Source of the DNA: Desulfurobacterium pacificum
GTDB lineage: Bacteria > Aquificota > Aquificia > Desulfurobacteriales > Desulfurobacteriaceae
Assembly (NCBI RefSeq): GCF_900182835.1
Contig: NZ_FXUB01000001.1
Location: 248,001-312,000 of the forward strand
Length of the DNA stretch: 64,000 bases
Direction: 5' to 3'
Shown here: positions 1-64,000 of the stretch, one piece after another
Layout of the letters: every line of letters begins with the position of its first letter
Numbering within the stretch: the first letter of the stretch is position 1
The notes under the pieces: generated by a model
Seen by the model: the letters and a program-made list of their open reading frames with translations, nothing else
What the model was told of the DNA's origin: nothing
Databases searched by the model: none
Program-made: the position numbers and the translations under genes

Positions 1-885
1 ATAGAGGGTAAACAACCGGTAACCGGCTGGAATCACCTCTCCCGGTTCAACCATCTTCTCCATTACAATTCCATCAATCGGAGAACGAATTTTCATATCT
101 TTTAAAACAGCTTCTAACCTTTCAAGTTCCGCCTCTGCCTGACGGCTTTTCTCTCTATAAGCAGAAACAACCGATTTCAACGCCTTTAAGTTTTCTTCCA
201 TTGAAGCGATTTTATGTTTCAAAGAAGGAATCTCTTTTAGCTTTTCTTCGGCAAGCTTTAGTTGCCTGCGGGCTATCTGCAAATTCTCTTTAGCCTTTTC
301 AACTTCTGCTGCAGCCGTTTTCTCCCTATCAAGTAGCTGTTTATAGTTCAGCTCAACTCTCTCAAACTTGTCCTTTGAAATAACCCTCCTTTCGTAGAGA
401 GATTTAAAGCGTTTGTAGTCCTTTTCCGCTTTGGACAAAGCGGAACGAACCGAAGAGAGAGAAAATTCCGCCTGTTTTACTGCAATCTGGCACTCTTTAA
501 CTCTACTTTTAGCTATCTCTATCTCTTCAGGAACGGAAGAGTGAAGTTCCTTTAACTTTTCCTGAAGAGATTTGATTTCTTCTCTTAAAGACAAAGCCTC
601 TTTTTCCTTTGCTTCAACAACGTTTTGGGAAGACTTTAAAAGCGCCTCTGCCCCTCTTACTTGAGCTCTTAACTCTTTAGAATCAAGAACGGCTAAAACC
701 TGCCCTTTCTTAACGGAATCTCCCTCTTTTACCAACACTTTCTCAACCTTTCCAGGATACTTGTTTCCTACGTCGTACTCGTCACACTCTATTCTGCCGT
801 TAACGTATAAAAGGTTTGCATTTTCTTTTTTCCCGCAACCAAAAACCGCCGCAAACAGCAGTAAAACAACAAATATTCTTTTCAT
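1..885 (-). CDS. HlyD-family periplasmic adaptor lipoprotein (partial, C-terminus off window)
   Basis: The reverse-strand frame is open from an ATG at 885 to the window edge, so about 295 N-terminal residues are visible. It begins with a hydrophobic signal segment ending in a lipobox-like VFGC, which suggests an inner-membrane-anchored lipoprotein. A biotinyl/lipoyl-like half (KVEKVLVKEGDSVKKGQVLA), a long Glu/Lys-rich coiled coil and the returning half (IRSPIDGIVMEKMVEPGEV) follow. This is the order of membrane fusion proteins that link an inner-membrane transporter to TolC. The start overlaps the TolC-like stop by 4 bp (ATGA). It is the second adaptor in this operon; adaptors of this lipoprotein type often serve ABC-2 exporters, so an ABC transporter may follow beyond the window (inference). 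Confidence 0.85.
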   Translation of the reverse strand, partial: MKRIFVVLLLFAAVFGCGKKENANLLYVNGRIECDEYDVGNKYPGKVEKVLVKEGDSVKKGQVLAVLDSKELRAQVRGAEALLKSSQNVVEAKEKEALSLREEIKSLQEKLKELHSSVPEEIEIAKSRVKECQIAVKQAEFSLSSVRSALSKAEKDYKRFKSLYERRVISKDKFERVELNYKQLLDREKTAAAEVEKAKENLQIARRQLKLAEEKLKEIPSLKHKIASMEENLKALKSVVSAYREKSRQAEAELERLEAVLKDMKIRSPIDGIVMEKMVEPGEVIPAGYRLFTLY

Positions 886-2168
886 CTCTCTATTCTCTTT
901 CCGATTGCGTATTCAAGGTCGGCTACTGCCCTGCTGTAATCTGCAACAGCGGAGTTGAGAATACCTTTAGCTTTTGTAAGGTAGGCTATGGCGTCAACTA
1001 CTTCCGTTGACGTTCCAACGTGTTCTTTATACCTTTCCTTAGAATCTTTTAGAAGTTCTTCCGCTTCTCTGACCATCGCTTTGGCAGTCTCTATCCTTTT
1101 CTGGGCAGTTTTAAGCTTTGAGTAAGCTGCCGTAACCTGCAGTTTAACGGCGTTTACAGCTTTTTCATACTCGTAGTCAACTTTCCTTCTCATTCCTTTA
1201 GCTTCTTCTACTCTGAAAAACCTGTATCCCCCTTCAAAAAGTGGAAGCGAAACGCCAAGCGAAACCTGAACGTTATCAAAATTGCCGTTCATCGGATACT
1301 GGTCTGTCTTTTCGTAGGTAAGGTTGAGAAAAACGTCAGGAGAGAAAGAAGCGTAACTCATCTTTACCCCTTCATCAGCAGCCTTCTTTTCAAGTTTTAA
1401 CGCTTTTAAAATCGGTCTGTTTTTAAGCGCCAACTTGATAAGTTCTTTTAAACTCTCTTTCACCTTTACAAAATCGGTTTTTATTGGAACGTTTTCATCT
1501 TTAAGGGTATATCCTGTATCTTCTTTTAGCTTTTCAATAGCGACCTTGTAGGCGTTTTTAGCTTTTTCTAAAGACTCCTCAGCTTCTTTCAGATTTACTT
1601 CCGCTTCTAAAAGGTCTCTCCGCGCTACTATTCCTTCGTCGTAAAAGGCTTTGACGGTTTTATAGTGGCTTTCAGCAGCCTTTAAATACTCTTTTGCTAT
1701 AAGAACGGCGTTTTTCGCTTCTACTGCCGTATAGAAATCTTTTTTCACCTGGCAGACAATCCTGTTGGTAACTTCTTCAAACTGGTAGAAGGAAGCGGTA
1801 TGTATTTTCTTTTTTATCTCTTTGTTAAGTATTAACTTCCCGCCCATGAAGATAGGTTGCGTGGCGGAAACTTTGAACATGTAAAAGTTCTTTTCAAAAA
1901 GGGAAAAGTTCATAGGCGGCAACCCGGGAATACTCATAGAGTAGGAAGGGACGTCTGAAAGGTGAGTTTTAAAGTATTCCAACTTAACGTCTGGGAAGAA
2001 TTTTGAAATAGCTTCTTTATACTGGGCAAGGGTTATCTTCGTCTCTTCTTTAGCCTTTTTAATTTCCGGGTTGTTCTTTAACGCAAGGTCTATTACTTCA
2101 CCGAGAGTGGCAGAATAGACGCTTTTAGTCAGCGCTACAAGTATCAGAATCGGCATTAACCTTTTCAA
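882..2168 (-). CDS. TolC-family outer-membrane efflux protein
   Basis: The 428-residue protein has an N-terminal signal peptide (MPILILVALTKSVYSA) and two similar halves rich in long amphipathic helices, as in TolC-type channels. 'LALKNNPEIKKAKEE' near the start and 'LALKNRPILKALKLE' in the second half are the paired family signatures. It would form the outer-membrane channel of a tripartite exporter. The start is a TTG at 2168 preceded by GGAGG at 5-nt spacing. It overlaps the MFS gene upstream by 44 bp and the lipoprotein adaptor downstream by 4 bp, so it is co-transcribed with both. Substrate cannot be inferred. Confidence 0.9.
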   Translation of the reverse strand: MKRLMPILILVALTKSVYSATLGEVIDLALKNNPEIKKAKEETKITLAQYKEAISKFFPDVKLEYFKTHLSDVPSYSMSIPGLPPMNFSLFEKNFYMFKVSATQPIFMGGKLILNKEIKKKIHTASFYQFEEVTNRIVCQVKKDFYTAVEAKNAVLIAKEYLKAAESHYKTVKAFYDEGIVARRDLLEAEVNLKEAEESLEKAKNAYKVAIEKLKEDTGYTLKDENVPIKTDFVKVKESLKELIKLALKNRPILKALKLEKKAADEGVKMSYASFSPDVFLNLTYEKTDQYPMNGNFDNVQVSLGVSLPLFEGGYRFFRVEEAKGMRRKVDYEYEKAVNAVKLQVTAAYSKLKTAQKRIETAKAMVREAEELLKDSKERYKEHVGTSTEVVDAIAYLTKAKGILNSAVADYSRAVADLEYAIGKRIER

Positions 2169-3675
2169 CGTTCCCTCCTACGTTAACCGCAAAGATTAAG
2201 GTTAAAATTCCACAAACGGTTGCAAAAGTAAAAGCATCGGCAAAAGAGTGCCAGAAAGCGTGCTTCTTGAAGAGCATTCCCAAAATCGCTTCCGCTTTTG
2301 CGTTTAGCATTGGAGTAACAGTTGAACACTCGTAGTAAAGGTGCTGCTTCCACTTCGTAATGAATTCTATCACCTGAGGGGAATACTTGGAGACCTGAAT
2401 GGACAAATGGTTAAAGTGAGCGCTTTCTGAAGAAAGAAGAATATGGGTAGAGATTGCAGTTCCAACGCTGCCACCAACAAGTCTTAAAAGGTTCTGGAGA
2501 GAAGAAGCCTGTCTTAAAAGGTCACCTGTAAAGTTTCCTAAAGATATTTGGGAAAGGGCGGGAAAGAAAAATCCCATCCCTGCCCCCCACGGAAGCAGAA
2601 GTGCGACTATCTGCCACTTTGACATATCAAGGTTTAAAAGCGTTTGAAGGTGAGTGCCAATAATGAAGATTAGAGTACCAATTACTATGGAAGCGCGGTG
2701 GGAAAGGATTTTTTTATCAAGCAATATTCCCACTATTATGCTCACTATTCCAGTTGCAGCAGCAGGGTAAAAGAGAATTTCTCCTGCAACTATGGTAGGA
2801 AACTCTCTGAGCTTTTCAAGGTAGAGAGGGAGCAAAAAGTAGGAAGCGTAAACGCCCATACCGAAAAGCGTTAAAGCCAAAACGGGAAAGGCAAAAAAGC
2901 GGTACTTAAATAGGTCAAGGTTAACTAAAGGATACTTTGTTTTCAGCTGATGAATGATAAAAATTACCGTAGTTACCGCAAATACGTAAAACAGAACTAC
3001 CGTTTTTGGATTACTCCACCCCCAGTTGTTACCTTTTGAGAGTGCAGTTATTAACGAGGAAAGAGAAACTGCAAGCAGTAAAAATCCGGGAAAATCAAGA
3101 GGAGGAATACCTTTCTCTCTATTATTTTTCATGAGTAACGTCAGGAGATAAACAACCAAAATTCCAGGTAGTAAATTAACGTAAAAGACCCAGCGCCAGT
3201 TAAAGTGTTCCGTTAAGTAACCACCCAACGTAGGACCTAACGAAGGTCCAAAAGTTGCCCCTAAGGCAAACAATCCCATTGCTGTTCCGCGCTTTTCCGG
3301 AGGGTAGAGTTCAAAGAGAAGCGCCATACTCATAGGAACGGAAAGCCCCTCACCTATACCTTGAAGGGTTCTACCAACAATCATAGTTTCAAGGTTTGGA
3401 GCAACTCCACATAGAGCGCTCATAACGGTAAAAAGAGCAATACCTAAAAGGTATGTATTCCTGTTGCCTATTTTCCCTCCAAGCCACCCTACAACGGGCA
3501 TCGCCACAGCTGACGCTATCATGTAGGAGGTGATAACCCACTGGATATCGTCAGGCTCTACTTCAAAGGCACTCATCATGTGAGGCAGAACGATATCAAC
3601 GATTGTAGTATCAAGGAGCGTCATAAACATACCTGTAACTATAAGCATTGAAACGACTAACAGCTTTCTGTCCAT
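2125..3675 (-). CDS. EmrB/QacA-type MFS drug exporter (DHA2, 14-TM)
   Basis: The 516-residue polytopic membrane protein opens with the DHA2 signature LLDTTIVDIVLPHM and continues with MFS motif A-like (GWLGGKIGNRNTYLLG) and the DHA2 stretch 'GRTLQGIGEGLSVPMSMALL'. Length and hydrophobic pattern fit 14 transmembrane helices. It would use the proton gradient to expel hydrophobic compounds through the adjacent EmrA-like adaptor and TolC-like channel. The start lies 1 bp after the adaptor's stop. An unusually polar loop containing two Cys (residues about 430-455) lies between late helices, and the C-terminal tail also carries Cys. The substrate is unknown. Confidence 0.9.
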   Translation of the reverse strand: MDRKLLVVSMLIVTGMFMTLLDTTIVDIVLPHMMSAFEVEPDDIQWVITSYMIASAVAMPVVGWLGGKIGNRNTYLLGIALFTVMSALCGVAPNLETMIVGRTLQGIGEGLSVPMSMALLFELYPPEKRGTAMGLFALGATFGPSLGPTLGGYLTEHFNWRWVFYVNLLPGILVVYLLTLLMKNNREKGIPPLDFPGFLLLAVSLSSLITALSKGNNWGWSNPKTVVLFYVFAVTTVIFIIHQLKTKYPLVNLDLFKYRFFAFPVLALTLFGMGVYASYFLLPLYLEKLREFPTIVAGEILFYPAAATGIVSIIVGILLDKKILSHRASIVIGTLIFIIGTHLQTLLNLDMSKWQIVALLLPWGAGMGFFFPALSQISLGNFTGDLLRQASSLQNLLRLVGGSVGTAISTHILLSSESAHFNHLSIQVSKYSPQVIEFITKWKQHLYYECSTVTPMLNAKAEAILGMLFKKHAFWHSFADAFTFATVCGILTLIFAVNVGGNVEKVNADSDTCSAD

Positions 3676-3676
3676 C

Positions 3677-4945
3677 TCATTCCTTACGTATGTAAACGGT
3701 TACGTTCGTTCCAGGTTTTATACATTTAAGAGGAACGTTCTCAAGCTTTATTTTCACCGGCACTCTCTGCGTAACTCTCGTAAACTCTCCTTGAGAAGTA
3801 TCTCTCGGTATGAGGGCAAAAATTGAACCGGCTGAAGTTCCAACAGAAGTTACTTTCCCTTCAAACGTTTTTCCACAAACTTCCAACTCTGCTTTCACGT
3901 TCGCACCCACCTTAACGTAAGGTATCTTATCCTCCTCTATCCAGGCTAAAACGTAAAAACTTTCAGGAGAATAGATTGAGTAAACGGGCAAACCTGGTGA
4001 AACGAAATCACCAACTTCTTTCCACTTTTTGGCTATGACTCCTTTAACAGGAGATTTAACGTAACAGTAAGAAATTAAGTTCTCCACTTTAGCCTTTTTC
4101 TCTTTTAAAGCAGAAATGTTCTTTTCTAACTCTTTTATACTATTCTCAAGCTCCTGTATTTTCTTTAAGTCCTCTCTGGCTAAAGAAACGGCAAGTTTCG
4201 CTTCATCAACCCTTTTCTTCGCCTCTTTGATTGAAACTTTTATTTGCTCAACTCTGCTCTTTAAACTTTCTGCCTTTTTAAGGTTCTCCTTAGCGCTTTT
4301 TAGTTTGCTTTCAGCAGATGCAAAAAGGGCTATAGCTTTCTTGTAACCGTTTTCTATCTCTTCAAACTGCTCTTTAGATATAACTCTCTTTCCGTAAAGC
4401 CTTTTATATCTGTTGTAGCGGTTCTTCCAGAAAGAAAGGTTAGTTTGAGCAGAGAGAAGGGCTTTTTCAGAAGCTTCAACGGCAGCTTTTGCCTGAGCAA
4501 CCGACGTTTTATAGTCAACTTCTGCCATTTTTTCAGCAAGGTATAACTTCTTTAGTTCCTTTTCAGCTACAGAAAGCTGTCGCTCCTTTATTTTCACTTC
4601 TAAAGGTAGCTGCTGCTTTACTCTGCTTAACTTGACTTCAAGAGATTTCTTCTTTAGCTCCATAGCCGAGATTTGAGATTCAAGAGACTGAAGGTCTTTT
4701 CTGTAGATAGAATCATCTACGGTGAAAAGCAGCTCTCCTTTCTTTACCGGAGCAAACTCTTTTTTCAGGAGTTTTGTGATTTTTCCGGAAACGTCCTGAA
4801 CGGAAACATCCACTACGTCAGCTCTTTCAAAGGCGTTATCTGTAATAACGTAAACGTGGCGTTGATAGAAGAAGTAGATTATCCAGAGCGTAAAAACTGC
4901 GATTACCAAAAGACCAACAACTGTGAAAACCTTTTTTACATTCAT
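3677..4945 (-). CDS. EmrA-like membrane fusion (HlyD-family) adaptor
   Basis: A 422-residue protein with one N-terminal transmembrane helix (VVGLLVIAVFTLWIIYFF) followed by the EmrA-type motif YVITDNAFERADVVDVS. A long coiled coil and a C-terminal barrel (YVKSPVKGVIAKKWKEVGDF) come next. It bridges the MFS pump and the TolC-like channel in the periplasm. The frame extends upstream to 4984, but the ATG at 4945 is preferred because it follows an AGAGGTG ribosome site and places the membrane helix correctly. It sits directly downstream of tetR and behind its own candidate promoter and operator. Confidence 0.9.
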   Translation of the reverse strand: MNVKKVFTVVGLLVIAVFTLWIIYFFYQRHVYVITDNAFERADVVDVSVQDVSGKITKLLKKEFAPVKKGELLFTVDDSIYRKDLQSLESQISAMELKKKSLEVKLSRVKQQLPLEVKIKERQLSVAEKELKKLYLAEKMAEVDYKTSVAQAKAAVEASEKALLSAQTNLSFWKNRYNRYKRLYGKRVISKEQFEEIENGYKKAIALFASAESKLKSAKENLKKAESLKSRVEQIKVSIKEAKKRVDEAKLAVSLAREDLKKIQELENSIKELEKNISALKEKKAKVENLISYCYVKSPVKGVIAKKWKEVGDFVSPGLPVYSIYSPESFYVLAWIEEDKIPYVKVGANVKAELEVCGKTFEGKVTSVGTSAGSIFALIPRDTSQGEFTRVTQRVPVKIKLENVPLKCIKPGTNVTVYIRKE

Positions 4946-4963
4946 GAAACACCTCTTCCAGGT

Positions 4964-5015
4964 TAGTGAACGGTGATTCAGCACTCATTATACTACTTGT
5001 TGAGGAGTCCGTTAA
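4964..5015 (-). promoter_or_regulatory. Promoter and candidate TetR operator of the efflux operon
   Basis: On the minus strand TTAACG (5015-5010), a 17-bp spacer and TATAAT (4992-4987) form a sigma70-like promoter overlapping the end of tetR. Just downstream, around the expected start of transcription, lies an imperfect inverted repeat: TAGTGAA at 4964-4970 and TTCA-GCACT at 4977-4985 as read on the plus strand, separated by CGGTGA. This is the position expected for a TetR-type repressor site. The assignment rests on position and symmetry only. Confidence 0.5.
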
Positions 5016-5559
5016 GTATAAAGTCTTCTATCTCTTTCTTTAGGTATTCAGTATCTCCGTTAAGCATTCCTTTACTATGGCAGTAAATCATGTTTTTTAA
5101 TACGCCAGAAACGGCAAGGCTGAGGGCGTAGGGGTCGGATTTTCTAAACTCTCCCGTTTCTATCCCCTTTTTTATTATTGAGGAGAGGTTCTTTAAGTAG
5201 TTCCTGTACCACTCTGAGATTTTGAACCTTTCTTCATCAACAACGGAAAAAACGCCAACTTCTCTGATGAAAAGTTTAAAGAACCCATCTTCTTTTAAGA
5301 AGAAGTCTATAACTGCAGAGATGTAGGATTTGAGGGCGAGGGTGGGGGATTTTCCACTTACAGCCTTTTTAACTTCTTCTTCAAGTTTTGAAAGTTTAGA
5401 ATGAACAACCGTCAAATACAGCTCTTCCTTGCTTTCAAAAAACCTATAGATAGTTCCCACCGAAACGCCTGCTTTTTCTGCTATTTGGTAGATTTTCGTT
5501 TCATGAAAACCCCTTTCCGAGAACACCTCCTCAGCTGCTTTTATTATCTTCTCTTTCAA
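4993..5559 (-). CDS. TetR/AcrR-family transcriptional regulator
   Basis: The 188-residue protein has a typical TetR N-terminal helix-turn-helix (FHETKIYQIAEKAGVSVGTI, then YRFFESKEELY) and a helical ligand-binding C-terminal domain. It is the first gene of the minus-strand cluster and precedes the EmrA/EmrB/TolC-like genes by about 47 bp, so it most likely represses the pump until a ligand binds. A TATAAT at 5596-5591 lies 30-40 bp upstream of its start, but no convincing -35 was found. The inducer cannot be deduced from sequence. Confidence 0.88.
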   Translation of the reverse strand: MKEKIIKAAEEVFSERGFHETKIYQIAEKAGVSVGTIYRFFESKEELYLTVVHSKLSKLEEEVKKAVSGKSPTLALKSYISAVIDFFLKEDGFFKLFIREVGVFSVVDEERFKISEWYRNYLKNLSSIIKKGIETGEFRKSDPYALSLAVSGVLKNMIYCHSKGMLNGDTEYLKKEIEDFILNGLLNK

Positions 5560-5609
5560 GAGCTCCCCCAGGTATAGAGTTTAAAGTAGTATTATACACT
5601 GAAGGTTTT

Positions 5610-5639
5610 TTAACATATTGCCACTCTTTATGATAGAAT
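5610..5639 (+). promoter_or_regulatory. Possible promoter of the moaA-mur-fts operon
   Basis: TTAACA at 5610-5615 and TAGAAT at 5634-5639 with an 18-bp spacer lie 31 bp upstream of the moaA GTG, in the intergenic region shared with the divergent tetR. The match to sigma70 consensus is moderate. Confidence 0.35.
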
Positions 5640-5670
5640 TAATTTATAAACTTTAAGAGGTCTTCAGAAC

Positions 5671-6639
5671 GTGAAAAAGATTGAATACCTCAGAATCTCG
5701 GTAACGGATAGGTGTAACTTCCAATGTAAATACTGCACATCAGACAAGGACTACCGTTTTATTCCCCATTCGGAAATCTTACGGTATGAAGAAATTTGCG
5801 AGTTAGTAAGAGTTTTTAAAACTATTGGTATAAAAGCAGTAAGAATAACGGGTGGCGAACCTTTAGTAAGAAAAGGAATAGAAAATCTAATCTATCAACT
5901 AAAAGAGATTGGAATAGAGGACGTATCGTTAACAACAAATGGCTACTTTTTAGCTGAAAAATCGGAAACTCTGAAAGAAGCTGGACTCAATCGCGTCAAC
6001 GTAAGTCTTGATTCACTCAAACCTGAAAAGTTCTCTTACATAACAGGCAAAGATAAAGAGAGTTTTCATAAAGTTCTTGAAGGAATTGAAAGAGCCATAA
6101 AAGTAGGATTAAACCCCATAAAGATAAACGTTGTCCTTATAAAAGATTTTAACGATGACGAAATCGGTGATTTCATCTCCTTTTCAGAAAACTACGGCGT
6201 AGAAGTAAGATTTATTGAACTTATGCCTGTAGGTAATTCTCCATTCTCTCACTCCCACTTTATCCCTATATCCCACCTTAAAAACCTAATAGAAAAAAAT
6301 TGGGGAAAACTTATCCCCACAAAAACTTTTAAAAAAGGACCAGCGAAATCCTACATCGTTGAAAATACAAAAGCAGTTTTGGGCTTTATTCCTTCAGTAA
6401 GCGAGCATTTCTGCTCTGAGTGTAACCGCTTAAGGCTTACACCGGAAGGAAAACTTAGACTCTGCCTGATGCGAGATGAGGAAGTTGACCTTAAATGTAT
6501 AATTAGAAGTAGCGATTACTCACCAGAAAAACTAAAAGAAGTAATCGTAAATGCAATAGAAAGAAAAAAACAGATAAACGGAATAGATGCCCTTGAAAGT
6601 TTAGGGTGTCAGAGAAAAATGTTCACAATAGGAGGATAG
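5671..6639 (+). CDS. moaA: GTP 3',8-cyclase MoaA (molybdopterin biosynthesis)
   Basis: This 322-residue radical SAM enzyme converts GTP to 3',8-cyclo-GTP, the first step of molybdenum/tungsten cofactor synthesis. The N-terminal cluster motif CNFQCKYC (CX3CX2C), the GGEPLVRKGI segment, the C-terminal second-cluster motif CSECNRLRLTPEGKLRLCL and the C-terminal Gly-Gly are all visible. It starts at a GTG (5671). Length is normal for the family. No other molybdopterin gene is nearby. Its stop abuts the ATG of the next small membrane gene, so it appears to be co-transcribed with cell-wall genes, which is probably organisational rather than functional. Confidence 0.95.
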   Translation: MKKIEYLRISVTDRCNFQCKYCTSDKDYRFIPHSEILRYEEICELVRVFKTIGIKAVRITGGEPLVRKGIENLIYQLKEIGIEDVSLTTNGYFLAEKSETLKEAGLNRVNVSLDSLKPEKFSYITGKDKESFHKVLEGIERAIKVGLNPIKINVVLIKDFNDDEIGDFISFSENYGVEVRFIELMPVGNSPFSHSHFIPISHLKNLIEKNWGKLIPTKTFKKGPAKSYIVENTKAVLGFIPSVSEHFCSECNRLRLTPEGKLRLCLMRDEEVDLKCIIRSSDYSPEKLKEVIVNAIERKKQINGIDALESLGCQRKMFTIGG

Positions 6640-6900
6640 ATGGTTGTAGGAGAAGGTGCTTTAGTTGTAATAGCGTTATGTATGGTTATTCTCACGATTG
6701 CGCTTATAGTCTTAACGGTGGTATCTTATAGATTGCTCAAAAAATTGGAAGAAAGTATAGATACCGTTAACAATCAGCTAAGACCTGCTGTCTTAGAACT
6801 TAAAAAGACTATATTAACTTTAACAGAGGCTTTTCAAATTGTTAACGACTTCGTATCAATAACTAAGAAATTCAGAAGGAAAGGAGGTAAAGAGCAATGA
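6640..6900 (+). CDS. Small membrane protein, DUF948-like
   Basis: An 86-residue protein with one strong N-terminal transmembrane helix (residues about 6-32) and a short helical cytoplasmic part (LLKKLEESIDTVNNQLRPAV) resembling DUF948 proteins. It starts directly after the moaA stop, using the GGAGG inside the last moaA codons as ribosome site, and overlaps the next gene by 4 bp. DUF948 and YtxH-like proteins are often neighbours, which supports the pairing. The function is unknown. Confidence 0.7.
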   Translation: MVVGEGALVVIALCMVILTIALIVLTVVSYRLLKKLEESIDTVNNQLRPAVLELKKTILTLTEAFQIVNDFVSITKKFRRKGGKEQ

Positions 6901-7196
6901 AAAGAGGTTCAATAATGTTTCTGTTAGGAAGTATATTAGGAGCAGGTGCAGCTTACCTTGCAACAACAAAGAGAGAAGAAATTTTAAAGAAGATTGAAGA
7001 ACTTCAGGAACAAATTAAGGAAAGTGACCTTCCTGAAAGGGCGAGAAACTTGGTAAAGGAAATTTCCGACTCCATAGCTCAGCTTATAACTTCTGGAGAG
7101 GAAAACCTTACGGAAGAAGAGAAGAAAAACATCCTTGAAGAAGTTGAAGCGAAAATCCAGAAGTTAGAAGAAACAATTCAGAGAGAAGGAGAGTAA
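6897..7196 (+). CDS. YtxH-like small membrane-anchored protein
   Basis: A 99-residue protein with a glycine-rich N-terminal hydrophobic segment (IMFLLGSILGAGAAYLATTK) followed by a charged, coiled-coil-like helix. The shape matches the YtxH family, often linked to the envelope or general stress in other bacteria. It starts in an ATGA overlap with the preceding DUF948-like gene and ends 8 bp before murE. The specific role is unknown. Confidence 0.7.
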   Translation: MKRGSIMFLLGSILGAGAAYLATTKREEILKKIEELQEQIKESDLPERARNLVKEISDSIAQLITSGEENLTEEEKKNILEEVEAKIQKLEETIQREGE

Positions 7197-7204
7197 AGGG
7201 TTTA

Positions 7205-8626
7205 TTGAAGTTAGGAGAACTCCTTAGAGAAGTAGCACAGCTACCTTCGGAACTTGCCTGGAAGGAAGTTAAAGGAATTACGGATAATTCTAAGGAAGTT
7301 AAAGCTAACTTCCTTTTTTTCGCGATAAAAGGCTTCAAAACTGACGGTAACGCTTACATTGAAGAAGCGTTCAACAAAGGAGCTTTAGCAGTAGTAACAG
7401 ATTCGCAAAGAGCATTTAAAACGTACAAGAATCGTAACGTAATACTGGTCAAAAACGCAAGGAAGTTACTCTCTTTTGCTGCAGCCAAGTTCTTTGGCAA
7501 TCCTCATAAATCACTAAGACTTATAGGAGTAACAGGAACAAACGGAAAAACGACTACCACTTTCGTTCTATACCACGCTTTAAATCGCTTAGGAACGCTT
7601 ACAGGAATAATCGGAACGGTAAAAAAAGGAATTCCTCAGAAAGAAACAGCTTCGGTAAGGACGACTCCCTCCTCTATTGAGTTCTTCAAAACGCTAAAAG
7701 AGATAAAAGAAGCCGGAGCTGAAAACGTTGTTATAGAAGTTTCATCCCACGGTCTTGAACTTTACAGAACTTACCCTGCAGAGTTTGATTATTCATGCTT
7801 TACAAACCTTTCACCTGAACACCTGGATTTCCACGTCAACATGGAAAACTACTTAACCGCGAAGGAGAAACTACTTTTCCGCACGAAGAATACTGTACTT
7901 ATAAACACAGACGATAAATACGGAAGTTTTCTTTACGGCTTAAAAGGGATATTCTCTTGTAAAACCTTGAGCTACGGTAAAGATGGAGACTTCGCCTTCA
8001 GCTTTATTCAAAACAGGAACGGTTTAACAATCACTATAAATGGTGAAACTGTTAGAACTAATCTAAAAGGAGAGTTCAACGCTTATAACGTTGCAGCTGC
8101 TTATTCAATACTGCGTTGCATGGGATACCGTCATGAAGATTTAAAAAACGTTTTTTTAGATATCTACGTGCCAGGAAGGCTTGAAGAGGTAGCACCAAAC
8201 GTATTTGTTGATTACGCTCACACCCCTGATGCCCTTGAGAAAGTTTTAAAAGCGCTAAGAGAACTAAAACCGAGCAAAATCATAACTGTTTTTGGCTGCG
8301 GAGGGGACAGAGACAGAGAAAAGAGACCTTTAATGGGGAAAGTGGCAGAAAGGTTTTCCGATAAAATCGTAATAACCTCAGATAATCCAAGAAACGAAGA
8401 CCCAGAAAAGATAATAGCCGAAATTTTAGAAGGCATTGAAGAAAAGGAAAAGGTAGAAATCGTTCCCGATAGAAAAGAAGCTATACTAAAAGCGTTAAAG
8501 GTAAAAGAACCAAATGATGTAGTTTTAATCGCCGGGAAAGGTCACGAAAATTATCAAATCGTAGGAGATAAGGTTATCCATTTCAGCGATAGTGAAGTTG
8601 TGAGGGGATTTTATGAAAGCGTCTGA
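7205..8626 (+). CDS. murE: UDP-MurNAc-L-Ala-D-Glu:meso-diaminopimelate ligase MurE
   Basis: A 473-residue Mur ligase that adds the third amino acid to the peptidoglycan precursor. The ATP-binding loop GVTGTNGKTTTT and the C-terminal DNPRNEDP motif are visible. The Asn-Pro-Arg core of that motif marks meso-diaminopimelate rather than lysine specificity, implying DAP-type peptidoglycan. The start is a TTG at 7205 behind AAAGGG. It overlaps murF by 14 bp. It is the first peptidoglycan gene of a murE-murF-ddl-ftsQ-ftsA-ftsZ run; murD, murC, mraY and murG are not in the window. Confidence 0.96.
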   Translation: MKLGELLREVAQLPSELAWKEVKGITDNSKEVKANFLFFAIKGFKTDGNAYIEEAFNKGALAVVTDSQRAFKTYKNRNVILVKNARKLLSFAAAKFFGNPHKSLRLIGVTGTNGKTTTTFVLYHALNRLGTLTGIIGTVKKGIPQKETASVRTTPSSIEFFKTLKEIKEAGAENVVIEVSSHGLELYRTYPAEFDYSCFTNLSPEHLDFHVNMENYLTAKEKLLFRTKNTVLINTDDKYGSFLYGLKGIFSCKTLSYGKDGDFAFSFIQNRNGLTITINGETVRTNLKGEFNAYNVAAAYSILRCMGYRHEDLKNVFLDIYVPGRLEEVAPNVFVDYAHTPDALEKVLKALRELKPSKIITVFGCGGDRDREKRPLMGKVAERFSDKIVITSDNPRNEDPEKIIAEILEGIEEKEKVEIVPDRKEAILKALKVKEPNDVVLIAGKGHENYQIVGDKVIHFSDSEVVRGFYESV

Positions 8627-9929
8627 AATAGCGAGAATCGTGAATGGGAAGCTGATAGGAGAAGATTTACAGGTAAATAGTTTTGAGTTTGACTCAAGAA
8701 AGTGTGGAAAAGGCTCTCTATTTATAGCGTTAAAGGGTAACAGAGACGGTCACGATTTCATCAATGACGCTTTTGAAAAAGGAGCAGTAGGAGCTTTAGC
8801 AAGTAAAAAACATACTGTTCCTGCTGTTCCTGCAGGAAAGTTTTTAGTTTTAGTTGAAGATACGCTAAAAGGGTTTTCCAAAATAGCATCTCAGAAGAGA
8901 AAAGGTTTCAAAGGTACGGCAATAGCCGTTACAGGAAGCGTAGGTAAGACAACAACGAAAGAACTGCTGTCCCACTTTTTATCAAAACGACTCTCTGTCT
9001 ACTTTAACACAAAAAGCTACAACAACTTAATAGGCGTATCTTACACACTCTCAAATCTACCTAACAACGCAGAAGTTTACGTTCAGGAATTAGGAACGAA
9101 TAAAAAAGGGGAAATAAAAGAATTAACAGAGATAGTTAAACCGGATATAGCTGTAGTTACTTACGTAGGGAAAGCTCATACGGAAAACTTTGGAAGCTTT
9201 AAAGAGATAGTTGAAGAGAAGCTATCTATTACAGAAAGCGCGGAAATTGCCGTAGTTCCTTACGAGTTTAGAGAATATTCCAGAGGAAAAAAGACAATAA
9301 CTTTCGGAAAAATGGGATATATATCACTGCAAAGCGTAAAGCTAAGCCCGGAAGGAACAGAGTTCATCTTAAAAATAAAGGATGGAAAAGAGAAATTCTT
9401 TACGCCGATACCCGGTTATTCTGTTGTCAACGCTACAATGGTTGCTGCAGCTATTGCTTTAGAGATGGATATTCCATTGAAAGAGTTGAAAGAAGCAGTT
9501 TTAAGCTTTCAGCCGCCGGAAATGAGAATGAACGTTTTAAAACTAAAAGGAACAACAGTAATTAACGATGCCTACAACGCCAATCCAATCTCTATGGCAA
9601 ATGCGATAAAAGTTCTATCTACGTACAGCGGTAAAAAGATAGCTGTTTTAGGGGAAATGCTTGAGTTGGATAACGCCGAAGAGGAACACAGGAAGTTGGG
9701 GGAACTGCTAAAGGAACATAGAATTGATACAGTTATAGCAACCGGGGAAAACGCTGCAGCAATCCTTGAAACTTTTAACGGAGAGGCTTACCATTTTGTA
9801 GATAGAAAGGAATTTTTAAACTTCATTAAACGTTATGAGTTTTCAAACGCTACTGTTTTGGTGAAAGGTTCAAGGGCAAACAGATTGGAAGAAGTAGTAG
9901 AAATTCTAAAAAAGAGGTATAGAAGTTGA
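8613..9929 (+). CDS. murF: UDP-MurNAc-tripeptide:D-Ala-D-Ala ligase MurF
   Basis: A 438-residue cytoplasmic ligase that adds D-Ala-D-Ala to UDP-MurNAc-tripeptide. The nucleotide-binding motif AVTGSVGKTTTKELL, the segment FNTKSYNNLIGV and the later NDAYNANPISM are characteristic of MurF. The ATG start lies inside the end of murE, and the stop overlaps the TTG of ddl (TTGA), so the three are translationally coupled. The neighbouring ddl makes its dipeptide substrate. Confidence 0.96.
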   Translation: MKASEIARIVNGKLIGEDLQVNSFEFDSRKCGKGSLFIALKGNRDGHDFINDAFEKGAVGALASKKHTVPAVPAGKFLVLVEDTLKGFSKIASQKRKGFKGTAIAVTGSVGKTTTKELLSHFLSKRLSVYFNTKSYNNLIGVSYTLSNLPNNAEVYVQELGTNKKGEIKELTEIVKPDIAVVTYVGKAHTENFGSFKEIVEEKLSITESAEIAVVPYEFREYSRGKKTITFGKMGYISLQSVKLSPEGTEFILKIKDGKEKFFTPIPGYSVVNATMVAAAIALEMDIPLKELKEAVLSFQPPEMRMNVLKLKGTTVINDAYNANPISMANAIKVLSTYSGKKIAVLGEMLELDNAEEEHRKLGELLKEHRIDTVIATGENAAAILETFNGEAYHFVDRKEFLNFIKRYEFSNATVLVKGSRANRLEEVVEILKKRYRS

Positions 9930-10801
9930 AAGTAGTTGTTCTTTACGGCGGAAAATCCCCCGAATCCCCCATCTCCCAAAAAAGCGCAGAAAGCGTAATA
10001 AAAGCCCTCAAAACCTTAGGGCACGAAGTTTTTCCGTTAGAACTTACAAGAGACGTATCCCTAAAGTTAAAAGAGCTCAAGCCGGACAAAGTATTTGTAG
10101 TCCTCCACGGCTGCCCAGGAGAAGACGGAACAGTTCAGGGGCTTTTAGAGATAGCGGAACTACCCTACACCGGTTGCAACGTAGAAACGAGCGCAATATG
10201 TATGGACAAAGACGCAACGAAAAGAATCCTAAAAACCTACGGCATTCCCGTCCCCGCCGGTGAAACTTACTTTAAAGGCGATGAGGTTAAACCTTTTGAA
10301 ATTCCGTGCGTCGTTAAGCCGGCAAGAACAGGCTCAACAATAGGCATATCCATCGTTCGCTCTCCTTCAGAGTTTGAGAAAGCGGTGGAGGAAGCGTTCA
10401 AGTTTGACACGAAAATCCTGATAGAAGAATTCATAGAGGGAAGGGAGTTAACGGTCAGCGTCGTAAACGGTAAAGCTCTACCGATAGTTGAAATAGTAAC
10501 GGAAACGGGCTTTTACGATTACGACTCTAAGTATAAAAGTCAAACTACAAAGTACGAAGTTCCAGCAAAACTGCACCCTAAAACGGAAGAAAAAATCAAG
10601 AGAATAGCCGAAAAAGTCTACAAGGTTTTGGAGTGCAGAGGAGCCGTAAGGGTGGATTTTCGCCTGGATAAATGGAACTCACCGTACGTTTTAGAGGTTA
10701 ACACTATTCCCGGTTTAACCGAAAGAAGCCTTTTGCCGAAAGCAGCCAAAGCAGAAGGTATCACCTTTGAAGAACTAATTGAGGAGATGCTTAAAAGTTG
10801 A
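9926..10801 (+). CDS. ddl: D-alanine--D-alanine ligase
   Basis: A 291-residue ATP-grasp ligase joining two D-alanines for peptidoglycan. Recognisable parts are the N-terminal GGKSPESPISQKSA, the central HGCPGEDGTVQGLLE, the ATP-grasp segment VVKPARTGSTIGISIV and the C-terminal VLEVNTIPGLTERSLLPKAA. It is slightly shorter than many Ddl proteins, which usually have a little over 300 residues, but all core motifs are present. It starts at TTG in a 4-bp overlap with murF and is followed by ftsQ in the same coupled arrangement. Confidence 0.95.
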   Translation: MKVVVLYGGKSPESPISQKSAESVIKALKTLGHEVFPLELTRDVSLKLKELKPDKVFVVLHGCPGEDGTVQGLLEIAELPYTGCNVETSAICMDKDATKRILKTYGIPVPAGETYFKGDEVKPFEIPCVVKPARTGSTIGISIVRSPSEFEKAVEEAFKFDTKILIEEFIEGRELTVSVVNGKALPIVEIVTETGFYDYDSKYKSQTTKYEVPAKLHPKTEEKIKRIAEKVYKVLECRGAVRVDFRLDKWNSPYVLEVNTIPGLTERSLLPKAAKAEGITFEELIEEMLKS

Positions 10802-11538
10802 ATGTAAAAAAACGCATCGTTTTAGCAATTTTAGTTTTATTGGCTTGCTTCACCGCTTACACCGTAATCAACGCACCTGGAAAACTCCAAAACGTGGAAA
10901 TAAAATTCAACAACGTTCCTCCTGAGTGGAAACCATACATAAGCCAGTACATATTTTCGGTAGTGAAGTTAGGCGAAGAGTTAAATCCACAAGAAATAAA
11001 ATACCTGAAATCTGTCTTATCCTCCCTTCCCTGGATAAAAGGTTACAACATTTCTCTAAAAGGAAACGTTCTTGAAATCAGCCTTGAAAGGGAAGAACCT
11101 TCCTATTTCCTGATAACCAAAGAAAACCAATACCTTATAGGGAGAAACGGCTTCGTTTTAGAGAAGAACGGGAAAACCTTCAAAGGAAAACTACCAGCTT
11201 TTTATTACTACGGAAAGGTTTCTCCGTTTACACTTTCGGGGGAGTTTGTTAAAATCAAACCAATAGTAGCGGAAGAGATAAAGTTGTTAAAAAATCGTTT
11301 AAAAGAGGCGAAAATTAAAGGGGAGATACCACAGGTTACCATTACCGACGTGGGCATCGTCCTCGTTTATAGGAAGAACAGGTTAACGGTTTACCTTGAC
11401 AACAACGAGAACAGCTGGAGCAACTTTAAGAAGTTTACCACCAGAGCGCCAAATTTAAGCGCAGGAGTTTACGATTTTCGTTTCCACGACTTGCTTGTGG
11501 AAGGGAGGAAGGAAAAATGCTTGACCAAAAAATCTTAA
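10798..11538 (+). CDS. ftsQ: FtsQ/DivIB-like cell division protein
   Basis: A 246-residue protein with a short cytoplasmic start, one transmembrane helix (IVLAILVLLACFTAYTVI) and an extracytoplasmic region. A POTRA-like segment and the FtsQ-type stretch LSSLPWIKGYNISLKGNVLE followed by 'REEPSYFLITKENQYLIGRN' are visible. FtsQ links the early division ring to septal wall synthesis. Sequence conservation in this family is low, so the name rests on topology plus position between ddl and ftsA, the classical dcw order. It starts at TTG (10798) and overlaps ftsA by 22 bp. Confidence 0.85.
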   Translation: MNVKKRIVLAILVLLACFTAYTVINAPGKLQNVEIKFNNVPPEWKPYISQYIFSVVKLGEELNPQEIKYLKSVLSSLPWIKGYNISLKGNVLEISLEREEPSYFLITKENQYLIGRNGFVLEKNGKTFKGKLPAFYYYGKVSPFTLSGEFVKIKPIVAEEIKLLKNRLKEAKIKGEIPQVTITDVGIVLVYRKNRLTVYLDNNENSWSNFKKFTTRAPNLSAGVYDFRFHDLLVEGRKEKCLTKKS

Positions 11539-12758
11539 CGATAGATTTAGGAACTTCATCAATAAGAACGGCTCTGTCTATAATTTCTGGAGATGAAAAG
11601 AAAACTTACATAACGACAGCCCCTTCAAGAGGAATAAAGAGCGGAAACATCGTAAATCTACAATCGGCGGCAGATTCCCTCCAGTCTGCCCTTAACAAAC
11701 TAAAGTTAGAATCTTCTACAACTGTTCCCCCTGAAGCTTACGTCCTCATAACAGGAGCACATACGCTAAGTTACAAAGTGGAAACGAAGATAACGTTCCC
11801 AGGATGGCAAACCATTTCTTACAGCGACGTTAACGAAGTAAAAAACAAAGCCAAAAAGGAACTTCTCAAAAAGTTAGGACAGTCTGTTCGCCAGCACTAC
11901 AGCGTTATCCACATAATTCCTCAGGAGTTCGTTATAGAAAACCTGTCGGGCATTCAAAACCCCATAGGTCACAATGGCAGAGAATTGGGAATGAAAGCTT
12001 TTATCATACTGGCAACGAAATCATCAATCAAAAACATAGAGTCTCTGCTGAGAAAGGTTAACCTGAACTTAAAAAGCGTAGTGCTTCAATCTTTGGCTTC
12101 TTATTACGGAATAAGAGACGATAAAACCTACTTTAACAACAACCTACTCCTATACATGGGAGCTGGAAATACCGAATACATCTACTTTAGAGAGGACAAA
12201 CCTATACTTTCACAACATATACCTTTCGGAAGCGAAGACATATTAGAAGCTTTAGTGAATACGTTTAAAGTTAGCAGGAAAGAAGCAGAAAGGCTTTTCT
12301 TCCAGCATGGCAGCGCTTACGTCCATAAAGTTAACCCTGAAGAGATAATCAACATTAACTACGGAACAACCACGAAAAAGCTTCAAAGAATTTACATATC
12401 CGCAATTATCCATTTACAACTAAGGAAACTGTTTAGAGATATTAAAGAAAGCCTTGCAGAGAAAGACCCAACGTTCGTTTCCAACTTAAACAGAGTCTTT
12501 TTAACTGGCGGTCTTTCAAAGCTTCAGGACGTTGATTACTTAGCAGGTAAGGTGTTCAAAGCTCCAGCTGTAACCGTTGAAACGAAAGACCCCGTTCACA
12601 AAGACCCATCCCTTTCGCCGGTTGTAGGAACGGCTAATTACGTTCTCTCTTTAAGAAACAGAAAGAAACTTTCCGATATAAAGGAAGATTTGACTAAGGA
12701 GTTTGAGGAGAGGGGATTTTTGGGGAGGATTTTTCAGTTTATCAGCGAACTTATATAG
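11517..12758 (+). CDS. ftsA: Cell division protein FtsA
   Basis: A 413-residue actin-like ATPase that tethers FtsZ to the membrane. The N-terminal LTIDLGTSSIRTALSI phosphate-1 motif, the LLYMGAGNTEYIYFRE phosphate-2-like strand and FLTGGLSKL adenosine motif are visible. The C-terminal helix (GFLGRIFQFISELI) is amphipathic, as expected for the membrane-targeting tail. In phosphate-2 the usual 'DIG' is replaced by 'MGAG', a departure from most FtsA proteins. It is followed by ftsZ after 9 bp with a GGAGG ribosome site. Confidence 0.92.
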   Translation: MLDQKILTIDLGTSSIRTALSIISGDEKKTYITTAPSRGIKSGNIVNLQSAADSLQSALNKLKLESSTTVPPEAYVLITGAHTLSYKVETKITFPGWQTISYSDVNEVKNKAKKELLKKLGQSVRQHYSVIHIIPQEFVIENLSGIQNPIGHNGRELGMKAFIILATKSSIKNIESLLRKVNLNLKSVVLQSLASYYGIRDDKTYFNNNLLLYMGAGNTEYIYFREDKPILSQHIPFGSEDILEALVNTFKVSRKEAERLFFQHGSAYVHKVNPEEIININYGTTTKKLQRIYISAIIHLQLRKLFRDIKESLAEKDPTFVSNLNRVFLTGGLSKLQDVDYLAGKVFKAPAVTVETKDPVHKDPSLSPVVGTANYVLSLRNRKKLSDIKEDLTKEFEERGFLGRIFQFISELI

Positions 12759-12767
12759 GAGGATGTA

Positions 12768-13874
12768 ATGTTTGATATAGCCGATGAGATTTTTCAAGGT
12801 CCTGTAATTAAAGTGATAGGCGTTGGCGGCGGTGGTGGAAATGCTGTTGAAAGGATGTTTGAAAAAGGAATAGAAGGCGTTGAATTCATCGCCGTAAATA
12901 CAGATGCTCAGGTTCTCTCAAGAATTCAAGTTCCTATAAAGGTTCAAATAGGTGAAAAGTTAACTAAAGGCTTAGGGGCAGGCGGTAAACCAGAAATCGG
13001 CGAACAGGCTGCACTTGAAGATGAACCTAAAATTAGAGAAGTCCTTGAAGGTTCCGATATGGTGTTCGTTACCGCCGGTATGGGCGGTGGTACGGGAACA
13101 GGTGCCGCTCCTATCGTGGCTAAAATCGCTAAGGATATGGGTATTCTTACCGTCGGCGTTGTTACAAGACCTTTTGATTTTGAGGGTAGGAAAAGGCATG
13201 AGTACGCTGAAGCTGGTATTAAGAGACTAAAGGAGTTCGTTGATACCTTGATGGTTATTCCCAACCAGAAGCTCCTTACCGTTGCCCCTAAAGATATGAG
13301 CATACTAAACGCTTTCAAGTTAGCAGACAACGTTCTATATCAGGCAGTTAGAGGTATAACCGAAGTTATCACAAAACCCGGACTCATTAACCTTGACTTT
13401 GCAGATGTAAAAACCGTGATGCATAGCGGCGGCTACGCCCTTATAGGTATCGGTGAAGCAAGCGGTGAAGACAGAGCGTTAACTGCAGCAAGAAAGGCAA
13501 TAGATAACCCTCTCCTTGAAAACGTTCAGGTTGAAGGGGCAAGTAGAATACTTGTAAACATTACAGGTGGACCAGATTTAACTCTTGATGAAGCTTACGC
13601 TGCTGCAGGTTTAATCAAAGAAAGGGCTAAAAGAGACGATACGAACTTCTTCTTCGGCGTAAACGTTAACGAGGAGATGGAAGGTTCAATAGAAGTTACC
13701 GTAATAGCTACAGGATTTGATGAAAAGGGAAGACCTATTCCTGGATTTACAACGCGGGCAACTTCTTCAGCAACATCTTCTTATACAGGAGCACCTTTCC
13801 AAACACACGATACTATGGAAACTCTTGATATAGACCTTCAAAAGATACTTGAGCAGCTGAAGGAAGAGGATTAA
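12768..13874 (+). CDS. ftsZ: Cell division protein FtsZ
   Basis: A 368-residue tubulin-like GTPase. The nucleotide-binding start ([15 protein letters not shown]), tubulin signature [12 protein letters not shown] and T7-loop region [11 protein letters not shown] are intact. The C-terminal end ([17 protein letters not shown]) lacks the usual DIPxFLR-type conserved peptide that binds FtsA and other partners, retaining only an LDI start. The stop codon is embedded in an extended Shine-Dalgarno sequence serving the next gene. Confidence 0.97.
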
Positions 13875-13885
13875 GGAGGTGAAGC

Positions 13886-15523
13886 TTTAGTTTCACTCTG
13901 ATTGAAGGTTGTTGCCATCTTCAGTTTAAAAAAGGGAACCTAAAGGTTTGCCTCGTATACCCGGGCGAAGAGCGGGTTGGTATTTCAAGTTTAGCTATAC
14001 ATAGAGTTTACTCCTTAATTAACAGCATTGAAGGTGTTTCCTGCGACCTTTACTTTTCCGATTCCTCTCAATCACTATTTTTAGGTTCGCCTTTAAAGGA
14101 TTTTGACGTTGTAGCTATATCTGTAACGTATGAAGACCACATTTTTACAATCTCCGAAATTTTAAAAAAGGCTGGCATTCCTCCTTTAAGGACGTTGAGA
14201 GAAGAGGAAGGGGGGGATTTTCCGATAATATTCGGCGGTGGGATAGGTCTTTACTATAATCCTGTTCCCTTTATGCCCATTTTTGATGCGATTTATTTAG
14301 GAGAAGCTGAAGGAAGAATAGAAAAACTCTTTGAAAAATTCAGAGAAAAAGGGTTTTCAGCATTTTACGATTTTGACAACGTAATAGTTTCTAAAGATTA
14401 TGATTTTCTTTACAATGAAGAAAACAGACTAACCGAAATAGTAGGTGAGAAAAGAAAAATCTTCCGTTCCCCTTACTTCCCTGAATATCCTTCTCACTCA
14501 TGCTTTTTAACGGAAGATACAGCTTTTAAAGATATGTTTCTCATAGAACTTAACAGAGGTTGTATAGAAAAGTGCAGGTTTTGCGTTGCTACGTATATGG
14601 GGCTACCTTACAGAGAAAAACAGATAGAAATAGTAGAAAATGAGATAGCCTTAGCTGCGAAATACGGGGAAAGAGTAGGTTTAATAGGAGCAGGCGTTAC
14701 CGACTATTCAAAAATGGAAGATTTATACGAGATACTGAAAAAGTACGATATGAAAGCCTCATTCTCCTCCTTAAAAGCTTCTTCTCCTTCTCCTTACGTT
14801 TTAGAAATAGTAAAAGAATCGGGGCAGAAAACAGTTACAATAGCCCCAGAAACAGGAAATGAAAAACTAAGATACGCAATAAACAAAAAGGTTCCGGATG
14901 AAAAATATTTTTCTTTCACTGAAGAACTATTTAAGGCAGGAGCCGAGAATTTAAAACTCTATTTTCTAATAGGTCTTCCGACAGAAACGCAGGAGGACGT
15001 TGAAAGCATAGTAAAGATGACAAAGCAGTTTTACTCACTCGTTTTACCTTTTTGGAAAGAAAGAGGAAAAGCAGGAGAGATTCACGTAAGCGTTAACCCG
15101 GTAATTCCCAAACCTTTCACCCCGTTACAGTGGTTTGGAATGGAGAAAAAGTCATCAATTGAAAAAAAAATAAGGTACCTGCAGAAAGAACTGAGAAAAA
15201 TCCCCCACACCCGCCTCACCCACGAAAACGTACGTTCTGCCATTCTTCAAGCAATAATTTCAAGGGCAGACACGATAGTAGGCGAAGCCGCCGTTATCTC
15301 AGCAATGAAAAAGACGCCTTTCAGAAAGGTTTTGAAGGAAAAGAACGTAAATTTTGAAGAACTCTACACGAGAGAAAGAGAGAAAGATGAGCTCTTTCCG
15401 TGGGAAATCGTAGAAAGCGGAATAAGAAGAAATTACTTGTGGAAAGAGTATCAGATGATATACGAGGGGAAAAGCTCCCCCTCCTGCTTTCCTGGATGCA
15501 AAATGTGTGGACTGTGTGATTAG
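13886..15523 (+). CDS. Radical SAM protein with N-terminal B12-binding-like domain; no ordinary start codon
   Basis: The frame is open from 13883 and encodes about 100 residues resembling a cobalamin-binding Rossmann domain (KVCLVYPGEERVGISSLAIH and DVVAISVTYEDHI). A radical SAM domain with cluster motif CIEKCRFC (CX3CX2C) follows, and the C-terminus is Cys-rich (CFPGCKMCGLC). No ATG, GTG or TTG exists in frame before the TTG at 14195, which would delete the B12-like domain. An 11-nt extended Shine-Dalgarno (13872-13882) stands 3 bp before TTT at 13886, exactly where a TTG could have been. The start given is therefore a hypothesis. The gene follows ftsZ directly. Its reaction is unknown; homologues include methylthiotransferase-like and methylase-like enzymes. 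Confidence 0.75.
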   Translation, partial: FSFTLIEGCCHLQFKKGNLKVCLVYPGEERVGISSLAIHRVYSLINSIEGVSCDLYFSDSSQSLFLGSPLKDFDVVAISVTYEDHIFTISEILKKAGIPPLRTLREEEGGDFPIIFGGGIGLYYNPVPFMPIFDAIYLGEAEGRIEKLFEKFREKGFSAFYDFDNVIVSKDYDFLYNEENRLTEIVGEKRKIFRSPYFPEYPSHSCFLTEDTAFKDMFLIELNRGCIEKCRFCVATYMGLPYREKQIEIVENEIALAAKYGERVGLIGAGVTDYSKMEDLYEILKKYDMKASFSSLKASSPSPYVLEIVKESGQKTVTIAPETGNEKLRYAINKKVPDEKYFSFTEELFKAGAENLKLYFLIGLPTETQEDVESIVKMTKQFYSLVLPFWKERGKAGEIHVSVNPVIPKPFTPLQWFGMEKKSSIEKKIRYLQKELRKIPHTRLTHENVRSAILQAIISRADTIVGEAAVISAMKKTPFRKVLKEKNVNFEELYTREREKDELFPWEIVESGIRRNYLWKEYQMIYEGKSSPSCFPGCKMCGLCD

Positions 15524-16863
15524 CTTTCAGTTATTCCTTCACTAACAACAGCTTCTCTCAAGATTTCTATGATTTCATCTATCAAACCTTCACTTTCAGC
15601 TTCTACCATAATCCTCAGCAAAGGTTCAGTACCAGAATACCTGACTAAAACCCTACCTCTTCCAGAAAGTATATCCTCAGCTCTCTTCAAGGCTTCCTGG
15701 ACTTTTTCAAGCTTTTCAATCGGAGGTTTCTCTTTCACCTTAACGTCAACAAGCTTTTGAGGATAGGTCTTAATTAAAGAGGCTATTTCGCTCATTCTCT
15801 TTTTCAAAGATTTCACTATAGAAGCCAAAATAACGGCGGTTAAAATACCATCACCGGTAACGCCAAACTTCCTGATAATAACGTGACCAGACTGTTCTCC
15901 ACCAACAACAGCGCCAACTTCTTCCATCTTCTCAGACACAAACCTATCACCTACGGGTGTCCTGTAAAGCTTCATTCCCATTTCTTCCAAAAACTTTTCA
16001 AGTCCCATGTTACTCATAACCGTTGCAACAACGTTCTGAGATTCTTTAGAAAAGTGTGCAGCTAAAATGGCTATTATCCTGTCACCATCAATAACGGTTC
16101 CCTGCTCATCAACAGCTATACACCTATCGCCGTCACCGTCAAAAGCAAATCCAACGTCAAGACTCAAACTCTTCACTTTCTCAGCAATAAACTCTGGATG
16201 TAAAGCACCGCAGTTCTCATTTATGTTCTTCCCATCTGGCTCGGCGTTAAAGACAAACACTTTTGCTCCCAAAGCTTTAAAAACGTGAGGGGCAATCCTG
16301 AACGTAGCACCGTTTGCGCAGTCTATACCTATCTTCAAACCTGCCAAGTACCTTCCAGCAGATTCAAGGAACTTTTCATAACTCTCAACTAAGTTTTCTC
16401 CGTCAAAAACCCTGCCTATATCTTCAGGAGAAGCCTTTGGAAGCTCATACTTATTAAATACCACCAACTCAAGACCGCCCTCTTCAGCTTCAGAAAACTT
16501 TTTACCTTCTCCGTTAAAAAACTTCAGCCCGTTGTATTGGTAAGGATTATGGGAAGCAGAAACTACCACTCCACCACTAAAGTTTCCCTCCCTGATAAAG
16601 TAGGAGATAGCCGGTGTAGGAACTACCCCAACGTCAACCACGTCAACTCCCGTAGAAGTTAACCCGCTTACTAATGCAGCCTTTATCATGTCGGAAGATA
16701 TCCTCGTATCGCATCCAACAACAACGGTGTGCTTTCTGTCCGGAAACTTAGCGTTTAAATAAACTCCGTAAGAAACACCTATCTTCTGAACCATTTCGGG
16801 TGTAAGGGGAAATTTATTAGCAATACCTCTAATTCCGTCTGTTCCAAAAAGCTTTCTTGACAT
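15520..16863 (-). CDS. glmM: Phosphoglucosamine mutase GlmM
   Basis: A 447-residue enzyme converting glucosamine-6-phosphate to glucosamine-1-phosphate for UDP-GlcNAc, feeding both peptidoglycan and lipid A. Visible features are the N-terminal FGTDGIRG, the phosphoserine loop VSASHNP (Ser104 by count), the metal loop DGDGDRC and the C-terminal phosphate-binding RYSGTEPLLRIMVE. It is the last gene of folP-cdaA-cdaR-glmM. In Firmicutes, CdaA and GlmM interact and glmM sits in the same order. The 3' end overlaps the convergent radical SAM gene by 4 bp. Confidence 0.97.
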   Translation of the reverse strand: MSRKLFGTDGIRGIANKFPLTPEMVQKIGVSYGVYLNAKFPDRKHTVVVGCDTRISSDMIKAALVSGLTSTGVDVVDVGVVPTPAISYFIREGNFSGGVVVSASHNPYQYNGLKFFNGEGKKFSEAEEGGLELVVFNKYELPKASPEDIGRVFDGENLVESYEKFLESAGRYLAGLKIGIDCANGATFRIAPHVFKALGAKVFVFNAEPDGKNINENCGALHPEFIAEKVKSLSLDVGFAFDGDGDRCIAVDEQGTVIDGDRIIAILAAHFSKESQNVVATVMSNMGLEKFLEEMGMKLYRTPVGDRFVSEKMEEVGAVVGGEQSGHVIIRKFGVTGDGILTAVILASIVKSLKKRMSEIASLIKTYPQKLVDVKVKEKPPIEKLEKVQEALKRAEDILSGRGRVLVRYSGTEPLLRIMVEAESEGLIDEIIEILREAVVSEGITES

Positions 16864-16875
16864 TCCGCTCCTCCG

Positions 16876-17508
16876 CTATCTGTTCTTGGTAAAGATTATC
16901 AATTTAACAGTATCAGGCTCAACTTTATACCTGCAGAGTAATTTAAGGTAAATCTCTGCCGTTCCCTTCACGCCAGAAAGGTCAACTCTTTCCGTTTCCA
17001 CCCATTTCAATCTATTCTTTTCTTTCTCAGGTACTAAGACAACAACGTAGTTAGGTACAACCCTAACTTTAGCGCCTTTAGGCAAACCGTAAACGTTCAA
17101 GTGAACCGGTACAGCCTTTTCAACCAACCTTTCCACTTTTACTCTAACAGTATCAGGAAAAACCGATTTCACTTTTACAGAAGATGGAACGTCAAAACGG
17201 TCTTTCTTGAGCTTTACTACAGCAGTTCCATTTTCAACGTTTAAGTATTCAGGGAGTTTATAGTCAACGTAACCACGTTCTTTTAGAGAGAGAATAGTTT
17301 TTCTATAACCTTCTACAGTCAACTTTACTTTTTTAGGAAAGAAATCCTCAACTTTATAGTTGCCGGTAGGAACAAGGTTCAGTTTTACGTCAACTTCAGC
17401 TTCAGAAACTTCTTTACTTGCAGCAATAAACCACAATAAAACGGCAAAGAGTAGCGCCAACAGCTTATAGTGCCAGTTGTATATAAAGACATCAAGCAGC
17501 TTCTTCAC
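16876..17508 (-). CDS. cdaR: CdaR-like YbbR-domain regulator of diadenylate cyclase
   Basis: A 210-residue protein with one N-terminal transmembrane helix (LLALLFAVLLWFIAAS) and an extracytoplasmic region made of YbbR-type beta repeats (for example LNLVPTGNYKVEDFFPKKVK). Firmicute CdaR proteins have several such repeats; this one appears to have about two. The start is a GTG at 17508 overlapping the end of cdaA by 17 bp. It lies between the cyclase and glmM, the conserved position of CdaR. It presumably tunes cyclic di-AMP synthesis at the membrane. Confidence 0.85.
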   Translation of the reverse strand: MKKLLDVFIYNWHYKLLALLFAVLLWFIAASKEVSEAEVDVKLNLVPTGNYKVEDFFPKKVKLTVEGYRKTILSLKERGYVDYKLPEYLNVENGTAVVKLKKDRFDVPSSVKVKSVFPDTVRVKVERLVEKAVPVHLNVYGLPKGAKVRVVPNYVVVLVPEKEKNRLKWVETERVDLSGVKGTAEIYLKLLCRYKVEPDTVKLIIFTKNR

Positions 17509-18310
17509 CTTTGTTACCTCTTAAAAATTGAAAAATCCCCCGCTTTTCCGGACTCTTCTTAACCAAAAGACCTTTCAGAACCTTCTTAAGCTTTTGAGGG
17601 TCAAGGTTCTTAATGAGTTTTCCTGAGTAGGAAACAGAAACAGCTCCCGTCTCTTCAGAAACCACTACCGCTACAGCATCGGTCTCTTCCGTTATTCCTA
17701 TCGCCGCTCGGTGTCTTGTCCCAAGGGTTTGAGGCAAGCTCTGGTTCAGGGAAAGGGGTAGGAAAGCTCCAGCCTTGTGTATCCGATTCCTCTTAATAGT
17801 AACAGCACCGTCGTGAAGGGGAGTACCGGGCCAAAAGATAGTTACCAAAAGCTCTTTTGATACTTCGCCGTTTACAACAGTTCCAGATTCAACGTAGTTG
17901 TCAACGTTTATCTCTCTTTCTATAACTATCAGCGCACCTATTCTATCCTCAGACATTGTAGCGCAAGCTCTAACTATCTCCTCTATAACCTTCTCCGCTT
18001 CTTCAACAGAGGAAAAAACGCCGAACTGCTTTTCCCCAATTCTCGCCAAAATCCGCCTGATTTCCGGCTGAAAAATGATAATAAGGGCAAATATCCCTAT
18101 AGTTAAAAGGTTATTAAAAATGAAAGAAAGGGCGTAAAGGTGAAGAAACTTTGCAAAAACGCTCAAAACCAAAAGGACAAAAAGACCAACCAAAATCTGT
18201 ATGGCTCTCGTCTCCGCAAGGTAAGTAAATACCTTATAGAAAAGGAACGCCACTATCAGGATATCTAAAACGTCCCAAAAAGTAAGGCGTGGAAAGGTTT
18301 CTAAGAACAA
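17492..18310 (-). CDS. cdaA: Membrane diadenylate cyclase CdaA (c-di-AMP synthase)
   Basis: A 272-residue protein with about three N-terminal transmembrane helices and a DisA_N-type cyclase domain, which makes cyclic di-AMP from two ATP. The catalytic motifs DGAVTI and GTRHRAAIG are intact. Cyclic di-AMP controls potassium and osmotic balance in many bacteria. A TrkA-type protein is also encoded in this window, though whether it binds the nucleotide is not shown. It starts at TTG (18310) with GGAGG four bases upstream and overlaps folP by 10 bp. Confidence 0.95.
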   Translation of the reverse strand: MFLETFPRLTFWDVLDILIVAFLFYKVFTYLAETRAIQILVGLFVLLVLSVFAKFLHLYALSFIFNNLLTIGIFALIIIFQPEIRRILARIGEKQFGVFSSVEEAEKVIEEIVRACATMSEDRIGALIVIEREINVDNYVESGTVVNGEVSKELLVTIFWPGTPLHDGAVTIKRNRIHKAGAFLPLSLNQSLPQTLGTRHRAAIGITEETDAVAVVVSEETGAVSVSYSGKLIKNLDPQKLKKVLKGLLVKKSPEKRGIFQFLRGNKGEEAA

Positions 18311-19524
18311 GATGCCTCCGTTATCGCAAGTAGAGTATCCAAAAACTGCTTCGTCTCTTTTACGTCGTGAACTCTCAATATTTTAGCACCGTTGAGAACG
18401 GCAATACCGGCTGCAGCAAGGCTACCGGGAACTCTTTTTTCCGGCACTTCTTCTCCCGTTACGTGTCCTATAAAGCTCTTTCTTGAAGCCCCAATTAAAA
18501 TCGGCAGTCCCAATACTTTAAACTCTTTAAGCCTTTTAAGTATGCACAGGTTGTCTATTAACCTTTTGCCAAAGCCAATGCCGGGGTCAATTATAAGTTT
18601 CTCTCTTTTTACGCCTTTTTCAACTGCTTCTTCTATCGTTTTTTGGAAGTATTGCAGTATTTCGGTGGGGGCGTCGGTGTAGTGGGGATTTTTCTGCATA
18701 TCCTTCGGCTTACCCTTAATATGCATTATAACAGCAGGAACGTCATATTTGGCAACAACTTCTGCCATTTTCTCATCAAAGTGGAAACCGCTTATGTCAT
18801 TAACAATATCAGCACCTGCGTTTAAAGCCTCTTCTGCCACCTTTGCTTTGTAAGTATCAACAGATATAAAAAACTCATCTCCCAATTTCTTTCTTATTTC
18901 CTCTATAACAGGCACAACCCTTTCAATTTCTTCCTCTAACGGCACAGGCTCAGAACCCGGTCTTGTTGACTCTCCACCAATATCAATAATCTCAGCTCCT
19001 TCCTCTAACATCTCTTCGCACCGTTTAACAGCCCTATCAACAGTTGCATACTTTCCACCATCCGAAAAGGAATCCGGCGTAACGTTCAAAATTCCCATTA
19101 TTTTCGGCTTATCCAAAACAAGTTTTTTACCTTTAACATCTATCTCAAATACGCTCTTTTCGTAATTCTCTATAACGCTTTCAATCTCTTTTGCTACTTT
19201 GGGAAGCCCAAAAGGCTGCTTTTTCAACTTTTCCACAAGCCTTTTCAAATCCCTTTTAGTAATCATCAGTAAAACTGTGCACGTCCCCTTTTCAAAACAA
19301 GAAGCCTTCCTCGGAACAGCACAATCTCCCCTCAAAGAAAGTGCATCTTGCTTCAGGATGTTTGCAGCCCTTGTATCTATTCCTTCAATTTCTATCAAAT
19401 AAAGCGGATACTTCTTAGAAAGAATTCTGGCTCCTTCAACCGTATTACCGACAGAAAGCAAATACTTTTCAAATTCCTCTCTACTTGAAAACTCTTTTAT
19501 CTTCAAATTTCCAACCCCACACAA
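18301..19524 (-). CDS. folP: Dihydropteroate synthase with N-terminal extension
   Basis: Condenses p-aminobenzoate with dihydropterin pyrophosphate in folate synthesis. The catalytic barrel (from about residue 135) shows MGILNVTPDSFSDGG, DIGGESTRPGSEPV, VNDISGFHFD and IDPGIGFGKR. About 130 extra N-terminal residues (including NILKQDALSLRGDCAVPR and KKQPFGLPKVAKEIE) form a domain also seen in DHPS of some Clostridia and other thermophiles. The longest frame starts at TTG 19524; a second TTG at 19506 is possible, and neither has a clear ribosome site. A promoter-like sequence lies immediately upstream, so this gene opens the folP-cdaA-cdaR-glmM operon. Confidence 0.93.
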   Translation of the reverse strand: MCGVGNLKIKEFSSREEFEKYLLSVGNTVEGARILSKKYPLYLIEIEGIDTRAANILKQDALSLRGDCAVPRKASCFEKGTCTVLLMITKRDLKRLVEKLKKQPFGLPKVAKEIESVIENYEKSVFEIDVKGKKLVLDKPKIMGILNVTPDSFSDGGKYATVDRAVKRCEEMLEEGAEIIDIGGESTRPGSEPVPLEEEIERVVPVIEEIRKKLGDEFFISVDTYKAKVAEEALNAGADIVNDISGFHFDEKMAEVVAKYDVPAVIMHIKGKPKDMQKNPHYTDAPTEILQYFQKTIEEAVEKGVKREKLIIDPGIGFGKRLIDNLCILKRLKEFKVLGLPILIGASRKSFIGHVTGEEVPEKRVPGSLAAAGIAVLNGAKILRVHDVKETKQFLDTLLAITEASCS

Positions 19525-19542
19525 CTCAAATTTTCTGAAAAA

Positions 19543-19571
19543 GTTTTATTATCCTAAATCATTAAAGTCAA
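19543..19571 (-). promoter_or_regulatory. Promoter-like sequence for folP-cdaA-cdaR-glmM
   Basis: TTGACT (19571-19566), a 17-bp spacer and TAAAAC (19548-19543) lie between the ATP citrate lyase terminator and folP. Transcription would begin about 12 nt before the TTG at 19524, leaving a very short leader. Confidence 0.5.
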
Positions 19572-19580
19572 TAGAGAAAT

Positions 19581-19605
19581 AAAAAAGGCGGGCTTGAAGC
19601 CCGCC
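19581..19605 (-). terminator. Intrinsic terminator after aclA
   Basis: The perfect stem GGCGGGCTT/AAGCCCGCC (19587-19605) is followed on the minus strand by six U residues. It closes the acn-idh-aclB-aclA transcription unit. Confidence 0.9.
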
Positions 19606-19632
19606 TTCAAAACTCTTAATAAAACAGTAATC

Positions 19633-21483
19633 CTAAGCTTCTTCAGGTCTCTTAACATCGTAAAGGATATCGTCCCACGGATGCCTGTAGAGAGGCATAG
19701 CGAGGCGTTTTTCGTCAAGGATGTGACCGATGAATCCGATGGAACGTCCAAGAACGAAGAAGGCGTTGAATGCACCAGCTTCAATAAGTTCGTCAATTTC
19801 AGCGTCAGAGTAACCAAGGTTTCTGAACATATCAACTAAAAGAACGCCGATTGTTCCGTCAACGTTGAGAATGAGATTCTCTTTCTTGGCAGTTGTAACC
19901 TTTTCAACTTCAAGAGCGTAGTCAAGAAGTTCTGTAGATGGAAAGTTTTCCTTAGCGTAGTTCTTGAGGAGTTCAACTCTCTTATCAGGGTTCTTTGTTG
20001 ACTTAATTCTGTGTCCGATCCCCGGAATCGGCTTCTTCTCTACTTTCTTCATGTAGTCAACGAATTCATAAGGATCCATTCCCTTCTCTTTAGCCATCTT
20101 AAAGTATTTAGCAGCTCCGTCAATAGCACCGCCAAAGCGTGGTCCAATTGTGAGGATACCGGTTGCAAGGCAGGACATAAGGTCTTTTCCAGCTCTTGCA
20201 GTTACTTTTGCGTTGTGAGCGCCGGAAACGGCTGGTCCGTGGTCTGCAACAACCTTGATTACCATATCAATAAACTTAGAAGCCCAAGCTGGGAACTTCT
20301 TCTTGAACCAGAGAAGTCCAATAACGTCAGCAATGGAGTAATCCTTTTCAACAACTTCAGAGATTGGAATGCCACAGTAAGTAGCTTCTTCCCCTCTATC
20401 ATCAGAAATTGTGCAGATAAAGTTTGTAGGTCTTCTAACCTTTCCTGCCTTAACGGCTTTAGCGTAATCTTCCGGAATTGGCGGAACTTCTGGCTCTTCA
20501 ATCTCGCCAATTTCACCTTTAGCTTTAAGGTCTTCGTAAACTTTTCTGATAAGGTCTGGAATGTCGTTAAAGGAATCCGGAACGTAAGCACCGGCCTCTC
20601 TCAATGCCCTGTTCTTAGCATCTGCAGTTTCTCTGTCTGCACCAGCTTTAGCACCAGCATGACCGAACTGAACTTCACCTCCAAAGTGCTTGGCGATTGT
20701 TCCAATACACCATGCAATTACAGGTTTCGTGATTAACCCTTTTTCAAGAGCTTCAACAACTCTGTATTCAAGTTCTCCACCGACTTCACCGAGCATAATC
20801 ATGTATTTAACTGCTGGGTTCTTTTGGAATCTTAAAAGGTGGTCAAGGAAGTCGGAACCTGGAAATCTGTCACCACCGATGGCGATACCTTCTACAATAC
20901 CGTCAGCGTTTCTCGCAATGATGTTAGAAAGCTCGTTGAAGAGACCTCCGGAACGAGTTACAAGTCCGCAGGAACCCGGTCTGTGAAGTTTAGACTTAAC
21001 GATGTTTTCAATCGTTCCACCGGCGTTTCCGATTCTGAAGGCACCGGCAGCAATACCACCAACGGTAGCAGGACCAATTATCCACTTACCCATAGACTTT
21101 GCCCTGTAAGCCATATCCCTTGCAAGTCTTTCAGGAATACCCTCTGCCGTAATAGCAACCGTTCTGATTGTAGGAACGTTAAGAGCTTCAATAGTAACGT
21201 CGTAAGCTGTTCTGAAAGAAGCAAAGTTTACAAGAACGTCTGCTTCCGGATGAGCTTCTGCAGCTTCAACAGTAGAACGGTAAATAGGAATCATTATCTC
21301 GCTTGTACCAAAGAAAAACTTTTCAAACTTTCTACTTTGAGTTGGAGCAACAATTGCAACGATAGAAGGAGAACGTCCTACAACATAATCATAGTCAAGC
21401 ATTCTTTGAATAGCGTTTCTGTTAAGGTTCCAAAAAATCGCTTTTGTGTTTCTGTCAAAAAGTATGTAATCAGGTCTGCTCAT
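19633..21483 (-). CDS. aclA: ATP citrate lyase, large (alpha) subunit with citryl-CoA lyase domain
   Basis: A 616-residue subunit combining a succinyl-CoA-synthetase-like part, with the phosphohistidine loop FGGEVQFGHAGAKAG, and a C-terminal citrate-synthase-like cleavage domain with motifs such as GPAVSGAHN, PIPGIGHRIKS and RSIGFIGHILDEKR. With AclB it cleaves citrate to acetyl-CoA and oxaloacetate, the defining step of the reductive TCA cycle. The frame extends to 21516, but the ATG at 21483 (MSRPDYILFDR) has GGAGG at proper spacing and avoids overlapping aclB. Subunit naming follows the Chlorobium convention. Confidence 0.97.
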   Translation of the reverse strand: MSRPDYILFDRNTKAIFWNLNRNAIQRMLDYDYVVGRSPSIVAIVAPTQSRKFEKFFFGTSEIMIPIYRSTVEAAEAHPEADVLVNFASFRTAYDVTIEALNVPTIRTVAITAEGIPERLARDMAYRAKSMGKWIIGPATVGGIAAGAFRIGNAGGTIENIVKSKLHRPGSCGLVTRSGGLFNELSNIIARNADGIVEGIAIGGDRFPGSDFLDHLLRFQKNPAVKYMIMLGEVGGELEYRVVEALEKGLITKPVIAWCIGTIAKHFGGEVQFGHAGAKAGADRETADAKNRALREAGAYVPDSFNDIPDLIRKVYEDLKAKGEIGEIEEPEVPPIPEDYAKAVKAGKVRRPTNFICTISDDRGEEATYCGIPISEVVEKDYSIADVIGLLWFKKKFPAWASKFIDMVIKVVADHGPAVSGAHNAKVTARAGKDLMSCLATGILTIGPRFGGAIDGAAKYFKMAKEKGMDPYEFVDYMKKVEKKPIPGIGHRIKSTKNPDKRVELLKNYAKENFPSTELLDYALEVEKVTTAKKENLILNVDGTIGVLLVDMFRNLGYSDAEIDELIEAGAFNAFFVLGRSIGFIGHILDEKRLAMPLYRHPWDDILYDVKRPEEA

Positions 21484-21499
21484 TACTTTCCCTCCGTTT

Positions 21500-22801
21500 T
21501 TATGGGTTTTCATCAAGAGCTTTTTTAACGATTTCCGTCATATGAGTTTCAGGACCATAAACTTCTATTGGAAGTCCAAGCTCTTCAGCAGCTTTCTTAA
21601 TTCTTGCAAGACCCACCTCATAGTTTGGTCCACCACGGCGAACGTAAATCTTAACGCCAACTTCCTTCATCTTATCTGCATACTCTTTGAACGCATCAAT
21701 GATACCGTCAAAGGTCTTGGCAACGTCCGTAAAGTTAGCAATAGCACCACCAATGATAAGGATTTTCGGTCTTCCCTGTGGGTCTTTCTTTCTTATCATA
21801 AGGTCAAGAACCGTTTTAACGTACTCCCTCGTTTCTGCTCTTGATGGGTTACCGGAGTATTCACCGTAGTTTGCAAGCTCCTTAACGTATCCAAGGTCTG
21901 CAACGGTATCAGCGTAAACAACGGAAGCTCCACCACCAGCAACCAAGGTCCAGATTCTTCCTTCAGGATTAAGAATTGTTAACTTTAAGGATGCACCAGA
22001 CTTTTCATCCATTTCTTTAATGTACTTTTCTTCAGGTGAAAGTTCACCACCAAATCCTGCCGGGAATTCAATCTCTCCCCACTTTCTACCAACTAAGAAT
22101 TGTGCTGTATCGTCAAGTCTTCCAACAAAGTCAAGAGGATACACCTTGTTTCCTACCATAACTAACGGGTTAATTTCAAGGTAAGCAAAGTGCATGTCTT
22201 TAAAAAACTTGTAGAGCCTCTTTACAAAGTCGGCGTACTTTTCCTTATCTTTGATTTCTTCAGGAACATTCTCTTCAATGAGTTTTTCAGCTTCCTCTTC
22301 ACTTGCAAGAACAGGAATAACAACTTCCTTTACCTTATCCCAGTTTTCTTCTACGTCAATTCCACCAAAAGCGGACATGAAAATGTGGTCACCGTCATAA
22401 CCCAAAGTAATTGCAACGTAGTACTCATCTTCTGGAGCGTGAGGAACGCAAGGTTCAATAAGGAAGTGAGTAAGCTTTCCTTTCTTACCTTTAATTTCAA
22501 CGTCTTCAGACATTTTTTGCTTAATCCACTGCTTAACAGTCTCGTAATCAACGTCACAAGGCTTCTCTTTCTTAAAGAGAATTAGCCCCAACTTTCCTCT
22601 TTTACCAAAGAGCATGTCAGGTTTTGCAACTAAAGGAAGTTCTTTAAGCCACGGATACTGCTCTGGTAACTTGTCAAGGTCTGTTTCAGGCGTTACTAAC
22701 ACAGACTTGAAATCGTACTCAAATTCCGGAGCAAAATATTCATTCCAGTGCTCGGCAAGTATTCTCTTGCCGTCGTATTCTCTAATCCCTCTTTGAGCCA
22801 T
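21500..22801 (-). CDS. aclB: ATP citrate lyase, small (beta) subunit, ATP-grasp
   Basis: A 433-residue ATP-grasp and CoA-binding subunit. It has the AclB-type start REYDGKRILAEHWNEYF, a central LEINPLVMVGNKVYPLDFVG and the glycine-rich WTLVAGGGASVVYADTV. It activates citrate with ATP and CoA for cleavage by AclA, 17 bp downstream. Two-subunit ATP citrate lyase is known in Chlorobi, Campylobacterota and Desulfurobacteriaceae, whereas Aquificaceae use a separate citryl-CoA synthetase and lyase, so this gene helps place the organism. It starts at an ATG behind GGAGG. Confidence 0.97.
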   Translation of the reverse strand: MAQRGIREYDGKRILAEHWNEYFAPEFEYDFKSVLVTPETDLDKLPEQYPWLKELPLVAKPDMLFGKRGKLGLILFKKEKPCDVDYETVKQWIKQKMSEDVEIKGKKGKLTHFLIEPCVPHAPEDEYYVAITLGYDGDHIFMSAFGGIDVEENWDKVKEVVIPVLASEEEAEKLIEENVPEEIKDKEKYADFVKRLYKFFKDMHFAYLEINPLVMVGNKVYPLDFVGRLDDTAQFLVGRKWGEIEFPAGFGGELSPEEKYIKEMDEKSGASLKLTILNPEGRIWTLVAGGGASVVYADTVADLGYVKELANYGEYSGNPSRAETREYVKTVLDLMIRKKDPQGRPKILIIGGAIANFTDVAKTFDGIIDAFKEYADKMKEVGVKIYVRRGGPNYEVGLARIKKAAEELGLPIEVYGPETHMTEIVKKALDENP

Positions 22802-22834
22802 CTATTTCCTCCTGCAAATTCGTTTTTACATGGT

Positions 22835-22860
22835 AAAAGGGCTTCCCGCTTGGGAAGCCC
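22835..22860 (-). terminator. Intercistronic terminator-like hairpin between idh and aclB
   Basis: The stem GGGCTTCCC/GGGAAGCCC (22839-22860) with a short loop is followed on the minus strand by UUUUA. It lies between idh and aclB, only about 38 bp upstream of the aclB start. That leaves little room for a separate promoter, so it probably works as a partial terminator or an mRNA-stabilising element. Confidence 0.7.
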
Positions 22861-22883
22861 GGAATCACCACTCTTACATAACC

Positions 22884-25091
22884 TTAAAGGTTATCAATAA
22901 TTTCATTGAACGTCTTAGAAGGTCTCATTGCAGCAGCAGCTTTTTCATCATCTGGATGGTAGTAACCACCGATATCCTTTGGAGAACCTTCTGTTGCAGC
23001 GATTTCAGAGAGAATCTTCTCTTCATTTTCAACAAGTGCTGCTGCAACAGGTTCAAATATCTTAGCAAGTTCCGCATCCTCTGTTTGAGCAGCAAGTTCC
23101 TCAGCCCAGTAGCGTGCAAGCCAGTAGTGGCTTCCGCGGGTATCAAGCTGTCCAACTTTACGCTTAGGAGTTTTATCGTTATCAAGGTACTTAGAAACAG
23201 CTTTGGAAAGTGTATCAGCCATTATGAGAATTCTCTTGTTGTCGCCACCAGCCTGCTTGTAGGCAAGCTTAAGAGCCTCAACAAAGGCAAGGAACTCACC
23301 TAAGGAATCCCATCTGAGGTGACCTTCTTTAACGAACTGCTGAACGTGCTTTGGAGCAGAACCACCAGCACCTGTTTCAAAGAGTCCACCGCCAGCAATG
23401 AGCGGAACGATGGAAAGCGCTCTTGCAGAAGTTCCAACTTCAATAATTGGGAAGAGGTCTGTTAAGTAGTCTCTCAGAACGTTTCCTGTAACAGAAATTG
23501 TGTTTAATCCTTTTCTAAATCTCTCAAGAGTAAACTTCATAGCTTCTCTTGGAGGCTTAATATACCACTCTACACCTTCAAGGTCATACTTCTGTATTTC
23601 TTCTCTTACCTTCTCAATAAGCTCTCTGTCGTGAGCACGGAAGTGGTCAAGCCAGAACACTATTGGATAACCAGTTTCCTTTGCTCTATTTACCGCAAGT
23701 TTTACCCAGTCACGAATTGCAATGTCTTTTGTGTGGCAACTTCTGTAGATATCGCCTTCTTCTACCTCATGTTCCATGAGAACGTTTCCATCTTCATCAA
23801 CAATTCTGATAACGCCGTCAGCTGGTGGGAAGAAAGTTTTATCGTGGGAACCGTATTCTTCAGCTTTCATAGCCATGAGACCTACGTTCTGAACAGTTCC
23901 CACCTTTGTTGGGTCAAACTGTCCACGAACCTTAATGTCTTCAACAATTTCGGAATACATAGTAGCATAGCAACGGTCTGGAACAGTAATTACACAGTCG
24001 TCAACCTCTCCGGTTGGTCCCCAACCTTTGAGACCGTTCTTGATAACAGCAGGAATGGAAGCATCAATAATTACATCGTTAGGTCTGTGAAGGTTGGTAA
24101 TACCTCTGTCAGAGTCAACCATATACATACGAGGCTGCTCTTTATAAATCTCTTCAAGAGTTTTCTTGATTTCTTCCTGCTTCTCAGGTGGAAGCTTGGA
24201 AAGCTTGTTCTCAAGGTCAATAAGACCTTTGCTTGGGTCAAATCCAATTTCCTCAAGTTCCTTGCCGTGCTTCTCAAAGAGTTTCTTGTAGTAAACTCTT
24301 ATAGCGTCGCCGAAAATAACAGGGTCAGAAACCCTCATCATTGTAGCCTTAACGTGAAGGGAGAAAAGAATATCCTTATCTTTAGCATCGTTAATTACTT
24401 CCTCAAAGAACTCACGAAGAGCTTTTCTGCTCATGTAAGTTCCATCTATAACGTCACCCATTCCAACTTCAATCTCTTTAAGAACCTGAACGTTTCCGTT
24501 CTTATCTACAAACTCGTAACGGATTTTGCCGTCCTTCTTAATAGTTACAGACTTTTCATGGTCGTAGAAGTCACCAGACTTCATGTGAGCAACGTAACTT
24601 TCAGACTTTGGAGAAACCTCACCCATCCTGTGAGGATGCTTCTTGGCATACTCCTTAACCGGCTCGGCAATACGTCTGTCGGAATTACCCTGACGGAGAA
24701 CTGGGTTAACAACAGAACCTATACACTTATCGTACTTTGCCCTGATTTCTTTCTCTTCTTCAGTTTGAGGATTTTCAGGAAAGTCAGGTAAATCGTAACC
24801 TTGAGACTGGAGTTCCTTAACAGCTTCAATGAGCTGAGGAATGGAAGCAGAAATGTTTGGAAGCTTCATAATGTTAGCTTCAGGTTTCCAAACGAGCTCG
24901 CCAAGGTAGGCAAGGTCGTCTGGAGCAAGTCCAAACTGAGCAAGAATTCTTCCTGCAAGAGATATGTCTCTTACTTCAATTTCCACGCCAGCATGCTTTA
25001 CAAAGTTTCTCATAATGGGAAGAAGCGAATAGGTAGCCAGAGCAGGAGCTTCGTCAACCTTTGTCCAAACTATTTTGGGCTTTTTAGCCAT
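22884..25091 (-). CDS. icd: Monomeric NADP-dependent isocitrate dehydrogenase (IDH-II type)
   Basis: A 735-residue protein of the monomeric IDH family, about twice the length of the homodimeric type. It starts with the family signature KIVWTKVDEAPALATYSLLP and contains QGNSDRRIAEPVK, MVDSDRGITNLHRPNDVIID and ARYWAEELAAQTED. In the reductive TCA cycle it would run as a carboxylating enzyme, turning 2-oxoglutarate and CO2 into isocitrate. It lies between aconitase and ATP citrate lyase, matching the pathway order. It has an ATG start with AGGAGG. Confidence 0.96.
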   Translation of the reverse strand: MAKKPKIVWTKVDEAPALATYSLLPIMRNFVKHAGVEIEVRDISLAGRILAQFGLAPDDLAYLGELVWKPEANIMKLPNISASIPQLIEAVKELQSQGYDLPDFPENPQTEEEKEIRAKYDKCIGSVVNPVLRQGNSDRRIAEPVKEYAKKHPHRMGEVSPKSESYVAHMKSGDFYDHEKSVTIKKDGKIRYEFVDKNGNVQVLKEIEVGMGDVIDGTYMSRKALREFFEEVINDAKDKDILFSLHVKATMMRVSDPVIFGDAIRVYYKKLFEKHGKELEEIGFDPSKGLIDLENKLSKLPPEKQEEIKKTLEEIYKEQPRMYMVDSDRGITNLHRPNDVIIDASIPAVIKNGLKGWGPTGEVDDCVITVPDRCYATMYSEIVEDIKVRGQFDPTKVGTVQNVGLMAMKAEEYGSHDKTFFPPADGVIRIVDEDGNVLMEHEVEEGDIYRSCHTKDIAIRDWVKLAVNRAKETGYPIVFWLDHFRAHDRELIEKVREEIQKYDLEGVEWYIKPPREAMKFTLERFRKGLNTISVTGNVLRDYLTDLFPIIEVGTSARALSIVPLIAGGGLFETGAGGSAPKHVQQFVKEGHLRWDSLGEFLAFVEALKLAYKQAGGDNKRILIMADTLSKAVSKYLDNDKTPKRKVGQLDTRGSHYWLARYWAEELAAQTEDAELAKIFEPVAAALVENEEKILSEIAATEGSPKDIGGYYHPDDEKAAAAMRPSKTFNEIIDNL

Positions 25092-25120
25092 CTATTACCT
25101 CCTGAAATTATGTTCTTCAT

Positions 25121-25141
25121 AAAAAGGGGGCTGAAGCCCCC
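25121..25141 (-). terminator. Intercistronic terminator-like hairpin between acn and idh
   Basis: The stem GGGGGCT/AGCCCCC (25126-25141) is followed on the minus strand by UUUUU. It lies in the 55-bp gap between the acn stop and the idh start, so read-through must occur unless idh has a promoter hidden inside acn. Confidence 0.7.
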
Positions 25142-25146
25142 AAGTA

Positions 25147-27105
25147 TTAGTTAGACTTATTCTTCGCTTCAAACTTCTGCTTAACGTAAGCAAGAACGCC
25201 ACCAGCCTTGATGATGTTAACCTGACGCTCGTTGAGTCCGTGCTTTGTAGGAATGGAGATTCCCTTAGTTCTGTTGATTACTGTAATGATGTTGTCCTCG
25301 CCAGGAGCAAAGTTGGAAAGGTCTATTTCAAGGAGGTCACCCTGGTCAATCTTGTCGTAGTCTTCAGGATTAACGAATATGAGCGGCAAGATCCCGAAGT
25401 TGATAAGGTTAGCGTGGTGAATTCTCGCAAAGGACTTAGCAATTACAGCCTTAACTCCAAGGTACATTGGTCCGATAGCAGCGTGTTCTCTTGAAGAACC
25501 TTGTCCGTAGTTTTCACCGCCAACGATGAATCCACCGCCTTTCTCTTTAGCTCTCTTAGCAAAGTTTTCATCCACAACAGAGTAAACGTATTCGGAAATT
25601 GCTGGAATGTTGGAACGGAGTGGGAGGATTTTAGCACCGCCAGGAATAATGTGGTCAGTTGTAATGTTGTCACCAACTTTCAAGAGAACTTCACCTTCAA
25701 GCTTATCGCCAAGAGGTTCTTTATAACCAACGTAGTTGATTGTTGGACCTTTCCAGATTTCAACCTCATCTGGGTCTGCAGCTGGAGCGTAAATCATTGA
25801 ATCGTCAATTTCAAACTTTTCAGGTAAGAATACCTTAATCTCCTCAAGACCAAGGTCTCTTGGGTCTGTAATTACACCTTTCATTGCAGTAGCTGCTGCT
25901 GTTTCAGGAGATGCAAGGTAAACTTCCGCATCCTTTGTTCCGGAACGTCCATAGAAGTTTCTGTTGAACGTTCTAACGGAAACGCCGCCGGATGGTGGTG
26001 CAAATCCCATTCCGATACAAGGTCCACATGCACACTCTAAAATTCTAAAGCCTGCCCTAAGGAATACGTCGTAGTAACCTTCTTTATCCATCATTCTGAG
26101 AACTTGCTTTGAACCTGGAGAGATAGCAGCAGAAACCATTGGGTGAACTCTTTCACCAGTCTGCTTAAACATCTCTCCAACAGTCTTTAAATCCCTGTAA
26201 GAGGAGTTTGTACAGGAACCGATAGCAACCTGGTGAACTTTCTTACCTTCAACTTCTTTAACTTTTACAACCTTGTCCGGCATATGTGGACAAGCAATAA
26301 GTGGCTCAAGCTCAGAAAGGTCTATATCAATAACTTCATCGTAAACTGCATCCGGGTCAGCCTGGAGAGGTCTCCATTGAGATTCTCTACCTTGCGCCTT
26401 CATAAAGAGGTAGGTTTGCTCATCGCTTGGGAATACAGATGTTGTAGCTCCAAGCTCAGCACCCATATTAGTAATGGTAGCCCTTTCTGGAACAGTTAAA
26501 TACTTAACACCTTCTCCGCCGTATTCAAATACTTTTCCAACACCACCTTTAACAGAAAGTCTTCTTAAAAGTTCAAGGATAATATCTTTTGCAGAAACAA
26601 AAGGCTTCAATCTACCGTAAAGGTTAACTCTTACAACTTTTGGCATCGTAAGGTAGAAAGGCTCTCCTGCCATTGCAAGAGCAACGTCCATTCCGCCAGC
26701 ACCTATTGCTAAGCTACCAATTCCACCGGCAGTTGGCGTGTGAGAGTCTGAACCCAAAAGAGTTTTTCCTGGAATTGCAAATCTTTCAAGGTGAACTTGG
26801 TGACAGATACCGTTTCCGGCTTTAGAGAAGTAAACGCCAAACTTTGCCGCAGCAGTTTGAAGGAAAAGGTGGTCGTTTGCGTTTTCTGGACCACCAGCTT
26901 GTAACGTGTTGTGGTCAACGTAAGAAACGGAAAGTTCTGTTTGAACTTTTGGAAGCCCCATTGCTTCAAAATGAAGGTAAGCCATAGTTCCAGTAGCGTC
27001 CTGTGTAAGCGTCTGGTCAATTCTTATAGCTATTGGTTTACCAGGGGTCATATCCCCTTCAACAAGGTGAGTCTTAATAATTTTCTGCACGATGTTCAGT
27101 CCCAT
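25147..27105 (-). CDS. acn: Aconitate hydratase
   Basis: A 652-residue iron-sulfur enzyme interconverting citrate and isocitrate. Visible motifs are TQDATGTMAYLHFEAMG, LGSDSHTPTAGGIGSLAIGA, the cluster-binding AIGSCTNSSYRDL and CACGPCIGMGFAPP, and the C-terminal swivel-domain GGENYGQGSSREHAA. Size and sequence fit the compact aconitase described as Aquifex-type, shorter than AcnA or AcnB. The open frame reaches 27201, but the ATG at 27105 follows GGAGGAG directly and begins the conserved sequence. It is first in the reductive TCA cluster, behind a strong promoter. Confidence 0.95.
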   Translation of the reverse strand: MGLNIVQKIIKTHLVEGDMTPGKPIAIRIDQTLTQDATGTMAYLHFEAMGLPKVQTELSVSYVDHNTLQAGGPENANDHLFLQTAAAKFGVYFSKAGNGICHQVHLERFAIPGKTLLGSDSHTPTAGGIGSLAIGAGGMDVALAMAGEPFYLTMPKVVRVNLYGRLKPFVSAKDIILELLRRLSVKGGVGKVFEYGGEGVKYLTVPERATITNMGAELGATTSVFPSDEQTYLFMKAQGRESQWRPLQADPDAVYDEVIDIDLSELEPLIACPHMPDKVVKVKEVEGKKVHQVAIGSCTNSSYRDLKTVGEMFKQTGERVHPMVSAAISPGSKQVLRMMDKEGYYDVFLRAGFRILECACGPCIGMGFAPPSGGVSVRTFNRNFYGRSGTKDAEVYLASPETAAATAMKGVITDPRDLGLEEIKVFLPEKFEIDDSMIYAPAADPDEVEIWKGPTINYVGYKEPLGDKLEGEVLLKVGDNITTDHIIPGGAKILPLRSNIPAISEYVYSVVDENFAKRAKEKGGGFIVGGENYGQGSSREHAAIGPMYLGVKAVIAKSFARIHHANLINFGILPLIFVNPEDYDKIDQGDLLEIDLSNFAPGEDNIITVINRTKGISIPTKHGLNERQVNIIKAGGVLAYVKQKFEAKNKSN

Positions 27106-27164
27106 TTCTCCTCCTTTATAATAAATTTCTATATCTGATTCCGAGAAAACAGAGTCTTTAAAGG

Positions 27165-27193
27165 TTGCAAAAATTATGTAAAAAATTTGTAAA
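27165..27193 (+). promoter_or_regulatory. Possible divergent promoter for rtcB
   Basis: TTGCAA (27165-27170), a 17-bp spacer and TGTAAA (27188-27193) lie upstream of rtcB and physically overlap the acn promoter on the other strand. The match is weak (four of six in each box). Confidence 0.35.
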
Positions 27194-27201
27194 AATTTCA
27201 A
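27173..27201 (-). promoter_or_regulatory. Promoter of the acn-idh-aclBA cluster
   Basis: TTGAAA (27201-27196), a 17-bp spacer and CATAAT (27178-27173) give a good sigma70-like promoter, leaving a leader of about 60 nt before acn. It overlaps a weaker divergent promoter for rtcB. Confidence 0.6.
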
Positions 27202-27229
27202 GCAAAATTGATAAATAGAGAGGTTTCCG

Positions 27230-28387
27230 ATGAAACCAATTTTTATTAAAGGCAGAATTCCTATATATGTTTACGCAAAAGAGTTAGAACCAGAAGTAAA
27301 AGCACAAATAGAAAGAATCAAAGACCTGCCGTTTTTTAGAGACAAAATCGTCATAATGCCTGACTGCCACGCCGGCAAAGGATGCGTTATCGGATTTACA
27401 GGTTACTTTGACGATGTAGTAATTCCAAACATTGTCGGCGTTGACATAGGTTGTGGAGTTTACACCTATCCGTTAAAAGCAAAAGAGGATGAAGTTAACT
27501 TAAGGAAATTTGACGCATTCGTTAAAGGAAAAATCCCCACCGGCCTCACCTCCCGCACCAAAAACAACGCAAAAAAACTCCCCCTCTCAAAAGAAGACAA
27601 AGAATTACTCTCAGAAATAAAGTCCATCCTCATAAACACCTACAAAATAGACCTTCAAGAACCAATCCTTCAGGTAGCAACGTTAGGAAGCGGAAATCAC
27701 TTTTTAGAATTAGGAAAAGACGAAAACGGCAGGCTTTACTTAACAGTTCACACAGGCTCAAGAAACTTAGGATTAAGAGTTTGCAACCACTTTCAGAGAA
27801 AGGCAGCAGAATACACCAGAAAAGCGATGCCTCAGATTCCTAAAGACCTTTCATTCTTACCCTTAAATAAGGGCGGAAGAGAATATTTGCGAGCTATGAA
27901 ATTGGCTCAAAAGTATGCAGACCTCAACAGAAGAACGATACTGAAAATCATCGTTGAAGAATTTTTCAGAGAAGAATTTGATGAATCAAAGATAATCAAA
28001 AGCGTTCACAACTACATAGACCTTGAAAGAGATATGTGCGTAAGAAAGGGAGCAATTTCAGCCCACAAGGACGAAAGAGTAGTAATACCCTTTAATCTGA
28101 CGACAGGCTTAATTATCGGTAGAGGAAAGGGTATCAGAGAACTGAACTTTTCCGCTCCTCACGGAGCAGGCAGAAAGGTAAGCAGGAGAAAAGCTAAAGA
28201 AATGTTTTCCGTTTCAGACTTTCAGAAAGCTGTTGAAGAAGCAGGCGTTTACTCTACAACCGTAAATAAAGACACCCTTGACGAAGCACCCTTTGCCTAC
28301 AAAGACCCAGATGAAATCCTTGAATTCCTGCCGAAAACTGTGGAGATTGAAACCTTCGTTAAACCGATTTACAACTTGAAAGGATAA
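27230..28387 (+). CDS. rtcB: RtcB-family RNA ligase
   Basis: A 385-residue member of the GTP- and manganese-dependent RNA ligase family that joins 2',3'-cyclic phosphate or 3'-phosphate ends to 5'-hydroxyl ends. Visible motifs are MPDCHAGKGCVIGFT, VDIGCGV (metal-binding Cys), LGSGNHFLELG, HTGSRNLG and HGAGRKVSRRKA, the last containing the His that is guanylylated. It is shorter than archaeal RtcB (about 480 residues) and resembles the shorter bacterial subgroup. No archease or RtcA gene is adjacent. An ATG start follows GAGAGG. RNA repair is its likely role. Confidence 0.92.
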   Translation: MKPIFIKGRIPIYVYAKELEPEVKAQIERIKDLPFFRDKIVIMPDCHAGKGCVIGFTGYFDDVVIPNIVGVDIGCGVYTYPLKAKEDEVNLRKFDAFVKGKIPTGLTSRTKNNAKKLPLSKEDKELLSEIKSILINTYKIDLQEPILQVATLGSGNHFLELGKDENGRLYLTVHTGSRNLGLRVCNHFQRKAAEYTRKAMPQIPKDLSFLPLNKGGREYLRAMKLAQKYADLNRRTILKIIVEEFFREEFDESKIIKSVHNYIDLERDMCVRKGAISAHKDERVVIPFNLTTGLIIGRGKGIRELNFSAPHGAGRKVSRRKAKEMFSVSDFQKAVEEAGVYSTTVNKDTLDEAPFAYKDPDEILEFLPKTVEIETFVKPIYNLKG

Positions 28388-28404
28388 GGGCGCAGAAGGC
28401 GCCC
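28388..28404. terminator. Hairpin between convergent rtcB and superoxide reductase genes
   Basis: GGGCGC and GCGCCC form a perfect 6-bp G+C stem with a 5-nt loop in the 22-bp gap between two convergent stop codons. The U-tracts are poor, so efficiency is uncertain, but its placement suits a bidirectional terminator. Confidence 0.6.
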
Positions 28405-28409
28405 CAAGA

Positions 28410-28745
28410 TTATTCTTCTACTTCTACTTTTACCTCTTCGCTGTGCCACAAGCCGTGGAGGTTGCAGTAAGCGTGAGCAGTTAAAACAGCGCTTTTCTCA
28501 AGCTTAACCTTGAACACAACTTCAGAAGCAGCTCTTTCAGCTTCAAAGTCAGCCCTTGCAACTAAAAAGTTGTCAGCCCAAAGAGAAATGTGCTCAATCC
28601 AGTGCTCTTTTGTGTTAGGGTGTGGAATGTCCTTTCCAACGATTACCCTAACTTCAAACCACTCATCCTTTTTAACCTTTTCCGGTGCTTCAATTACCGG
28701 CGTGTGCTTCCTCTTTCCTGCTTCTTCAGGACCAAATACCTTCAT
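28410..28745 (-). CDS. Superoxide reductase (neelaredoxin type) lacking the conserved Glu
   Basis: A 111-residue single-iron superoxide reductase, which reduces superoxide to hydrogen peroxide without making oxygen, as anaerobes prefer. The iron ligands are visible: His14 in KRKHTPVIE, two His in IPHPNTKEHWIEHI and the Cys/His pair in AYCNLHGLW. The usual motif is EKH; here the residue two before His14 is Arg12, so the conserved glutamate is absent while the lysine (Lys13) is kept. It lies 22 bp after sufB behind GGAGG, forming a sufC-sufB-SOR operon that links iron-sulfur assembly with oxidative defence. Confidence 0.93.
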   Translation of the reverse strand: MKVFGPEEAGKRKHTPVIEAPEKVKKDEWFEVRVIVGKDIPHPNTKEHWIEHISLWADNFLVARADFEAERAASEVVFKVKLEKSAVLTAHAYCNLHGLWHSEEVKVEVEE

Positions 28746-28767
28746 CTGTTCCCTCCTTTTATTAAGT

Positions 28768-29709
28768 TTATCTGAGCATTCCTTGAACTATGACGTCAAC
28801 AGCTTCGTCCTCGTCAAGTCCTCTTGCCATTAAAGTTTCAAGCTGCTTTTTATCTATACTTCCTATCGCCGCTTCGTGAGTAACTTTAGCAGTCTGGTCG
28901 TTAACAACAACTACCGGAACTGCTTTAACCACAACATCTTCGCCTCTTATAACTTCAGAGCAATCTATGTGCCCGCGGCAGTAAGGAGCGTTACCGTAAG
29001 TTTCTCCCACAAACGTAGCTTTAGTTTCATCAACGGCTATGATTCTGCTCTTTGATATACCTCTTGATTCCTCACCGTTAAGGTGAATAACGTCTTCAAC
29101 GTAGATTTCGTCGTCCTTCTTGCCCATCATCTTTGTTTCAAAAACGGCAACGCCTTTCTTATCAACGTTAGCTTTAAGAACAATTCTCACTTTACCAGCT
29201 CTACCTTTTGTCTGTTTAAACAAAGAGCGGAAGTAGGCGTTCTCCCCAACGTAAGCGTCCGTTTCCGTTTCAAGCTCAACGAAGGTATCCTCGCCGTTAT
29301 AGTGAAGGTCTAAAAACTCAAAACGCGCACCCTTTTCAACGGTAACTTTCAGCTTGTTCTTGTGCTTGAGCTTTATACCTTCAGCCATTGCGCCGTAAAC
29401 CAAAAACTTAACGTCAGCACCTTCTCCAACTATGATTTCACTTTCAGTGGTTTGAACTTCAACGCTTTTGCTCGCCCCAAAGCAGTAGGTTACAGGTTCT
29501 TCCAGTTTCGTTCCCGGTTCTATGTAAACCTTTGTCTTAACACCTGTTGGAGTTTCTATCACTTCAGACCTAACGCCCGGAGCAGGATATCTGACAACAA
29601 CCTTATTTCTATCAACAACAAGGTTAAACTTACGGTTGGTAAAGTATTCTTCAGGCAAGCCTACTTTTATAAACTCTTTAGCAGCTATTTCAAAAAGTTT
29701 CTTATCCAT
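28768..29709 (-). CDS. sufB: Short SufB/SufD-family Fe-S scaffold protein
   Basis: A 313-residue member of the SufB/SufD beta-helix family, much shorter than the roughly 480-residue SufB of E. coli. The C-terminal core is clear: SRIIAVDETKATFVGETYGN, CRGHIDCSEVIRGED, KVTHEAAIGSIDKKQLETLM. The GHIDCSE and THEAAIGSID segments hold the Cys and Glu/His expected of scaffold function. Together with the adjacent ATPase and no sufD, sufS or sufU, it resembles the two-component minimal SUF-like systems described in anaerobes (smsCB). It starts in a 1-bp TAATG overlap with sufC. Confidence 0.9.
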   Translation of the reverse strand: MDKKLFEIAAKEFIKVGLPEEYFTNRKFNLVVDRNKVVVRYPAPGVRSEVIETPTGVKTKVYIEPGTKLEEPVTYCFGASKSVEVQTTESEIIVGEGADVKFLVYGAMAEGIKLKHKNKLKVTVEKGARFEFLDLHYNGEDTFVELETETDAYVGENAYFRSLFKQTKGRAGKVRIVLKANVDKKGVAVFETKMMGKKDDEIYVEDVIHLNGEESRGISKSRIIAVDETKATFVGETYGNAPYCRGHIDCSEVIRGEDVVVKAVPVVVVNDQTAKVTHEAAIGSIDKKQLETLMARGLDEDEAVDVIVQGMLR

Positions 29710-30446
29710 TATTCGTCGCCTCCAACTAACTGCGGGTTCTTAACCTCACACTTGACGCACATCGTTTTAAACTTTTCACCTACGGCTTTGGGGTCCCCCG
29801 TTTGAACTACTTTACCGTCACACATCAACGTTGCCCTGTCGGAAATCTCAGCGATTTCTTCTCTATGGGTTATCATTAAAACGGTAGTGCCGCGCTCTTT
29901 CATCGTTCTAATCATTTTCGCTATGTCTTCCATAGAGGCAAAGTCAATACCGGAGTCAGGTTCGTCTAAAATGGCAAGGTCTGGCTTCATTGCCAGAACG
30001 GAAGCAAGCTCAACCCTTTTCCTTTCGCCGCCAGAGAGGGTATCGTCAACGTAGCGGAAAAGGTAGCTTTTGTCTAAACCAACAAGCTCAAGGCATTCTT
30101 CTACGTCAAGGTCTGGATTGTTTCTGCCGGAAATCTTCAGGTATTCCTCAACGGTTATACCTTCAAAGCGGGCAGGTTCCTGCCAGGCTAAAGTGAGACC
30201 CAACCTCGCTCTTTCAAAAATCTCTTTGCCGTTAATTAGAGTATCTTTAAAGATGATTTCCCCTTCGGTGGGTGACTTTAAACCGTTGATGCCCATGATG
30301 AGGGAGGCGAGGGTGGATTTTCCTGCACCGTTGGGTCCTAAAATTGAATGAATCTCACCTTTCTCAACGATTAAATTAACGCCCTTTAAAATAGGTTTAT
30401 TATCTATAGTCAACCTTACATCGTTTACAATAAGAATAGGCTCCAC
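29709..30446 (-). CDS. sufC: SufC-type ABC ATPase for Fe-S cluster assembly
   Basis: A 245-residue cytosolic ABC ATPase that powers the SufB scaffold. Walker A (GPNGAGKSTLASLIMG), signature (LSGGERKRVELA), Walker B (DLAILDEPDSGID) and the switch His (LMITHREE) are intact. The Asp-Ser-Gly-Ile-Asp form of the D-loop is typical of SufC. It carries an extra Cys pair near the C-terminus (CVKCEVKNPQ). It is the first gene of sufC-sufB-SOR, with a strong promoter and a Fur-like box upstream. Confidence 0.94.
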   Translation of the reverse strand: MEPILIVNDVRLTIDNKPILKGVNLIVEKGEIHSILGPNGAGKSTLASLIMGINGLKSPTEGEIIFKDTLINGKEIFERARLGLTLAWQEPARFEGITVEEYLKISGRNNPDLDVEECLELVGLDKSYLFRYVDDTLSGGERKRVELASVLAMKPDLAILDEPDSGIDFASMEDIAKMIRTMKERGTTVLMITHREEIAEISDRATLMCDGKVVQTGDPKAVGEKFKTMCVKCEVKNPQLVGGDE

Positions 30447-30474
30447 TCTTCACCTCCTCTATAACCTTTTCTGA

Positions 30475-30503
30475 ATTTTATTTCCAACATTAAATTTTGT
30501 CAA
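30475..30503 (-). promoter_or_regulatory. Promoter of sufC-sufB-SOR
   Basis: A consensus TTGACA (30503-30498), exactly 17 bp of spacer and TAAAAT (30480-30475) form a very good sigma70-like promoter about 30 bp upstream of sufC. Confidence 0.75.
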
Positions 30504-30521
30504 TAGCTTTCACTTGCTTAT

Positions 30522-30536
30522 TGAGAATGATTCTCG
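30522..30536. promoter_or_regulatory. Fur-like box upstream of sufC
   Basis: TGAGAATGATTCTCG is a 7-1-7 inverted repeat close to the Fur consensus core (TGATAATNATTATCA), with only the outermost pair imperfect. It lies 18 bp upstream of the suf -35 box and about 50 bp before the divergent trkA-like gene. It is a reasonable binding site for an iron- or metal-responsive Fur-family regulator, though that regulator is not encoded in the window. Confidence 0.5.
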
Positions 30537-30584
30537 TTTAATCAGGTGGTAAAATGGAAAATCCAAAAACAAACCGAGGCTAAA

Positions 30585-31991
30585 ATGAAACTGATAATCG
30601 TTGGCGCAGGTGAAGTAGGAAGAGAACTAATAAAAAGATTGCAAAAAGAATGGTCCATAACAGTAATAGATGAAGACCCAGAGAAACTCAAAAAGATAAT
30701 TAACCTTTTAGACTCAGAATCCTTAAACCGAACCGTCTTACTTCAGGGAGACGGAACGAGCAAGCTTATGCTTGAAAAAGCTGGAATTAAAGAAGCTAAC
30801 GCCTTTGTTGCCTGCACAGGAGACGATGAAGTTAACTTAGTCGCTTGCAGAATCGCAAAAGAATTTGACGTTCCTTCCATTTTTGCCGTCTCAAACAGCA
30901 CAGAAAAAGATGAACTTTACGAAAAAGAAGGTATAGACTACGTAGACAAAGCCGTCGCCACGGCATCACTATTAGAAAGACAAATAGAATCAGGAATAGT
31001 TTCGCCGTCCAATATAGGTTTAGGGAAAGGGGAAATTATTGAAGTAACGGTAATGCCAACCTCTATCATTGCCGGGTACCCGGTAGGAAAGTTCTCTTCC
31101 CGAAGGTGGAAAATAGTAGCAATCTTTAGAGGAGATAAACTCATACTTCCAAAGCCTAAAACGATAGTTAAACCGGGCGATAAAGTCCTTATAGTAGGAG
31201 AACCAAAAATTTTAAAATACATAGCAGGATTAATCCGCTCTGGAGAACCTCAATTTCCACTGCAGTTTGGAGTTGAAGAAGTAGTCTTTCTAACAGAAGA
31301 AAGGACAGAAGTTTTAAAGGACGCGCTTTTCCTCCTTGAGAAAACAAGACTTCAAAAAGTTTCCATTTATACCTGCTTTAAACCTTCAACAACATTAACA
31401 GAAAGCTTTAAGTTTGAAGGAAAAATAATAAAGACCATAAAAGAGCTCAAGAACTGCGAGAAGGAGTTCTTAGAAAACCTGAAAGAAGAAAACTTCGGAC
31501 TCATAGTTTTAGAAGACAAGTACAAGGAATTACCTCTATTCTTTGGAATTAAAACTCTACCTATAATAGTCGCAGACCAAACACTATCTCCAGTAATGAT
31601 AGCCCGAGGCACTACACCCGTTGAAAAGATACTGGTTCCTGTATCCGGCTCATTTAGCAGTTTTAGAGCACTTGAAGCTGGAATAGAAATGGCTCTCATG
31701 TGGAAATGCGAACTTACAGCACTTTACGTTTCAGTATCTGAAAACAACTCAAAAATTCAAGGACTAAAAGAAAGAATAGCCAAATTCTCAAACATGTATA
31801 AAGTCCCCATAGAATTTAAGGTAAGAATAGGAAATCCTGTATCGGAATTCGCAAAAGAAAGCAAAAACGTCAACCTTGCCGTAATAGGAGCAAGAAAAGG
31901 AAGAAAAACTAATTGGTTTAATCCATATCCCCCTTACCATATGCTACATAGGGCAAAATGCTCATCAATCCTTATTACTGTAGGTGAATGA
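30585..31991 (+). CDS. TrkA-type potassium-channel regulator fused to a universal stress domain
   Basis: A 468-residue cytosolic protein. Residues 1-125 form a TrkA_N Rossmann domain (MKLIIVGAGEVGRELIKRL, later CTGDDEVNLVACRIA). A TrkA_C-like domain follows (EIIEVTVMPTSIIAGYPVGK), then a linker, and from about 350 a UspA-like domain (VEKILVPVSGSFSSFRALEA, ending SILITVGE). The frame extends to 30546, but the ATG at 30585 has a GAGG site and begins the Rossmann strand. It overlaps the Kef-type antiporter by 4 bp, so it probably gates that transporter in response to NAD(H) or another nucleotide (inference). Confidence 0.88.
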   Translation: MKLIIVGAGEVGRELIKRLQKEWSITVIDEDPEKLKKIINLLDSESLNRTVLLQGDGTSKLMLEKAGIKEANAFVACTGDDEVNLVACRIAKEFDVPSIFAVSNSTEKDELYEKEGIDYVDKAVATASLLERQIESGIVSPSNIGLGKGEIIEVTVMPTSIIAGYPVGKFSSRRWKIVAIFRGDKLILPKPKTIVKPGDKVLIVGEPKILKYIAGLIRSGEPQFPLQFGVEEVVFLTEERTEVLKDALFLLEKTRLQKVSIYTCFKPSTTLTESFKFEGKIIKTIKELKNCEKEFLENLKEENFGLIVLEDKYKELPLFFGIKTLPIIVADQTLSPVMIARGTTPVEKILVPVSGSFSSFRALEAGIEMALMWKCELTALYVSVSENNSKIQGLKERIAKFSNMYKVPIEFKVRIGNPVSEFAKESKNVNLAVIGARKGRKTNWFNPYPPYHMLHRAKCSSILITVGE

Positions 31992-33160
31992 TGAACGAGT
32001 CTTTAAGCGCAATAATACTTATATCGTTGGGCATATTGTTCGTTCCCTTTTTAAGTAAGCTACTGCGAATCCCCGTTGCCGTCGGTGAAATTCTTTACGG
32101 TATCGTTATAGGAAAATCCACCCTCCACCTCGTCCACCCTGGCCAATGGCTTGACTTCCTGTCTTCTTTCGGCTTCCTTCTACTCATGTTCGTTGCCGGC
32201 CTTGAAGTAAAGTTAAAAGAAATCCACGCCCTACCAACCCGCTCCAAAATCATCTATTTACTTTTACCGCTAACTATCTTTATACTCTCTTTCGGCGCAG
32301 GAAAGTCCCTCCACTTCCCCACAATAATCTCAATAGCAATAGGAGTAGTATCGGTCGGCATCGTCGTATCCGTCCTGCGAGAAAAAAACCTGCTCTCAAC
32401 AAAATTCGGCAAAACGCTCTTCACAGCAGGCATAGTAGGAGAAGTAACCAGTATCTTCGTCCTTACCTTTTACTCTTTATACAGCGAATTCCACTTCGGA
32501 ATAGAATTCTGGATAGGCTTAATGAAGTTGGCAGTTTATTTAGCGGTGGCAAGGCTCGTCCTTGTTTTCCTAAAAAGCTTCGTCTGGTGGTTCCCCAACA
32601 GGTTTAAATTCTTCTTTGAGAAAAACCCTTCAGAAATAGGCGTCAGAATCAGTTTAGCCGTAATGTTTATGCTTTCCGTCGCAGCATCAATAATACACAT
32701 AGAACCGATAATCGGAGCGTTTATAGCCGGCATGATATTCTCAACCGTTTTTGAAGACACAGAAAGTATAGAAGAAAAGCTCTCCGGCATAAGCTTTGGT
32801 TTTCTCATTCCCATCTTCTTCATCTACGTAGGACTCAACTTCCAGATGCCTCACTTTTCAGCAGAAACGCTCAAGCTACTTATAACGATAACTGTTCTCT
32901 CAATGGCTATCAAAGTAGTCTCATCGTTTATCCTTACATTTGAAGGTTTAAAACTTAAAGAAACAATCGCCCCTGGACTGCTCTTATCAGCACCTCTAAC
33001 CCTTGTAGTTGTTACTGCCGAATTAGGAAAAGAGCTTAAATTAATTAGTGAAGAAACCGAAGGAATTCTCATACTGTTTGCCATACTAACCGGCATAGTT
33101 GCGCCTGTTCTATTCAATCTGCTCATCAAGGAGAAAGAAATTGAAAGTAGCAATAGTTGA
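31988..33160 (+). CDS. Kef/CPA2-type cation:proton antiporter membrane protein
   Basis: A 390-residue polytopic membrane protein of the monovalent cation:proton antiporter-2 superfamily. The first helices (LLRIPVAVGEILYGIVIGKS), the core helix pair (FLLLMFVAGLEVKLKEIHA), the crossover region and later EPIIGAFIAGMIFSTVF are recognisable. There is no C-terminal RCK domain; the preceding gene, a TrkA/UspA protein overlapping by 4 bp, probably supplies that function in trans. It likely exchanges potassium or sodium for protons. The 3' end overlaps the following radical SAM gene by 20 bp. Confidence 0.9.
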   Translation: MMNESLSAIILISLGILFVPFLSKLLRIPVAVGEILYGIVIGKSTLHLVHPGQWLDFLSSFGFLLLMFVAGLEVKLKEIHALPTRSKIIYLLLPLTIFILSFGAGKSLHFPTIISIAIGVVSVGIVVSVLREKNLLSTKFGKTLFTAGIVGEVTSIFVLTFYSLYSEFHFGIEFWIGLMKLAVYLAVARLVLVFLKSFVWWFPNRFKFFFEKNPSEIGVRISLAVMFMLSVAASIIHIEPIIGAFIAGMIFSTVFEDTESIEEKLSGISFGFLIPIFFIYVGLNFQMPHFSAETLKLLITITVLSMAIKVVSSFILTFEGLKLKETIAPGLLLSAPLTLVVVTAELGKELKLISEETEGILILFAILTGIVAPVLFNLLIKEKEIESSNS

Positions 33161-34823
33161 CGGATACGTTGACGAACCTACCTGCCTGGGCGTTCCGCCT
33201 TACATATCAACCTACGTCCGATACGTTGCGGGAGCGCTGGTAAAGGGCGGAATTCCAGAAGAATCCATCAGCTACTTCGCAATAGATGATTTAAGGAAAA
33301 ATCCAGAAAAGTGGAAAGAATTAGAAGACCATGACGTTCTTTTCTTAATAACAGGCATAACCGTTCCAGGAAGGTATTTAGGCGGAAAACCGATAACGAG
33401 GCAGGAAATTGAAAAAATCGGCAACTTACCTGCCTATAAAGTTGTAGGGGGACCGATTCAATTTGGCTTTGCCCTGAAAGGAGGGGTAAAAGCTAAGCTT
33501 CTGCCGTTTGAAAACTTTCAGCTAATATGCAAAGGGGACGTTGAGCTTGCAGCTTACTACGTTGCTAAGTATCTATCAGAAGAAAAAGAGCTGCCAGAAG
33601 GAACGTTCACCGAAAGAAGAACAGCAAAGCACGCAGACGCTTTCGCACCTTTAGGAGCTTTCATAGTAAAACAGCATTTTTACTACCCTTACGTTATTTG
33701 CGAAATTGAAACTTACAGAGGTTGCGAAAGAAAGCACCACTGCTCCTACTGCACAGAAAGCTTTTACGGTCATCCGGATTTTAGGAACCCCGAAAAAATC
33801 GTTGAAGAGATAAAAGCGCTGCTAGACAGCGGAGTTAAATACTTTAGAATCGGCAGACAACCAAACATTTTAGGCTACCTATCAATACCTTCAGACAAAG
33901 AATTTCCCAAACCTAATCCAGAAGCAGTTTGCAGGCTGTTTAAAACTGTTAGAGAGTTAGGGGAAATAAAAACCCTTCACATAGACAACGTAAACGCCGG
34001 AATGATTGAACACTTTCCTGAAGAGTCAAGAAAAATCCTCACCTGCATCGCCACATACGACACAGAAGGAGACATAGCACCCTTTGGTCTTGAAACTGCC
34101 GATGAAGAGGTAATTAAACGAAATTACTTGAAAGTTAACCCCGAAGGCATAAAAAAAGCAATAAGAGTCGTTAACGAAGTCGGCGCCTTTAAAGAAAGGG
34201 AAGATGGAATTTACAAACTGCTTCCCGGAATAAACTTTTTAGTAGGACTGCCCGGCGAAACCAAAAAAACATTTGAAAAAAACAAAGACTTTTTAAAGTC
34301 CATAGTTGATGAAGGACTTCTTTTAAGAAGAATAAACATAAGGCAGGTCATAGTCTTTGAAGGAACGCCAATAGCAGAAATGGTAAAAAGAACAAAAACA
34401 AAATACAGGAAAGAATTTGAAAAGTTTAAAGAATGGGTTAGAGAAGAAATAGACCTTCCTATGATGAAAAAAGTCTTCCCCATCGGAACGGTAATAAAAG
34501 ACGTTCTACTAGAAGCCCACGATGGCGACCATACTTTAGGAAGACAGATAGGCACCTACCCGATACTGGTAAGAATTCCAGAAAAGTTAGAGCTGTTTAA
34601 AACCGTAAATGTAGTTGTAGTAGGACACAGAGAGCGCTCTGTAATCGGCATTCCCGTTCCGATAAACGTAAATACAATCTCTCACAAACTACTTTCCTAC
34701 ATTCCGGGAATTTCAAAAAAGTTAGCTTCAGAAATAATCCTGAAAAGACCTTTCAAAGACAACGTTGAACTGCTTTCACTCTTTCCGCAGTTAGAGAAAT
34801 TTTCTAAATACATAAAAACGTAA
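33141..34823 (+). CDS. COG1031-type radical SAM protein with C-terminal helix-hairpin-helix
   Basis: A 560-residue protein. The N-terminal region (KVAIVDGYVDEPTCLGVPPY) is followed by a radical SAM core with an unusual cluster motif, RGCERKHHCSYC, spaced CX5CX2C instead of CX3CX2C. The C-terminus holds a helix-hairpin-helix (LSYIPGISKKLASEIILKRP), suggesting nucleic-acid binding. This architecture matches the mostly archaeal family COG1031, whose reaction I do not know. The TTG at 33141, with AAGGAG upstream, is preferred over the longer frame from 33099. It overlaps the antiporter gene by 20 bp. Confidence 0.8.
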   Translation: MKVAIVDGYVDEPTCLGVPPYISTYVRYVAGALVKGGIPEESISYFAIDDLRKNPEKWKELEDHDVLFLITGITVPGRYLGGKPITRQEIEKIGNLPAYKVVGGPIQFGFALKGGVKAKLLPFENFQLICKGDVELAAYYVAKYLSEEKELPEGTFTERRTAKHADAFAPLGAFIVKQHFYYPYVICEIETYRGCERKHHCSYCTESFYGHPDFRNPEKIVEEIKALLDSGVKYFRIGRQPNILGYLSIPSDKEFPKPNPEAVCRLFKTVRELGEIKTLHIDNVNAGMIEHFPEESRKILTCIATYDTEGDIAPFGLETADEEVIKRNYLKVNPEGIKKAIRVVNEVGAFKEREDGIYKLLPGINFLVGLPGETKKTFEKNKDFLKSIVDEGLLLRRINIRQVIVFEGTPIAEMVKRTKTKYRKEFEKFKEWVREEIDLPMMKKVFPIGTVIKDVLLEAHDGDHTLGRQIGTYPILVRIPEKLELFKTVNVVVVGHRERSVIGIPVPINVNTISHKLLSYIPGISKKLASEIILKRPFKDNVELLSLFPQLEKFSKYIKT

Positions 34824-35050
34824 AAGTGGTATAATTAAATAAAAGCTCTTTGAAAAGAAGAATAAGGAAGGCAAGAGGGTGGATTTTCAAAGTTTATCAA
34901 CCAATATTGAATAACCAATATATGGAGTATTGCCTTTCAACGTCTTAAAAGCTATTTGGCGATAGCTGTTTCCTAACAACGATTATTAGAAAATAATACA
35001 AAACCAGCCACTTCAAAACCCTTGAAAAACAGGGTATAATGAAAAGTGCT
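34824..35050 (+). promoter_or_regulatory. CRISPR leader of array 1 with promoter
   Basis: No gene is visible here. The sequence is A+T-rich and homologous to the region before array 2, sharing TTCTTTGAAA-like, ATTGCCTT(T/A)CAA and TTTGGCGA blocks and the last 17 bases. TATAAT at 35035-35040, with a weak TTCAAA at 35012-35017 (17-bp spacing), ends 10 bp before the first repeat, so transcripts would begin almost exactly at repeat 1. Array transcription is therefore rightward. Confidence 0.75.
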
Positions 35051-35526
35051 GTTGAAACGCCCTGAAAACCGAAAGGGATTGCGACACAATATGAAGCAAA
35101 TATATCAATCAATCTTTAATCAGATAGTTGAAACGCCCTGAAAACCGAAAGGGATTGCGACTGAAATCCTTTCGTTGTTATCCATTTGCTTTTGCTAGTT
35201 GAAACGCCCTGAAAACCGAAAGGGATTGCGACTGAAATCCTTTCGTTGTTATCCATTTGCTTTTGCTAGTTGAAACGCCCTGAAAACCGAAAGGGATTGC
35301 GACTGAAATCCTTTCGTTGTTATCCATTTGCTTTTGCTAGTTGAAACGCCCTGAAAACCGAAAGGGATTGCGACAGATAAGAAAGAGAAGCTTTTTGACC
35401 TGAAAATAGAGGGAAAGTTGAAACGCCCTGAAAAATGGAAGGGATGTTTTTTCAAGGGGGGAATTTGAGGGGAAACAGGTTCCCCTCCTCAATATTGCTT
35501 GCCCTAAAAATGGAAAGGATTGCAAC
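35051..35526 (+). CRISPR. CRISPR array 1: five 35-bp repeats, a truncated repeat and a decayed one
   Basis: Repeats (start GTTGAAACGCCC, end GGGATTGCGAC) lie at 35051, 35127, 35198, 35269 and 35340. A 29-nt truncated repeat at 35417-35445 carries the array 2 central sequence, and a decayed repeat lies near 35494-35526. Spacers are 41, 36, 36, 36 and 42 nt. Spacers 2, 3 and 4 are identical (start TGAAATCCTTTCG). The repeat differs from the array 2 repeat at positions 8, 19, 20 and 22. Confidence 0.98.
35446..35526 (+). repeat. Palindromic tail unit of array 1 shared with array 2
   Basis: After the truncated repeat comes GTTTTTTCAAGGGGGG, a stem-loop (GAGGGGAA and TTCCCCTC around ACAGG) and a decayed repeat (GCCCTAAAAATGG...). 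The same order and similar sequence follow array 2 at 47443-47519, so both array ends derive from one ancestral unit. Confidence 0.8.
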
Positions 35527-35595
35527 TTCTTTCAGTCAATTTCTAACAGCTATCAAGCAAGCTTACGTCAAATCCCTACTTTACTATTTTTCTAT

Positions 35596-35624
35596 TTGAA
35601 AAATTACGTTTGTTTTGGTAGAGT
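35596..35624 (+). promoter_or_regulatory. Promoter of the csm-cas operon
   Basis: TTGAAA (35596-35601), a 17-bp spacer and TAGAGT (35619-35624) lie about 40 bp upstream of csm1, between the array 1 tail and the first cas gene. All twelve downstream genes are closely spaced, so this could drive the whole operon. Confidence 0.5.
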
Positions 35625-35663
35625 TAAAGTAGAAATCCACAAAAGAACAGTAAGGGGATTTAT

Positions 35664-38342
35664 ATGTCAGAGGATTTAGAAATAATAACTTTGGCAGCTC
35701 TGTTACACGACCTTGGCAAAGTAAAACAAAGAATGGAAAAACGTGGAGCTCATTACGAACATTCGGCTAACCTTGTCAAAAGTAAATCTTTTTCCACCTT
35801 CCTAAAAGAAGCTTTTGGTTTGGGAAATGAAGAAATCAATAAAATTGCTGATTTAGTAAGAAGACACCACGAAAACATCTCTTCCGTCAGGAAAAGAAAA
35901 GATTACGACTTGATGCTTCTCAAAAAAGCAGACGGTCTTAGCTCTGGACTTGATAGAGAATACTTTGAAGATTACGAAGAGAAAGCCGGAAACATTTCAG
36001 ACCCTATAATCTCCGTGTTTTCAGAAATCAGCTATGAAACTAAAGTTTTAACTCCAGAAGAGTTAAATTCTCTACTTAGATATGAAGTTAAAGCTTTATC
36101 TCCAGAGTCAGCATATCCAAAATCCAAAGAAGAAGTTGAAGTAGAAGCTGACGACTATAAAGAAATCTGGGGAAAGTTTATTGAAGAGTGTAAAAAAATC
36201 CCCCCCTTACAAAACTCCTCCTTCAGCCAAAACCTTGACGCCTTAAAGAGCTTAATAACTAAATACTTTTGGTCTGTACCCTCATACACTTACCACCATA
36301 GAAAACTACCTATCCCTGACGTTCCACTAACTGACCACCTATCTACAACTGCAGCAATAGCCACTGCTTTAAAAATCTATCACGAAGAAATAGGATATGA
36401 AAACGTATTTGAACAAACAGAAGAAGAAAAATTCATACTGTTAAGCTGCGACTTCTCAGGTATCCAATCTTTCATATTTCAGGAAATAAAAGACACCAAA
36501 AAGTTTGGGGCGAAACTGTTAAGAGCAAGGTCTCTTGGAGTTTCTCTTGCAATTGAAAATGTAATAAACGAAATCATTTCTGCATTCAAAGGAAATAGTT
36601 CGTTAGTCCTTTTTAACGCTGGCGGTAAAGCTTGGCTTTTACTCCCCAACTTGAGCAATTCTGACGAGTTACTGAAAAACCTAAAAGAAAAGATAAGCAG
36701 GAAACTCCTGAAAAACTTCTACGGTGAAATAAAGCTAAAGTTTGCCTACATAAAGCTAAAAGAGCAGGAACTACAAAAAGAGAACTATCAAGAAAAGATA
36801 AAAGAGCTTTTCAAGGAAGAACAAAAACAAAGGTTTAAGCTGCTTGACAAGTGGATTTTTTCCAAAAATACCGCAGCGCAAAAACAGTTTTTAGAAAATT
36901 TCTCCGATGAAGAATCGTTGTGCCCCATATGCAAACTTAGAAAAAGAGAAAAAGACTACGGAGAGGAAGAAAAAGTTTGCTCAGTTTGCTATATGTTTTT
37001 AAAAATCGGCGAAAAAATCCCCAAACTTTCCACCAAAACCAATGATGAAAAAGAAGAAAAGAAAATCATTTGCTTTAAGAAGTCCGAAAACCTGTGGCCC
37101 ATGTTTGAACTTTATAATGAGAAGGACAAAGAAAAGGCAAATGCCTGCTACTGCTACTCCTTTTCCTACAACAACTTTAATGGTTTTCCCGTTAAACCTA
37201 TGGCAAACCATATCCCTCTGATAAATAAAAAAGAATTGGAAAAAGAAGATTGGAAACTCCAAGCAATTAAAAACCTATGTTTTAGCAGCGAAAAGGATTT
37301 TAATAAGCAAGTAAAAGATGGAAATCCAAAAACTTTCTGTCATATTGGAATTGATTCTCTTTACACAGAAGGAGATACTATTTACGGAAGACCTTACCTC
37401 GGCGTTCTCAAAGCTGATGTTGATGCTTTAGGATATATATTTTCAAACGGATTCTGCAAGATAAAGGACATTAAAAAAGGCGAAAAGAAAGAATTCTCTC
37501 TTTATTCTCTATCCCGAATAGTTTACTTAAGCAGAATGATTGACTATTTCTTTTCTCAAATATTACCCGAAAAAATCCTTAAAGAGGAAAAATTCAAAAA
37601 CATTTACAGTGTCTTTGCCGGTGGAGATGACCTGTTTTTAATAGGAGATTGGTATTCCATCACATTGCTTGCCCAAAAAATCAAAGAGGAATTTGGAAAA
37701 TTCACAGGAGGCGGTATTCAAACGGAAGGACCTTCTCTTACAATCTCCATTGGAATTCACTTTTTTGACCATCACACTCCTGTATATCAGATAGCCGAAC
37801 TGGGCGAGTCAGCGCTAAAAAAAGCAAAAGAAACTGTGATAACAAATAAAAAAGGCGGAAAAGAAATCATCAGGCGAGGCAACAGTATAGTCATTCTAAA
37901 CCAATCTATCAGAGGACATAAAAAAGAAAGCCTTAAAAAACTGTTAGAAATAGCAGAAGTTCTTGAACTTTTATTGAAAGAGGATGTTCTAACTACTTCT
38001 ACTCTTTACAAAATTATGGACATTTCCTGGATGGCTAACAGAGCCATTGAAAATCCCCGTAACCTCCTCTGGAGACCTCTTGTTTACTACTTAATAACAA
38101 GAAACGCCAAACTACAAAAAGAGAAAGAAGAACAATTTAAAGAAGTATTAAACCTAAACTGGGAAGATGAAAAGGAGTTCAAAGAAAACCTCGCCAAGCG
38201 TTTTATTAAATGGATAGAAAAATACTCAGAAAACCTATCAGAAGAAGAAAAAAAGGAAAAGGATAACCTCTTTTACATACCACTTGTAATCGCCCTTTAC
38301 AGGAGGAGACGCTATGGGAAAGCAAAGTTACCAGCAACATAA
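35664..38342 (+). CDS. csm1: Type III-A Cas10/Csm1 (HD nuclease and cyclic oligoadenylate synthase)
   Basis: An 892-residue large subunit of the Csm interference complex. The N-terminal HD domain is intact (His15-Asp16 in LLHDLGKVKQR), predicting single-stranded DNA cleavage. A four-Cys zinc motif (CPIC about residue 419, CSVC about 20 residues on) lies between the two Palm domains. The GGDD motif of the cyclase (FAGGDDLFLIGDW, about residue 652) is intact, predicting synthesis of cyclic oligoadenylate from ATP when target RNA is bound. An ATG follows AGGGG. It overlaps csm2 by 29 bp and opens the cas operon. Confidence 0.97.
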   Translation: MSEDLEIITLAALLHDLGKVKQRMEKRGAHYEHSANLVKSKSFSTFLKEAFGLGNEEINKIADLVRRHHENISSVRKRKDYDLMLLKKADGLSSGLDREYFEDYEEKAGNISDPIISVFSEISYETKVLTPEELNSLLRYEVKALSPESAYPKSKEEVEVEADDYKEIWGKFIEECKKIPPLQNSSFSQNLDALKSLITKYFWSVPSYTYHHRKLPIPDVPLTDHLSTTAAIATALKIYHEEIGYENVFEQTEEEKFILLSCDFSGIQSFIFQEIKDTKKFGAKLLRARSLGVSLAIENVINEIISAFKGNSSLVLFNAGGKAWLLLPNLSNSDELLKNLKEKISRKLLKNFYGEIKLKFAYIKLKEQELQKENYQEKIKELFKEEQKQRFKLLDKWIFSKNTAAQKQFLENFSDEESLCPICKLRKREKDYGEEEKVCSVCYMFLKIGEKIPKLSTKTNDEKEEKKIICFKKSENLWPMFELYNEKDKEKANACYCYSFSYNNFNGFPVKPMANHIPLINKKELEKEDWKLQAIKNLCFSSEKDFNKQVKDGNPKTFCHIGIDSLYTEGDTIYGRPYLGVLKADVDALGYIFSNGFCKIKDIKKGEKKEFSLYSLSRIVYLSRMIDYFFSQILPEKILKEEKFKNIYSVFAGGDDLFLIGDWYSITLLAQKIKEEFGKFTGGGIQTEGPSLTISIGIHFFDHHTPVYQIAELGESALKKAKETVITNKKGGKEIIRRGNSIVILNQSIRGHKKESLKKLLEIAEVLELLLKEDVLTTSTLYKIMDISWMANRAIENPRNLLWRPLVYYLITRNAKLQKEKEEQFKEVLNLNWEDEKEFKENLAKRFIKWIEKYSENLSEEEKKEKDNLFYIPLVIALYRRRRYGKAKLPAT

Positions 38343-38775
38343 ACAGAATAGAAATTCAAATTACAACGAAGAAATAAAGCGTAAAGTCGCATCTTTAGTA
38401 AAAGATTTTCTGAATGGCTCTTACCAAACCAAAGCGGAGATAATAAGAAAAAAACTTCAAGAAGAAATCGTTGAAGCTATGAAAAACGAAGGGAAAAATA
38501 AACCGTCAAAACATCAAATAAGACGTTATTACCACTATTTACTTGAAGTAGCAGAAGAATCTTCAAAATCTGCAGCAATGAAAATAGCTTTAGTAAAGGC
38601 TTATATAAACTACGATGCAAATAGGAATCAGATAAAAAGCCGATATTTCAAAGCTTTCATAGAAGAAATAGTTGACAACATCCTTTCTGAAAAAGATTCT
38701 GAAAAAATACTTAACAAACTTAAAGATTCTCTTGTTCTCTTTGAGGCACTCGTTGGATATACTGCTGATTTTTAA
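38314..38775 (+). CDS. csm2: Csm2, small subunit of the type III-A complex
   Basis: A 153-residue, highly charged, mostly helical protein (KPSKHQIRRYYHYLLEVAEE and KAYINYDANRNQIKSRYFKAF) matching the small-subunit family Csm2, whose copies line the backbone beside Csm3 in the interference complex. Family members are typically 120-160 residues. The start lies inside csm1 and is preceded by a GGAGGAG site within csm1. The presence of Csm2 rather than Cmr5 supports subtype III-A. Confidence 0.9.
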   Translation: MGKQSYQQHKQNRNSNYNEEIKRKVASLVKDFLNGSYQTKAEIIRKKLQEEIVEAMKNEGKNKPSKHQIRRYYHYLLEVAEESSKSAAMKIALVKAYINYDANRNQIKSRYFKAFIEEIVDNILSEKDSEKILNKLKDSLVLFEALVGYTADF

Positions 38776-38796
38776 TATGAAGGTAAGGGGGAAGTT

Positions 38797-39549
38797 ATGA
38801 AAAAACTAAAGAAAATCCTCTTAATTAACGGCAAGATTAAACTTCTTACAGGTCTTCACATAGGCTCAGGAGATAGTCAGATTCAAATAGGAGGTATAGA
38901 CAATCCTGTAGTTAAAGACCCTATTTCACAAGAACCTTACATTCCCGGTTCTTCCCTAAAAGGAAAGATGAGACACCTTTTAGAACTCTATTACGGATTT
39001 TTTAGTCCTGATGGTAGTCCTTCAAGTGCAAAAATTCTCAATGACAACGATGAAAACGGTCTTAACATATTAAAGTTGTTCGGTATTTCCGGTGCAGATA
39101 CCAACGAAGAGGAAGTAAAAGAAAAGATAAAAGAAAAAAACATTACACCTACAAGGTTATCGTTCTACGACTTAAAGTTATTTAACGCTGAAAAACTTAG
39201 AAAAGTAAGTCCGCTTATGACTGAAGATAAAGCAGAAGTGAGAATAAATAGAATAACTGGAACCGGAGAACACCCAAGACATACAGAAAGAGTTCCTGCC
39301 GGCGCAGAATTTGAGTTTAAACTTGCACTTAAAGTTTTTGAAGACGATAACGAAGAAGCTTTTAGCAAACTTTTAGGAGAAGGTTTAAAACTAATTGAAG
39401 CCGATTCACTTGGTGGCAGCGGTTCACGAGGTTATGGAAAAGTTAAATTCCACATAGAAGAGGTAACTTCAGTTATTGGAGAGAAGGAAAGTGATATCTG
39501 GAAAAGCTTCAAGGAACAATTCAAAGAGGCAACAGATGGAAACCATTAA
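38797..39549 (+). CDS. csm3: Csm3, RAMP backbone subunit and target-RNA endonuclease
   Basis: A 250-residue Cas7-family protein that forms the helical backbone and cuts bound target RNA at 6-nt intervals. Visible are LLTGLHIGSGDSQIQIGGID, in which the catalytic Asp region is retained, YIPGSSLKGKMRHLLELYYG and the glycine-rich C-terminal GGSGSRGYGKVKF. The gene follows csm2 after 21 bp with an AAGGGGG ribosome site and overlaps csm4 by 14 bp. Confidence 0.95.
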   Translation: MKKLKKILLINGKIKLLTGLHIGSGDSQIQIGGIDNPVVKDPISQEPYIPGSSLKGKMRHLLELYYGFFSPDGSPSSAKILNDNDENGLNILKLFGISGADTNEEEVKEKIKEKNITPTRLSFYDLKLFNAEKLRKVSPLMTEDKAEVRINRITGTGEHPRHTERVPAGAEFEFKLALKVFEDDNEEAFSKLLGEGLKLIEADSLGGSGSRGYGKVKFHIEEVTSVIGEKESDIWKSFKEQFKEATDGNH

Positions 39550-40498
39550 AATTACGTTAGAGCCGGAAACGTCTTTCATAACCCCACTGCAAAGCGATAC
39601 GCTATTTGGTCAATTCTGCTGGTTGTACTTTTACCTTTACGGAAAAGAAAAATTGGAAGCGCTTTTGGAAGATTTTGATGAAAATCCGTTTATAGTTTTT
39701 TCTGATGGTTTACCGGAAGGTTTTTTACCAATGCCCCAAATGGTATACTCTAAAGAAAGCGAAGACGTTATAATTTACAAGAAATTCAAACAATTTAAGA
39801 AATTTAAATTTGTTGAGAAAAACCTGCTTTTAAGCGCCAAAACTCCTGATTCTCTGTTTAAAAAGTTTCTCTCCCTGCCCGATAAACAATCCATCGAAAA
39901 CTATTTCCTCGTTTCCCCCTGGAAAAAGCAATCCTTTTTCAGAGTTTCCATTGATAGGCTTACTGGAACGGCAAAGAAAGGTCTTTTATTTGAAAATCAA
40001 GAATTTTTTGCTGGATACATAGATAAAGAGAAGGAAAAGCGCTTTAAAGTGGAAATTCATGCAAGGTTTAACCCTGATAGAATAAAGTTTGAGCAGATTA
40101 AAAAAATCTTTGAAGCAATCGGTGTAGTGGGATTCGGAGCAAAAAGAACCTGGGGAAAAGGAAAGTTTAAGATTGTTAGCATTAAAAAGGAAGAATTCAA
40201 AGAACCTGAAAACAGTAAAACGTTTATTTCTCTTTCAACAGGACTTCCAAAAGAGGAAGAAATAGAAGACTTTTACGCAGAGTTTTTTACGAAATATCCA
40301 AAGCACCCTAACGATATCAACAGCAAGTCTGTTTTTAAAGCTCCAATCGTTTTAACAAAAGCAGGCTCTATTTTTAAAGCCTCAGAGAAAAAGAAAATAT
40401 ATGGAATGAGTTTCAACATTTCTAAAAAGCCAGAGTTTAGCAGCTTTATACATAGTGCGAAAATCCTACCACTCTTTTTGGAGTTTGAACCATGGTAA
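39536..40498 (+). CDS. csm4: Csm4, RAMP subunit that caps the crRNA 5' end
   Basis: A 320-residue Cas5-like RAMP protein that recognises the repeat-derived 5' tag and contacts Cas10. Characteristic segments are KITLEPETSFITPLQSDTLF near the start, FFRVSIDRLTGTAKKGLLFE in the middle and VGFGAKRTWGKGKFKI, the glycine-rich loop. The frame runs upstream to 39476, but the ATG at 39536 begins the conserved strand and sits behind AGAGGC. It overlaps csm5 by 7 bp. Confidence 0.93.
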   Translation: METIKITLEPETSFITPLQSDTLFGQFCWLYFYLYGKEKLEALLEDFDENPFIVFSDGLPEGFLPMPQMVYSKESEDVIIYKKFKQFKKFKFVEKNLLLSAKTPDSLFKKFLSLPDKQSIENYFLVSPWKKQSFFRVSIDRLTGTAKKGLLFENQEFFAGYIDKEKEKRFKVEIHARFNPDRIKFEQIKKIFEAIGVVGFGAKRTWGKGKFKIVSIKKEEFKEPENSKTFISLSTGLPKEEEIEDFYAEFFTKYPKHPNDINSKSVFKAPIVLTKAGSIFKASEKKKIYGMSFNISKKPEFSSFIHSAKILPLFLEFEPW

Positions 40499-41787
40499 AG
40501 CTAAAACCCGTTGAATATGAAGTTACCATAACTGTAAAATCCCCCTTAGCTATCACAACAGGAGAAAGTTACTACCTGACAGATTACGCTTTAAAAGATG
40601 GTTGCTTATTTGTATTAGATTCCAACGCTTTTGCTGAATATTTATCACGAAAAGGAAAACTTTACACCTTCATTAATTTACTTACCTCAAACGTTCAAAA
40701 CCTTGAAAAGGTAAGAACTTTTATTGATGAAACCTTTGACTTAGGTTTTGAAAGTTTAAAAAGTAACTCCCTTAAAATAGAATGCGACCCTAAAGCCTGG
40801 GAAAATCTAATAACAGGAGAAAGAAAAAGAGAAATTAGGAAAATTTTTAGGAACCAGTTTGACGCTGAAAAGAAACCTTACATTCCTGGTTCTACCATAA
40901 AAGGAGCCATAAGAAATGCTCTTGAAACTAAACTCTTACTTAACGCTTTAAAAGAAATAGACAAGGAAACTCTTCCATTCCTTTTTGAAGAACTCAATAA
41001 ATTTCTAAGGGAAAGAAAAAAGTCGGAAGAGATTTTAAACCGATTGGAAGATATGTGTGTTACTATCAGAGAGCTTCTACAAGCCGAAGCTAAAGTTGAA
41101 TGTATAAAAAAAACTGCCGAAAAATCAAAGAAAGAAATAGATGATAAAAAAATCATAAAGATTTTTGATTCATTGGTAGAAAGGGCGTTGCAAAAGGATT
41201 TCAGACAGAAAATAACAGAAATTTTTAAAAAGCATTCAAAAAAACCACCCCCAACAGCAAAAGATTTAATGCGTTTTATAAAAGTGTCTGATTTTCAAAT
41301 GGAGAAAGGAGAAGTTAGAATAGGGCATCCTGAAAACTCTAAAATGGGCGACGATGTCAAGATATTCACTGAATATGTAGCTCCAGGTGCAAAATTCAAA
41401 GGTAGTATAACCATATATAAAGGCGCAGAAAATCTGTTTGAATCTTTAGAGCTGAATTTGACTATAGAATTAATAGTTGAAGCTCTTAAAACTTTTGCTT
41501 CAAAAACCTATTCTTTAGAAAGAAATAAAAAACTCATACCTCAAAACTGGAAACTCAAAGTCCCTCCAGACTACAAAAACTCTCCTAACAAGAGCCTTTT
41601 AAAGTTAGGTTTCCACGCTGGAGCTTTATCAAAAACTGTGGGAGAAGAACATTTAAGAGCAATTCTTATTCGCAAAAAAGGACGAAAAGTAAAATATGAG
41701 AATTACCCATCATCTACCTGGCTTTTGAACGGAAAACCCATGGGCTGGTGCTTATTAGAGGTGAGGAAAAGAGAAAATGCCAATTAA
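40492..41787 (+). CDS. csm5: Csm5, RAMP subunit at the crRNA 3' end
   Basis: A 431-residue Cas7-like protein that caps the 3' end of the backbone. YEVTITVKSPLAITTGESYY at the N-terminus and the RAMP motif PYIPGSTIKGAIRNALETKL are clear. A long, Lys/Glu-rich helical insertion follows (about residues 155-255). The C-terminal part contains KLGFHAGALSKTVGEEHLRA, typical of Csm5. It overlaps csm4 and cas6 by about 10 bp each, so translation is probably coupled. Confidence 0.93.
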   Translation: MVKLKPVEYEVTITVKSPLAITTGESYYLTDYALKDGCLFVLDSNAFAEYLSRKGKLYTFINLLTSNVQNLEKVRTFIDETFDLGFESLKSNSLKIECDPKAWENLITGERKREIRKIFRNQFDAEKKPYIPGSTIKGAIRNALETKLLLNALKEIDKETLPFLFEELNKFLRERKKSEEILNRLEDMCVTIRELLQAEAKVECIKKTAEKSKKEIDDKKIIKIFDSLVERALQKDFRQKITEIFKKHSKKPPPTAKDLMRFIKVSDFQMEKGEVRIGHPENSKMGDDVKIFTEYVAPGAKFKGSITIYKGAENLFESLELNLTIELIVEALKTFASKTYSLERNKKLIPQNWKLKVPPDYKNSPNKSLLKLGFHAGALSKTVGEEHLRAILIRKKGRKVKYENYPSSTWLLNGKPMGWCLLEVRKRENAN

Positions 41788-42568
41788 GCTTTTGCTGAAG
41801 TTTCAAGCTGACAAGAAAATCCCCACATCAAGTTTAAAGCCCAAAACAATTCATGGAATATTTTTCTCCTTGTTTCCCGAAAACGTCGGAGAAATTTTCC
41901 ACACTCCTTCAGTTAAACCATTTTCTCTTTTTTACCCCGTTTACTTCAAATCACCAAGCAAAAATCAACTCTCTTTTACGGTAGAAATGAACGTCCTCAA
42001 TAACGAACTGTTTCCTGAAATTTCACAAGTACTGTTTAGAAAAACTTTTTCAGAGAAAGCACCAGTCGCAAATGTTGATGGAGTGGAAATTGAGTTAACT
42101 ACTGTGAAAGCCAAAGATGTTACAACTTTTGAATCTTTAATGGCAAAAGCCAAACCTTTAAAAGAATTGATATTTGACTTCGTGACACCTACAACCTTTA
42201 AGAAAGGACGTTACGATTACGTTTTACCAGAACCTTACCTCGTGTTTAAAAGCCTACTAAACAGATGGAACGCTTTTTCTCCGATTAAAATTTCTGGTAA
42301 AGAGTTACTTCCATTCGTTAAAGAAAATGTTTTAATTTCTGGCTGCTGGATAAAAACCAAAAAGACAGAACTGATGAATGGAGCAAAAATAACAGGTTTT
42401 AGCGGAAGAGTTTTCTTTTATGCAGCAAAATTTGATGAAGAAAAGTTAAAAATACTCAACGCCCTTTCGCGCTTTGCCGAATTTGCCGGCGTCGGGAGAA
42501 AAACAACAATGGGATTCGGAAAAGTGAAACTGGCACAGAAAAGAGAAGGAGATGAACAGGACGTTTAA
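41777..42568 (+). CDS. cas6: Cas6 CRISPR repeat endoribonuclease
   Basis: A 263-residue protein with two ferredoxin-like folds. The C-terminal glycine-rich loop GVGRKTTMGFGKVKL is the Cas6 hallmark, and His26 in KTIHGIFFSLF is a candidate catalytic residue. It cuts the precursor crRNA within repeats. As the only Cas6 in the window, it must process transcripts of both arrays even though their repeats differ at four positions, if both are used. It overlaps csm5 and the downstream CARF nuclease gene. Confidence 0.93.
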   Translation: MPIKLLLKFQADKKIPTSSLKPKTIHGIFFSLFPENVGEIFHTPSVKPFSLFYPVYFKSPSKNQLSFTVEMNVLNNELFPEISQVLFRKTFSEKAPVANVDGVEIELTTVKAKDVTTFESLMAKAKPLKELIFDFVTPTTFKKGRYDYVLPEPYLVFKSLLNRWNAFSPIKISGKELLPFVKENVLISGCWIKTKKTELMNGAKITGFSGRVFFYAAKFDEEKLKILNALSRFAEFAGVGRKTTMGFGKVKLAQKREGDEQDV

Positions 42569-43700
42569 GGTAATGGTTTCGCCTGTCTCCACGCAAGTGT
42601 TTCCCGTTGTTGTAACAGCGCTAACGATAAGACCTGAAAGGGTTGTTCTACTCACAACTCCAAAAGTAGAAATTTTCACCAAGTTAATCAAAAGGGCGTT
42701 ACTTTTTGCTGGAATAGAAGTTGAAGAGAGAAATATCAATCCTTATTCTTTTAACTCCATTAAAGAAAAAACGAAAGATTTACAAAATCCTTTTTTACTT
42801 CTTAACTGCGGGACAAAATTTACAGCGATTGCTCTTTTCAGATTATTCGGCGAAGAAAACGCTTATTACTACACTCCAGAGGGAAAGATAATTGATTTCA
42901 ACAGTAACCTTTTGGAGAAAGTCTCTCAAAAACTTGTAGATGTTGAACTTCACTCTCAAATGTACGGTTTTGAAATCGTTGAAGAGAGGCAGGACCACGA
43001 AAAAATAAGAATGAGAGAAAAACTAACACGATACATCGCCTCTAAACCATCTTTATTGCCTGTTCTTACAAAACTTTACCTAAAAGGTTCTGCACGGATT
43101 TTACCCAACGAGTTTGCTGGTTTAGCAAAAAAGTTTGAAGTTGTTGTTTATAGGGGCGGAAAATACGTCGTTCTTGATAGAGAATACATCGGTGGAAAGT
43201 GGCTTGAAGAGTTTACGTTCTTAGAACTTCTGAAAAAGAACTTTTATGACGTGAGAATAGGAGTAAAGGTTGAATGGTACGAAAAAGGGGTAATTAACGA
43301 AATAGACGTTATGGCAACAAAGCATAATCAACTTCATATCTTTTCCTGCAAAACTGGAAAAAACGTAAAAGAAATAGCTAAACACCTTTACGAACTTGAA
43401 GAACTAACAGAAAGGATTGGGGGAGATTTTGGGAAAAGCTTTCTCGTGATAACGGAAAACATTTACGTGAAATCACCCCCACGGAGAGAAGACTTTCCAA
43501 ACGCCCCTTCTGTTCCTTATAAGGTTGCTCCCTCTACCTGGAATGAGTATTACAAAACGGAAGAAGGCCAGAGATTCAAAAAACTATTTCGGATATACAA
43601 TTCGTTTAAGTACCTTCACAAAAGAGCAAGTTTGCTTGGCATAGAAATACTAACTCCCGAGATACTTAAGAGAAATTTAGGAGGAAGAAGTGGCGCTTAA
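42552..43700 (+). CDS. can2: Can2/Card1-like CARF nuclease (DUF1887 type)
   Basis: A 382-residue effector. The N-terminal half is a CARF domain (VSPVSTQVFPVVVTALTIRP; LLLNCGTKF at 82-90). After a helical linker comes a PD-(D/E)XK nuclease domain: GGKWLEEFTFLELL (214-227), NEIDVMATK (Glu250, Asp252) and HIFSCKTGK (Lys267). Characterised relatives are switched on by cyclic tetra-adenylate and degrade RNA and/or DNA. It takes the place of Csm6, which is absent here. The ATG overlaps cas6 by 17 bp, and the gene overlaps the membrane CARF gene by 11 bp. Confidence 0.93.
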   Translation: MNRTFKVMVSPVSTQVFPVVVTALTIRPERVVLLTTPKVEIFTKLIKRALLFAGIEVEERNINPYSFNSIKEKTKDLQNPFLLLNCGTKFTAIALFRLFGEENAYYYTPEGKIIDFNSNLLEKVSQKLVDVELHSQMYGFEIVEERQDHEKIRMREKLTRYIASKPSLLPVLTKLYLKGSARILPNEFAGLAKKFEVVVYRGGKYVVLDREYIGGKWLEEFTFLELLKKNFYDVRIGVKVEWYEKGVINEIDVMATKHNQLHIFSCKTGKNVKEIAKHLYELEELTERIGGDFGKSFLVITENIYVKSPPRREDFPNAPSVPYKVAPSTWNEYYKTEEGQRFKKLFRIYNSFKYLHKRASLLGIEILTPEILKRNLGGRSGA

Positions 43701-44511
43701 GACAGGACTTAAGCAGGCTTTTATTTCTCAGTTTGGATTCCTTTTCAAAAACTGGGGAATTGCTCTTATTTCAGCTGGTATTTTCCTTGTACTATCGTTG
43801 ATTGCTGGATGGTTCCCCGATGGTTGTTCTATGCTTTTAAATGAAGAAACCAGAACACAGGGATTAAAACTCGTTAGTACTTCAGTTGTATTACTTTTAT
43901 CTTTAGTTGTTTTAGGGCGAATCCTATATTCACCCCTTAGATTCGATGTGGATGCTGATAAACCTCGGAAAAAGAAAGTTTTAATCTGGTTCTTGAGTAA
44001 ACCCTGGGGAACGAAAGAGGAAGTGGAACAAGACGTTAGAAAAGTTAGCGAAATGGCTAATAACCTAAACATTCAAGATATAAAGGAAGCTGTTAATGGT
44101 TTAAAAATCAAAAACTGGCGAATGGCTTTGGATGCGATTGAGTATCACATTCCTAAACTGGAAAGAGTTATTGTTATAACTTCACAAGAATCAGAAACTT
44201 ATTTTGATTTGTTTAAAGATTTTATTAAAGTCGTTTTCGGTAAAACATTTTCTGTGGAAAAGTTTGCTACTGTTGATTTTGAGAATGGAGAAGAACTTAT
44301 AAAAATTCTCGATGAGAAGCTCTTCCAGTTCTTAAAATGTTTAGGTTATAAAGATAGAGAAGTAATTGTTGATGTTACTGGCGGTCAAAAAACGATTTCT
44401 ATCGTAGGTGCAATCTTAACAGTTACCAATTTTGATAGAGAGTTCCAGTACGTATCTACTAATAACTACGATATAAAATCATTCAACGTGAGGTTAGTTA
44501 CAGATGATTAG
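43690..44511 (+). CDS. Membrane-anchored CARF protein with two transmembrane helices
   Basis: A 273-residue protein that I can name only by architecture. Two hydrophobic helices (about 22-42 and 61-80) are joined by an 18-residue loop. A cytoplasmic region follows that starts with a CARF-like first strand (KKKVLIWFLSK, 94-104) and contains VIVITSQES and DVTGGQKTIS (228-237), the ligand-loop type motif of CARF domains. No nuclease motif is seen. It may be a cyclic-oligoadenylate-gated membrane effector comparable to Cam1, whose characterised member has one transmembrane helix. The start is GTG (43690), overlapping can2 by 11 bp, and the stop overlaps csx3 by 8 bp. Confidence 0.8.
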   Translation: MALKTGLKQAFISQFGFLFKNWGIALISAGIFLVLSLIAGWFPDGCSMLLNEETRTQGLKLVSTSVVLLLSLVVLGRILYSPLRFDVDADKPRKKKVLIWFLSKPWGTKEEVEQDVRKVSEMANNLNIQDIKEAVNGLKIKNWRMALDAIEYHIPKLERVIVITSQESETYFDLFKDFIKVVFGKTFSVEKFATVDFENGEELIKILDEKLFQFLKCLGYKDREVIVDVTGGQKTISIVGAILTVTNFDREFQYVSTNNYDIKSFNVRLVTDD

Positions 44512-44803
44512 GTTTTCCAAAAAAGAAATTCTCAACGGAGAAGCAGTTTTAGTAGAGTTTGAAATTGAAGACGGAGTAACCACTCCAAAAGAAGCCTTTA
44601 GCGTTGAACTTCCTCCTGTTCCATATGGAAAAGGAGTAATTTTAAGCGGCAGAGGTCCTATTTGGTTCTACGGCAGGCTTATCCATCACTTTCATCCTGC
44701 TAAATGGGTTGCTGTTTTTGACCCAAGAATTGGAGCTGTTGTGGTTCAGTCACATACAAAAGAGATAAGGGAGGGGGACGTAATAGAATTTATGGAGAAA
44801 TAA
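44504..44803 (+). CDS. csx3: Csx3 (Crn3) cyclic tetra-adenylate ring nuclease
   Basis: A 99-residue protein with the unmistakable Csx3 core RGPIWFYGRLIHHFHPAKWV followed by FDPRIGAVVVQSH. His61, Asp73 and the C-terminal His84 are the candidate active-site positions. Studied Csx3 proteins form head-to-tail filaments around cyclic tetra-adenylate and cleave it in a manganese-dependent way, ending the alarm signal. Here it directly follows two CARF effectors and overlaps the upstream gene by 8 bp, an arrangement that suggests balanced production of effector and off-switch. Confidence 0.93.
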   Translation: MIRFSKKEILNGEAVLVEFEIEDGVTTPKEAFSVELPPVPYGKGVILSGRGPIWFYGRLIHHFHPAKWVAVFDPRIGAVVVQSHTKEIREGDVIEFMEK

Positions 44804-45741
44804 TGAAGGGCTACCTTTTTGTGACAACTCCAGGAGCATGCATCTCACGAAAAGGTAACGTCCTAATAGTAGAAACAACAGAAAGGAAAACTCAAATACC
44901 GATAGGTATTATCAAGCATGTATTTCTGTTCGGAACAGTTAACATTACTGTTCCTGCGATAAGACTCCTTTCTTCAAGAGGAAAGTTTGTATTTCTTTTA
45001 AATCGATACGGAAGGCTCGTTAGCGTTGTTTATCCAGAATTTTTCGGAAGCGATAATAACATTAGAATGAACCAATACTTAACCTTTAGCAATGAAGAAA
45101 GAAAAATAGCAATAACAAAAGAACTTCTGCAAAGAAAATTAGAAGTAACAAAGTTGGTTATCTACAATCTTTACGCTTCCAGAAACTTGAAACCAGAAAA
45201 TCTCAATGAGTGGGCTGAAGGAATAAGGGCTTCTATACTTTCTGCTGAAAACCTCCAGTCTCTTCTGGGAATTGACGGGAACATAAGCAGATACCTTTAC
45301 GGGAAATTTTCCTCTTTTAACGAAAGCCCCTTTTACTTTGAAAGGCGGGAATATTATCCACCACCTGACCCAGTTAACGCTTTGCTTAGCTTGAGCTTCT
45401 CAATTTTTTACTCAATCATGCACCCGCTGGTGCTTTCTTTTGGTTTTGACCCTTACCTGGGATTTTTCCATATAAGGAGAGGAAAACACGCTGCCCTTTG
45501 TTCTGATGTTATGGAAATTGTCAGACCGCGCCTTGCCGAGTTCGTTTTTACAGCTTTGAATGATGAGTTTTTTGAGGAGGGGGATTTTTCAAAGGACAAA
45601 GGAGGAATGTTTCTTAGAACTGAAGCTCTTAAATCTTTTGTTAAACTTTTTTCAGACGTTGTAATTCACGGTAAAGACGAAGCTTTTATGTCAGAAGTAA
45701 TAGCTTTTCTTAACTGGTTAAAGGAAGAGGTCAAAAAATGA
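44803..45741 (+). CDS. cas1: Cas1 integrase with Asp in place of the conserved catalytic Glu
   Basis: A 312-residue spacer-integration nuclease with an N-terminal beta domain and a helical catalytic domain. The metal-site segments are visible: LLGIDGNISRYLY (Asp158 where nearly all Cas1 proteins have Glu), GFFHIRRGKHAAL (His223) and SDVMEIVRP (Asp235/Glu238). Asp may still bind metal. It starts 1 bp into the csx3 stop and overlaps cas2 by 4 bp. It is a plain Cas1 with no reverse transcriptase fusion. Confidence 0.95.
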   Translation: MKGYLFVTTPGACISRKGNVLIVETTERKTQIPIGIIKHVFLFGTVNITVPAIRLLSSRGKFVFLLNRYGRLVSVVYPEFFGSDNNIRMNQYLTFSNEERKIAITKELLQRKLEVTKLVIYNLYASRNLKPENLNEWAEGIRASILSAENLQSLLGIDGNISRYLYGKFSSFNESPFYFERREYYPPPDPVNALLSLSFSIFYSIMHPLVLSFGFDPYLGFFHIRRGKHAALCSDVMEIVRPRLAEFVFTALNDEFFEEGDFSKDKGGMFLRTEALKSFVKLFSDVVIHGKDEAFMSEVIAFLNWLKEEVKK

Positions 45742-46010
45742 GATACCTAATTACATACGACATTTCGGAAGACTCTGTAAGAAACAAACTAATAAAGTTT
45801 TTAAACGAATACGGTAAAAGAGTGCAGTTTAGCTGCTTTGAAATAGAAGCAAGTAAAATTCAACTCGCTGATTTAATTAAAAAGATTGACGACTTAATAG
45901 ACAAGGAAACTGACAAAGTGTTCTTTTTCCCCATTAGCGACTATGCTGCCCCTTTTGTTAGAAAGTTAGGAAAAAACGCCGATGAAGATAATCCCAACGT
46001 GGTGCTATGA
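45738..46010 (+). CDS. cas2: Cas2 (first of two)
   Basis: A 90-residue protein of typical Cas2 length with the first strand MRYLITYDIS containing the conserved Asp, and VQFSCFEIEAS in the second strand. It is the structural partner that bridges two Cas1 dimers during spacer capture. It overlaps cas1 and the second cas2 by 4 bp each (ATGA). The sequence is clearly different from the second copy, so the pair is not a recent duplication. Confidence 0.93.
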   Translation: MRYLITYDISEDSVRNKLIKFLNEYGKRVQFSCFEIEASKIQLADLIKKIDDLIDKETDKVFFFPISDYAAPFVRKLGKNADEDNPNVVL

Positions 46011-46330
46011 GGTTACCTAAAAGGATAAAAAGATTTGTAGTAGCCTATGACGTTTGCGTTAAAGATGATTCGTATGTAGAAAAAAGGAATTCTGCAAAGA
46101 GAAGAACTAAAATAATGAGAGTTCTCTACGACTACGGAATAAGAACGCAACTTAGCGTTTTTGAAGTGGTTCTTAAAAGCAGACAGTACGAAGAGTTAAT
46201 TGAAAGGGTGGAAAAAATTTTAAGAAAGGAAACTGACAAAGTTTACATTTACCCAATAGACGCAGGAAGTGAAAGTAAAATTGTTCGGCTCGGCAAAGAA
46301 ATAAACATTCTTGGAGATATGTTTTTGTAA
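46007..46330 (+). CDS. cas2: Cas2 (second copy)
   Basis: A 107-residue Cas2-family protein with a positively charged N-terminal extension (MRLPKRIKR) before the conserved strand FVVAYDV. It carries a Lys/Arg-rich stretch (KRNSAKRRTKIMRVLYDYG) and the usual RTQLSVFEVVL. It is longer and more basic than the first copy. The ATG overlaps the first cas2 stop. It ends the cas operon about 220 bp before array 2. Whether the two form a heterodimer is unknown. Confidence 0.9.
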   Translation: MRLPKRIKRFVVAYDVCVKDDSYVEKRNSAKRRTKIMRVLYDYGIRTQLSVFEVVLKSRQYEELIERVEKILRKETDKVYIYPIDAGSESKIVRLGKEINILGDMFL

Positions 46331-46550
46331 GATTATGGTAGAATTAAGGTTAGTTCTTTGAAAGATGAATATGGGGAAGAAGGGTTTTAAGGAGTATCAG
46401 GTTATTCTAAAATTGGAATAAACAAGACATTGCCTTACAATGCCTTAAAGGGTGTTTGGCGAAAAGTATTTCTTCGCAAGGAATTTTAGATAATTATAAA
46501 AATCCACCTACTTTGAGGCGTAAGAAAAATAATGTATAATGAAAGGTGCT
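46331..46550 (+). promoter_or_regulatory. CRISPR leader of array 2 with promoter
   Basis: No gene is visible. The region is homologous in scattered blocks to the array 1 leader (TTCTTTGAAA, ACATTGCCTTACAATGCC, TTTGGCGA) and ends in an almost identical 17-base segment. TATAAT at 46535-46540, with TTGAGG at 46513-46518 (16-bp spacing), sits 10 bp before the first repeat. Confidence 0.75.
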
Positions 46551-47519
46551 GTTGAAATGCCCTGAAAAATGGAAGGGATTGCGACCTCCCGTGATTTGTT
46601 TTGGACGTTCAGGAAAAGTCCTGGTTGAAATGCCCTGAAAAATGGAAGGGATTGCGACAACTGAGAGCGGCAAGGTTTCTCACCACTCTTGTTGAAATGC
46701 CCTGAAAAATGGAAGGGATTGCGACAACTCTCCGGCAAAATAATCGTACCTGAGAGGCCTGTCCGCACGTTGAAATGCCCTGAAAAATGGAAGGGATTGC
46801 GACACTTTCGCCAGAGTCCAGAAAAGCAATAAAAGGTCTAAGTCCTCCTCATCCCTCAGTTGAAATGCCCTGAAAAATGGAAGGGATTGCGACGAGTTTC
46901 TTCAGCAGTTCGTTCAGCAGTTGCTGCTGCTGCGGCGTGTTGAAATGCCCTGAAAAATGGAAGGGATTGCGACAATAGAACTCCCTCTGGGGATTTTTCT
47001 GATGATGATAACTATTCTTTGTTGAAATGCCCTGAAAAATGGAAGGGATTGCGACACGGGAGTACTTATTAGTAGTCCTTCAGAAACTCCGAGAGACCCC
47101 CGTTGAAATGCCCTGAAAAATGGAAGGGATTGCGACGCCCTCCCTGTGCAGCTTTCTTACCACCTCAAGCCAGCAGTTACGCCGGTTGAAATGCCCTGAA
47201 AAATGGAAGGGATTGCGACACTACTTCCCCCGCAGTTCTTTCTTTCCTCCGAAGTGCGTGTTGAAATGCCCTGAAAAATGGAAGGGATTGCGACTCTCAT
47301 CTCTACCCTCCTTTCAGTTAGTTTTTTTTGTTTGTTGAAATGCCCTGAAAAATGGAAGGGATTGCGACAACAAGGAATTCTCCAAAGTTCATTATTCGCC
47401 TCCAATATAAGATGTTGAAATGCCCTGAAAAATGGAAGGGATGTTTTTTTCAAGGGGGGAGTTTAAGGGGGGAACCTGTTCCCCCCTCACTATTGCTTGC
47501 CCTGAAAAGTGGAAGGGAT
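46551..47519 (+). CRISPR. CRISPR array 2: eleven 35-bp repeats, a truncated repeat and a decayed one
   Basis: Repeats (start GTTGAAATGCCC, end GGGATTGCGAC) lie at 46551, 46624, 46691, 46769, 46859, 46939, 47021, 47102, 47185, 47260 and 47334. A 29-nt truncated repeat is at 47414-47442 and a decayed one near 47492-47519. The eleven spacers are all different and range from 32 to 55 nt, which is a wide spread. Their composition is more G+C-rich than the surroundings. The leader is on the left, so spacer 1 is the newest. Confidence 0.98.
47443..47519 (+). repeat. Palindromic tail unit of array 2 shared with array 1
   Basis: This is the counterpart of 35446-35526: GTTTTTTTCAAGGGGGG, a stem-loop (GGGGGGAA and TTCCCCCC around CCTG), then TATTGCTTGCCCTGAAAAG, a decayed repeat. 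The stem is kept although its bases differ from those of the array 1 copy. Confidence 0.8.
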
Positions 47520-47551
47520 AATTCACCTCGCCATGTTATAATTCTTCTAAT

Positions 47552-49216
47552 ATGAACAGTTTAAGAAAATATAAAAATCAGCTAATACACTTTTTTGTTA
47601 TTCCAACAATTATCGGACTGTTGGGAGGGGTCTCGGCAATAGTCTTCAGGAAAGCTATCTCTTTTTTCCACAACTTGTTTACAACCGTTTCTCCGTTTCA
47701 GCAGTACCACTATTTATTTCCAATAATAATCCCAGTAGTTTTTCTTATTACTTACAAAATCTCAAAGCTGTTCGTTATCTCTCCTGAAGATGTAACAATA
47801 GACGAAGTAGCCAAAAGAATTTCTTTGAAAAAGGGAGGATTTGACCTCAAAAAAGGTTTGGCAGTTTTAGGAACAACCTCTTTTAACATAGGCGCTGGCG
47901 TTCCGGTAGGAAGGGAAGGACCAATTGCAAAGTTAGGCGGCGTTACTTCTGAATTACTAATGAAAATTATTAAAACAGACAGATTACATCTGCCTATATA
48001 CCTAACCTGCGGCGTTTCTTCTGCCATCTCTGCCACCTTCAACGCACCAATAGCGGCGATACTATTTGGAACAGAAATAGTTTTAGGCAAGATAAACAGC
48101 TACATTCTCATACCCCTGGTGGTTTCATCCTCTATCGCAGCTATAGTTTCGCAGGAAGCTTTTGGAGACTTTGCTGCTTTTACCGTTCCTCACCTAAACT
48201 TTTCTAATGCAGAGATAATTTTCCTGCCAATAGCTGTTCTTCTATTGTCGTTGATACCACTATTTTTCTGGATATTCTTTGATTTCTTCTCCCATTTGAG
48301 ATATGCATTCAGACATCACTGGGGAAAATTTGTTTTTATTTACGGAATTGTTGTGGGAATAGTTCTTTTCTTCTTCCCGGAAGCAGCTGGAGTAGGGTAT
48401 GAACAGATAACAAAACTCCTAAGCGGACAGATTCCTCCGTTCTTGAGCTTTCAGATATTTTTAGCTAAGTTTTTTGCGGTTATCCTGGCGTTTGGAGCGG
48501 GGATTTTTGGCGGTTTAATGTCTCCATCTATATTTTTGGGGGCGTTTGGGGGATTTTCCGCAGGAGAGCTTTTTAAACTAATTGACCCTTCTGTTAATCC
48601 TGCTGTTTTTGCTCTTATAGGTTCAGCTTCTGTTCTTTCAGGAATATCCAGAGCACCTTTCCGTTCTTCTCTGATAATCATAGAGCTAACCCACAGTTAT
48701 CAATTGGTGGTTCCTATACTGTTAGCTTCCATAATGACAAAATACCTGCTAAACGTTGAAGGAGAAATAAGCTTCCTCAAAAGAGCTCTTTTAAACAAAG
48801 GAATAGATGTTGAAAACATCCTCACAATTAAGAAGTTAAAGGACTTCAACATTAGTCAGTTTTTAAAACTTATTCATCCACTCTATGAAAATACCCATAT
48901 TTCGGTAGCTCAGGAAAGACTGCTGAAAGAGAAATGGAGATATCTTCCCGTTGTTAAATCACCACACGACAACCACTTAATCGGAATAGTTTCTCTGAGG
49001 GATATCCGAATCAGCGCTTTATTTGAAGCGAAAAACTTAAAAGTAAGAGACATAATGACTCCCGACCCGTTCGCACTACCTTTGAACGCCTCTTTTGAAG
49101 ATATCCTTAAAGCTCTTGCTCTCCTTGAAACAAACCTTATCCCCGTTGTAGATGAAAAGGGTAATTACGTGGGCATGTTTGATGTTGACGAATTCTTAAG
49201 ATTCCTCTCTTTTTAA
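47552..49216 (+). CDS. CLC-family chloride channel/transporter with CBS domains
   Basis: A 554-residue membrane protein. CLC signatures are visible: NIGAGVPVGREGPIAKLGG with the gating glutamate in GREGP, and GAGIFGGLMSPSIFLGA. The C-terminal cytosolic part holds a CBS pair (for example VRDIMTPDPFALPLNASFED and LLETNLIPVVDEKGNYVGMF), which in this family senses adenine nucleotides. It exports chloride or exchanges it for protons. A TATAAT at 47537-47542 lies only 9 bp before the ATG and there is no ribosome site, suggesting a leaderless or near-leaderless transcript. The gene directly follows the array 2 tail. Confidence 0.93.
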   Translation: MNSLRKYKNQLIHFFVIPTIIGLLGGVSAIVFRKAISFFHNLFTTVSPFQQYHYLFPIIIPVVFLITYKISKLFVISPEDVTIDEVAKRISLKKGGFDLKKGLAVLGTTSFNIGAGVPVGREGPIAKLGGVTSELLMKIIKTDRLHLPIYLTCGVSSAISATFNAPIAAILFGTEIVLGKINSYILIPLVVSSSIAAIVSQEAFGDFAAFTVPHLNFSNAEIIFLPIAVLLLSLIPLFFWIFFDFFSHLRYAFRHHWGKFVFIYGIVVGIVLFFFPEAAGVGYEQITKLLSGQIPPFLSFQIFLAKFFAVILAFGAGIFGGLMSPSIFLGAFGGFSAGELFKLIDPSVNPAVFALIGSASVLSGISRAPFRSSLIIIELTHSYQLVVPILLASIMTKYLLNVEGEISFLKRALLNKGIDVENILTIKKLKDFNISQFLKLIHPLYENTHISVAQERLLKEKWRYLPVVKSPHDNHLIGIVSLRDIRISALFEAKNLKVRDIMTPDPFALPLNASFEDILKALALLETNLIPVVDEKGNYVGMFDVDEFLRFLSF

Positions 49217-49272
49217 CACCAATTTAAAAAACTTTTTGTAAAATTACTCTCACCACTTTTGGGGGTGATAGT

Positions 49273-50790
49273 ATGCTTTTTAAGAAACCTCAAGTAGCGT
49301 TTTATCCTTTTATGGTTCTAAGAGATGATTATAAGTGTATTCGTTGTAAATCCTGCGTTGACCAGTGCTCTTTCGGTGCCACCTATTACGACGAGGATTT
49401 AGACAAAATAATGAACCATAATGAAAACTGCGTTAACTGCAAAAGATGCGAAGCATTCTGTCCTACCGATGCAATAAAGGTAGTTAAAAACCCTTCTACC
49501 TTCCATCCAGATGCAAACTGGACAGAAGAAGCAATTCGCGACGTTCACGTTCAAATGCTAACAGGTGCCGTAATTCTCACATCAACCGGAAACGACAAAC
49601 CTATAAGAAACTATTTTGACCACCTGCTTTTAGATGCCTGTCAGGTAACAAACCCTCCAATTGACCCCTTAAGAGAACCTATGGAACTCAAAACTTTTAT
49701 AGGAAGAAAAACGGACAGCTTAGAGTTTGAAGAGGATAGAGTAAGCATCAAAACAACAATAGGAAAGCAGTTGGAACTTGAAATACCTGTCCTTTTCTCA
49801 GCAATGTCTTACGGTTCAATCAACTTAAATCTTCAAAAGGCAATGGCAAGAGCTGCTAAAGAGTTTGGAACTTACTGGAATACAGGTGAAGGTGGTCTTC
49901 ATAAATCGTTAAGAGAATATAAAGACTGCACGATTGTTCAGGTTGCTTCTGGTAGATTTGGCGTTGACCTTGACTACCTTGAGACTTCTGCTGCAATAGA
50001 AATTAAAATAGGACAGGGAGCAAAGCCGGGAATTGGTGGTCACCTGCCGGGCGAAAAAGTTACAGAAGGAATTGCTGAAACGCGTATGATTCCGGTAGGT
50101 TCAGATGCCATATCTCCTGCACCGCACCACGATATCTATTCCATTGAAGACTTAAGACAGCTCATTTACGCCTTAAAGGAAGCAACAAGATATGAAAAAC
50201 CTGTATTTGTGAAAATAGCAGCAGTTCATAATGTGGCAGCAATTGCCTGCGGTATCGCCCATGCAGGAGCAGATGCAATAGTAATTGATGGAGTTCGCGG
50301 CGGAACAGGTGCAACGCCAAAAGCTTTAAGAGACCACGTTGGTATCCCTATTGAATTAGCAATAGCTGCAGTTGACGATAGACTCAGAAAAGAAGGTTTA
50401 AGAAACGAAGTTTCCTTAATTGCCGCAGGCGGATTTAGAAGCGCCGTTGACGTTTTAAAAGCAATAGCCTTAGGAGCGGACGCAATTTACGTTGGAACAG
50501 TTGCAAAGATTGCAGCAGGTTGCACGCAGTGTCAGCAGTGTCACACCGGTAAGTGTGCATGGGGAATAACAACTAACGACCCAAAATTAGCTAAAAGACT
50601 CAACCCCGATATAGTTGCTGAAAACCTTTACAACCTGTTGAGAGCCTGGGCACACGACATTAAAGAGCTGTTGGGTGCAATGGGTATTAACGCTATTGAA
50701 TCCATCAAAGGAAACCGTCTGAGACTTCGTAGCTGGGGTCTTACAGAACAGGAAAACAAAATTTTAGGCGTTCTACCAGCAGGAATGTAG
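49273..50790 (+). CDS. Archaeal-type glutamate synthase, FMN domain with N-terminal ferredoxin domain (GltB2)
   Basis: A 505-residue protein. The N-terminus has two 4Fe-4S motifs (CIRCKSCVDQC and CVNCKRCEAFC). The main body is the FMN-binding glutamate synthase barrel (LFSAMSYGSINLNLQKAMAR, KPGIGGHLPG, GVRGGTGATP). A 3Fe-4S-like Cys set (CTQCQQCHTGKC, about residue 417) follows. It makes glutamate from 2-oxoglutarate and ammonia. In the split archaeal-type enzyme, ammonia comes from a separate GltB1 glutaminase, encoded downstream with GltB3. An ATG follows GGGGGTGA. Confidence 0.92.
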   Translation: MLFKKPQVAFYPFMVLRDDYKCIRCKSCVDQCSFGATYYDEDLDKIMNHNENCVNCKRCEAFCPTDAIKVVKNPSTFHPDANWTEEAIRDVHVQMLTGAVILTSTGNDKPIRNYFDHLLLDACQVTNPPIDPLREPMELKTFIGRKTDSLEFEEDRVSIKTTIGKQLELEIPVLFSAMSYGSINLNLQKAMARAAKEFGTYWNTGEGGLHKSLREYKDCTIVQVASGRFGVDLDYLETSAAIEIKIGQGAKPGIGGHLPGEKVTEGIAETRMIPVGSDAISPAPHHDIYSIEDLRQLIYALKEATRYEKPVFVKIAAVHNVAAIACGIAHAGADAIVIDGVRGGTGATPKALRDHVGIPIELAIAAVDDRLRKEGLRNEVSLIAAGGFRSAVDVLKAIALGADAIYVGTVAKIAAGCTQCQQCHTGKCAWGITTNDPKLAKRLNPDIVAENLYNLLRAWAHDIKELLGAMGINAIESIKGNRLRLRSWGLTEQENKILGVLPAGM

Positions 50791-50800
50791 GAGAGGAGCG

Positions 50801-51253
50801 ATGGCAAAGAAAAAGAGAAACCTTATGAAAGTTTATCCAATAGAAGAAAACTGTATATCCTGCAGGTATTGTGAAGTTGCCTGCACCATGGTTCACAGCC
50901 AGACGCAGGACCCTGTGAAAGCCTACAAACTTGAAGGTTTAAAGCCAAGACCGGCAGTAGAGGTAAAAGGAGCAGTTTCTCTTTCTGTAATGTGCAGGCA
51001 CTGTAAACATCCTTTCTGTTTTGATGCGTGCATTTCTGGCGCCATCACGATTGGAAAAGGTGGGAAAGTTTTACTTGATGAAGAAAAATGCGTTGGTTGC
51101 TGGAACTGCGTTTTAGTGTGCCCGTTTGGTGCTGCACATCCGTTTGTTGAAAGGAAGCATTCTTTCAAATGCGACCTTTGTGAAGATAGAGGTTTTCCTG
51201 CGTGTGTAGAAGCTTGTCCAAACAGAGCGTTAGTTTACGATTACGAAAGGTAA
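50801..51253 (+). CDS. Multi-cluster 4Fe-4S ferredoxin of the glutamate synthase operon
   Basis: A 150-residue HycB/DmsB-like electron carrier with four Cys groups, for example CISCRYCEVAC, CRHCKHPFCFDAC, CVGCWNCVLVC and CDLCEDRGFPACVEAC. Proteins of this kind pass electrons between a flavoprotein and an iron-sulfur enzyme. Its place between GltB2 and an FAD oxidoreductase, with only 10 and 18 bp gaps, suggests it wires reductant into glutamate synthase (inference). Confidence 0.88.
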   Translation: MAKKKRNLMKVYPIEENCISCRYCEVACTMVHSQTQDPVKAYKLEGLKPRPAVEVKGAVSLSVMCRHCKHPFCFDACISGAITIGKGGKVLLDEEKCVGCWNCVLVCPFGAAHPFVERKHSFKCDLCEDRGFPACVEACPNRALVYDYER

Positions 51254-51271
51254 ACTGGAGGAACAGAGAAA

Positions 51272-52561
51272 ATGCGTTACGTGATAATTGGTAACAGTGC
51301 TGCGGCAGTTGGATGCATAACGGGGATAAGAAAAGCAGACAAGGAAGGTGAGATTGTTGTTATCTCTTACGAAGACAAGTGTTATTCAAAGCCGATGATT
51401 GCGGATGTGTTGGTGGATTTTCCTGAAGAAAAGCTTATTTACAGAGACAAAACATTTTTTGAAAAAAATAAAGTAGAACAAATATTAGGGAAAAAGGCTA
51501 TTAGCGTTGATGGTCAGAATAAAAAAGTTATGTTGGAAACGGGCGAAGAAATAACTTACGATAAACTCCTAATCGCAACAGGCGGAAAGCCTTTCGTTCC
51601 TCCAATAGAGGGAAGTGATAAAAAAGGCGTTTTTACCTTCACTGAACTTTCATCTGCTATCAATTTTAAAAACTATATAAAAGAGAACGAAATAGAAGAA
51701 GTCGTTGTAATAGGTTCAGGTTTCATAGGGCTTGAAGTGGCTTACTTTTTAGCAGAAATAGGGATAAAGGTAACAGTTGTAGAACTTTTAGACAGAGTAT
51801 TGGCAAAAGCTTTAGATAAGAGAGGCTCAACAATAGTTGAAGAAATGTTAAAAGAAAAAGGAGTTGAATTCATTTTCAACGACACTGTAGAAAAAATATT
51901 GGGAGAGAAGCAGGTAGCAGGTGTAGAACTTAAAAGTGGAAAAGCTTTAACCTGCGGTGCTGTTGTTGTTGCAATAGGTGTAAGACCCAATACAGAATTG
52001 GCTGAAACGGCGGGAATTGAGATAAATAGAGGTATCATTACAAACGACTTCATGGAAACAAACGTTCCTGATATATATGCTGCCGGAGATTGTATAGAAT
52101 GCATTGACATTATTGATGGTCAAAGAAAACCCATTCCTCTGTTCCCGTTAGCATTTGAGCAGGGACTTGTGGCAGGTCTCAACATGGCAGGTAAAAATAT
52201 GAAATATTTAGGTGGTATCCCTCTAAACTCTTTAAAGTTTCTCCCAGTTCCTGTTCTTAACGCCGGAGTAGTAGAGCCTATTGACGATACGTGTGAAGTA
52301 TTAGTTAACGACAAGTTTGATAGTAAGGGCTATTACAGGAAGGCTATCGTTAAAGATGAAAAGTTAATCGGCTACATAGCAATCGGCGAAATAGACAGAG
52401 TGGGAATTTTGACAAACGTGATAAGACAGAAAATAGATGTATCAAACGTAAAAGATAGGTTGGTATCACTTGATTTTGGTCTTGTTGACTTACCAGAATG
52501 GTGGAGAAAAGAAAAGTTGGTTGAAGACAAAACGGCTTATAAGGATTGGAGGGCTGTGTAA
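51272..52561 (+). CDS. FAD-dependent pyridine nucleotide-disulfide oxidoreductase
   Basis: A 429-residue flavoprotein. The N-terminal dinucleotide fold (YVIIGNSAAAVGCITGIRKA) binds FAD, a second one (VVVIGSGFIGLEVAYFLAEI) binds NAD(P)H, and the late motif DIYAAGDCIE is the FAD-ribityl signature. It resembles NADH oxidase or rubredoxin/ferredoxin reductase types. The first fold has SAAA where many relatives have GxxG, a variant also seen in such reductases. In this operon it probably supplies electrons from NAD(P)H to the ferredoxin. The stop overlaps gltB1 by 1 bp. Confidence 0.88.
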   Translation: MRYVIIGNSAAAVGCITGIRKADKEGEIVVISYEDKCYSKPMIADVLVDFPEEKLIYRDKTFFEKNKVEQILGKKAISVDGQNKKVMLETGEEITYDKLLIATGGKPFVPPIEGSDKKGVFTFTELSSAINFKNYIKENEIEEVVVIGSGFIGLEVAYFLAEIGIKVTVVELLDRVLAKALDKRGSTIVEEMLKEKGVEFIFNDTVEKILGEKQVAGVELKSGKALTCGAVVVAIGVRPNTELAETAGIEINRGIITNDFMETNVPDIYAAGDCIECIDIIDGQRKPIPLFPLAFEQGLVAGLNMAGKNMKYLGGIPLNSLKFLPVPVLNAGVVEPIDDTCEVLVNDKFDSKGYYRKAIVKDEKLIGYIAIGEIDRVGILTNVIRQKIDVSNVKDRLVSLDFGLVDLPEWWRKEKLVEDKTAYKDWRAV

Positions 52562-53685
52562 TGACTCACTACAGTGAAATGTCTGGATGCGGCTTAGCTG
52601 GGATAATAAACAGAGATGGAACAAAAATAAGCGGGAAGTTCATATATGACTCCATAACGTCTATGAAAGAACGCGGAAACGGAATGGGAGCAGGTTACGC
52701 TGCCTACGGTATATATCCTGAAATGACGGAATATTACGCTTTTCACGTAATGTTAGATGATTTGGATTACGAATCTGAAGTTAACGCCGTTTTAAACAGG
52801 TTCTTCAGAATAGTAAAAAGTGAAATGATTCCTACAAAAAGCGTTCCTTCTCTATACAAAAAGACAAAACCACCTATTTTCTATAGATACTTCGTTGAAC
52901 CAAGAGAAGATGCAAAGCTTCCAATGGAAACTGAAGAAGATTTAGTTGTAAGGGCGGTAATGACCATTAATGATGGTATTGACGGCGCTTACGTAATATC
53001 AAGCGGTAAAAATATGGGCGCTTTTAAAGGTGTAGGACATCCAGATGAAATCGGGGATTTTTTTGAAATAAAGGAATATGAAGGTTATATCTGGCTTGCA
53101 CATACGAGATTCCCGACAAACACGCCGGGATGGTGGGGAGGTGCGCATCCTTTTACGCTGCTTGACTGGGCAATAGTTCACAACGGAGAAATAACATCTT
53201 ACGGAACCAACAAACGCTACGTTGAAATGTTTGGATACAAATGTACCCTTTTAACTGATACAGAAGTTGCAGCATATCTGTTTGACCTTTTATTCAGAAA
53301 ACACAGACTTCCTATAAGAGCCGTATTTATGGCTATGGCTGCACCTTTCTGGAAAGATATTGAACACTACAAAGAAGTTGGACTTGATAAAGTTTACGAA
53401 ATGGCGAAAATGATAAGAACTGTCTACGCTCCTGCCATGCTTAACGGACCTTTTGCCATGCTATTTGCCTTTAAAGACGGAGTAATTGGATTTAACGATA
53501 GAATCAAGCTAAGACCTTTCGTTGCAGCAGTGAACGGCGATACCGTTTACATGGCAAGTGAGGAATCTGCTATAAGAGTTATATGTCCGGAACCTGAAAA
53601 AGTATGGATGCCTAAAGCCGGTGAACCAGTTATAGCGTTAATGAACCACTGCACAGAGGAAGAAGTTTGTTATCCTGGAAATTAA
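52561..53685 (+). CDS. Class II glutamine amidotransferase subunit of glutamate synthase (GltB1)
   Basis: A 374-residue N-terminal-nucleophile glutaminase domain. The nucleophile is expected to be Cys10 in SGCGLAGIINRDG; nine residues precede it, so the protein needs pro-peptide removal beyond Met cleavage. Other motifs are LAHTRFPTNTPGWWGGAHPF and VHNGEITSYGTNKRY. It releases ammonia from glutamine for the GltB2 synthase domain. The frame extends upstream to 52546, but the ATG at 52561 in a TAATG junction is preferred. It lies within the gltB2-ferredoxin-FAD-gltB1-gltB3 operon. Confidence 0.9.
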   Translation: MTHYSEMSGCGLAGIINRDGTKISGKFIYDSITSMKERGNGMGAGYAAYGIYPEMTEYYAFHVMLDDLDYESEVNAVLNRFFRIVKSEMIPTKSVPSLYKKTKPPIFYRYFVEPREDAKLPMETEEDLVVRAVMTINDGIDGAYVISSGKNMGAFKGVGHPDEIGDFFEIKEYEGYIWLAHTRFPTNTPGWWGGAHPFTLLDWAIVHNGEITSYGTNKRYVEMFGYKCTLLTDTEVAAYLFDLLFRKHRLPIRAVFMAMAAPFWKDIEHYKEVGLDKVYEMAKMIRTVYAPAMLNGPFAMLFAFKDGVIGFNDRIKLRPFVAAVNGDTVYMASEESAIRVICPEPEKVWMPKAGEPVIALMNHCTEEEVCYPGN

Positions 53686-53701
53686 GGAAAAGGAGTAGAA
53701 A

Positions 53702-54496
53702 ATGGAAGTCAGGCAGATTTCAGAGAAGGTCTACGAGATTACATGCGGAACGGTTCATTATAAAACCTTAAATGAAAAGATTAAGGAATTGGCAGATAAC
53801 GGCGCCGAGAAAGTGATATTAAGAGAAGTTTACGGACAAAGATACATAGGAACAGGAATTAAACAGAAAATTAAAATTGAAATATACGGAACAGCAGGAA
53901 ACGATTTGGGAATATTCCTTTATGGTCCAGAAATAGAAGTTTTCGGTAACGCTCAAGATGGCGTTGGAAATACAATGAGAGAAGGAAAAATAATTGTCAG
54001 GGGACACGCAGGAGATGTTTGCGGATACGGTATGAGAGGCGGAAAAGTTTACATAGAGGGAGACGTAGGATATAGAGTTGGAATTCACATGAAGGGTTAC
54101 AAGAACTTAGTGCCCACATTTATAGTAGGCGGAAAGGCAGGAAACTTTTTTGGCGAATATATGGCAGGCGGAAGATTGATACTGTTAGGTTTAGATAGAA
54201 AAAGTGGAGAAGATATAGTAGGTGACTACTGTGCAACAGGTATGCACGGTGGCGTGATGTACGTAAGAGGTGAAGTTCCTCAAAGATTTTTAGGAAAAGA
54301 AGTAAAAGTATTTGAAACAACAGAAGAGGACGAAAAGATTTTAAGGGAAGAATTGAAGGGATTCTCTGAAGCGTTTAATATTCCTGTTGAAGAAATTATG
54401 TCTGAACCGTTCACCAAGATTGTTCCTGTAAGTGCAAGACCTTATGGAAGAATGTACGCCCACAGGTGGGGTATAGCGAGCGGCGTTATCAAGTAA
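53702..54496 (+). CDS. Glutamate synthase GXGXG-domain subunit (GltB3)
   Basis: A 264-residue right-handed beta-helix protein with Gly-rich turns, for example [40 protein letters not shown] and [20 protein letters not shown]. This corresponds to the C-terminal GXGXG domain of bacterial GltB, which is a structural element between glutaminase and synthase domains. Having it as a separate gene is the archaeal-type arrangement. It is preceded by an AAGGAG site and ends 14 bp before trpB. Confidence 0.92.
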
Positions 54497-54510
54497 ATTC
54501 GGAGGAAACC

Positions 54511-55719
54511 TTGTATAGATATCCTGACGAAAAAGGCAAATATGGAATTTACGGCGGCAAATACGTTCCTGAAACGCTAATGGCTGCACTTTCTGAACTT
54601 GAAGAAGCTTACCAAGAAATAAAGAAAGATAGAAGTTTCCAGGAAGAGTTCGGAAAGTTACTGAAAGAATACGTAGGAAGACCTACATCACTTCAATACG
54701 CCAAAAGGCTTTCCGAATATTTGGGAAATGGAATAAAAATTTACCTAAAAAGAGAAGACCTTAATCATACAGGCGCACATAAGATAAATAACGCTTTAGG
54801 GCAGGCGTTGCTTGCCAAACGTATGGGTAAAAAGAGGATAATTGCAGAGACTGGAGCAGGACAGCATGGCGTTGCAACAGCTACCGCCTGCGCATTTTTA
54901 GGACTTGAATGTATCGTTTACATGGGTGAAGAAGACGTTCGCAGGCAAGCTCTTAACGTCTTCAGAATGGAACTGTTAGGAGCAAAAGTTGAGGTTGTTA
55001 AAAGCGGGAGCAGAACGTTAAAGGATGCTGTTAACGAAGCAATAAGAGACTGGGTAACAAACGTTAGAACGACTCATTACATAATAGGTTCTGTTGTAGG
55101 ACCACACCCTTATCCGATGATTGTCAGGGATTTTCAGAGCGTAATAGGAAGAGAAACTAAAGAACAGATTCTGGAGGCTGAAGGTAGATTGCCTGACGTA
55201 ATTGTGGCGTGCGTTGGTGGTGGAAGTAATGCGATGGGGATTTTTTATCCTTTTATAGAAGATGAAAACGTTGAATTAGTGGGAGTAGAAGCAGGTGGAT
55301 ATGGACTTGATACAGATAAACACGCTGCAACAATCTGCAAAGGTAAAGTTGGCGTCTTTCATGGGGCGAAATCTTACTTACTGCAAACAGAAGATGGGCA
55401 AGTAACTCCTACTCACTCCATTTCTGCAGGATTGGATTATCCAGGTGTAGGTCCAGAACACTCTTATCTCTTCGAAATTAAAAGAGCAAAATACGATGCA
55501 GTAACAGATGAAGAAGCTCTAAAGGCTTTTCAAATATTTTCAAGAACAGAGGGTATAATTCCAGCCCTTGAAAGCTCACATGCAATAGCATGGGTACTCA
55601 AAAACGCAGATAATCTAAAAGATAAGTTAGTAGTAATAAACCTATCAGGAAGAGGCGATAAAGACGTCAACCAGGTAAAAGAGATATTAGAGGAACAAAA
55701 GGACTTACGTATATGGTAG
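54511..55719 (+). CDS. trpB: Tryptophan synthase beta chain
   Basis: A 402-residue pyridoxal-phosphate enzyme joining indole and serine. The lysine motif [34 protein letters not shown] and the phosphate-binding GGGSNAMG are intact. The sequence is of the TrpB1 type, normally partnered with TrpA, but trpA is not adjacent. The TTG at 54511 is preferred because GGAGG ends 5 nt before it; the longer frame from 54466 overlaps gltB3. It is transcribed with the glutamate synthase genes and overlaps the next gene by 7 bp. Confidence 0.95.
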
Positions 55720-56933
55720 ATGAGCTGACAGGGCTCTTATCAAGGAAAACATTCTTTGAGCACTTGTCAAAAATTCCCATAGAGCAATCTTTTACCATAT
55801 GTCTTTTTGACATTGATGATTTTAAGTTTGTTAACTTTACCCATGGATATACTGTAGGAGACAAAATTCTTAAAGCAGTAGCTCTACAAATCCAAAAAGC
55901 TTTCAAGCTTTACTCTTCAAACTTTACTATAGCAAGAACCGGGGCTGACCAATTCGGAGTCATTATTTTTGATGAGATACCAAAAGTCAGAATAGAGGAG
56001 CTTTTCAATAGATACCTTAAATTACTTGAATTTAAAAAGGGCAACGACTTTATAAGATTAACTATAAGCGGCGGAGTTAGCGGAGGTAGGGGAAAAGGAG
56101 AAGTTATTTTCAGTCAAGCCGAAAATGCTCTATTCTCTGCAAAATCTGCAGGTAAAAATATGATTACTTTCTATGAAAACTTCGCAGCTTACGATATGGA
56201 GAAATTTAAGGAAGTTAGATATAAGTTAGTCCAAGCTATTAAGAAAAAAAGTATAAAACCCTATTTTCAACCGATTGTTTCGTTGAGGACGGGGAGGATT
56301 TTTGGATATGAAGTCCTTTCAAGGATTTTTTTAGACACTGAAGTTTTAAGTGGTGACTATGTATTTTTAGTAGCTGACTCATTAGCACTAACTCCTGAGA
56401 TAGATAAAATTTTATTTCTCAATGCGATTAAATTTTTCGGGGAATATAAACTGTTTTTCAACCTTTCTATGAAATATTTCTTTAAAGAGCTAAACACCAT
56501 CTTTGAAATAGCAAGAAAATATTCTCTTGACCTTTCCAACGTAATTTTTGAAATTACGGAATCCCAGAAACTACTTCAAGAAAAGACAGCCATAAGCATT
56601 TTCACAATGTTCAAAGAATTCAAAGCAGGCATTGCCGTAGACGACTTCGGAGCAGGTTATTCAAACTTTATGTACCTTAAAAAATTTCCTGCCGATGTAG
56701 TAAAAATAGATGGAGCATTCATTAAAAACGCGAAAAATAACATAAAAGACCTTAGTATTGTCAAAACTATAGTAGATGTAGCAAAAGTTCATAACTTGAG
56801 AACATTAGCAGAATTTATAGAAGATGAAGAAACTTACCAAGTTATGAAAGATGTAGGAGTATCTTTAGGACAAGGGTGGTTTATAGGTAAACCATCTCCT
56901 GAACCAATGGAAGTAAAAATCAATATAAAATAG
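55713..56933 (+). CDS. GGDEF-EAL protein with degenerate cyclase motif
   Basis: A 406-residue signalling protein without membrane segments. The N-terminal GGDEF domain begins [16 protein letters not shown], but the active motif reads RTGADQFGV instead of GGDEF, so cyclase activity is doubtful. The C-terminal EAL domain keeps GYEVLSR (EVL for EAL), the metal/catalytic segments EITES and [10 protein letters not shown], and LAEFIEDEE, so phosphodiesterase activity on cyclic di-GMP is plausible. It starts inside trpB and ends at a terminator. Confidence 0.9.
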
Positions 56934-56934
56934 A

Positions 56935-56962
56935 AAAAAAGCCCTCCGGAAGGAGGGCTTTT
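56935..56962. terminator. Bidirectional intrinsic terminator between the EAL gene and clpC
   Basis: The stem GCCCTCC/GGAGGGC (56941-56958) is flanked by a run of A on the left and TTTT on the right. It therefore works in both directions between two convergent genes. Confidence 0.9.
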
Positions 56963-56981
56963 GAAGATTCAACAATCCAAA

Positions 56982-59534
56982 CTACTCACTTTTCTTATCT
57001 TCACCGTTTGAATCCTTTTTTTCAGAATCCTGTTGCTCATCAGCAGTTTTTATTTCTGCTTCCTTTGGAGGTAATTCAGACTTTACTTCAAAGGTAAACT
57101 CTCCCTTCTCCTTATCGTAATCCACCTTCACAGTATCACCATCCTTAACGCTACCTTCAAGAATCTTAACAGACAACGGAGTTTCAATCTCTCTCTGTAT
57201 AGTTCTTCTGAGAGGTCTTGCACCAAATTCTGGAACGTAACCTCTCTTAGCAAGTTCGCTCTTAGCCTCTTCTGTAAGCTCTACCTTAATTCCTCTTTCC
57301 TCCAATCTCTTATTAAGCTTAGAAATTAACAGGTCAACAATTTCCTTAATTTCAACTTCACTAAGAGGATGGAAAATAATTATTTCATCTATCCTGTTCA
57401 AGAACTCTGGTCTAAACCTTCTCTTAAGCTCTTCCATTATTTGCTCTTTAATTTTGTCGTAATTCTTCTCAAACTCCTCTTTGGACAGATTCATAAGCTT
57501 TTCAGAACCAACGTTACTTGTCATAATTATCACAGTATTGCTAAAGTCAACTGTTCTTCCTTTAGCATCTGTAAGCCTTCCATCATCAAGAATCTGAAGC
57601 AAGATATTAAACACATCAGGATGTGCCTTTTCTATCTCATCAAGAAGAATTACGCTATAAGGCTTCCTTCTAACAGCTTCTGTAAGCTGACCACCTTCTT
57701 CATAACCTACATATCCTGGAGGTGCACCAATCAACTTAGAAACGGCATGCTTCTCCATATATTCAGACATGTCAAGTCTAATAATCGCACTTTCATCTCC
57801 AAACAAGTATTCTGCCAACGCTTTAGCTAATTCTGTCTTACCCACACCCGTAGGACCTAAGAACAAGAAACTTCCAAGAGGTCTATTTGGAGGTTGTAAA
57901 CCAGCCCTTGCACGTCTAATAGCTTCGGAGATAGCTTTAATAGCTCTCTCCTGACCAATTACCCTCTTATGTAACTCTTTTTCCATTCTGAGAAGTTTCT
58001 GAATTTCTTCCTCTTGAAGCTTAGATGCAGGAATACCCGTCATTTCAGAGATAACTTCAGCTATATCTTCAGCAGTAACTACAGGAACATTCTCTCCCTG
58101 TTCTTTACTCTTTTCTTGTTTCTCTTCAAGTTCCTTAATACGTTCCTCTATTTCTTTAATCTCCTTCTTCAACTTAGCCGCTTTATCAAATTCTTCTTTC
58201 TTAACAGCTTCATCTAACTCTGCTCTTAAATTGTGTAGTTTCTCCTTCAATTCAGCAAGTTCTGGAGAAGTATAAGTAGCTTCTATCTTCTTCCTTGCAC
58301 AAGCTTCATCAAGAACATCTATAGCCTTATCAGGTAAATACCTTCCTTGAATATACTTCTTAGAAAGTTTTACAGCTGCTTCAATAGCATCATCAGTAAT
58401 CTTAACTTTATGGTGCTCTTCAAGTTTCGGTCTCAAACCTTTAAGCATGAGAATAGCAGTTTCTATATCTGGCTCATCAACCCAAACTGGAGCAAATCTT
58501 CTCTCAAGTGCAGGGTCTTTCTCTATATACTTCCTGAATTCATCTACAGTTGTAGCACCGATTACTCTAAATTCACCTCTTGCCAAAGCTGGTTTCATTA
58601 TGTTAGCTGCATCCATAGAACCTTCCGCTGCACCAGCACCAACAACAGTATGAAGTTCGTCAATAAACAGGATAATATTTCCTTCCTCTTTAATAGCATC
58701 TAAAACTTGCTTTAATCTTTCTTCAAACTCACCACGATATTTAGTTCCTGCTACCAGAGCCGCCATATCAAGAGCGACTATTCTTTTATCTTTAAGTTCA
58801 TCAGGAACTTCGCCATTAGCTATCTTTTGAGCAACTCCCTCAACAATAGCCGTTTTTCCAACACCAGCAGGTCCTACAAGAACAGGGTTATTCTTCGTTC
58901 TTCTGGAGAGAATTTGAATAACTCTTTTAATCTCATTTTCTCTGTCAATTACAGGGTCAAGTTTACCTTCTTCAGCAAGACCTGTAAGGTCTATGCCAAA
59001 TTTCCTTAAAACTTCAGGAAGCTGCTTGCCAGCCTTCTTCGCTTTTGCAGAAATATCTCTTGAAAGTTTAGCCTTACCTTCTCTATACTTTTTAACAGCT
59101 TTTAAAGCATCTTCCTTCTCAAGACCTAACTTAAGAAGAATTCTGTAAGCCATACTTTCTGGAACTTCGTAGAATGCAAGGAATAAATGTTCAAGGTCAA
59201 CATTTCTTGCTTTCATCTGCCTTGCAATATCAATTGCTGCATCAAACACTCTTTTTAAAGTTGGGGTTATGTAGATTTCTTCGTACCCTGTATAGGAAGA
59301 CGGTATACCAAGGCGTCCAACTCTATCAACCTGTTCTCTTATAAATTTCTTTGCCCTTACTGGGTCAAAACCTGCAAGAGTGAAAACGTCCAATATAGGT
59401 GAACCTGGAAGTTCAACCATTGCCAAAAGGAGATGTTCTGTATCTACGTATCTTTCTCCAAGCTGCCTTGCTATCTCCTGAGAAAGGAGTATCGCATCCT
59501 TCGCTCTTCCACTCAAAATGTCCCAAATGTTCAT
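56982..59534 (-). CDS. clpC: ClpC/ClpB-type AAA+ unfoldase
   Basis: An 850-residue chaperone with an N-terminal Clp repeat domain (residues about 1-150) and two AAA+ modules (Walker [14 protein letters not shown] and [14 protein letters not shown]; Walker B FIDELHT and [11 protein letters not shown]). Between them lies a short UVR-like coiled middle region ([20 protein letters not shown]). The short middle domain favours ClpC, which feeds substrates to ClpP, over ClpB. Two ATGs are adjacent; the second (59534) has better spacing to GGAGG. It lies 21 bp downstream of the hspR-like gene, which probably regulates it. Confidence 0.92.
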
Positions 59535-59555
59535 CATTACCTCCTATAAAAGTTT

Positions 59556-59927
59556 TTATCTTTCAAGAATTTCAACAAGTTTAAGAGCATCAAGCTCTTC
59601 AAAGGTTAACTCTTTCAATAAAGAAACAAGCATCTCTTTGGTTGTATCATCCAAATGTTCCGCCAAAGCTTTAAAAAGCTTCTCTATGTCATCTTCCAAA
59701 CGTAAAATGAGATGAGTCCCCGCCACATTAACTCCTCTTTCTCGCGTAAGAGATACAATTCTTTTTACCCTCATTAAATCTCTTTCAGAATAGAGCCTTG
59801 TCCTCCCTTCCGTCCTTGAAGGTTTTATAAGTCCTTCATTCTCGTAAAAACGTAAAGTTTGAGGATGAACACCGGCAATTTTTGCAACAATGCTTATCAT
59901 ATAGACTGGTGTGTCTTTATCTATCAC
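59556..59927 (-). CDS. hspR: HspR-like MerR-family heat-shock regulator
   Basis: A 123-residue protein with a MerR-type winged helix (YMISIVAKIAGVHPQTLRFY, ENEGLIKPSRTEGRTRLYSE) and the HspR-like stretch RVKRIVSLTRERGVNVAGTH, followed by a helical tail. HspR represses clp and dnaK genes in Actinobacteria and other lineages. It starts at GTG with GGAGG upstream and is directly followed by clpC, so autoregulation of the pair is likely. I found no convincing inverted-repeat operator upstream. Confidence 0.88.
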   Translation of the reverse strand: MIDKDTPVYMISIVAKIAGVHPQTLRFYENEGLIKPSRTEGRTRLYSERDLMRVKRIVSLTRERGVNVAGTHLILRLEDDIEKLFKALAEHLDDTTKEMLVSLLKELTFEELDALKLVEILER

Positions 59928-59956
59928 CGCCCGTTCCTCCTTTTATCTTGTTATTC

Positions 59957-59984
59957 AATTTAGACACTAAAAAGTTTTTGTCAA
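59957..59984 (-). promoter_or_regulatory. Promoter of hspR-clpC
   Basis: TTGACA (59984-59979), a 16-bp spacer and TAAATT (59962-59957) lie about 30 bp upstream of the hspR GTG. The -35 matches consensus exactly; the -10 matches four of six. Confidence 0.5.
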
Positions 59985-60112
59985 CTATCCTAAAACAGAA
60001 TTTTAACTCAATTGAAAGTTTCCTGAAAGGGAAATAACAGTAAATATTGACTAAACTAAGTAAGCAAAGTTTCGGAAATCAGAAAATAGGAAAGTAAGAA
60101 AGAAAAGCTTAT

Positions 60113-61033
60113 TTATGCTTGTTCTTCTGCAAATGGAGTAATAAGGTTTTCTAAATACTTTAAAGGTTCCCCCTCTTCCAATTCTATAATTTCGCATAGG
60201 TTTTGGAAGTAAACCGTTCTAACAAAAGCTGCGTTAAGAGCATGTCCTGTTCTATAAGCAGTAATCTTTGCAAGCAAAGGATATCCTAAAACGTACAAAT
60301 CCCCCACTAAATCTAAAGTTTTATGAGCCACGAATTCATTATCTAAACGTAATCCCCCTTCATTCAATATATCATATTCACCTATAACAATTGCATTCTC
60401 AAGGCTTCCACCTTTAGCAAGTCCTGCAGCTCTTAAAGCTTCAACCTCCTGATAAAAGCAGAAAGTTCTTGCTACAGCTATGCTTTTAAAAGATTCAAGG
60501 CTATGAGAATACTTCATTCTTTGGAATCTAACCTTCTTATAGGTATGGTCAAAAGAAATAGTATTATCTATCTCTAAACCAAAATAAGGTTCAGCAGTTA
60601 TTCTCTTATTATCGTTTTCAATATTAACTTTCCGCTTTAAAAGCATATATTTTCGTTTTTGAGATTGCTCATATATCCCTGTATCTTCTAAAAGATATAC
60701 GTAAGGAGCAGCACTCCCGTCTAAGATAGGTAACTCTTCTGAATCAAGAACTACATAAACGTTATCTATACCAAAAGCAGAAAGTGCAGCAAGAAGATGT
60801 TCAACAGTTTGAACAGAAATTTCCCCATTTGATAACGTAGTAGCATAAAACAATTTTGAAAGAAACTCGGGAGAAACCCTCAGAGAAGGAGAACCTTTTA
60901 AATCTCCTCTAACAAAAACTATACCCGTGTCTTCTTTAGCCGGTTCTATTCGAACGTTGACTTTCTTTCCAGTATGTAATCCTATTCCACTAAACTTTAT
61001 AGAGTTTTTTATTGTTCTTTGAAAAACTTGCAT
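60113..61033 (-). CDS. lpxC: UDP-3-O-acyl-N-acetylglucosamine deacetylase LpxC
   Basis: A 306-residue zinc enzyme catalysing the committed step of lipid A synthesis. Visible motifs are SGIGLHTGKKVNV near the start, the zinc-binding TVEHLLAALSAFG and HKTLDLVGDLYVLG, and the late catalytic His in YRTGHALN. The frame runs to 61063, but the ATG at 61033 (MQVFQRTIKNSIKF) follows GGGAG and matches the family start. It implies a lipopolysaccharide outer membrane. It is separated by about 97 bp from the MBL hydrolase upstream. Confidence 0.96.
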   Translation of the reverse strand: MQVFQRTIKNSIKFSGIGLHTGKKVNVRIEPAKEDTGIVFVRGDLKGSPSLRVSPEFLSKLFYATTLSNGEISVQTVEHLLAALSAFGIDNVYVVLDSEELPILDGSAAPYVYLLEDTGIYEQSQKRKYMLLKRKVNIENDNKRITAEPYFGLEIDNTISFDHTYKKVRFQRMKYSHSLESFKSIAVARTFCFYQEVEALRAAGLAKGGSLENAIVIGEYDILNEGGLRLDNEFVAHKTLDLVGDLYVLGYPLLAKITAYRTGHALNAAFVRTVYFQNLCEIIELEEGEPLKYLENLITPFAEEQA

Positions 61034-61130
61034 CAAAAATTCTCCCTTTGTAACCTTAACCAAAGTAGATTATATAAGAGAATAAGTGGTTTTTTTCTCC
61101 AAAAAAAACAGAAATTTTGCGAATTTGCAG

Positions 61131-61934
61131 CTACCTCTGTTTAACAACCTGAAAGGATTGCAGGTCAAATATCATATTATCGTAAGCTGCCAACGTTTTA
61201 ATTCCTGTATTTTCACTAACTGCGTTAGCCACCAACCAAGGCTTAGCCTCAAGCATGGTCCTGCCAAAATGAGTCATAATAGCAACCTGAGGTTTTATTT
61301 CGCTAATGAGAATAGCTGCTTCTTCAGAAGAAAGGTGGTCAACTACAGGTCTTTTCTTATACATCGTAACGTTGAGAATGAGTAAATCAACCCCTTTGTA
61401 AGCATCTATCAGTTTATCAAAGAAGCGCGTATCTGAAATATAAGCTATTTTCTTTTTCCACTTAAAAACCACTCCATACGTCTCTACTCTGTGGTCATGC
61501 CTTATAGGAAAAGAAACTCCTAAAGAATCTGTCAAAGTATATTCGTTTCCTTCCTTAACAATATTTACAGCCTTCAAATTACTACGAGTATATTCAAGAA
61601 CCACTGGGTCATGAGATACAGCATCCTCAGGGCAAAATAGGATACCCCTCTTCCTCTTTCCGCCCAACGTCATAGCTTCTATAACGTGATTAACATCTGC
61701 ACAGTGGTCTAAATGGCGATGAGACAAAATAATAACTTCTGTCCAATGAGGGTCTATTCCTTTTTTATGAGCATGAACGAAAGCTCCAGGACCAGGGTCA
61801 ACGTGAACGTTAAATCCATCAAAATCAAAATAAAGACCACCAGCTTGTCTTAAAAAACCAAAAGCGACATACCTTGCACCTGCAGTTCCAAGAAATACAA
61901 GCCTATTTTTAAGAGTCTCTTTTGTTAATTTCAA
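61131..61934 (-). CDS. MBL-fold metallo-hydrolase (RNase Z/PhnP-like)
   Basis: A 267-residue metallo-beta-lactamase-fold protein. The metal motif LSHRHLDHCADV (HXHXDH), the later PIRHDHRVE, YISDTRFF and MTHFGRTML give a complete two-metal site. There is a leading strand FLGTAGARYVAFG and the segment FNVHVDPGPGAFVHAHKKGI. The general shape is that of RNase Z- or PhnP-like phosphodiesterases, but the substrate cannot be told. It is coupled to lpxA (TTGA overlap) and precedes lpxC, so a link to lipid A or envelope metabolism is possible but unproven. Confidence 0.85.
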   Translation of the reverse strand: MKLTKETLKNRLVFLGTAGARYVAFGFLRQAGGLYFDFDGFNVHVDPGPGAFVHAHKKGIDPHWTEVIILSHRHLDHCADVNHVIEAMTLGGKRKRGILFCPEDAVSHDPVVLEYTRSNLKAVNIVKEGNEYTLTDSLGVSFPIRHDHRVETYGVVFKWKKKIAYISDTRFFDKLIDAYKGVDLLILNVTMYKKRPVVDHLSSEEAAILISEIKPQVAIMTHFGRTMLEAKPWLVANAVSENTGIKTLAAYDNMIFDLQSFQVVKQR

Positions 61935-62707
61935 GCCGGGCAGATACCTCTTTTACTATTTCTTATAAAGGAGACAAACTCTTTTACTTCTGGAATATCA
62001 CCAAATTCTTCTTCCACTCTCTTAAGAGATATTTGTAAAGGTTCATCTGTTTTAAATACCATTTCAAAAACAGTAGTAAGATTCTTAATTGTATCTCTCT
62101 GAAATCCTCTTCGTTTTAAACCAATAATGTTAATTCCCTCTAATTTCGCTCTATTCCCTTGAGCAACAGTAAACGGAGGAACATCTCTATGAACGGCGGA
62201 AGCCCCACCAACCATCGCGTGCTTACCTATTCTTACAAACTGATGAATTCCCGTAAGACCACCTATAATGGCATAATCATCTATTTCTACATGTCCAGCT
62301 ATCTGAACCGTATTAGCAACTATAACGTTGTTTCCTATAATAACATCGTGGGCAACGTGAGAATACGCCATAAGTAGAACGTTATCCCCAACTTTAGTTA
62401 TTAACCCTCCACCTTCCGTTCCTCTATGTATAGTCACGTACTCCCTTACCGTAGTATTGTTCCCGATGATTACCTTTGATTCTTCTCCTTTATACTTTAA
62501 ATCTTGAGGGGCAACCCCTATTGTAGCGCCATAAATAATGCAATTCTCCCCAATAGTTGTATCTCCTTCTATTACAGCCCCCTTTTTTATAACCGTCCCT
62601 TTACCAACCTTTACTTTAGAACCAATGTAAGCAAAAGGCTCAATTACTACACCTTCATCAAGTTCTGCACCTTTTTCAACGACCGCAAGTGGACTTACCT
62701 TAACCAT
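61931..62707 (-). CDS. lpxA: UDP-N-acetylglucosamine acyltransferase LpxA
   Basis: A 258-residue left-handed beta-helix acyltransferase starting lipid A synthesis. Hexapeptide repeats (for example [20 protein letters not shown]) are followed by the LpxA signatures [26 protein letters not shown] (with the catalytic His) and [12 protein letters not shown], and a C-terminal helical region. The frame reaches a TTG at 62719, but the ATG at 62707 fits the family start ([16 protein letters not shown]). It overlaps fabZ by 8 bp and the MBL hydrolase by 4 bp. Confidence 0.96.
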
Positions 62708-63143
62708 CTCTCCTCGCAATCATAGCCATTATTTCAGCATCACACACCAAATCTTCACCAACATAAGCTTTACCAACCATCTTTGACATTCTTCTTTTTA
62801 TTACACTTGGTTCAAGGACAAATTTTACAGTATCACCAGGTTTAACAGGTTTCCTGAAACGGGCTTTATCTATACCCATGAAATAAACTACGTACTCTTC
62901 GGGAGATATATCAAAGGATTTAAACATTAAAACGCACCCAACCTGTGCCATAGCCTCTACCAAAAGAGCACCTGGAAAGATAGGATGACCTGGGAAATGC
63001 CCCTGAAAGAAGGGTTCATTCATAGTAACGTTCTTAATACCCACTATCCTCTCTTTTGGAATAAGCTCAACGATTTTATCAACCAAAAGAAAAGGATATC
63101 TATGAGGTATAACTTTCATAATTTCAACTATGTCCATTATCAT
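62700..63143 (-). CDS. fabZ: 3-hydroxyacyl-ACP dehydratase FabZ
   Basis: A 147-residue hot-dog-fold dehydratase of fatty acid synthesis. The opening [20 protein letters not shown] and catalytic segment [20 protein letters not shown] (His and Glu) are intact. FabZ genes commonly sit beside lpxA, as both compete for hydroxyacyl-ACP. It has an ATG start with GGAGG at 5-nt spacing, overlapping the ispF stop by 4 bp (ATGA). Confidence 0.96.
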
Positions 63144-63631
63144 TCAAACCTCCCAGATGTCTTCTCTAAAAGAACTACTGCCTGAGCTGAAATGCCCTCT
63201 CTTCTCCCTTCAAATCCCATACCTTCAGTAGTAGTTGCTTTAACGGAAATCCTTTCCTTTCCTATTTTCATAACTGAAGCTAATTTCCTTTTCATTTCTT
63301 CTTTGTATGGTTTAAACTTCGGTTCCTGAGCAACAATAACTGTATCTACATTTACAATTTTATATCCCATCCTTTCAGCAAGAGAGACAACTTTCTCAAG
63401 AAGAATTAAACTTGAAACGCTCCTATACTTTTCATCAGTATCTGGAAATAATTCTCCTATATCTCCTAAAGATAAAGCACCTAAAATAGCATCACATATA
63501 GCATGAGTTAAAACATCAGCATCAGAGTGACCTTTTAGCCCCAAATGATAAGGAATTTCAACACCACCTATTATTAACTTTCTACCCTCTTCAAATCTAT
63601 GAGCATCATAGCCTATACCAACTCTATACAT
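63140..63631 (-). CDS. ispF: 2-C-methyl-D-erythritol 2,4-cyclodiphosphate synthase IspF
   Basis: A 163-residue trimeric zinc enzyme of the MEP isoprenoid pathway. The motifs [32 protein letters not shown] and [13 protein letters not shown] are intact, and length is normal. The frame includes an upstream TTG at 63634, but the ATG at 63631 ([11 protein letters not shown]), sharing a base with the preceding stop (TGATG), is preferred. IspD is not present in the window, although the cut-off upstream gene is unidentified. Confidence 0.95.
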
Positions 63632-64000
63632 CAAGCAAGCCTACTTTCAATAAGTTTCTTGACTTCCTCCCTGATTATCTTTTCTGCAAGTTCTGGAACA
63701 ACTTCCCATGCAACTTCTCTTACAATCTTTTCTATCTGAGCATTATCAAGAGAAACTTCAGAAGGAAGCGCTTCCTTTACCTTTCCAGTCGCCGCAGGAA
63801 CAACTGCTTCCACAGGTTTAGGAGCTTCTTTCTCCTCTGAAACAACAGGAACAATCTCTTTTTCTTCAACGGGTTTTACTTCTTCTACAGAAATTTCAGG
63901 CTCTGCCTCCAAAGTAATTTCTTCTGTTACAGGAGTAACCTCTATCTCATCAAGGTCAACTACAGGTAAAGGCTCTCCACCTGCACCGATAACTTCCATC
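63631..64000 (-). CDS. Unidentified acidic protein, C-terminal part (cut by window edge)
   Basis: At least 122 residues are visible, and the frame may continue beyond the window, although an ATG occurs at 63999. A long Glu/Val/Pro-rich low-complexity region is followed by a helical C-terminus (NAQIEKIVREVAWEVVPELA, EKIIREEVKKLIESRLA). This tail resembles the C-termini of certain response-regulator-like or motility-associated proteins in other phyla, but I do not recognise the family. It overlaps ispF, so it is part of that operon. Confidence 0.6.
   Translation of the reverse strand, partial: MEVIGAGGEPLPVVDLDEIEVTPVTEEITLEAEPEISVEEVKPVEEKEIVPVVSEEKEAPKPVEAVVPAATGKVKEALPSEVSLDNAQIEKIVREVAWEVVPELAEKIIREEVKKLIESRLA

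Follow-up and report, generated by a model that had tools for sequence, protein, structure and literature searches.

A type III-A CRISPR array of Desulfurobacterium pacificum with spacers predominantly antisense to genes of mobile elements

We report that a CRISPR array of Desulfurobacterium pacificum (array 2), located in the 64,000-nucleotide stretch of genomic DNA analysed here (the window), very probably serves as the guide array of an adjoining type III-A system, with spacers that are mostly antisense to plasmid or virus genes and a strand bias that results from the retention of transcript-matching spacers. Antisense selection of these spacers, proposed earlier from the bare sequence (the sequence-only reading), is supported by strand composition, by codon statistics and by the antisense orientation of all 15 protospacers that we could map.

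Results

A complete type III-A locus precedes array 2

Gene content shows that a complete type III-A locus adjoins array 2. All of its genes lie on the plus strand, beginning with Cas10 (Csm1; 35664..38342), which has both the HD domain (motif at residue 15) and the palm domain (GGDD at residue 653), as in other type III-A systems. Csm2, Csm3, Csm4 and Csm5 follow in one operon (38314..41787), the arrangement of a type III-A effector, and then Cas6 (41777..42568), a CARF-PDDEXK nuclease (Card1/Can2-like) and a CARF-transmembrane effector (42552..44511), Csx3 (44504..44803), and Cas1 (312 residues, without a reverse transcriptase fusion) with two consecutive Cas2-family genes (44803..46330). 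The last two are different members of the family, arranged in tandem directly 3' of Cas1 (45738-46330). With these genes present, cyclic oligoadenylate signalling to the CARF effectors is a putative activity of the locus. No reverse transcriptase (PF00078) was detected anywhere in the 1.59 Mb genome, as would be needed for an RT-Cas1 type III system, and no type I Cas3 scored above the curated cut-off, so that nothing points to a type I partner acting on DNA.

Array 2 (46551..47442, plus strand) comprises 11 intact 35-nt repeats (GTTGAAATGCCCTGAAAAATGGAAGGGATTGCGAC) and one degenerate terminal repeat at 47414, with 11 spacers of 32-55 nt each. Because the 3' end of the repeat, ATTGCGAC, is handle-like, the degenerate repeat lies at the right end and a rightward sigma-70-like promoter site (TTGAGG-16-TATAAT; 46513..46540, plus strand) sits at the leader end just left of the first repeat, we take the plus strand to be the predicted crRNA strand, an assignment that is well founded. 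A TATAAT is also found 5' of the first repeat of array 1.

Family spacers are strongly biased towards one strand

The crRNA strand of array 2 is pyrimidine-rich, its purine fraction averaging 0.411 (p = 0.0009, random strand flips). Since host coding strands are purine-rich (0.554), spacers antisense to genes should show a low purine fraction on the crRNA strand. The same lean was found in 186 spacers from relatives (crRNA-strand purine 0.423; none of 200,000 sign flips as extreme) and in two more arrays of the D. pacificum genome, 3 and 4, which lie outside the window, belong to the repeat family of array 2 and lean in its direction, with mean purine fractions of 0.408 (sign-flip p = 0.004) and 0.387 (p = 0.08, six spacers), respectively. 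Counting against the antisense rule is spacer 2 of array 3, which carries a Shine-Dalgarno sequence and ATG (SD-ATG) in the sense direction. Over the whole family set, 218 unique spacers of array 2's repeat family from 16 Desulfurobacteriaceae genomes, the purine fraction on the crRNA strand was below one half in 171 spacers and above it in 35.

Codon statistics agree with composition. A codon model trained on the genes of the window, which assigned 86% of held-out 41-mers correctly and returned 54% for a simulated 50/50 mixture, estimated that 83% (77-90%) of the family spacers are antisense, or 86% (79-92%) once plasmid genes were added. Compared with dinucleotide shuffles, antisense strands were also the more open (208 versus 179 +/- 5), though purine-rich strands should carry more stops, and three-base periodicity was stronger on the antisense strand than on the other.

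Array 1 (35051..35451, plus strand) consists of five variant repeats, three distinct spacers, of which one is triplicated, and a degenerate last repeat; the triplicated spacer occurs as three identical tandem copies at 35127-35339, a repeat-spacer duplication. It had been described as showing no clear antisense preference, and its last spacer does look sense (log-likelihood ratio, LLR, -5.7), but with only three distinct spacers the array is uninformative on strand.

Two further features of the spacers were noted. Inverted repeats with perfect stems of at least 7 bp occur inside 21 of the 218 family spacers, compared with 4.8 in shuffles and with expectations of 11.6 from the plasmid pTHEAM01 described below and, where prophage or viral DNA is the source, of 6-8; examples are spacer 2 of L022 array 4, spacer 2 of L026, spacer 1 of L059 and spacer 1 of array 3, and hairpins of this kind should hinder the guide. 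Spacer 3 of L028, from the relative G011, is the complement of a tRNA-like 3' half whose last position is the discriminator base. Self-targeting was rejected in this case, as the sequence occurs only in its own array among the genomes searched; absent elsewhere, the target is possibly a viral tRNA.

Mapped protospacers are antisense to genes of a conjugative plasmid

A weak 75% match, obtained when the spacers of D. pacificum were compared by blastn with 61 related genomes, led to pTHEAM01 (NC_014917.1), a 76,561-bp contig of Thermovibrio ammonificans HB-1 (G009), a relative within the Desulfurobacteriaceae. pTHEAM01 is an F-type conjugative plasmid that encodes TraC, TraU and TraK. A nucleotide search against it returned 13 spacers at E <= 1e-3, compared with one reversed control, and comparison at the peptide level added spacer 4 of array 2, spacer 1 of array 4 (ssb) and spacer 7 of L028 (TraC); a match of spacer 2 of L027 was set aside owing to low complexity. 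Every one of the 15 spacers that match pTHEAM01 or encode close homologues of its proteins is antisense to annotated genes, the sites being antisense to an annotated CDS except for one that is antisense to a ribosome site just upstream. If both strands were equally likely, the probability of this outcome would be 3e-5, or 2e-4 without three ribosome-site matches, and it is clearly the opposite of protospacers falling equally on both strands or in non-coding DNA. The D. pacificum spacers concerned are spacer 4 of array 2, spacer 11 of array 3 and the ssb-matching spacer of array 4.

The upstream flanks of 12 diverged protospacers match the repeat tag at only 0-4 of 8 positions, in line with the self-avoidance of type III-A systems. 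Judged by the strand statistics and the homologous protospacers, the crRNAs would be complementary to transcripts of the invader, as is likewise characteristic of type III-A. Ten of the 15 mapped protospacers lie in the ssb / Rad52 / AAA module of pTHEAM01 (68000-76400). This clustering could arise because early-expressed genes enter first, or merely from better conservation there.

Within array 2, spacer 4 (46804..46858) encodes RDEEDLDLLLLFWTLAK on its reverse complement (minus strand), an in-frame homologue of EDEDDLALLLLLWSFAK in THEAM_RS09700, and its crRNA is accordingly oriented antisense to the THEAM_RS09700 mRNA. The alignment covers only 17 residues and scores 58, compared with a maximum of 48 in 1,500 shuffles. 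THEAM_RS09700 is a 46-codon gene on the minus strand of pTHEAM01 (74396-74536), and the region of its stop codon matches a spacer found in a different genome.

Exact protospacers were found for no spacer of array 2 among phages, plasmids, IMG/VR, GTDB and related genomes. By blastn, the spacers of all four arrays of this genome had no protospacer in 50,697 phage or 72,556 plasmid records and no strong full-length match outside arrays in the 61 related genomes, and a first batch of relatives' spacers had none in the phage records. IMG/VR contained no match to degenerate codon patterns of array 2 spacers 3, 11, 4 and 8, GTDB genomes contained none to that of spacer 3, and relatives of a prophage terminase contained no convincing protospacers. 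The plasmid-specific proteins were not detected in the other relatives searched and had no close match in IMG/VR.

Reading frames and ribosome sites in array 2 spacers

The ribosome sites with start codons reported for two spacers are present as quoted: the crRNA of spacer 10 (47295..47333, minus strand) is complementary to AAAGGAGGGTAGAGATG, containing AGGAGGG-TAGAG-ATG, and that of spacer 11 (47369..47413, minus strand) to GGAGGCGAATAATGAACTTTGGAGAATTCCTTGTT, containing GGAGG-CGAATA-ATG-AAC and encoding MNFGEFLV. The frames described in four other spacers fared less uniformly. Spacers 7 (47056..47101, minus strand) and 9 (47220..47259, minus strand) do have antisense frames that end in ...SEFLKDY-stop and ...KKELRGK-stop, with a weak LLR of +0.5 and a moderately antisense LLR of +2.5, respectively, but the stops themselves have no independent support. 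The protein-like readings QQQQLLNELLKKL and CWLEVVRKLHREG of spacers 5 and 8 likewise exist. The codon model favours the antisense frame TPQQQQLLNELLKKL of spacer 5 (46894..46938, minus strand; LLR +1.5) but does not back spacer 8 (47137..47184, given no strand), which has a pyrimidine-rich crRNA strand yet scores as sense with host codons (LLR -4.7) and close to neutral on rescoring with plasmid genes added (-0.2).

Alternative explanations

Relatives in which no type III effector was detected bear on how the bias arises. The arrays of G002 and G011 are biased like the others, though neither Cas10 nor RAMP proteins were found there, and the estimated antisense share (theta) is 0.87 for spacers of genomes without detected Cas10 (n = 51) and 0.86 for those of genomes with it (n = 167). 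In these two genomes, type III effector selection leaves the bias unexplained unless the drafts lack the effector or its loss is recent. In G002, contig 10 (L121, 4995-13319; L050) carries an array after cas6, a Card1-like gene, a CARF-TM gene and cas1, with housekeeping genes (uvrB-like, TPR, DUF507) upstream, where Cas10 and Csm genes would be expected; this genome, 98% complete, gave no Cas10 or RAMP match.

One explanation of equal bias in both groups is that it is set at acquisition, by a Cas1-Cas2-Cas2 machinery that has no fused reverse transcriptase and yet takes up spacers preferentially in the orientation complementary to mRNA. Besides the theta values, the second Cas2-family gene adjoining Cas1 and Cas2 and a bias stronger than the 65% average of type III systems (PMC8482600) speak for it, yet we hold it to be unlikely: the D. 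pacificum genome has no reverse transcriptase, a search of 21 relatives found the enzyme in just one, and unselected spacers of Thermus come from both strands (PMC7515739). Moreover, G002 is a draft, so that its effector may have escaped assembly or been lost not long ago, and it retains Cas6, the Card1-like and CARF-TM proteins and Cas1, while the G011 contig ends beside the array, with a Csx1/Csm6-like gene. The corresponding claim for the family, that the RT-free adaptation module of the Desulfurobacteriaceae itself orients or selects mRNA-complementary spacers, with the bias persisting without detected Cas10, appears to us slightly less probable again. Retention of transcript-matching spacers after uptake remains the reading that we prefer.

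The sequence-only reading had also suggested that several array 2 spacers are placed over start or stop codons. Spacers might preferentially cover translation starts, or starts and stops, if such sites were accessible or if acquisition favoured transcript ends, but we give this little credence, as the counts are those to be expected when antisense positions in compact plasmid or phage genomes are drawn at random. Strict SD-ATG sites occur in array 2 in spacers 10 and 11 only (2/11), both antisense (p about 0.01-0.07 by base rate), and across the family in 10 of 218 spacers in the antisense direction (4.6%) compared with 3 in the sense direction. The corresponding rate in antisense 41-mers is 3.0% for pTHEAM01 and 4.9% for the prophage region of T. 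ammonificans; a related virus gives 2.2%, and four more viral contigs range over 0-5.5%. With one exception, these pieces of related DNA, whether plasmid, prophage or viral, have a background of 1.4-5.5%. With the observed rate inside this range, antisense sampling of gene-dense elements suffices. Annotated starts are spanned by 2 of the 15 protospacers and a stop by 1, against 8.4% expected for either, a weak excess, and conserved ribosome-site sequences favour the detection of such protospacers. A ribosome-site consensus, GGAGGTGGAAGATG, is repeated before several genes of pTHEAM01, so that one start-site spacer partially matches many starts.

Although composition by itself cannot separate the two readings, it is most improbable that the asymmetry is purely compositional, with pyrimidine-rich strands chosen whatever the genes, given the orientation of all 15 mapped sites relative to annotated genes, one of them on the opposite plasmid strand in an oppositely oriented gene, and the stronger three-base periodicity of the antisense strand.

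Discussion

In the scheme that we favour, transcription of array 2 would run rightward from the leader, and the transcript would presumably be processed by Cas6, as suggested by the repeat and the gene content, into crRNAs starting ATTGCGAC. As most spacers are antisense to invader genes, these crRNAs could pair with invader mRNA, upon which Cas10 would fire and activate the CARF effectors. Cas1-Cas2, working without a reverse transcriptase, probably takes spacers from DNA in either strand. Type III effectors sense RNA, so that a spacer must be antisense to a transcript in order to protect, and the transcript-matching spacers would be kept because the others give no protection. Spacers over start codons would then be the share expected from random antisense positions on gene-dense elements.

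Antisense bias is a known and expected behaviour of type III systems, best explained by the survival of transcript-targeting spacers. In a survey of type III spacers, 65% on average match the coding strand, letting crRNAs pair with mRNA (Vink et al., 2021; PMC8482600). The spacers described here share this ability in a different lineage, at 83-86% by codon statistics and in 15 of 15 cases on one plasmid. In type III systems of Thermus thermophilus, both strands contributed spacers in the absence of selection, and it was selection that produced the strong bias (Artamonova et al., 2020; PMC7515739). D. pacificum resembles Thermus as a thermophile with a conventional Cas1-Cas2 and transcript-complementary spacers, and selection is the explanation in both, but the Thermus work rests on phage experiments, whereas ours concerns natural arrays, with a conjugative plasmid as the one mapped target, for which we infer selection. 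Transcript-directed immunity is likewise shared with the RT-Cas1 type III system of Marinomonas, where a reverse transcriptase fused to Cas1 allows spacer uptake from RNA (PMC5576922); the genome of D. pacificum lacks such an enzyme.

A special placement over start codons, had it held, would have been the more surprising result. What is new here is the lineage, the little-studied Desulfurobacteriaceae, the unusual strength of the bias and the F-type conjugative plasmid family as target, and in these arrays spacer orientation can be read from composition where protospacers are missing. D. pacificum thereby offers a clean natural case of strong mRNA-strand bias in a deep-branching vent thermophile with a type III system without reverse transcriptase, and through this strong RT-free bias and its identified target plasmid the lineage lends itself to the question of acquisition versus selection.
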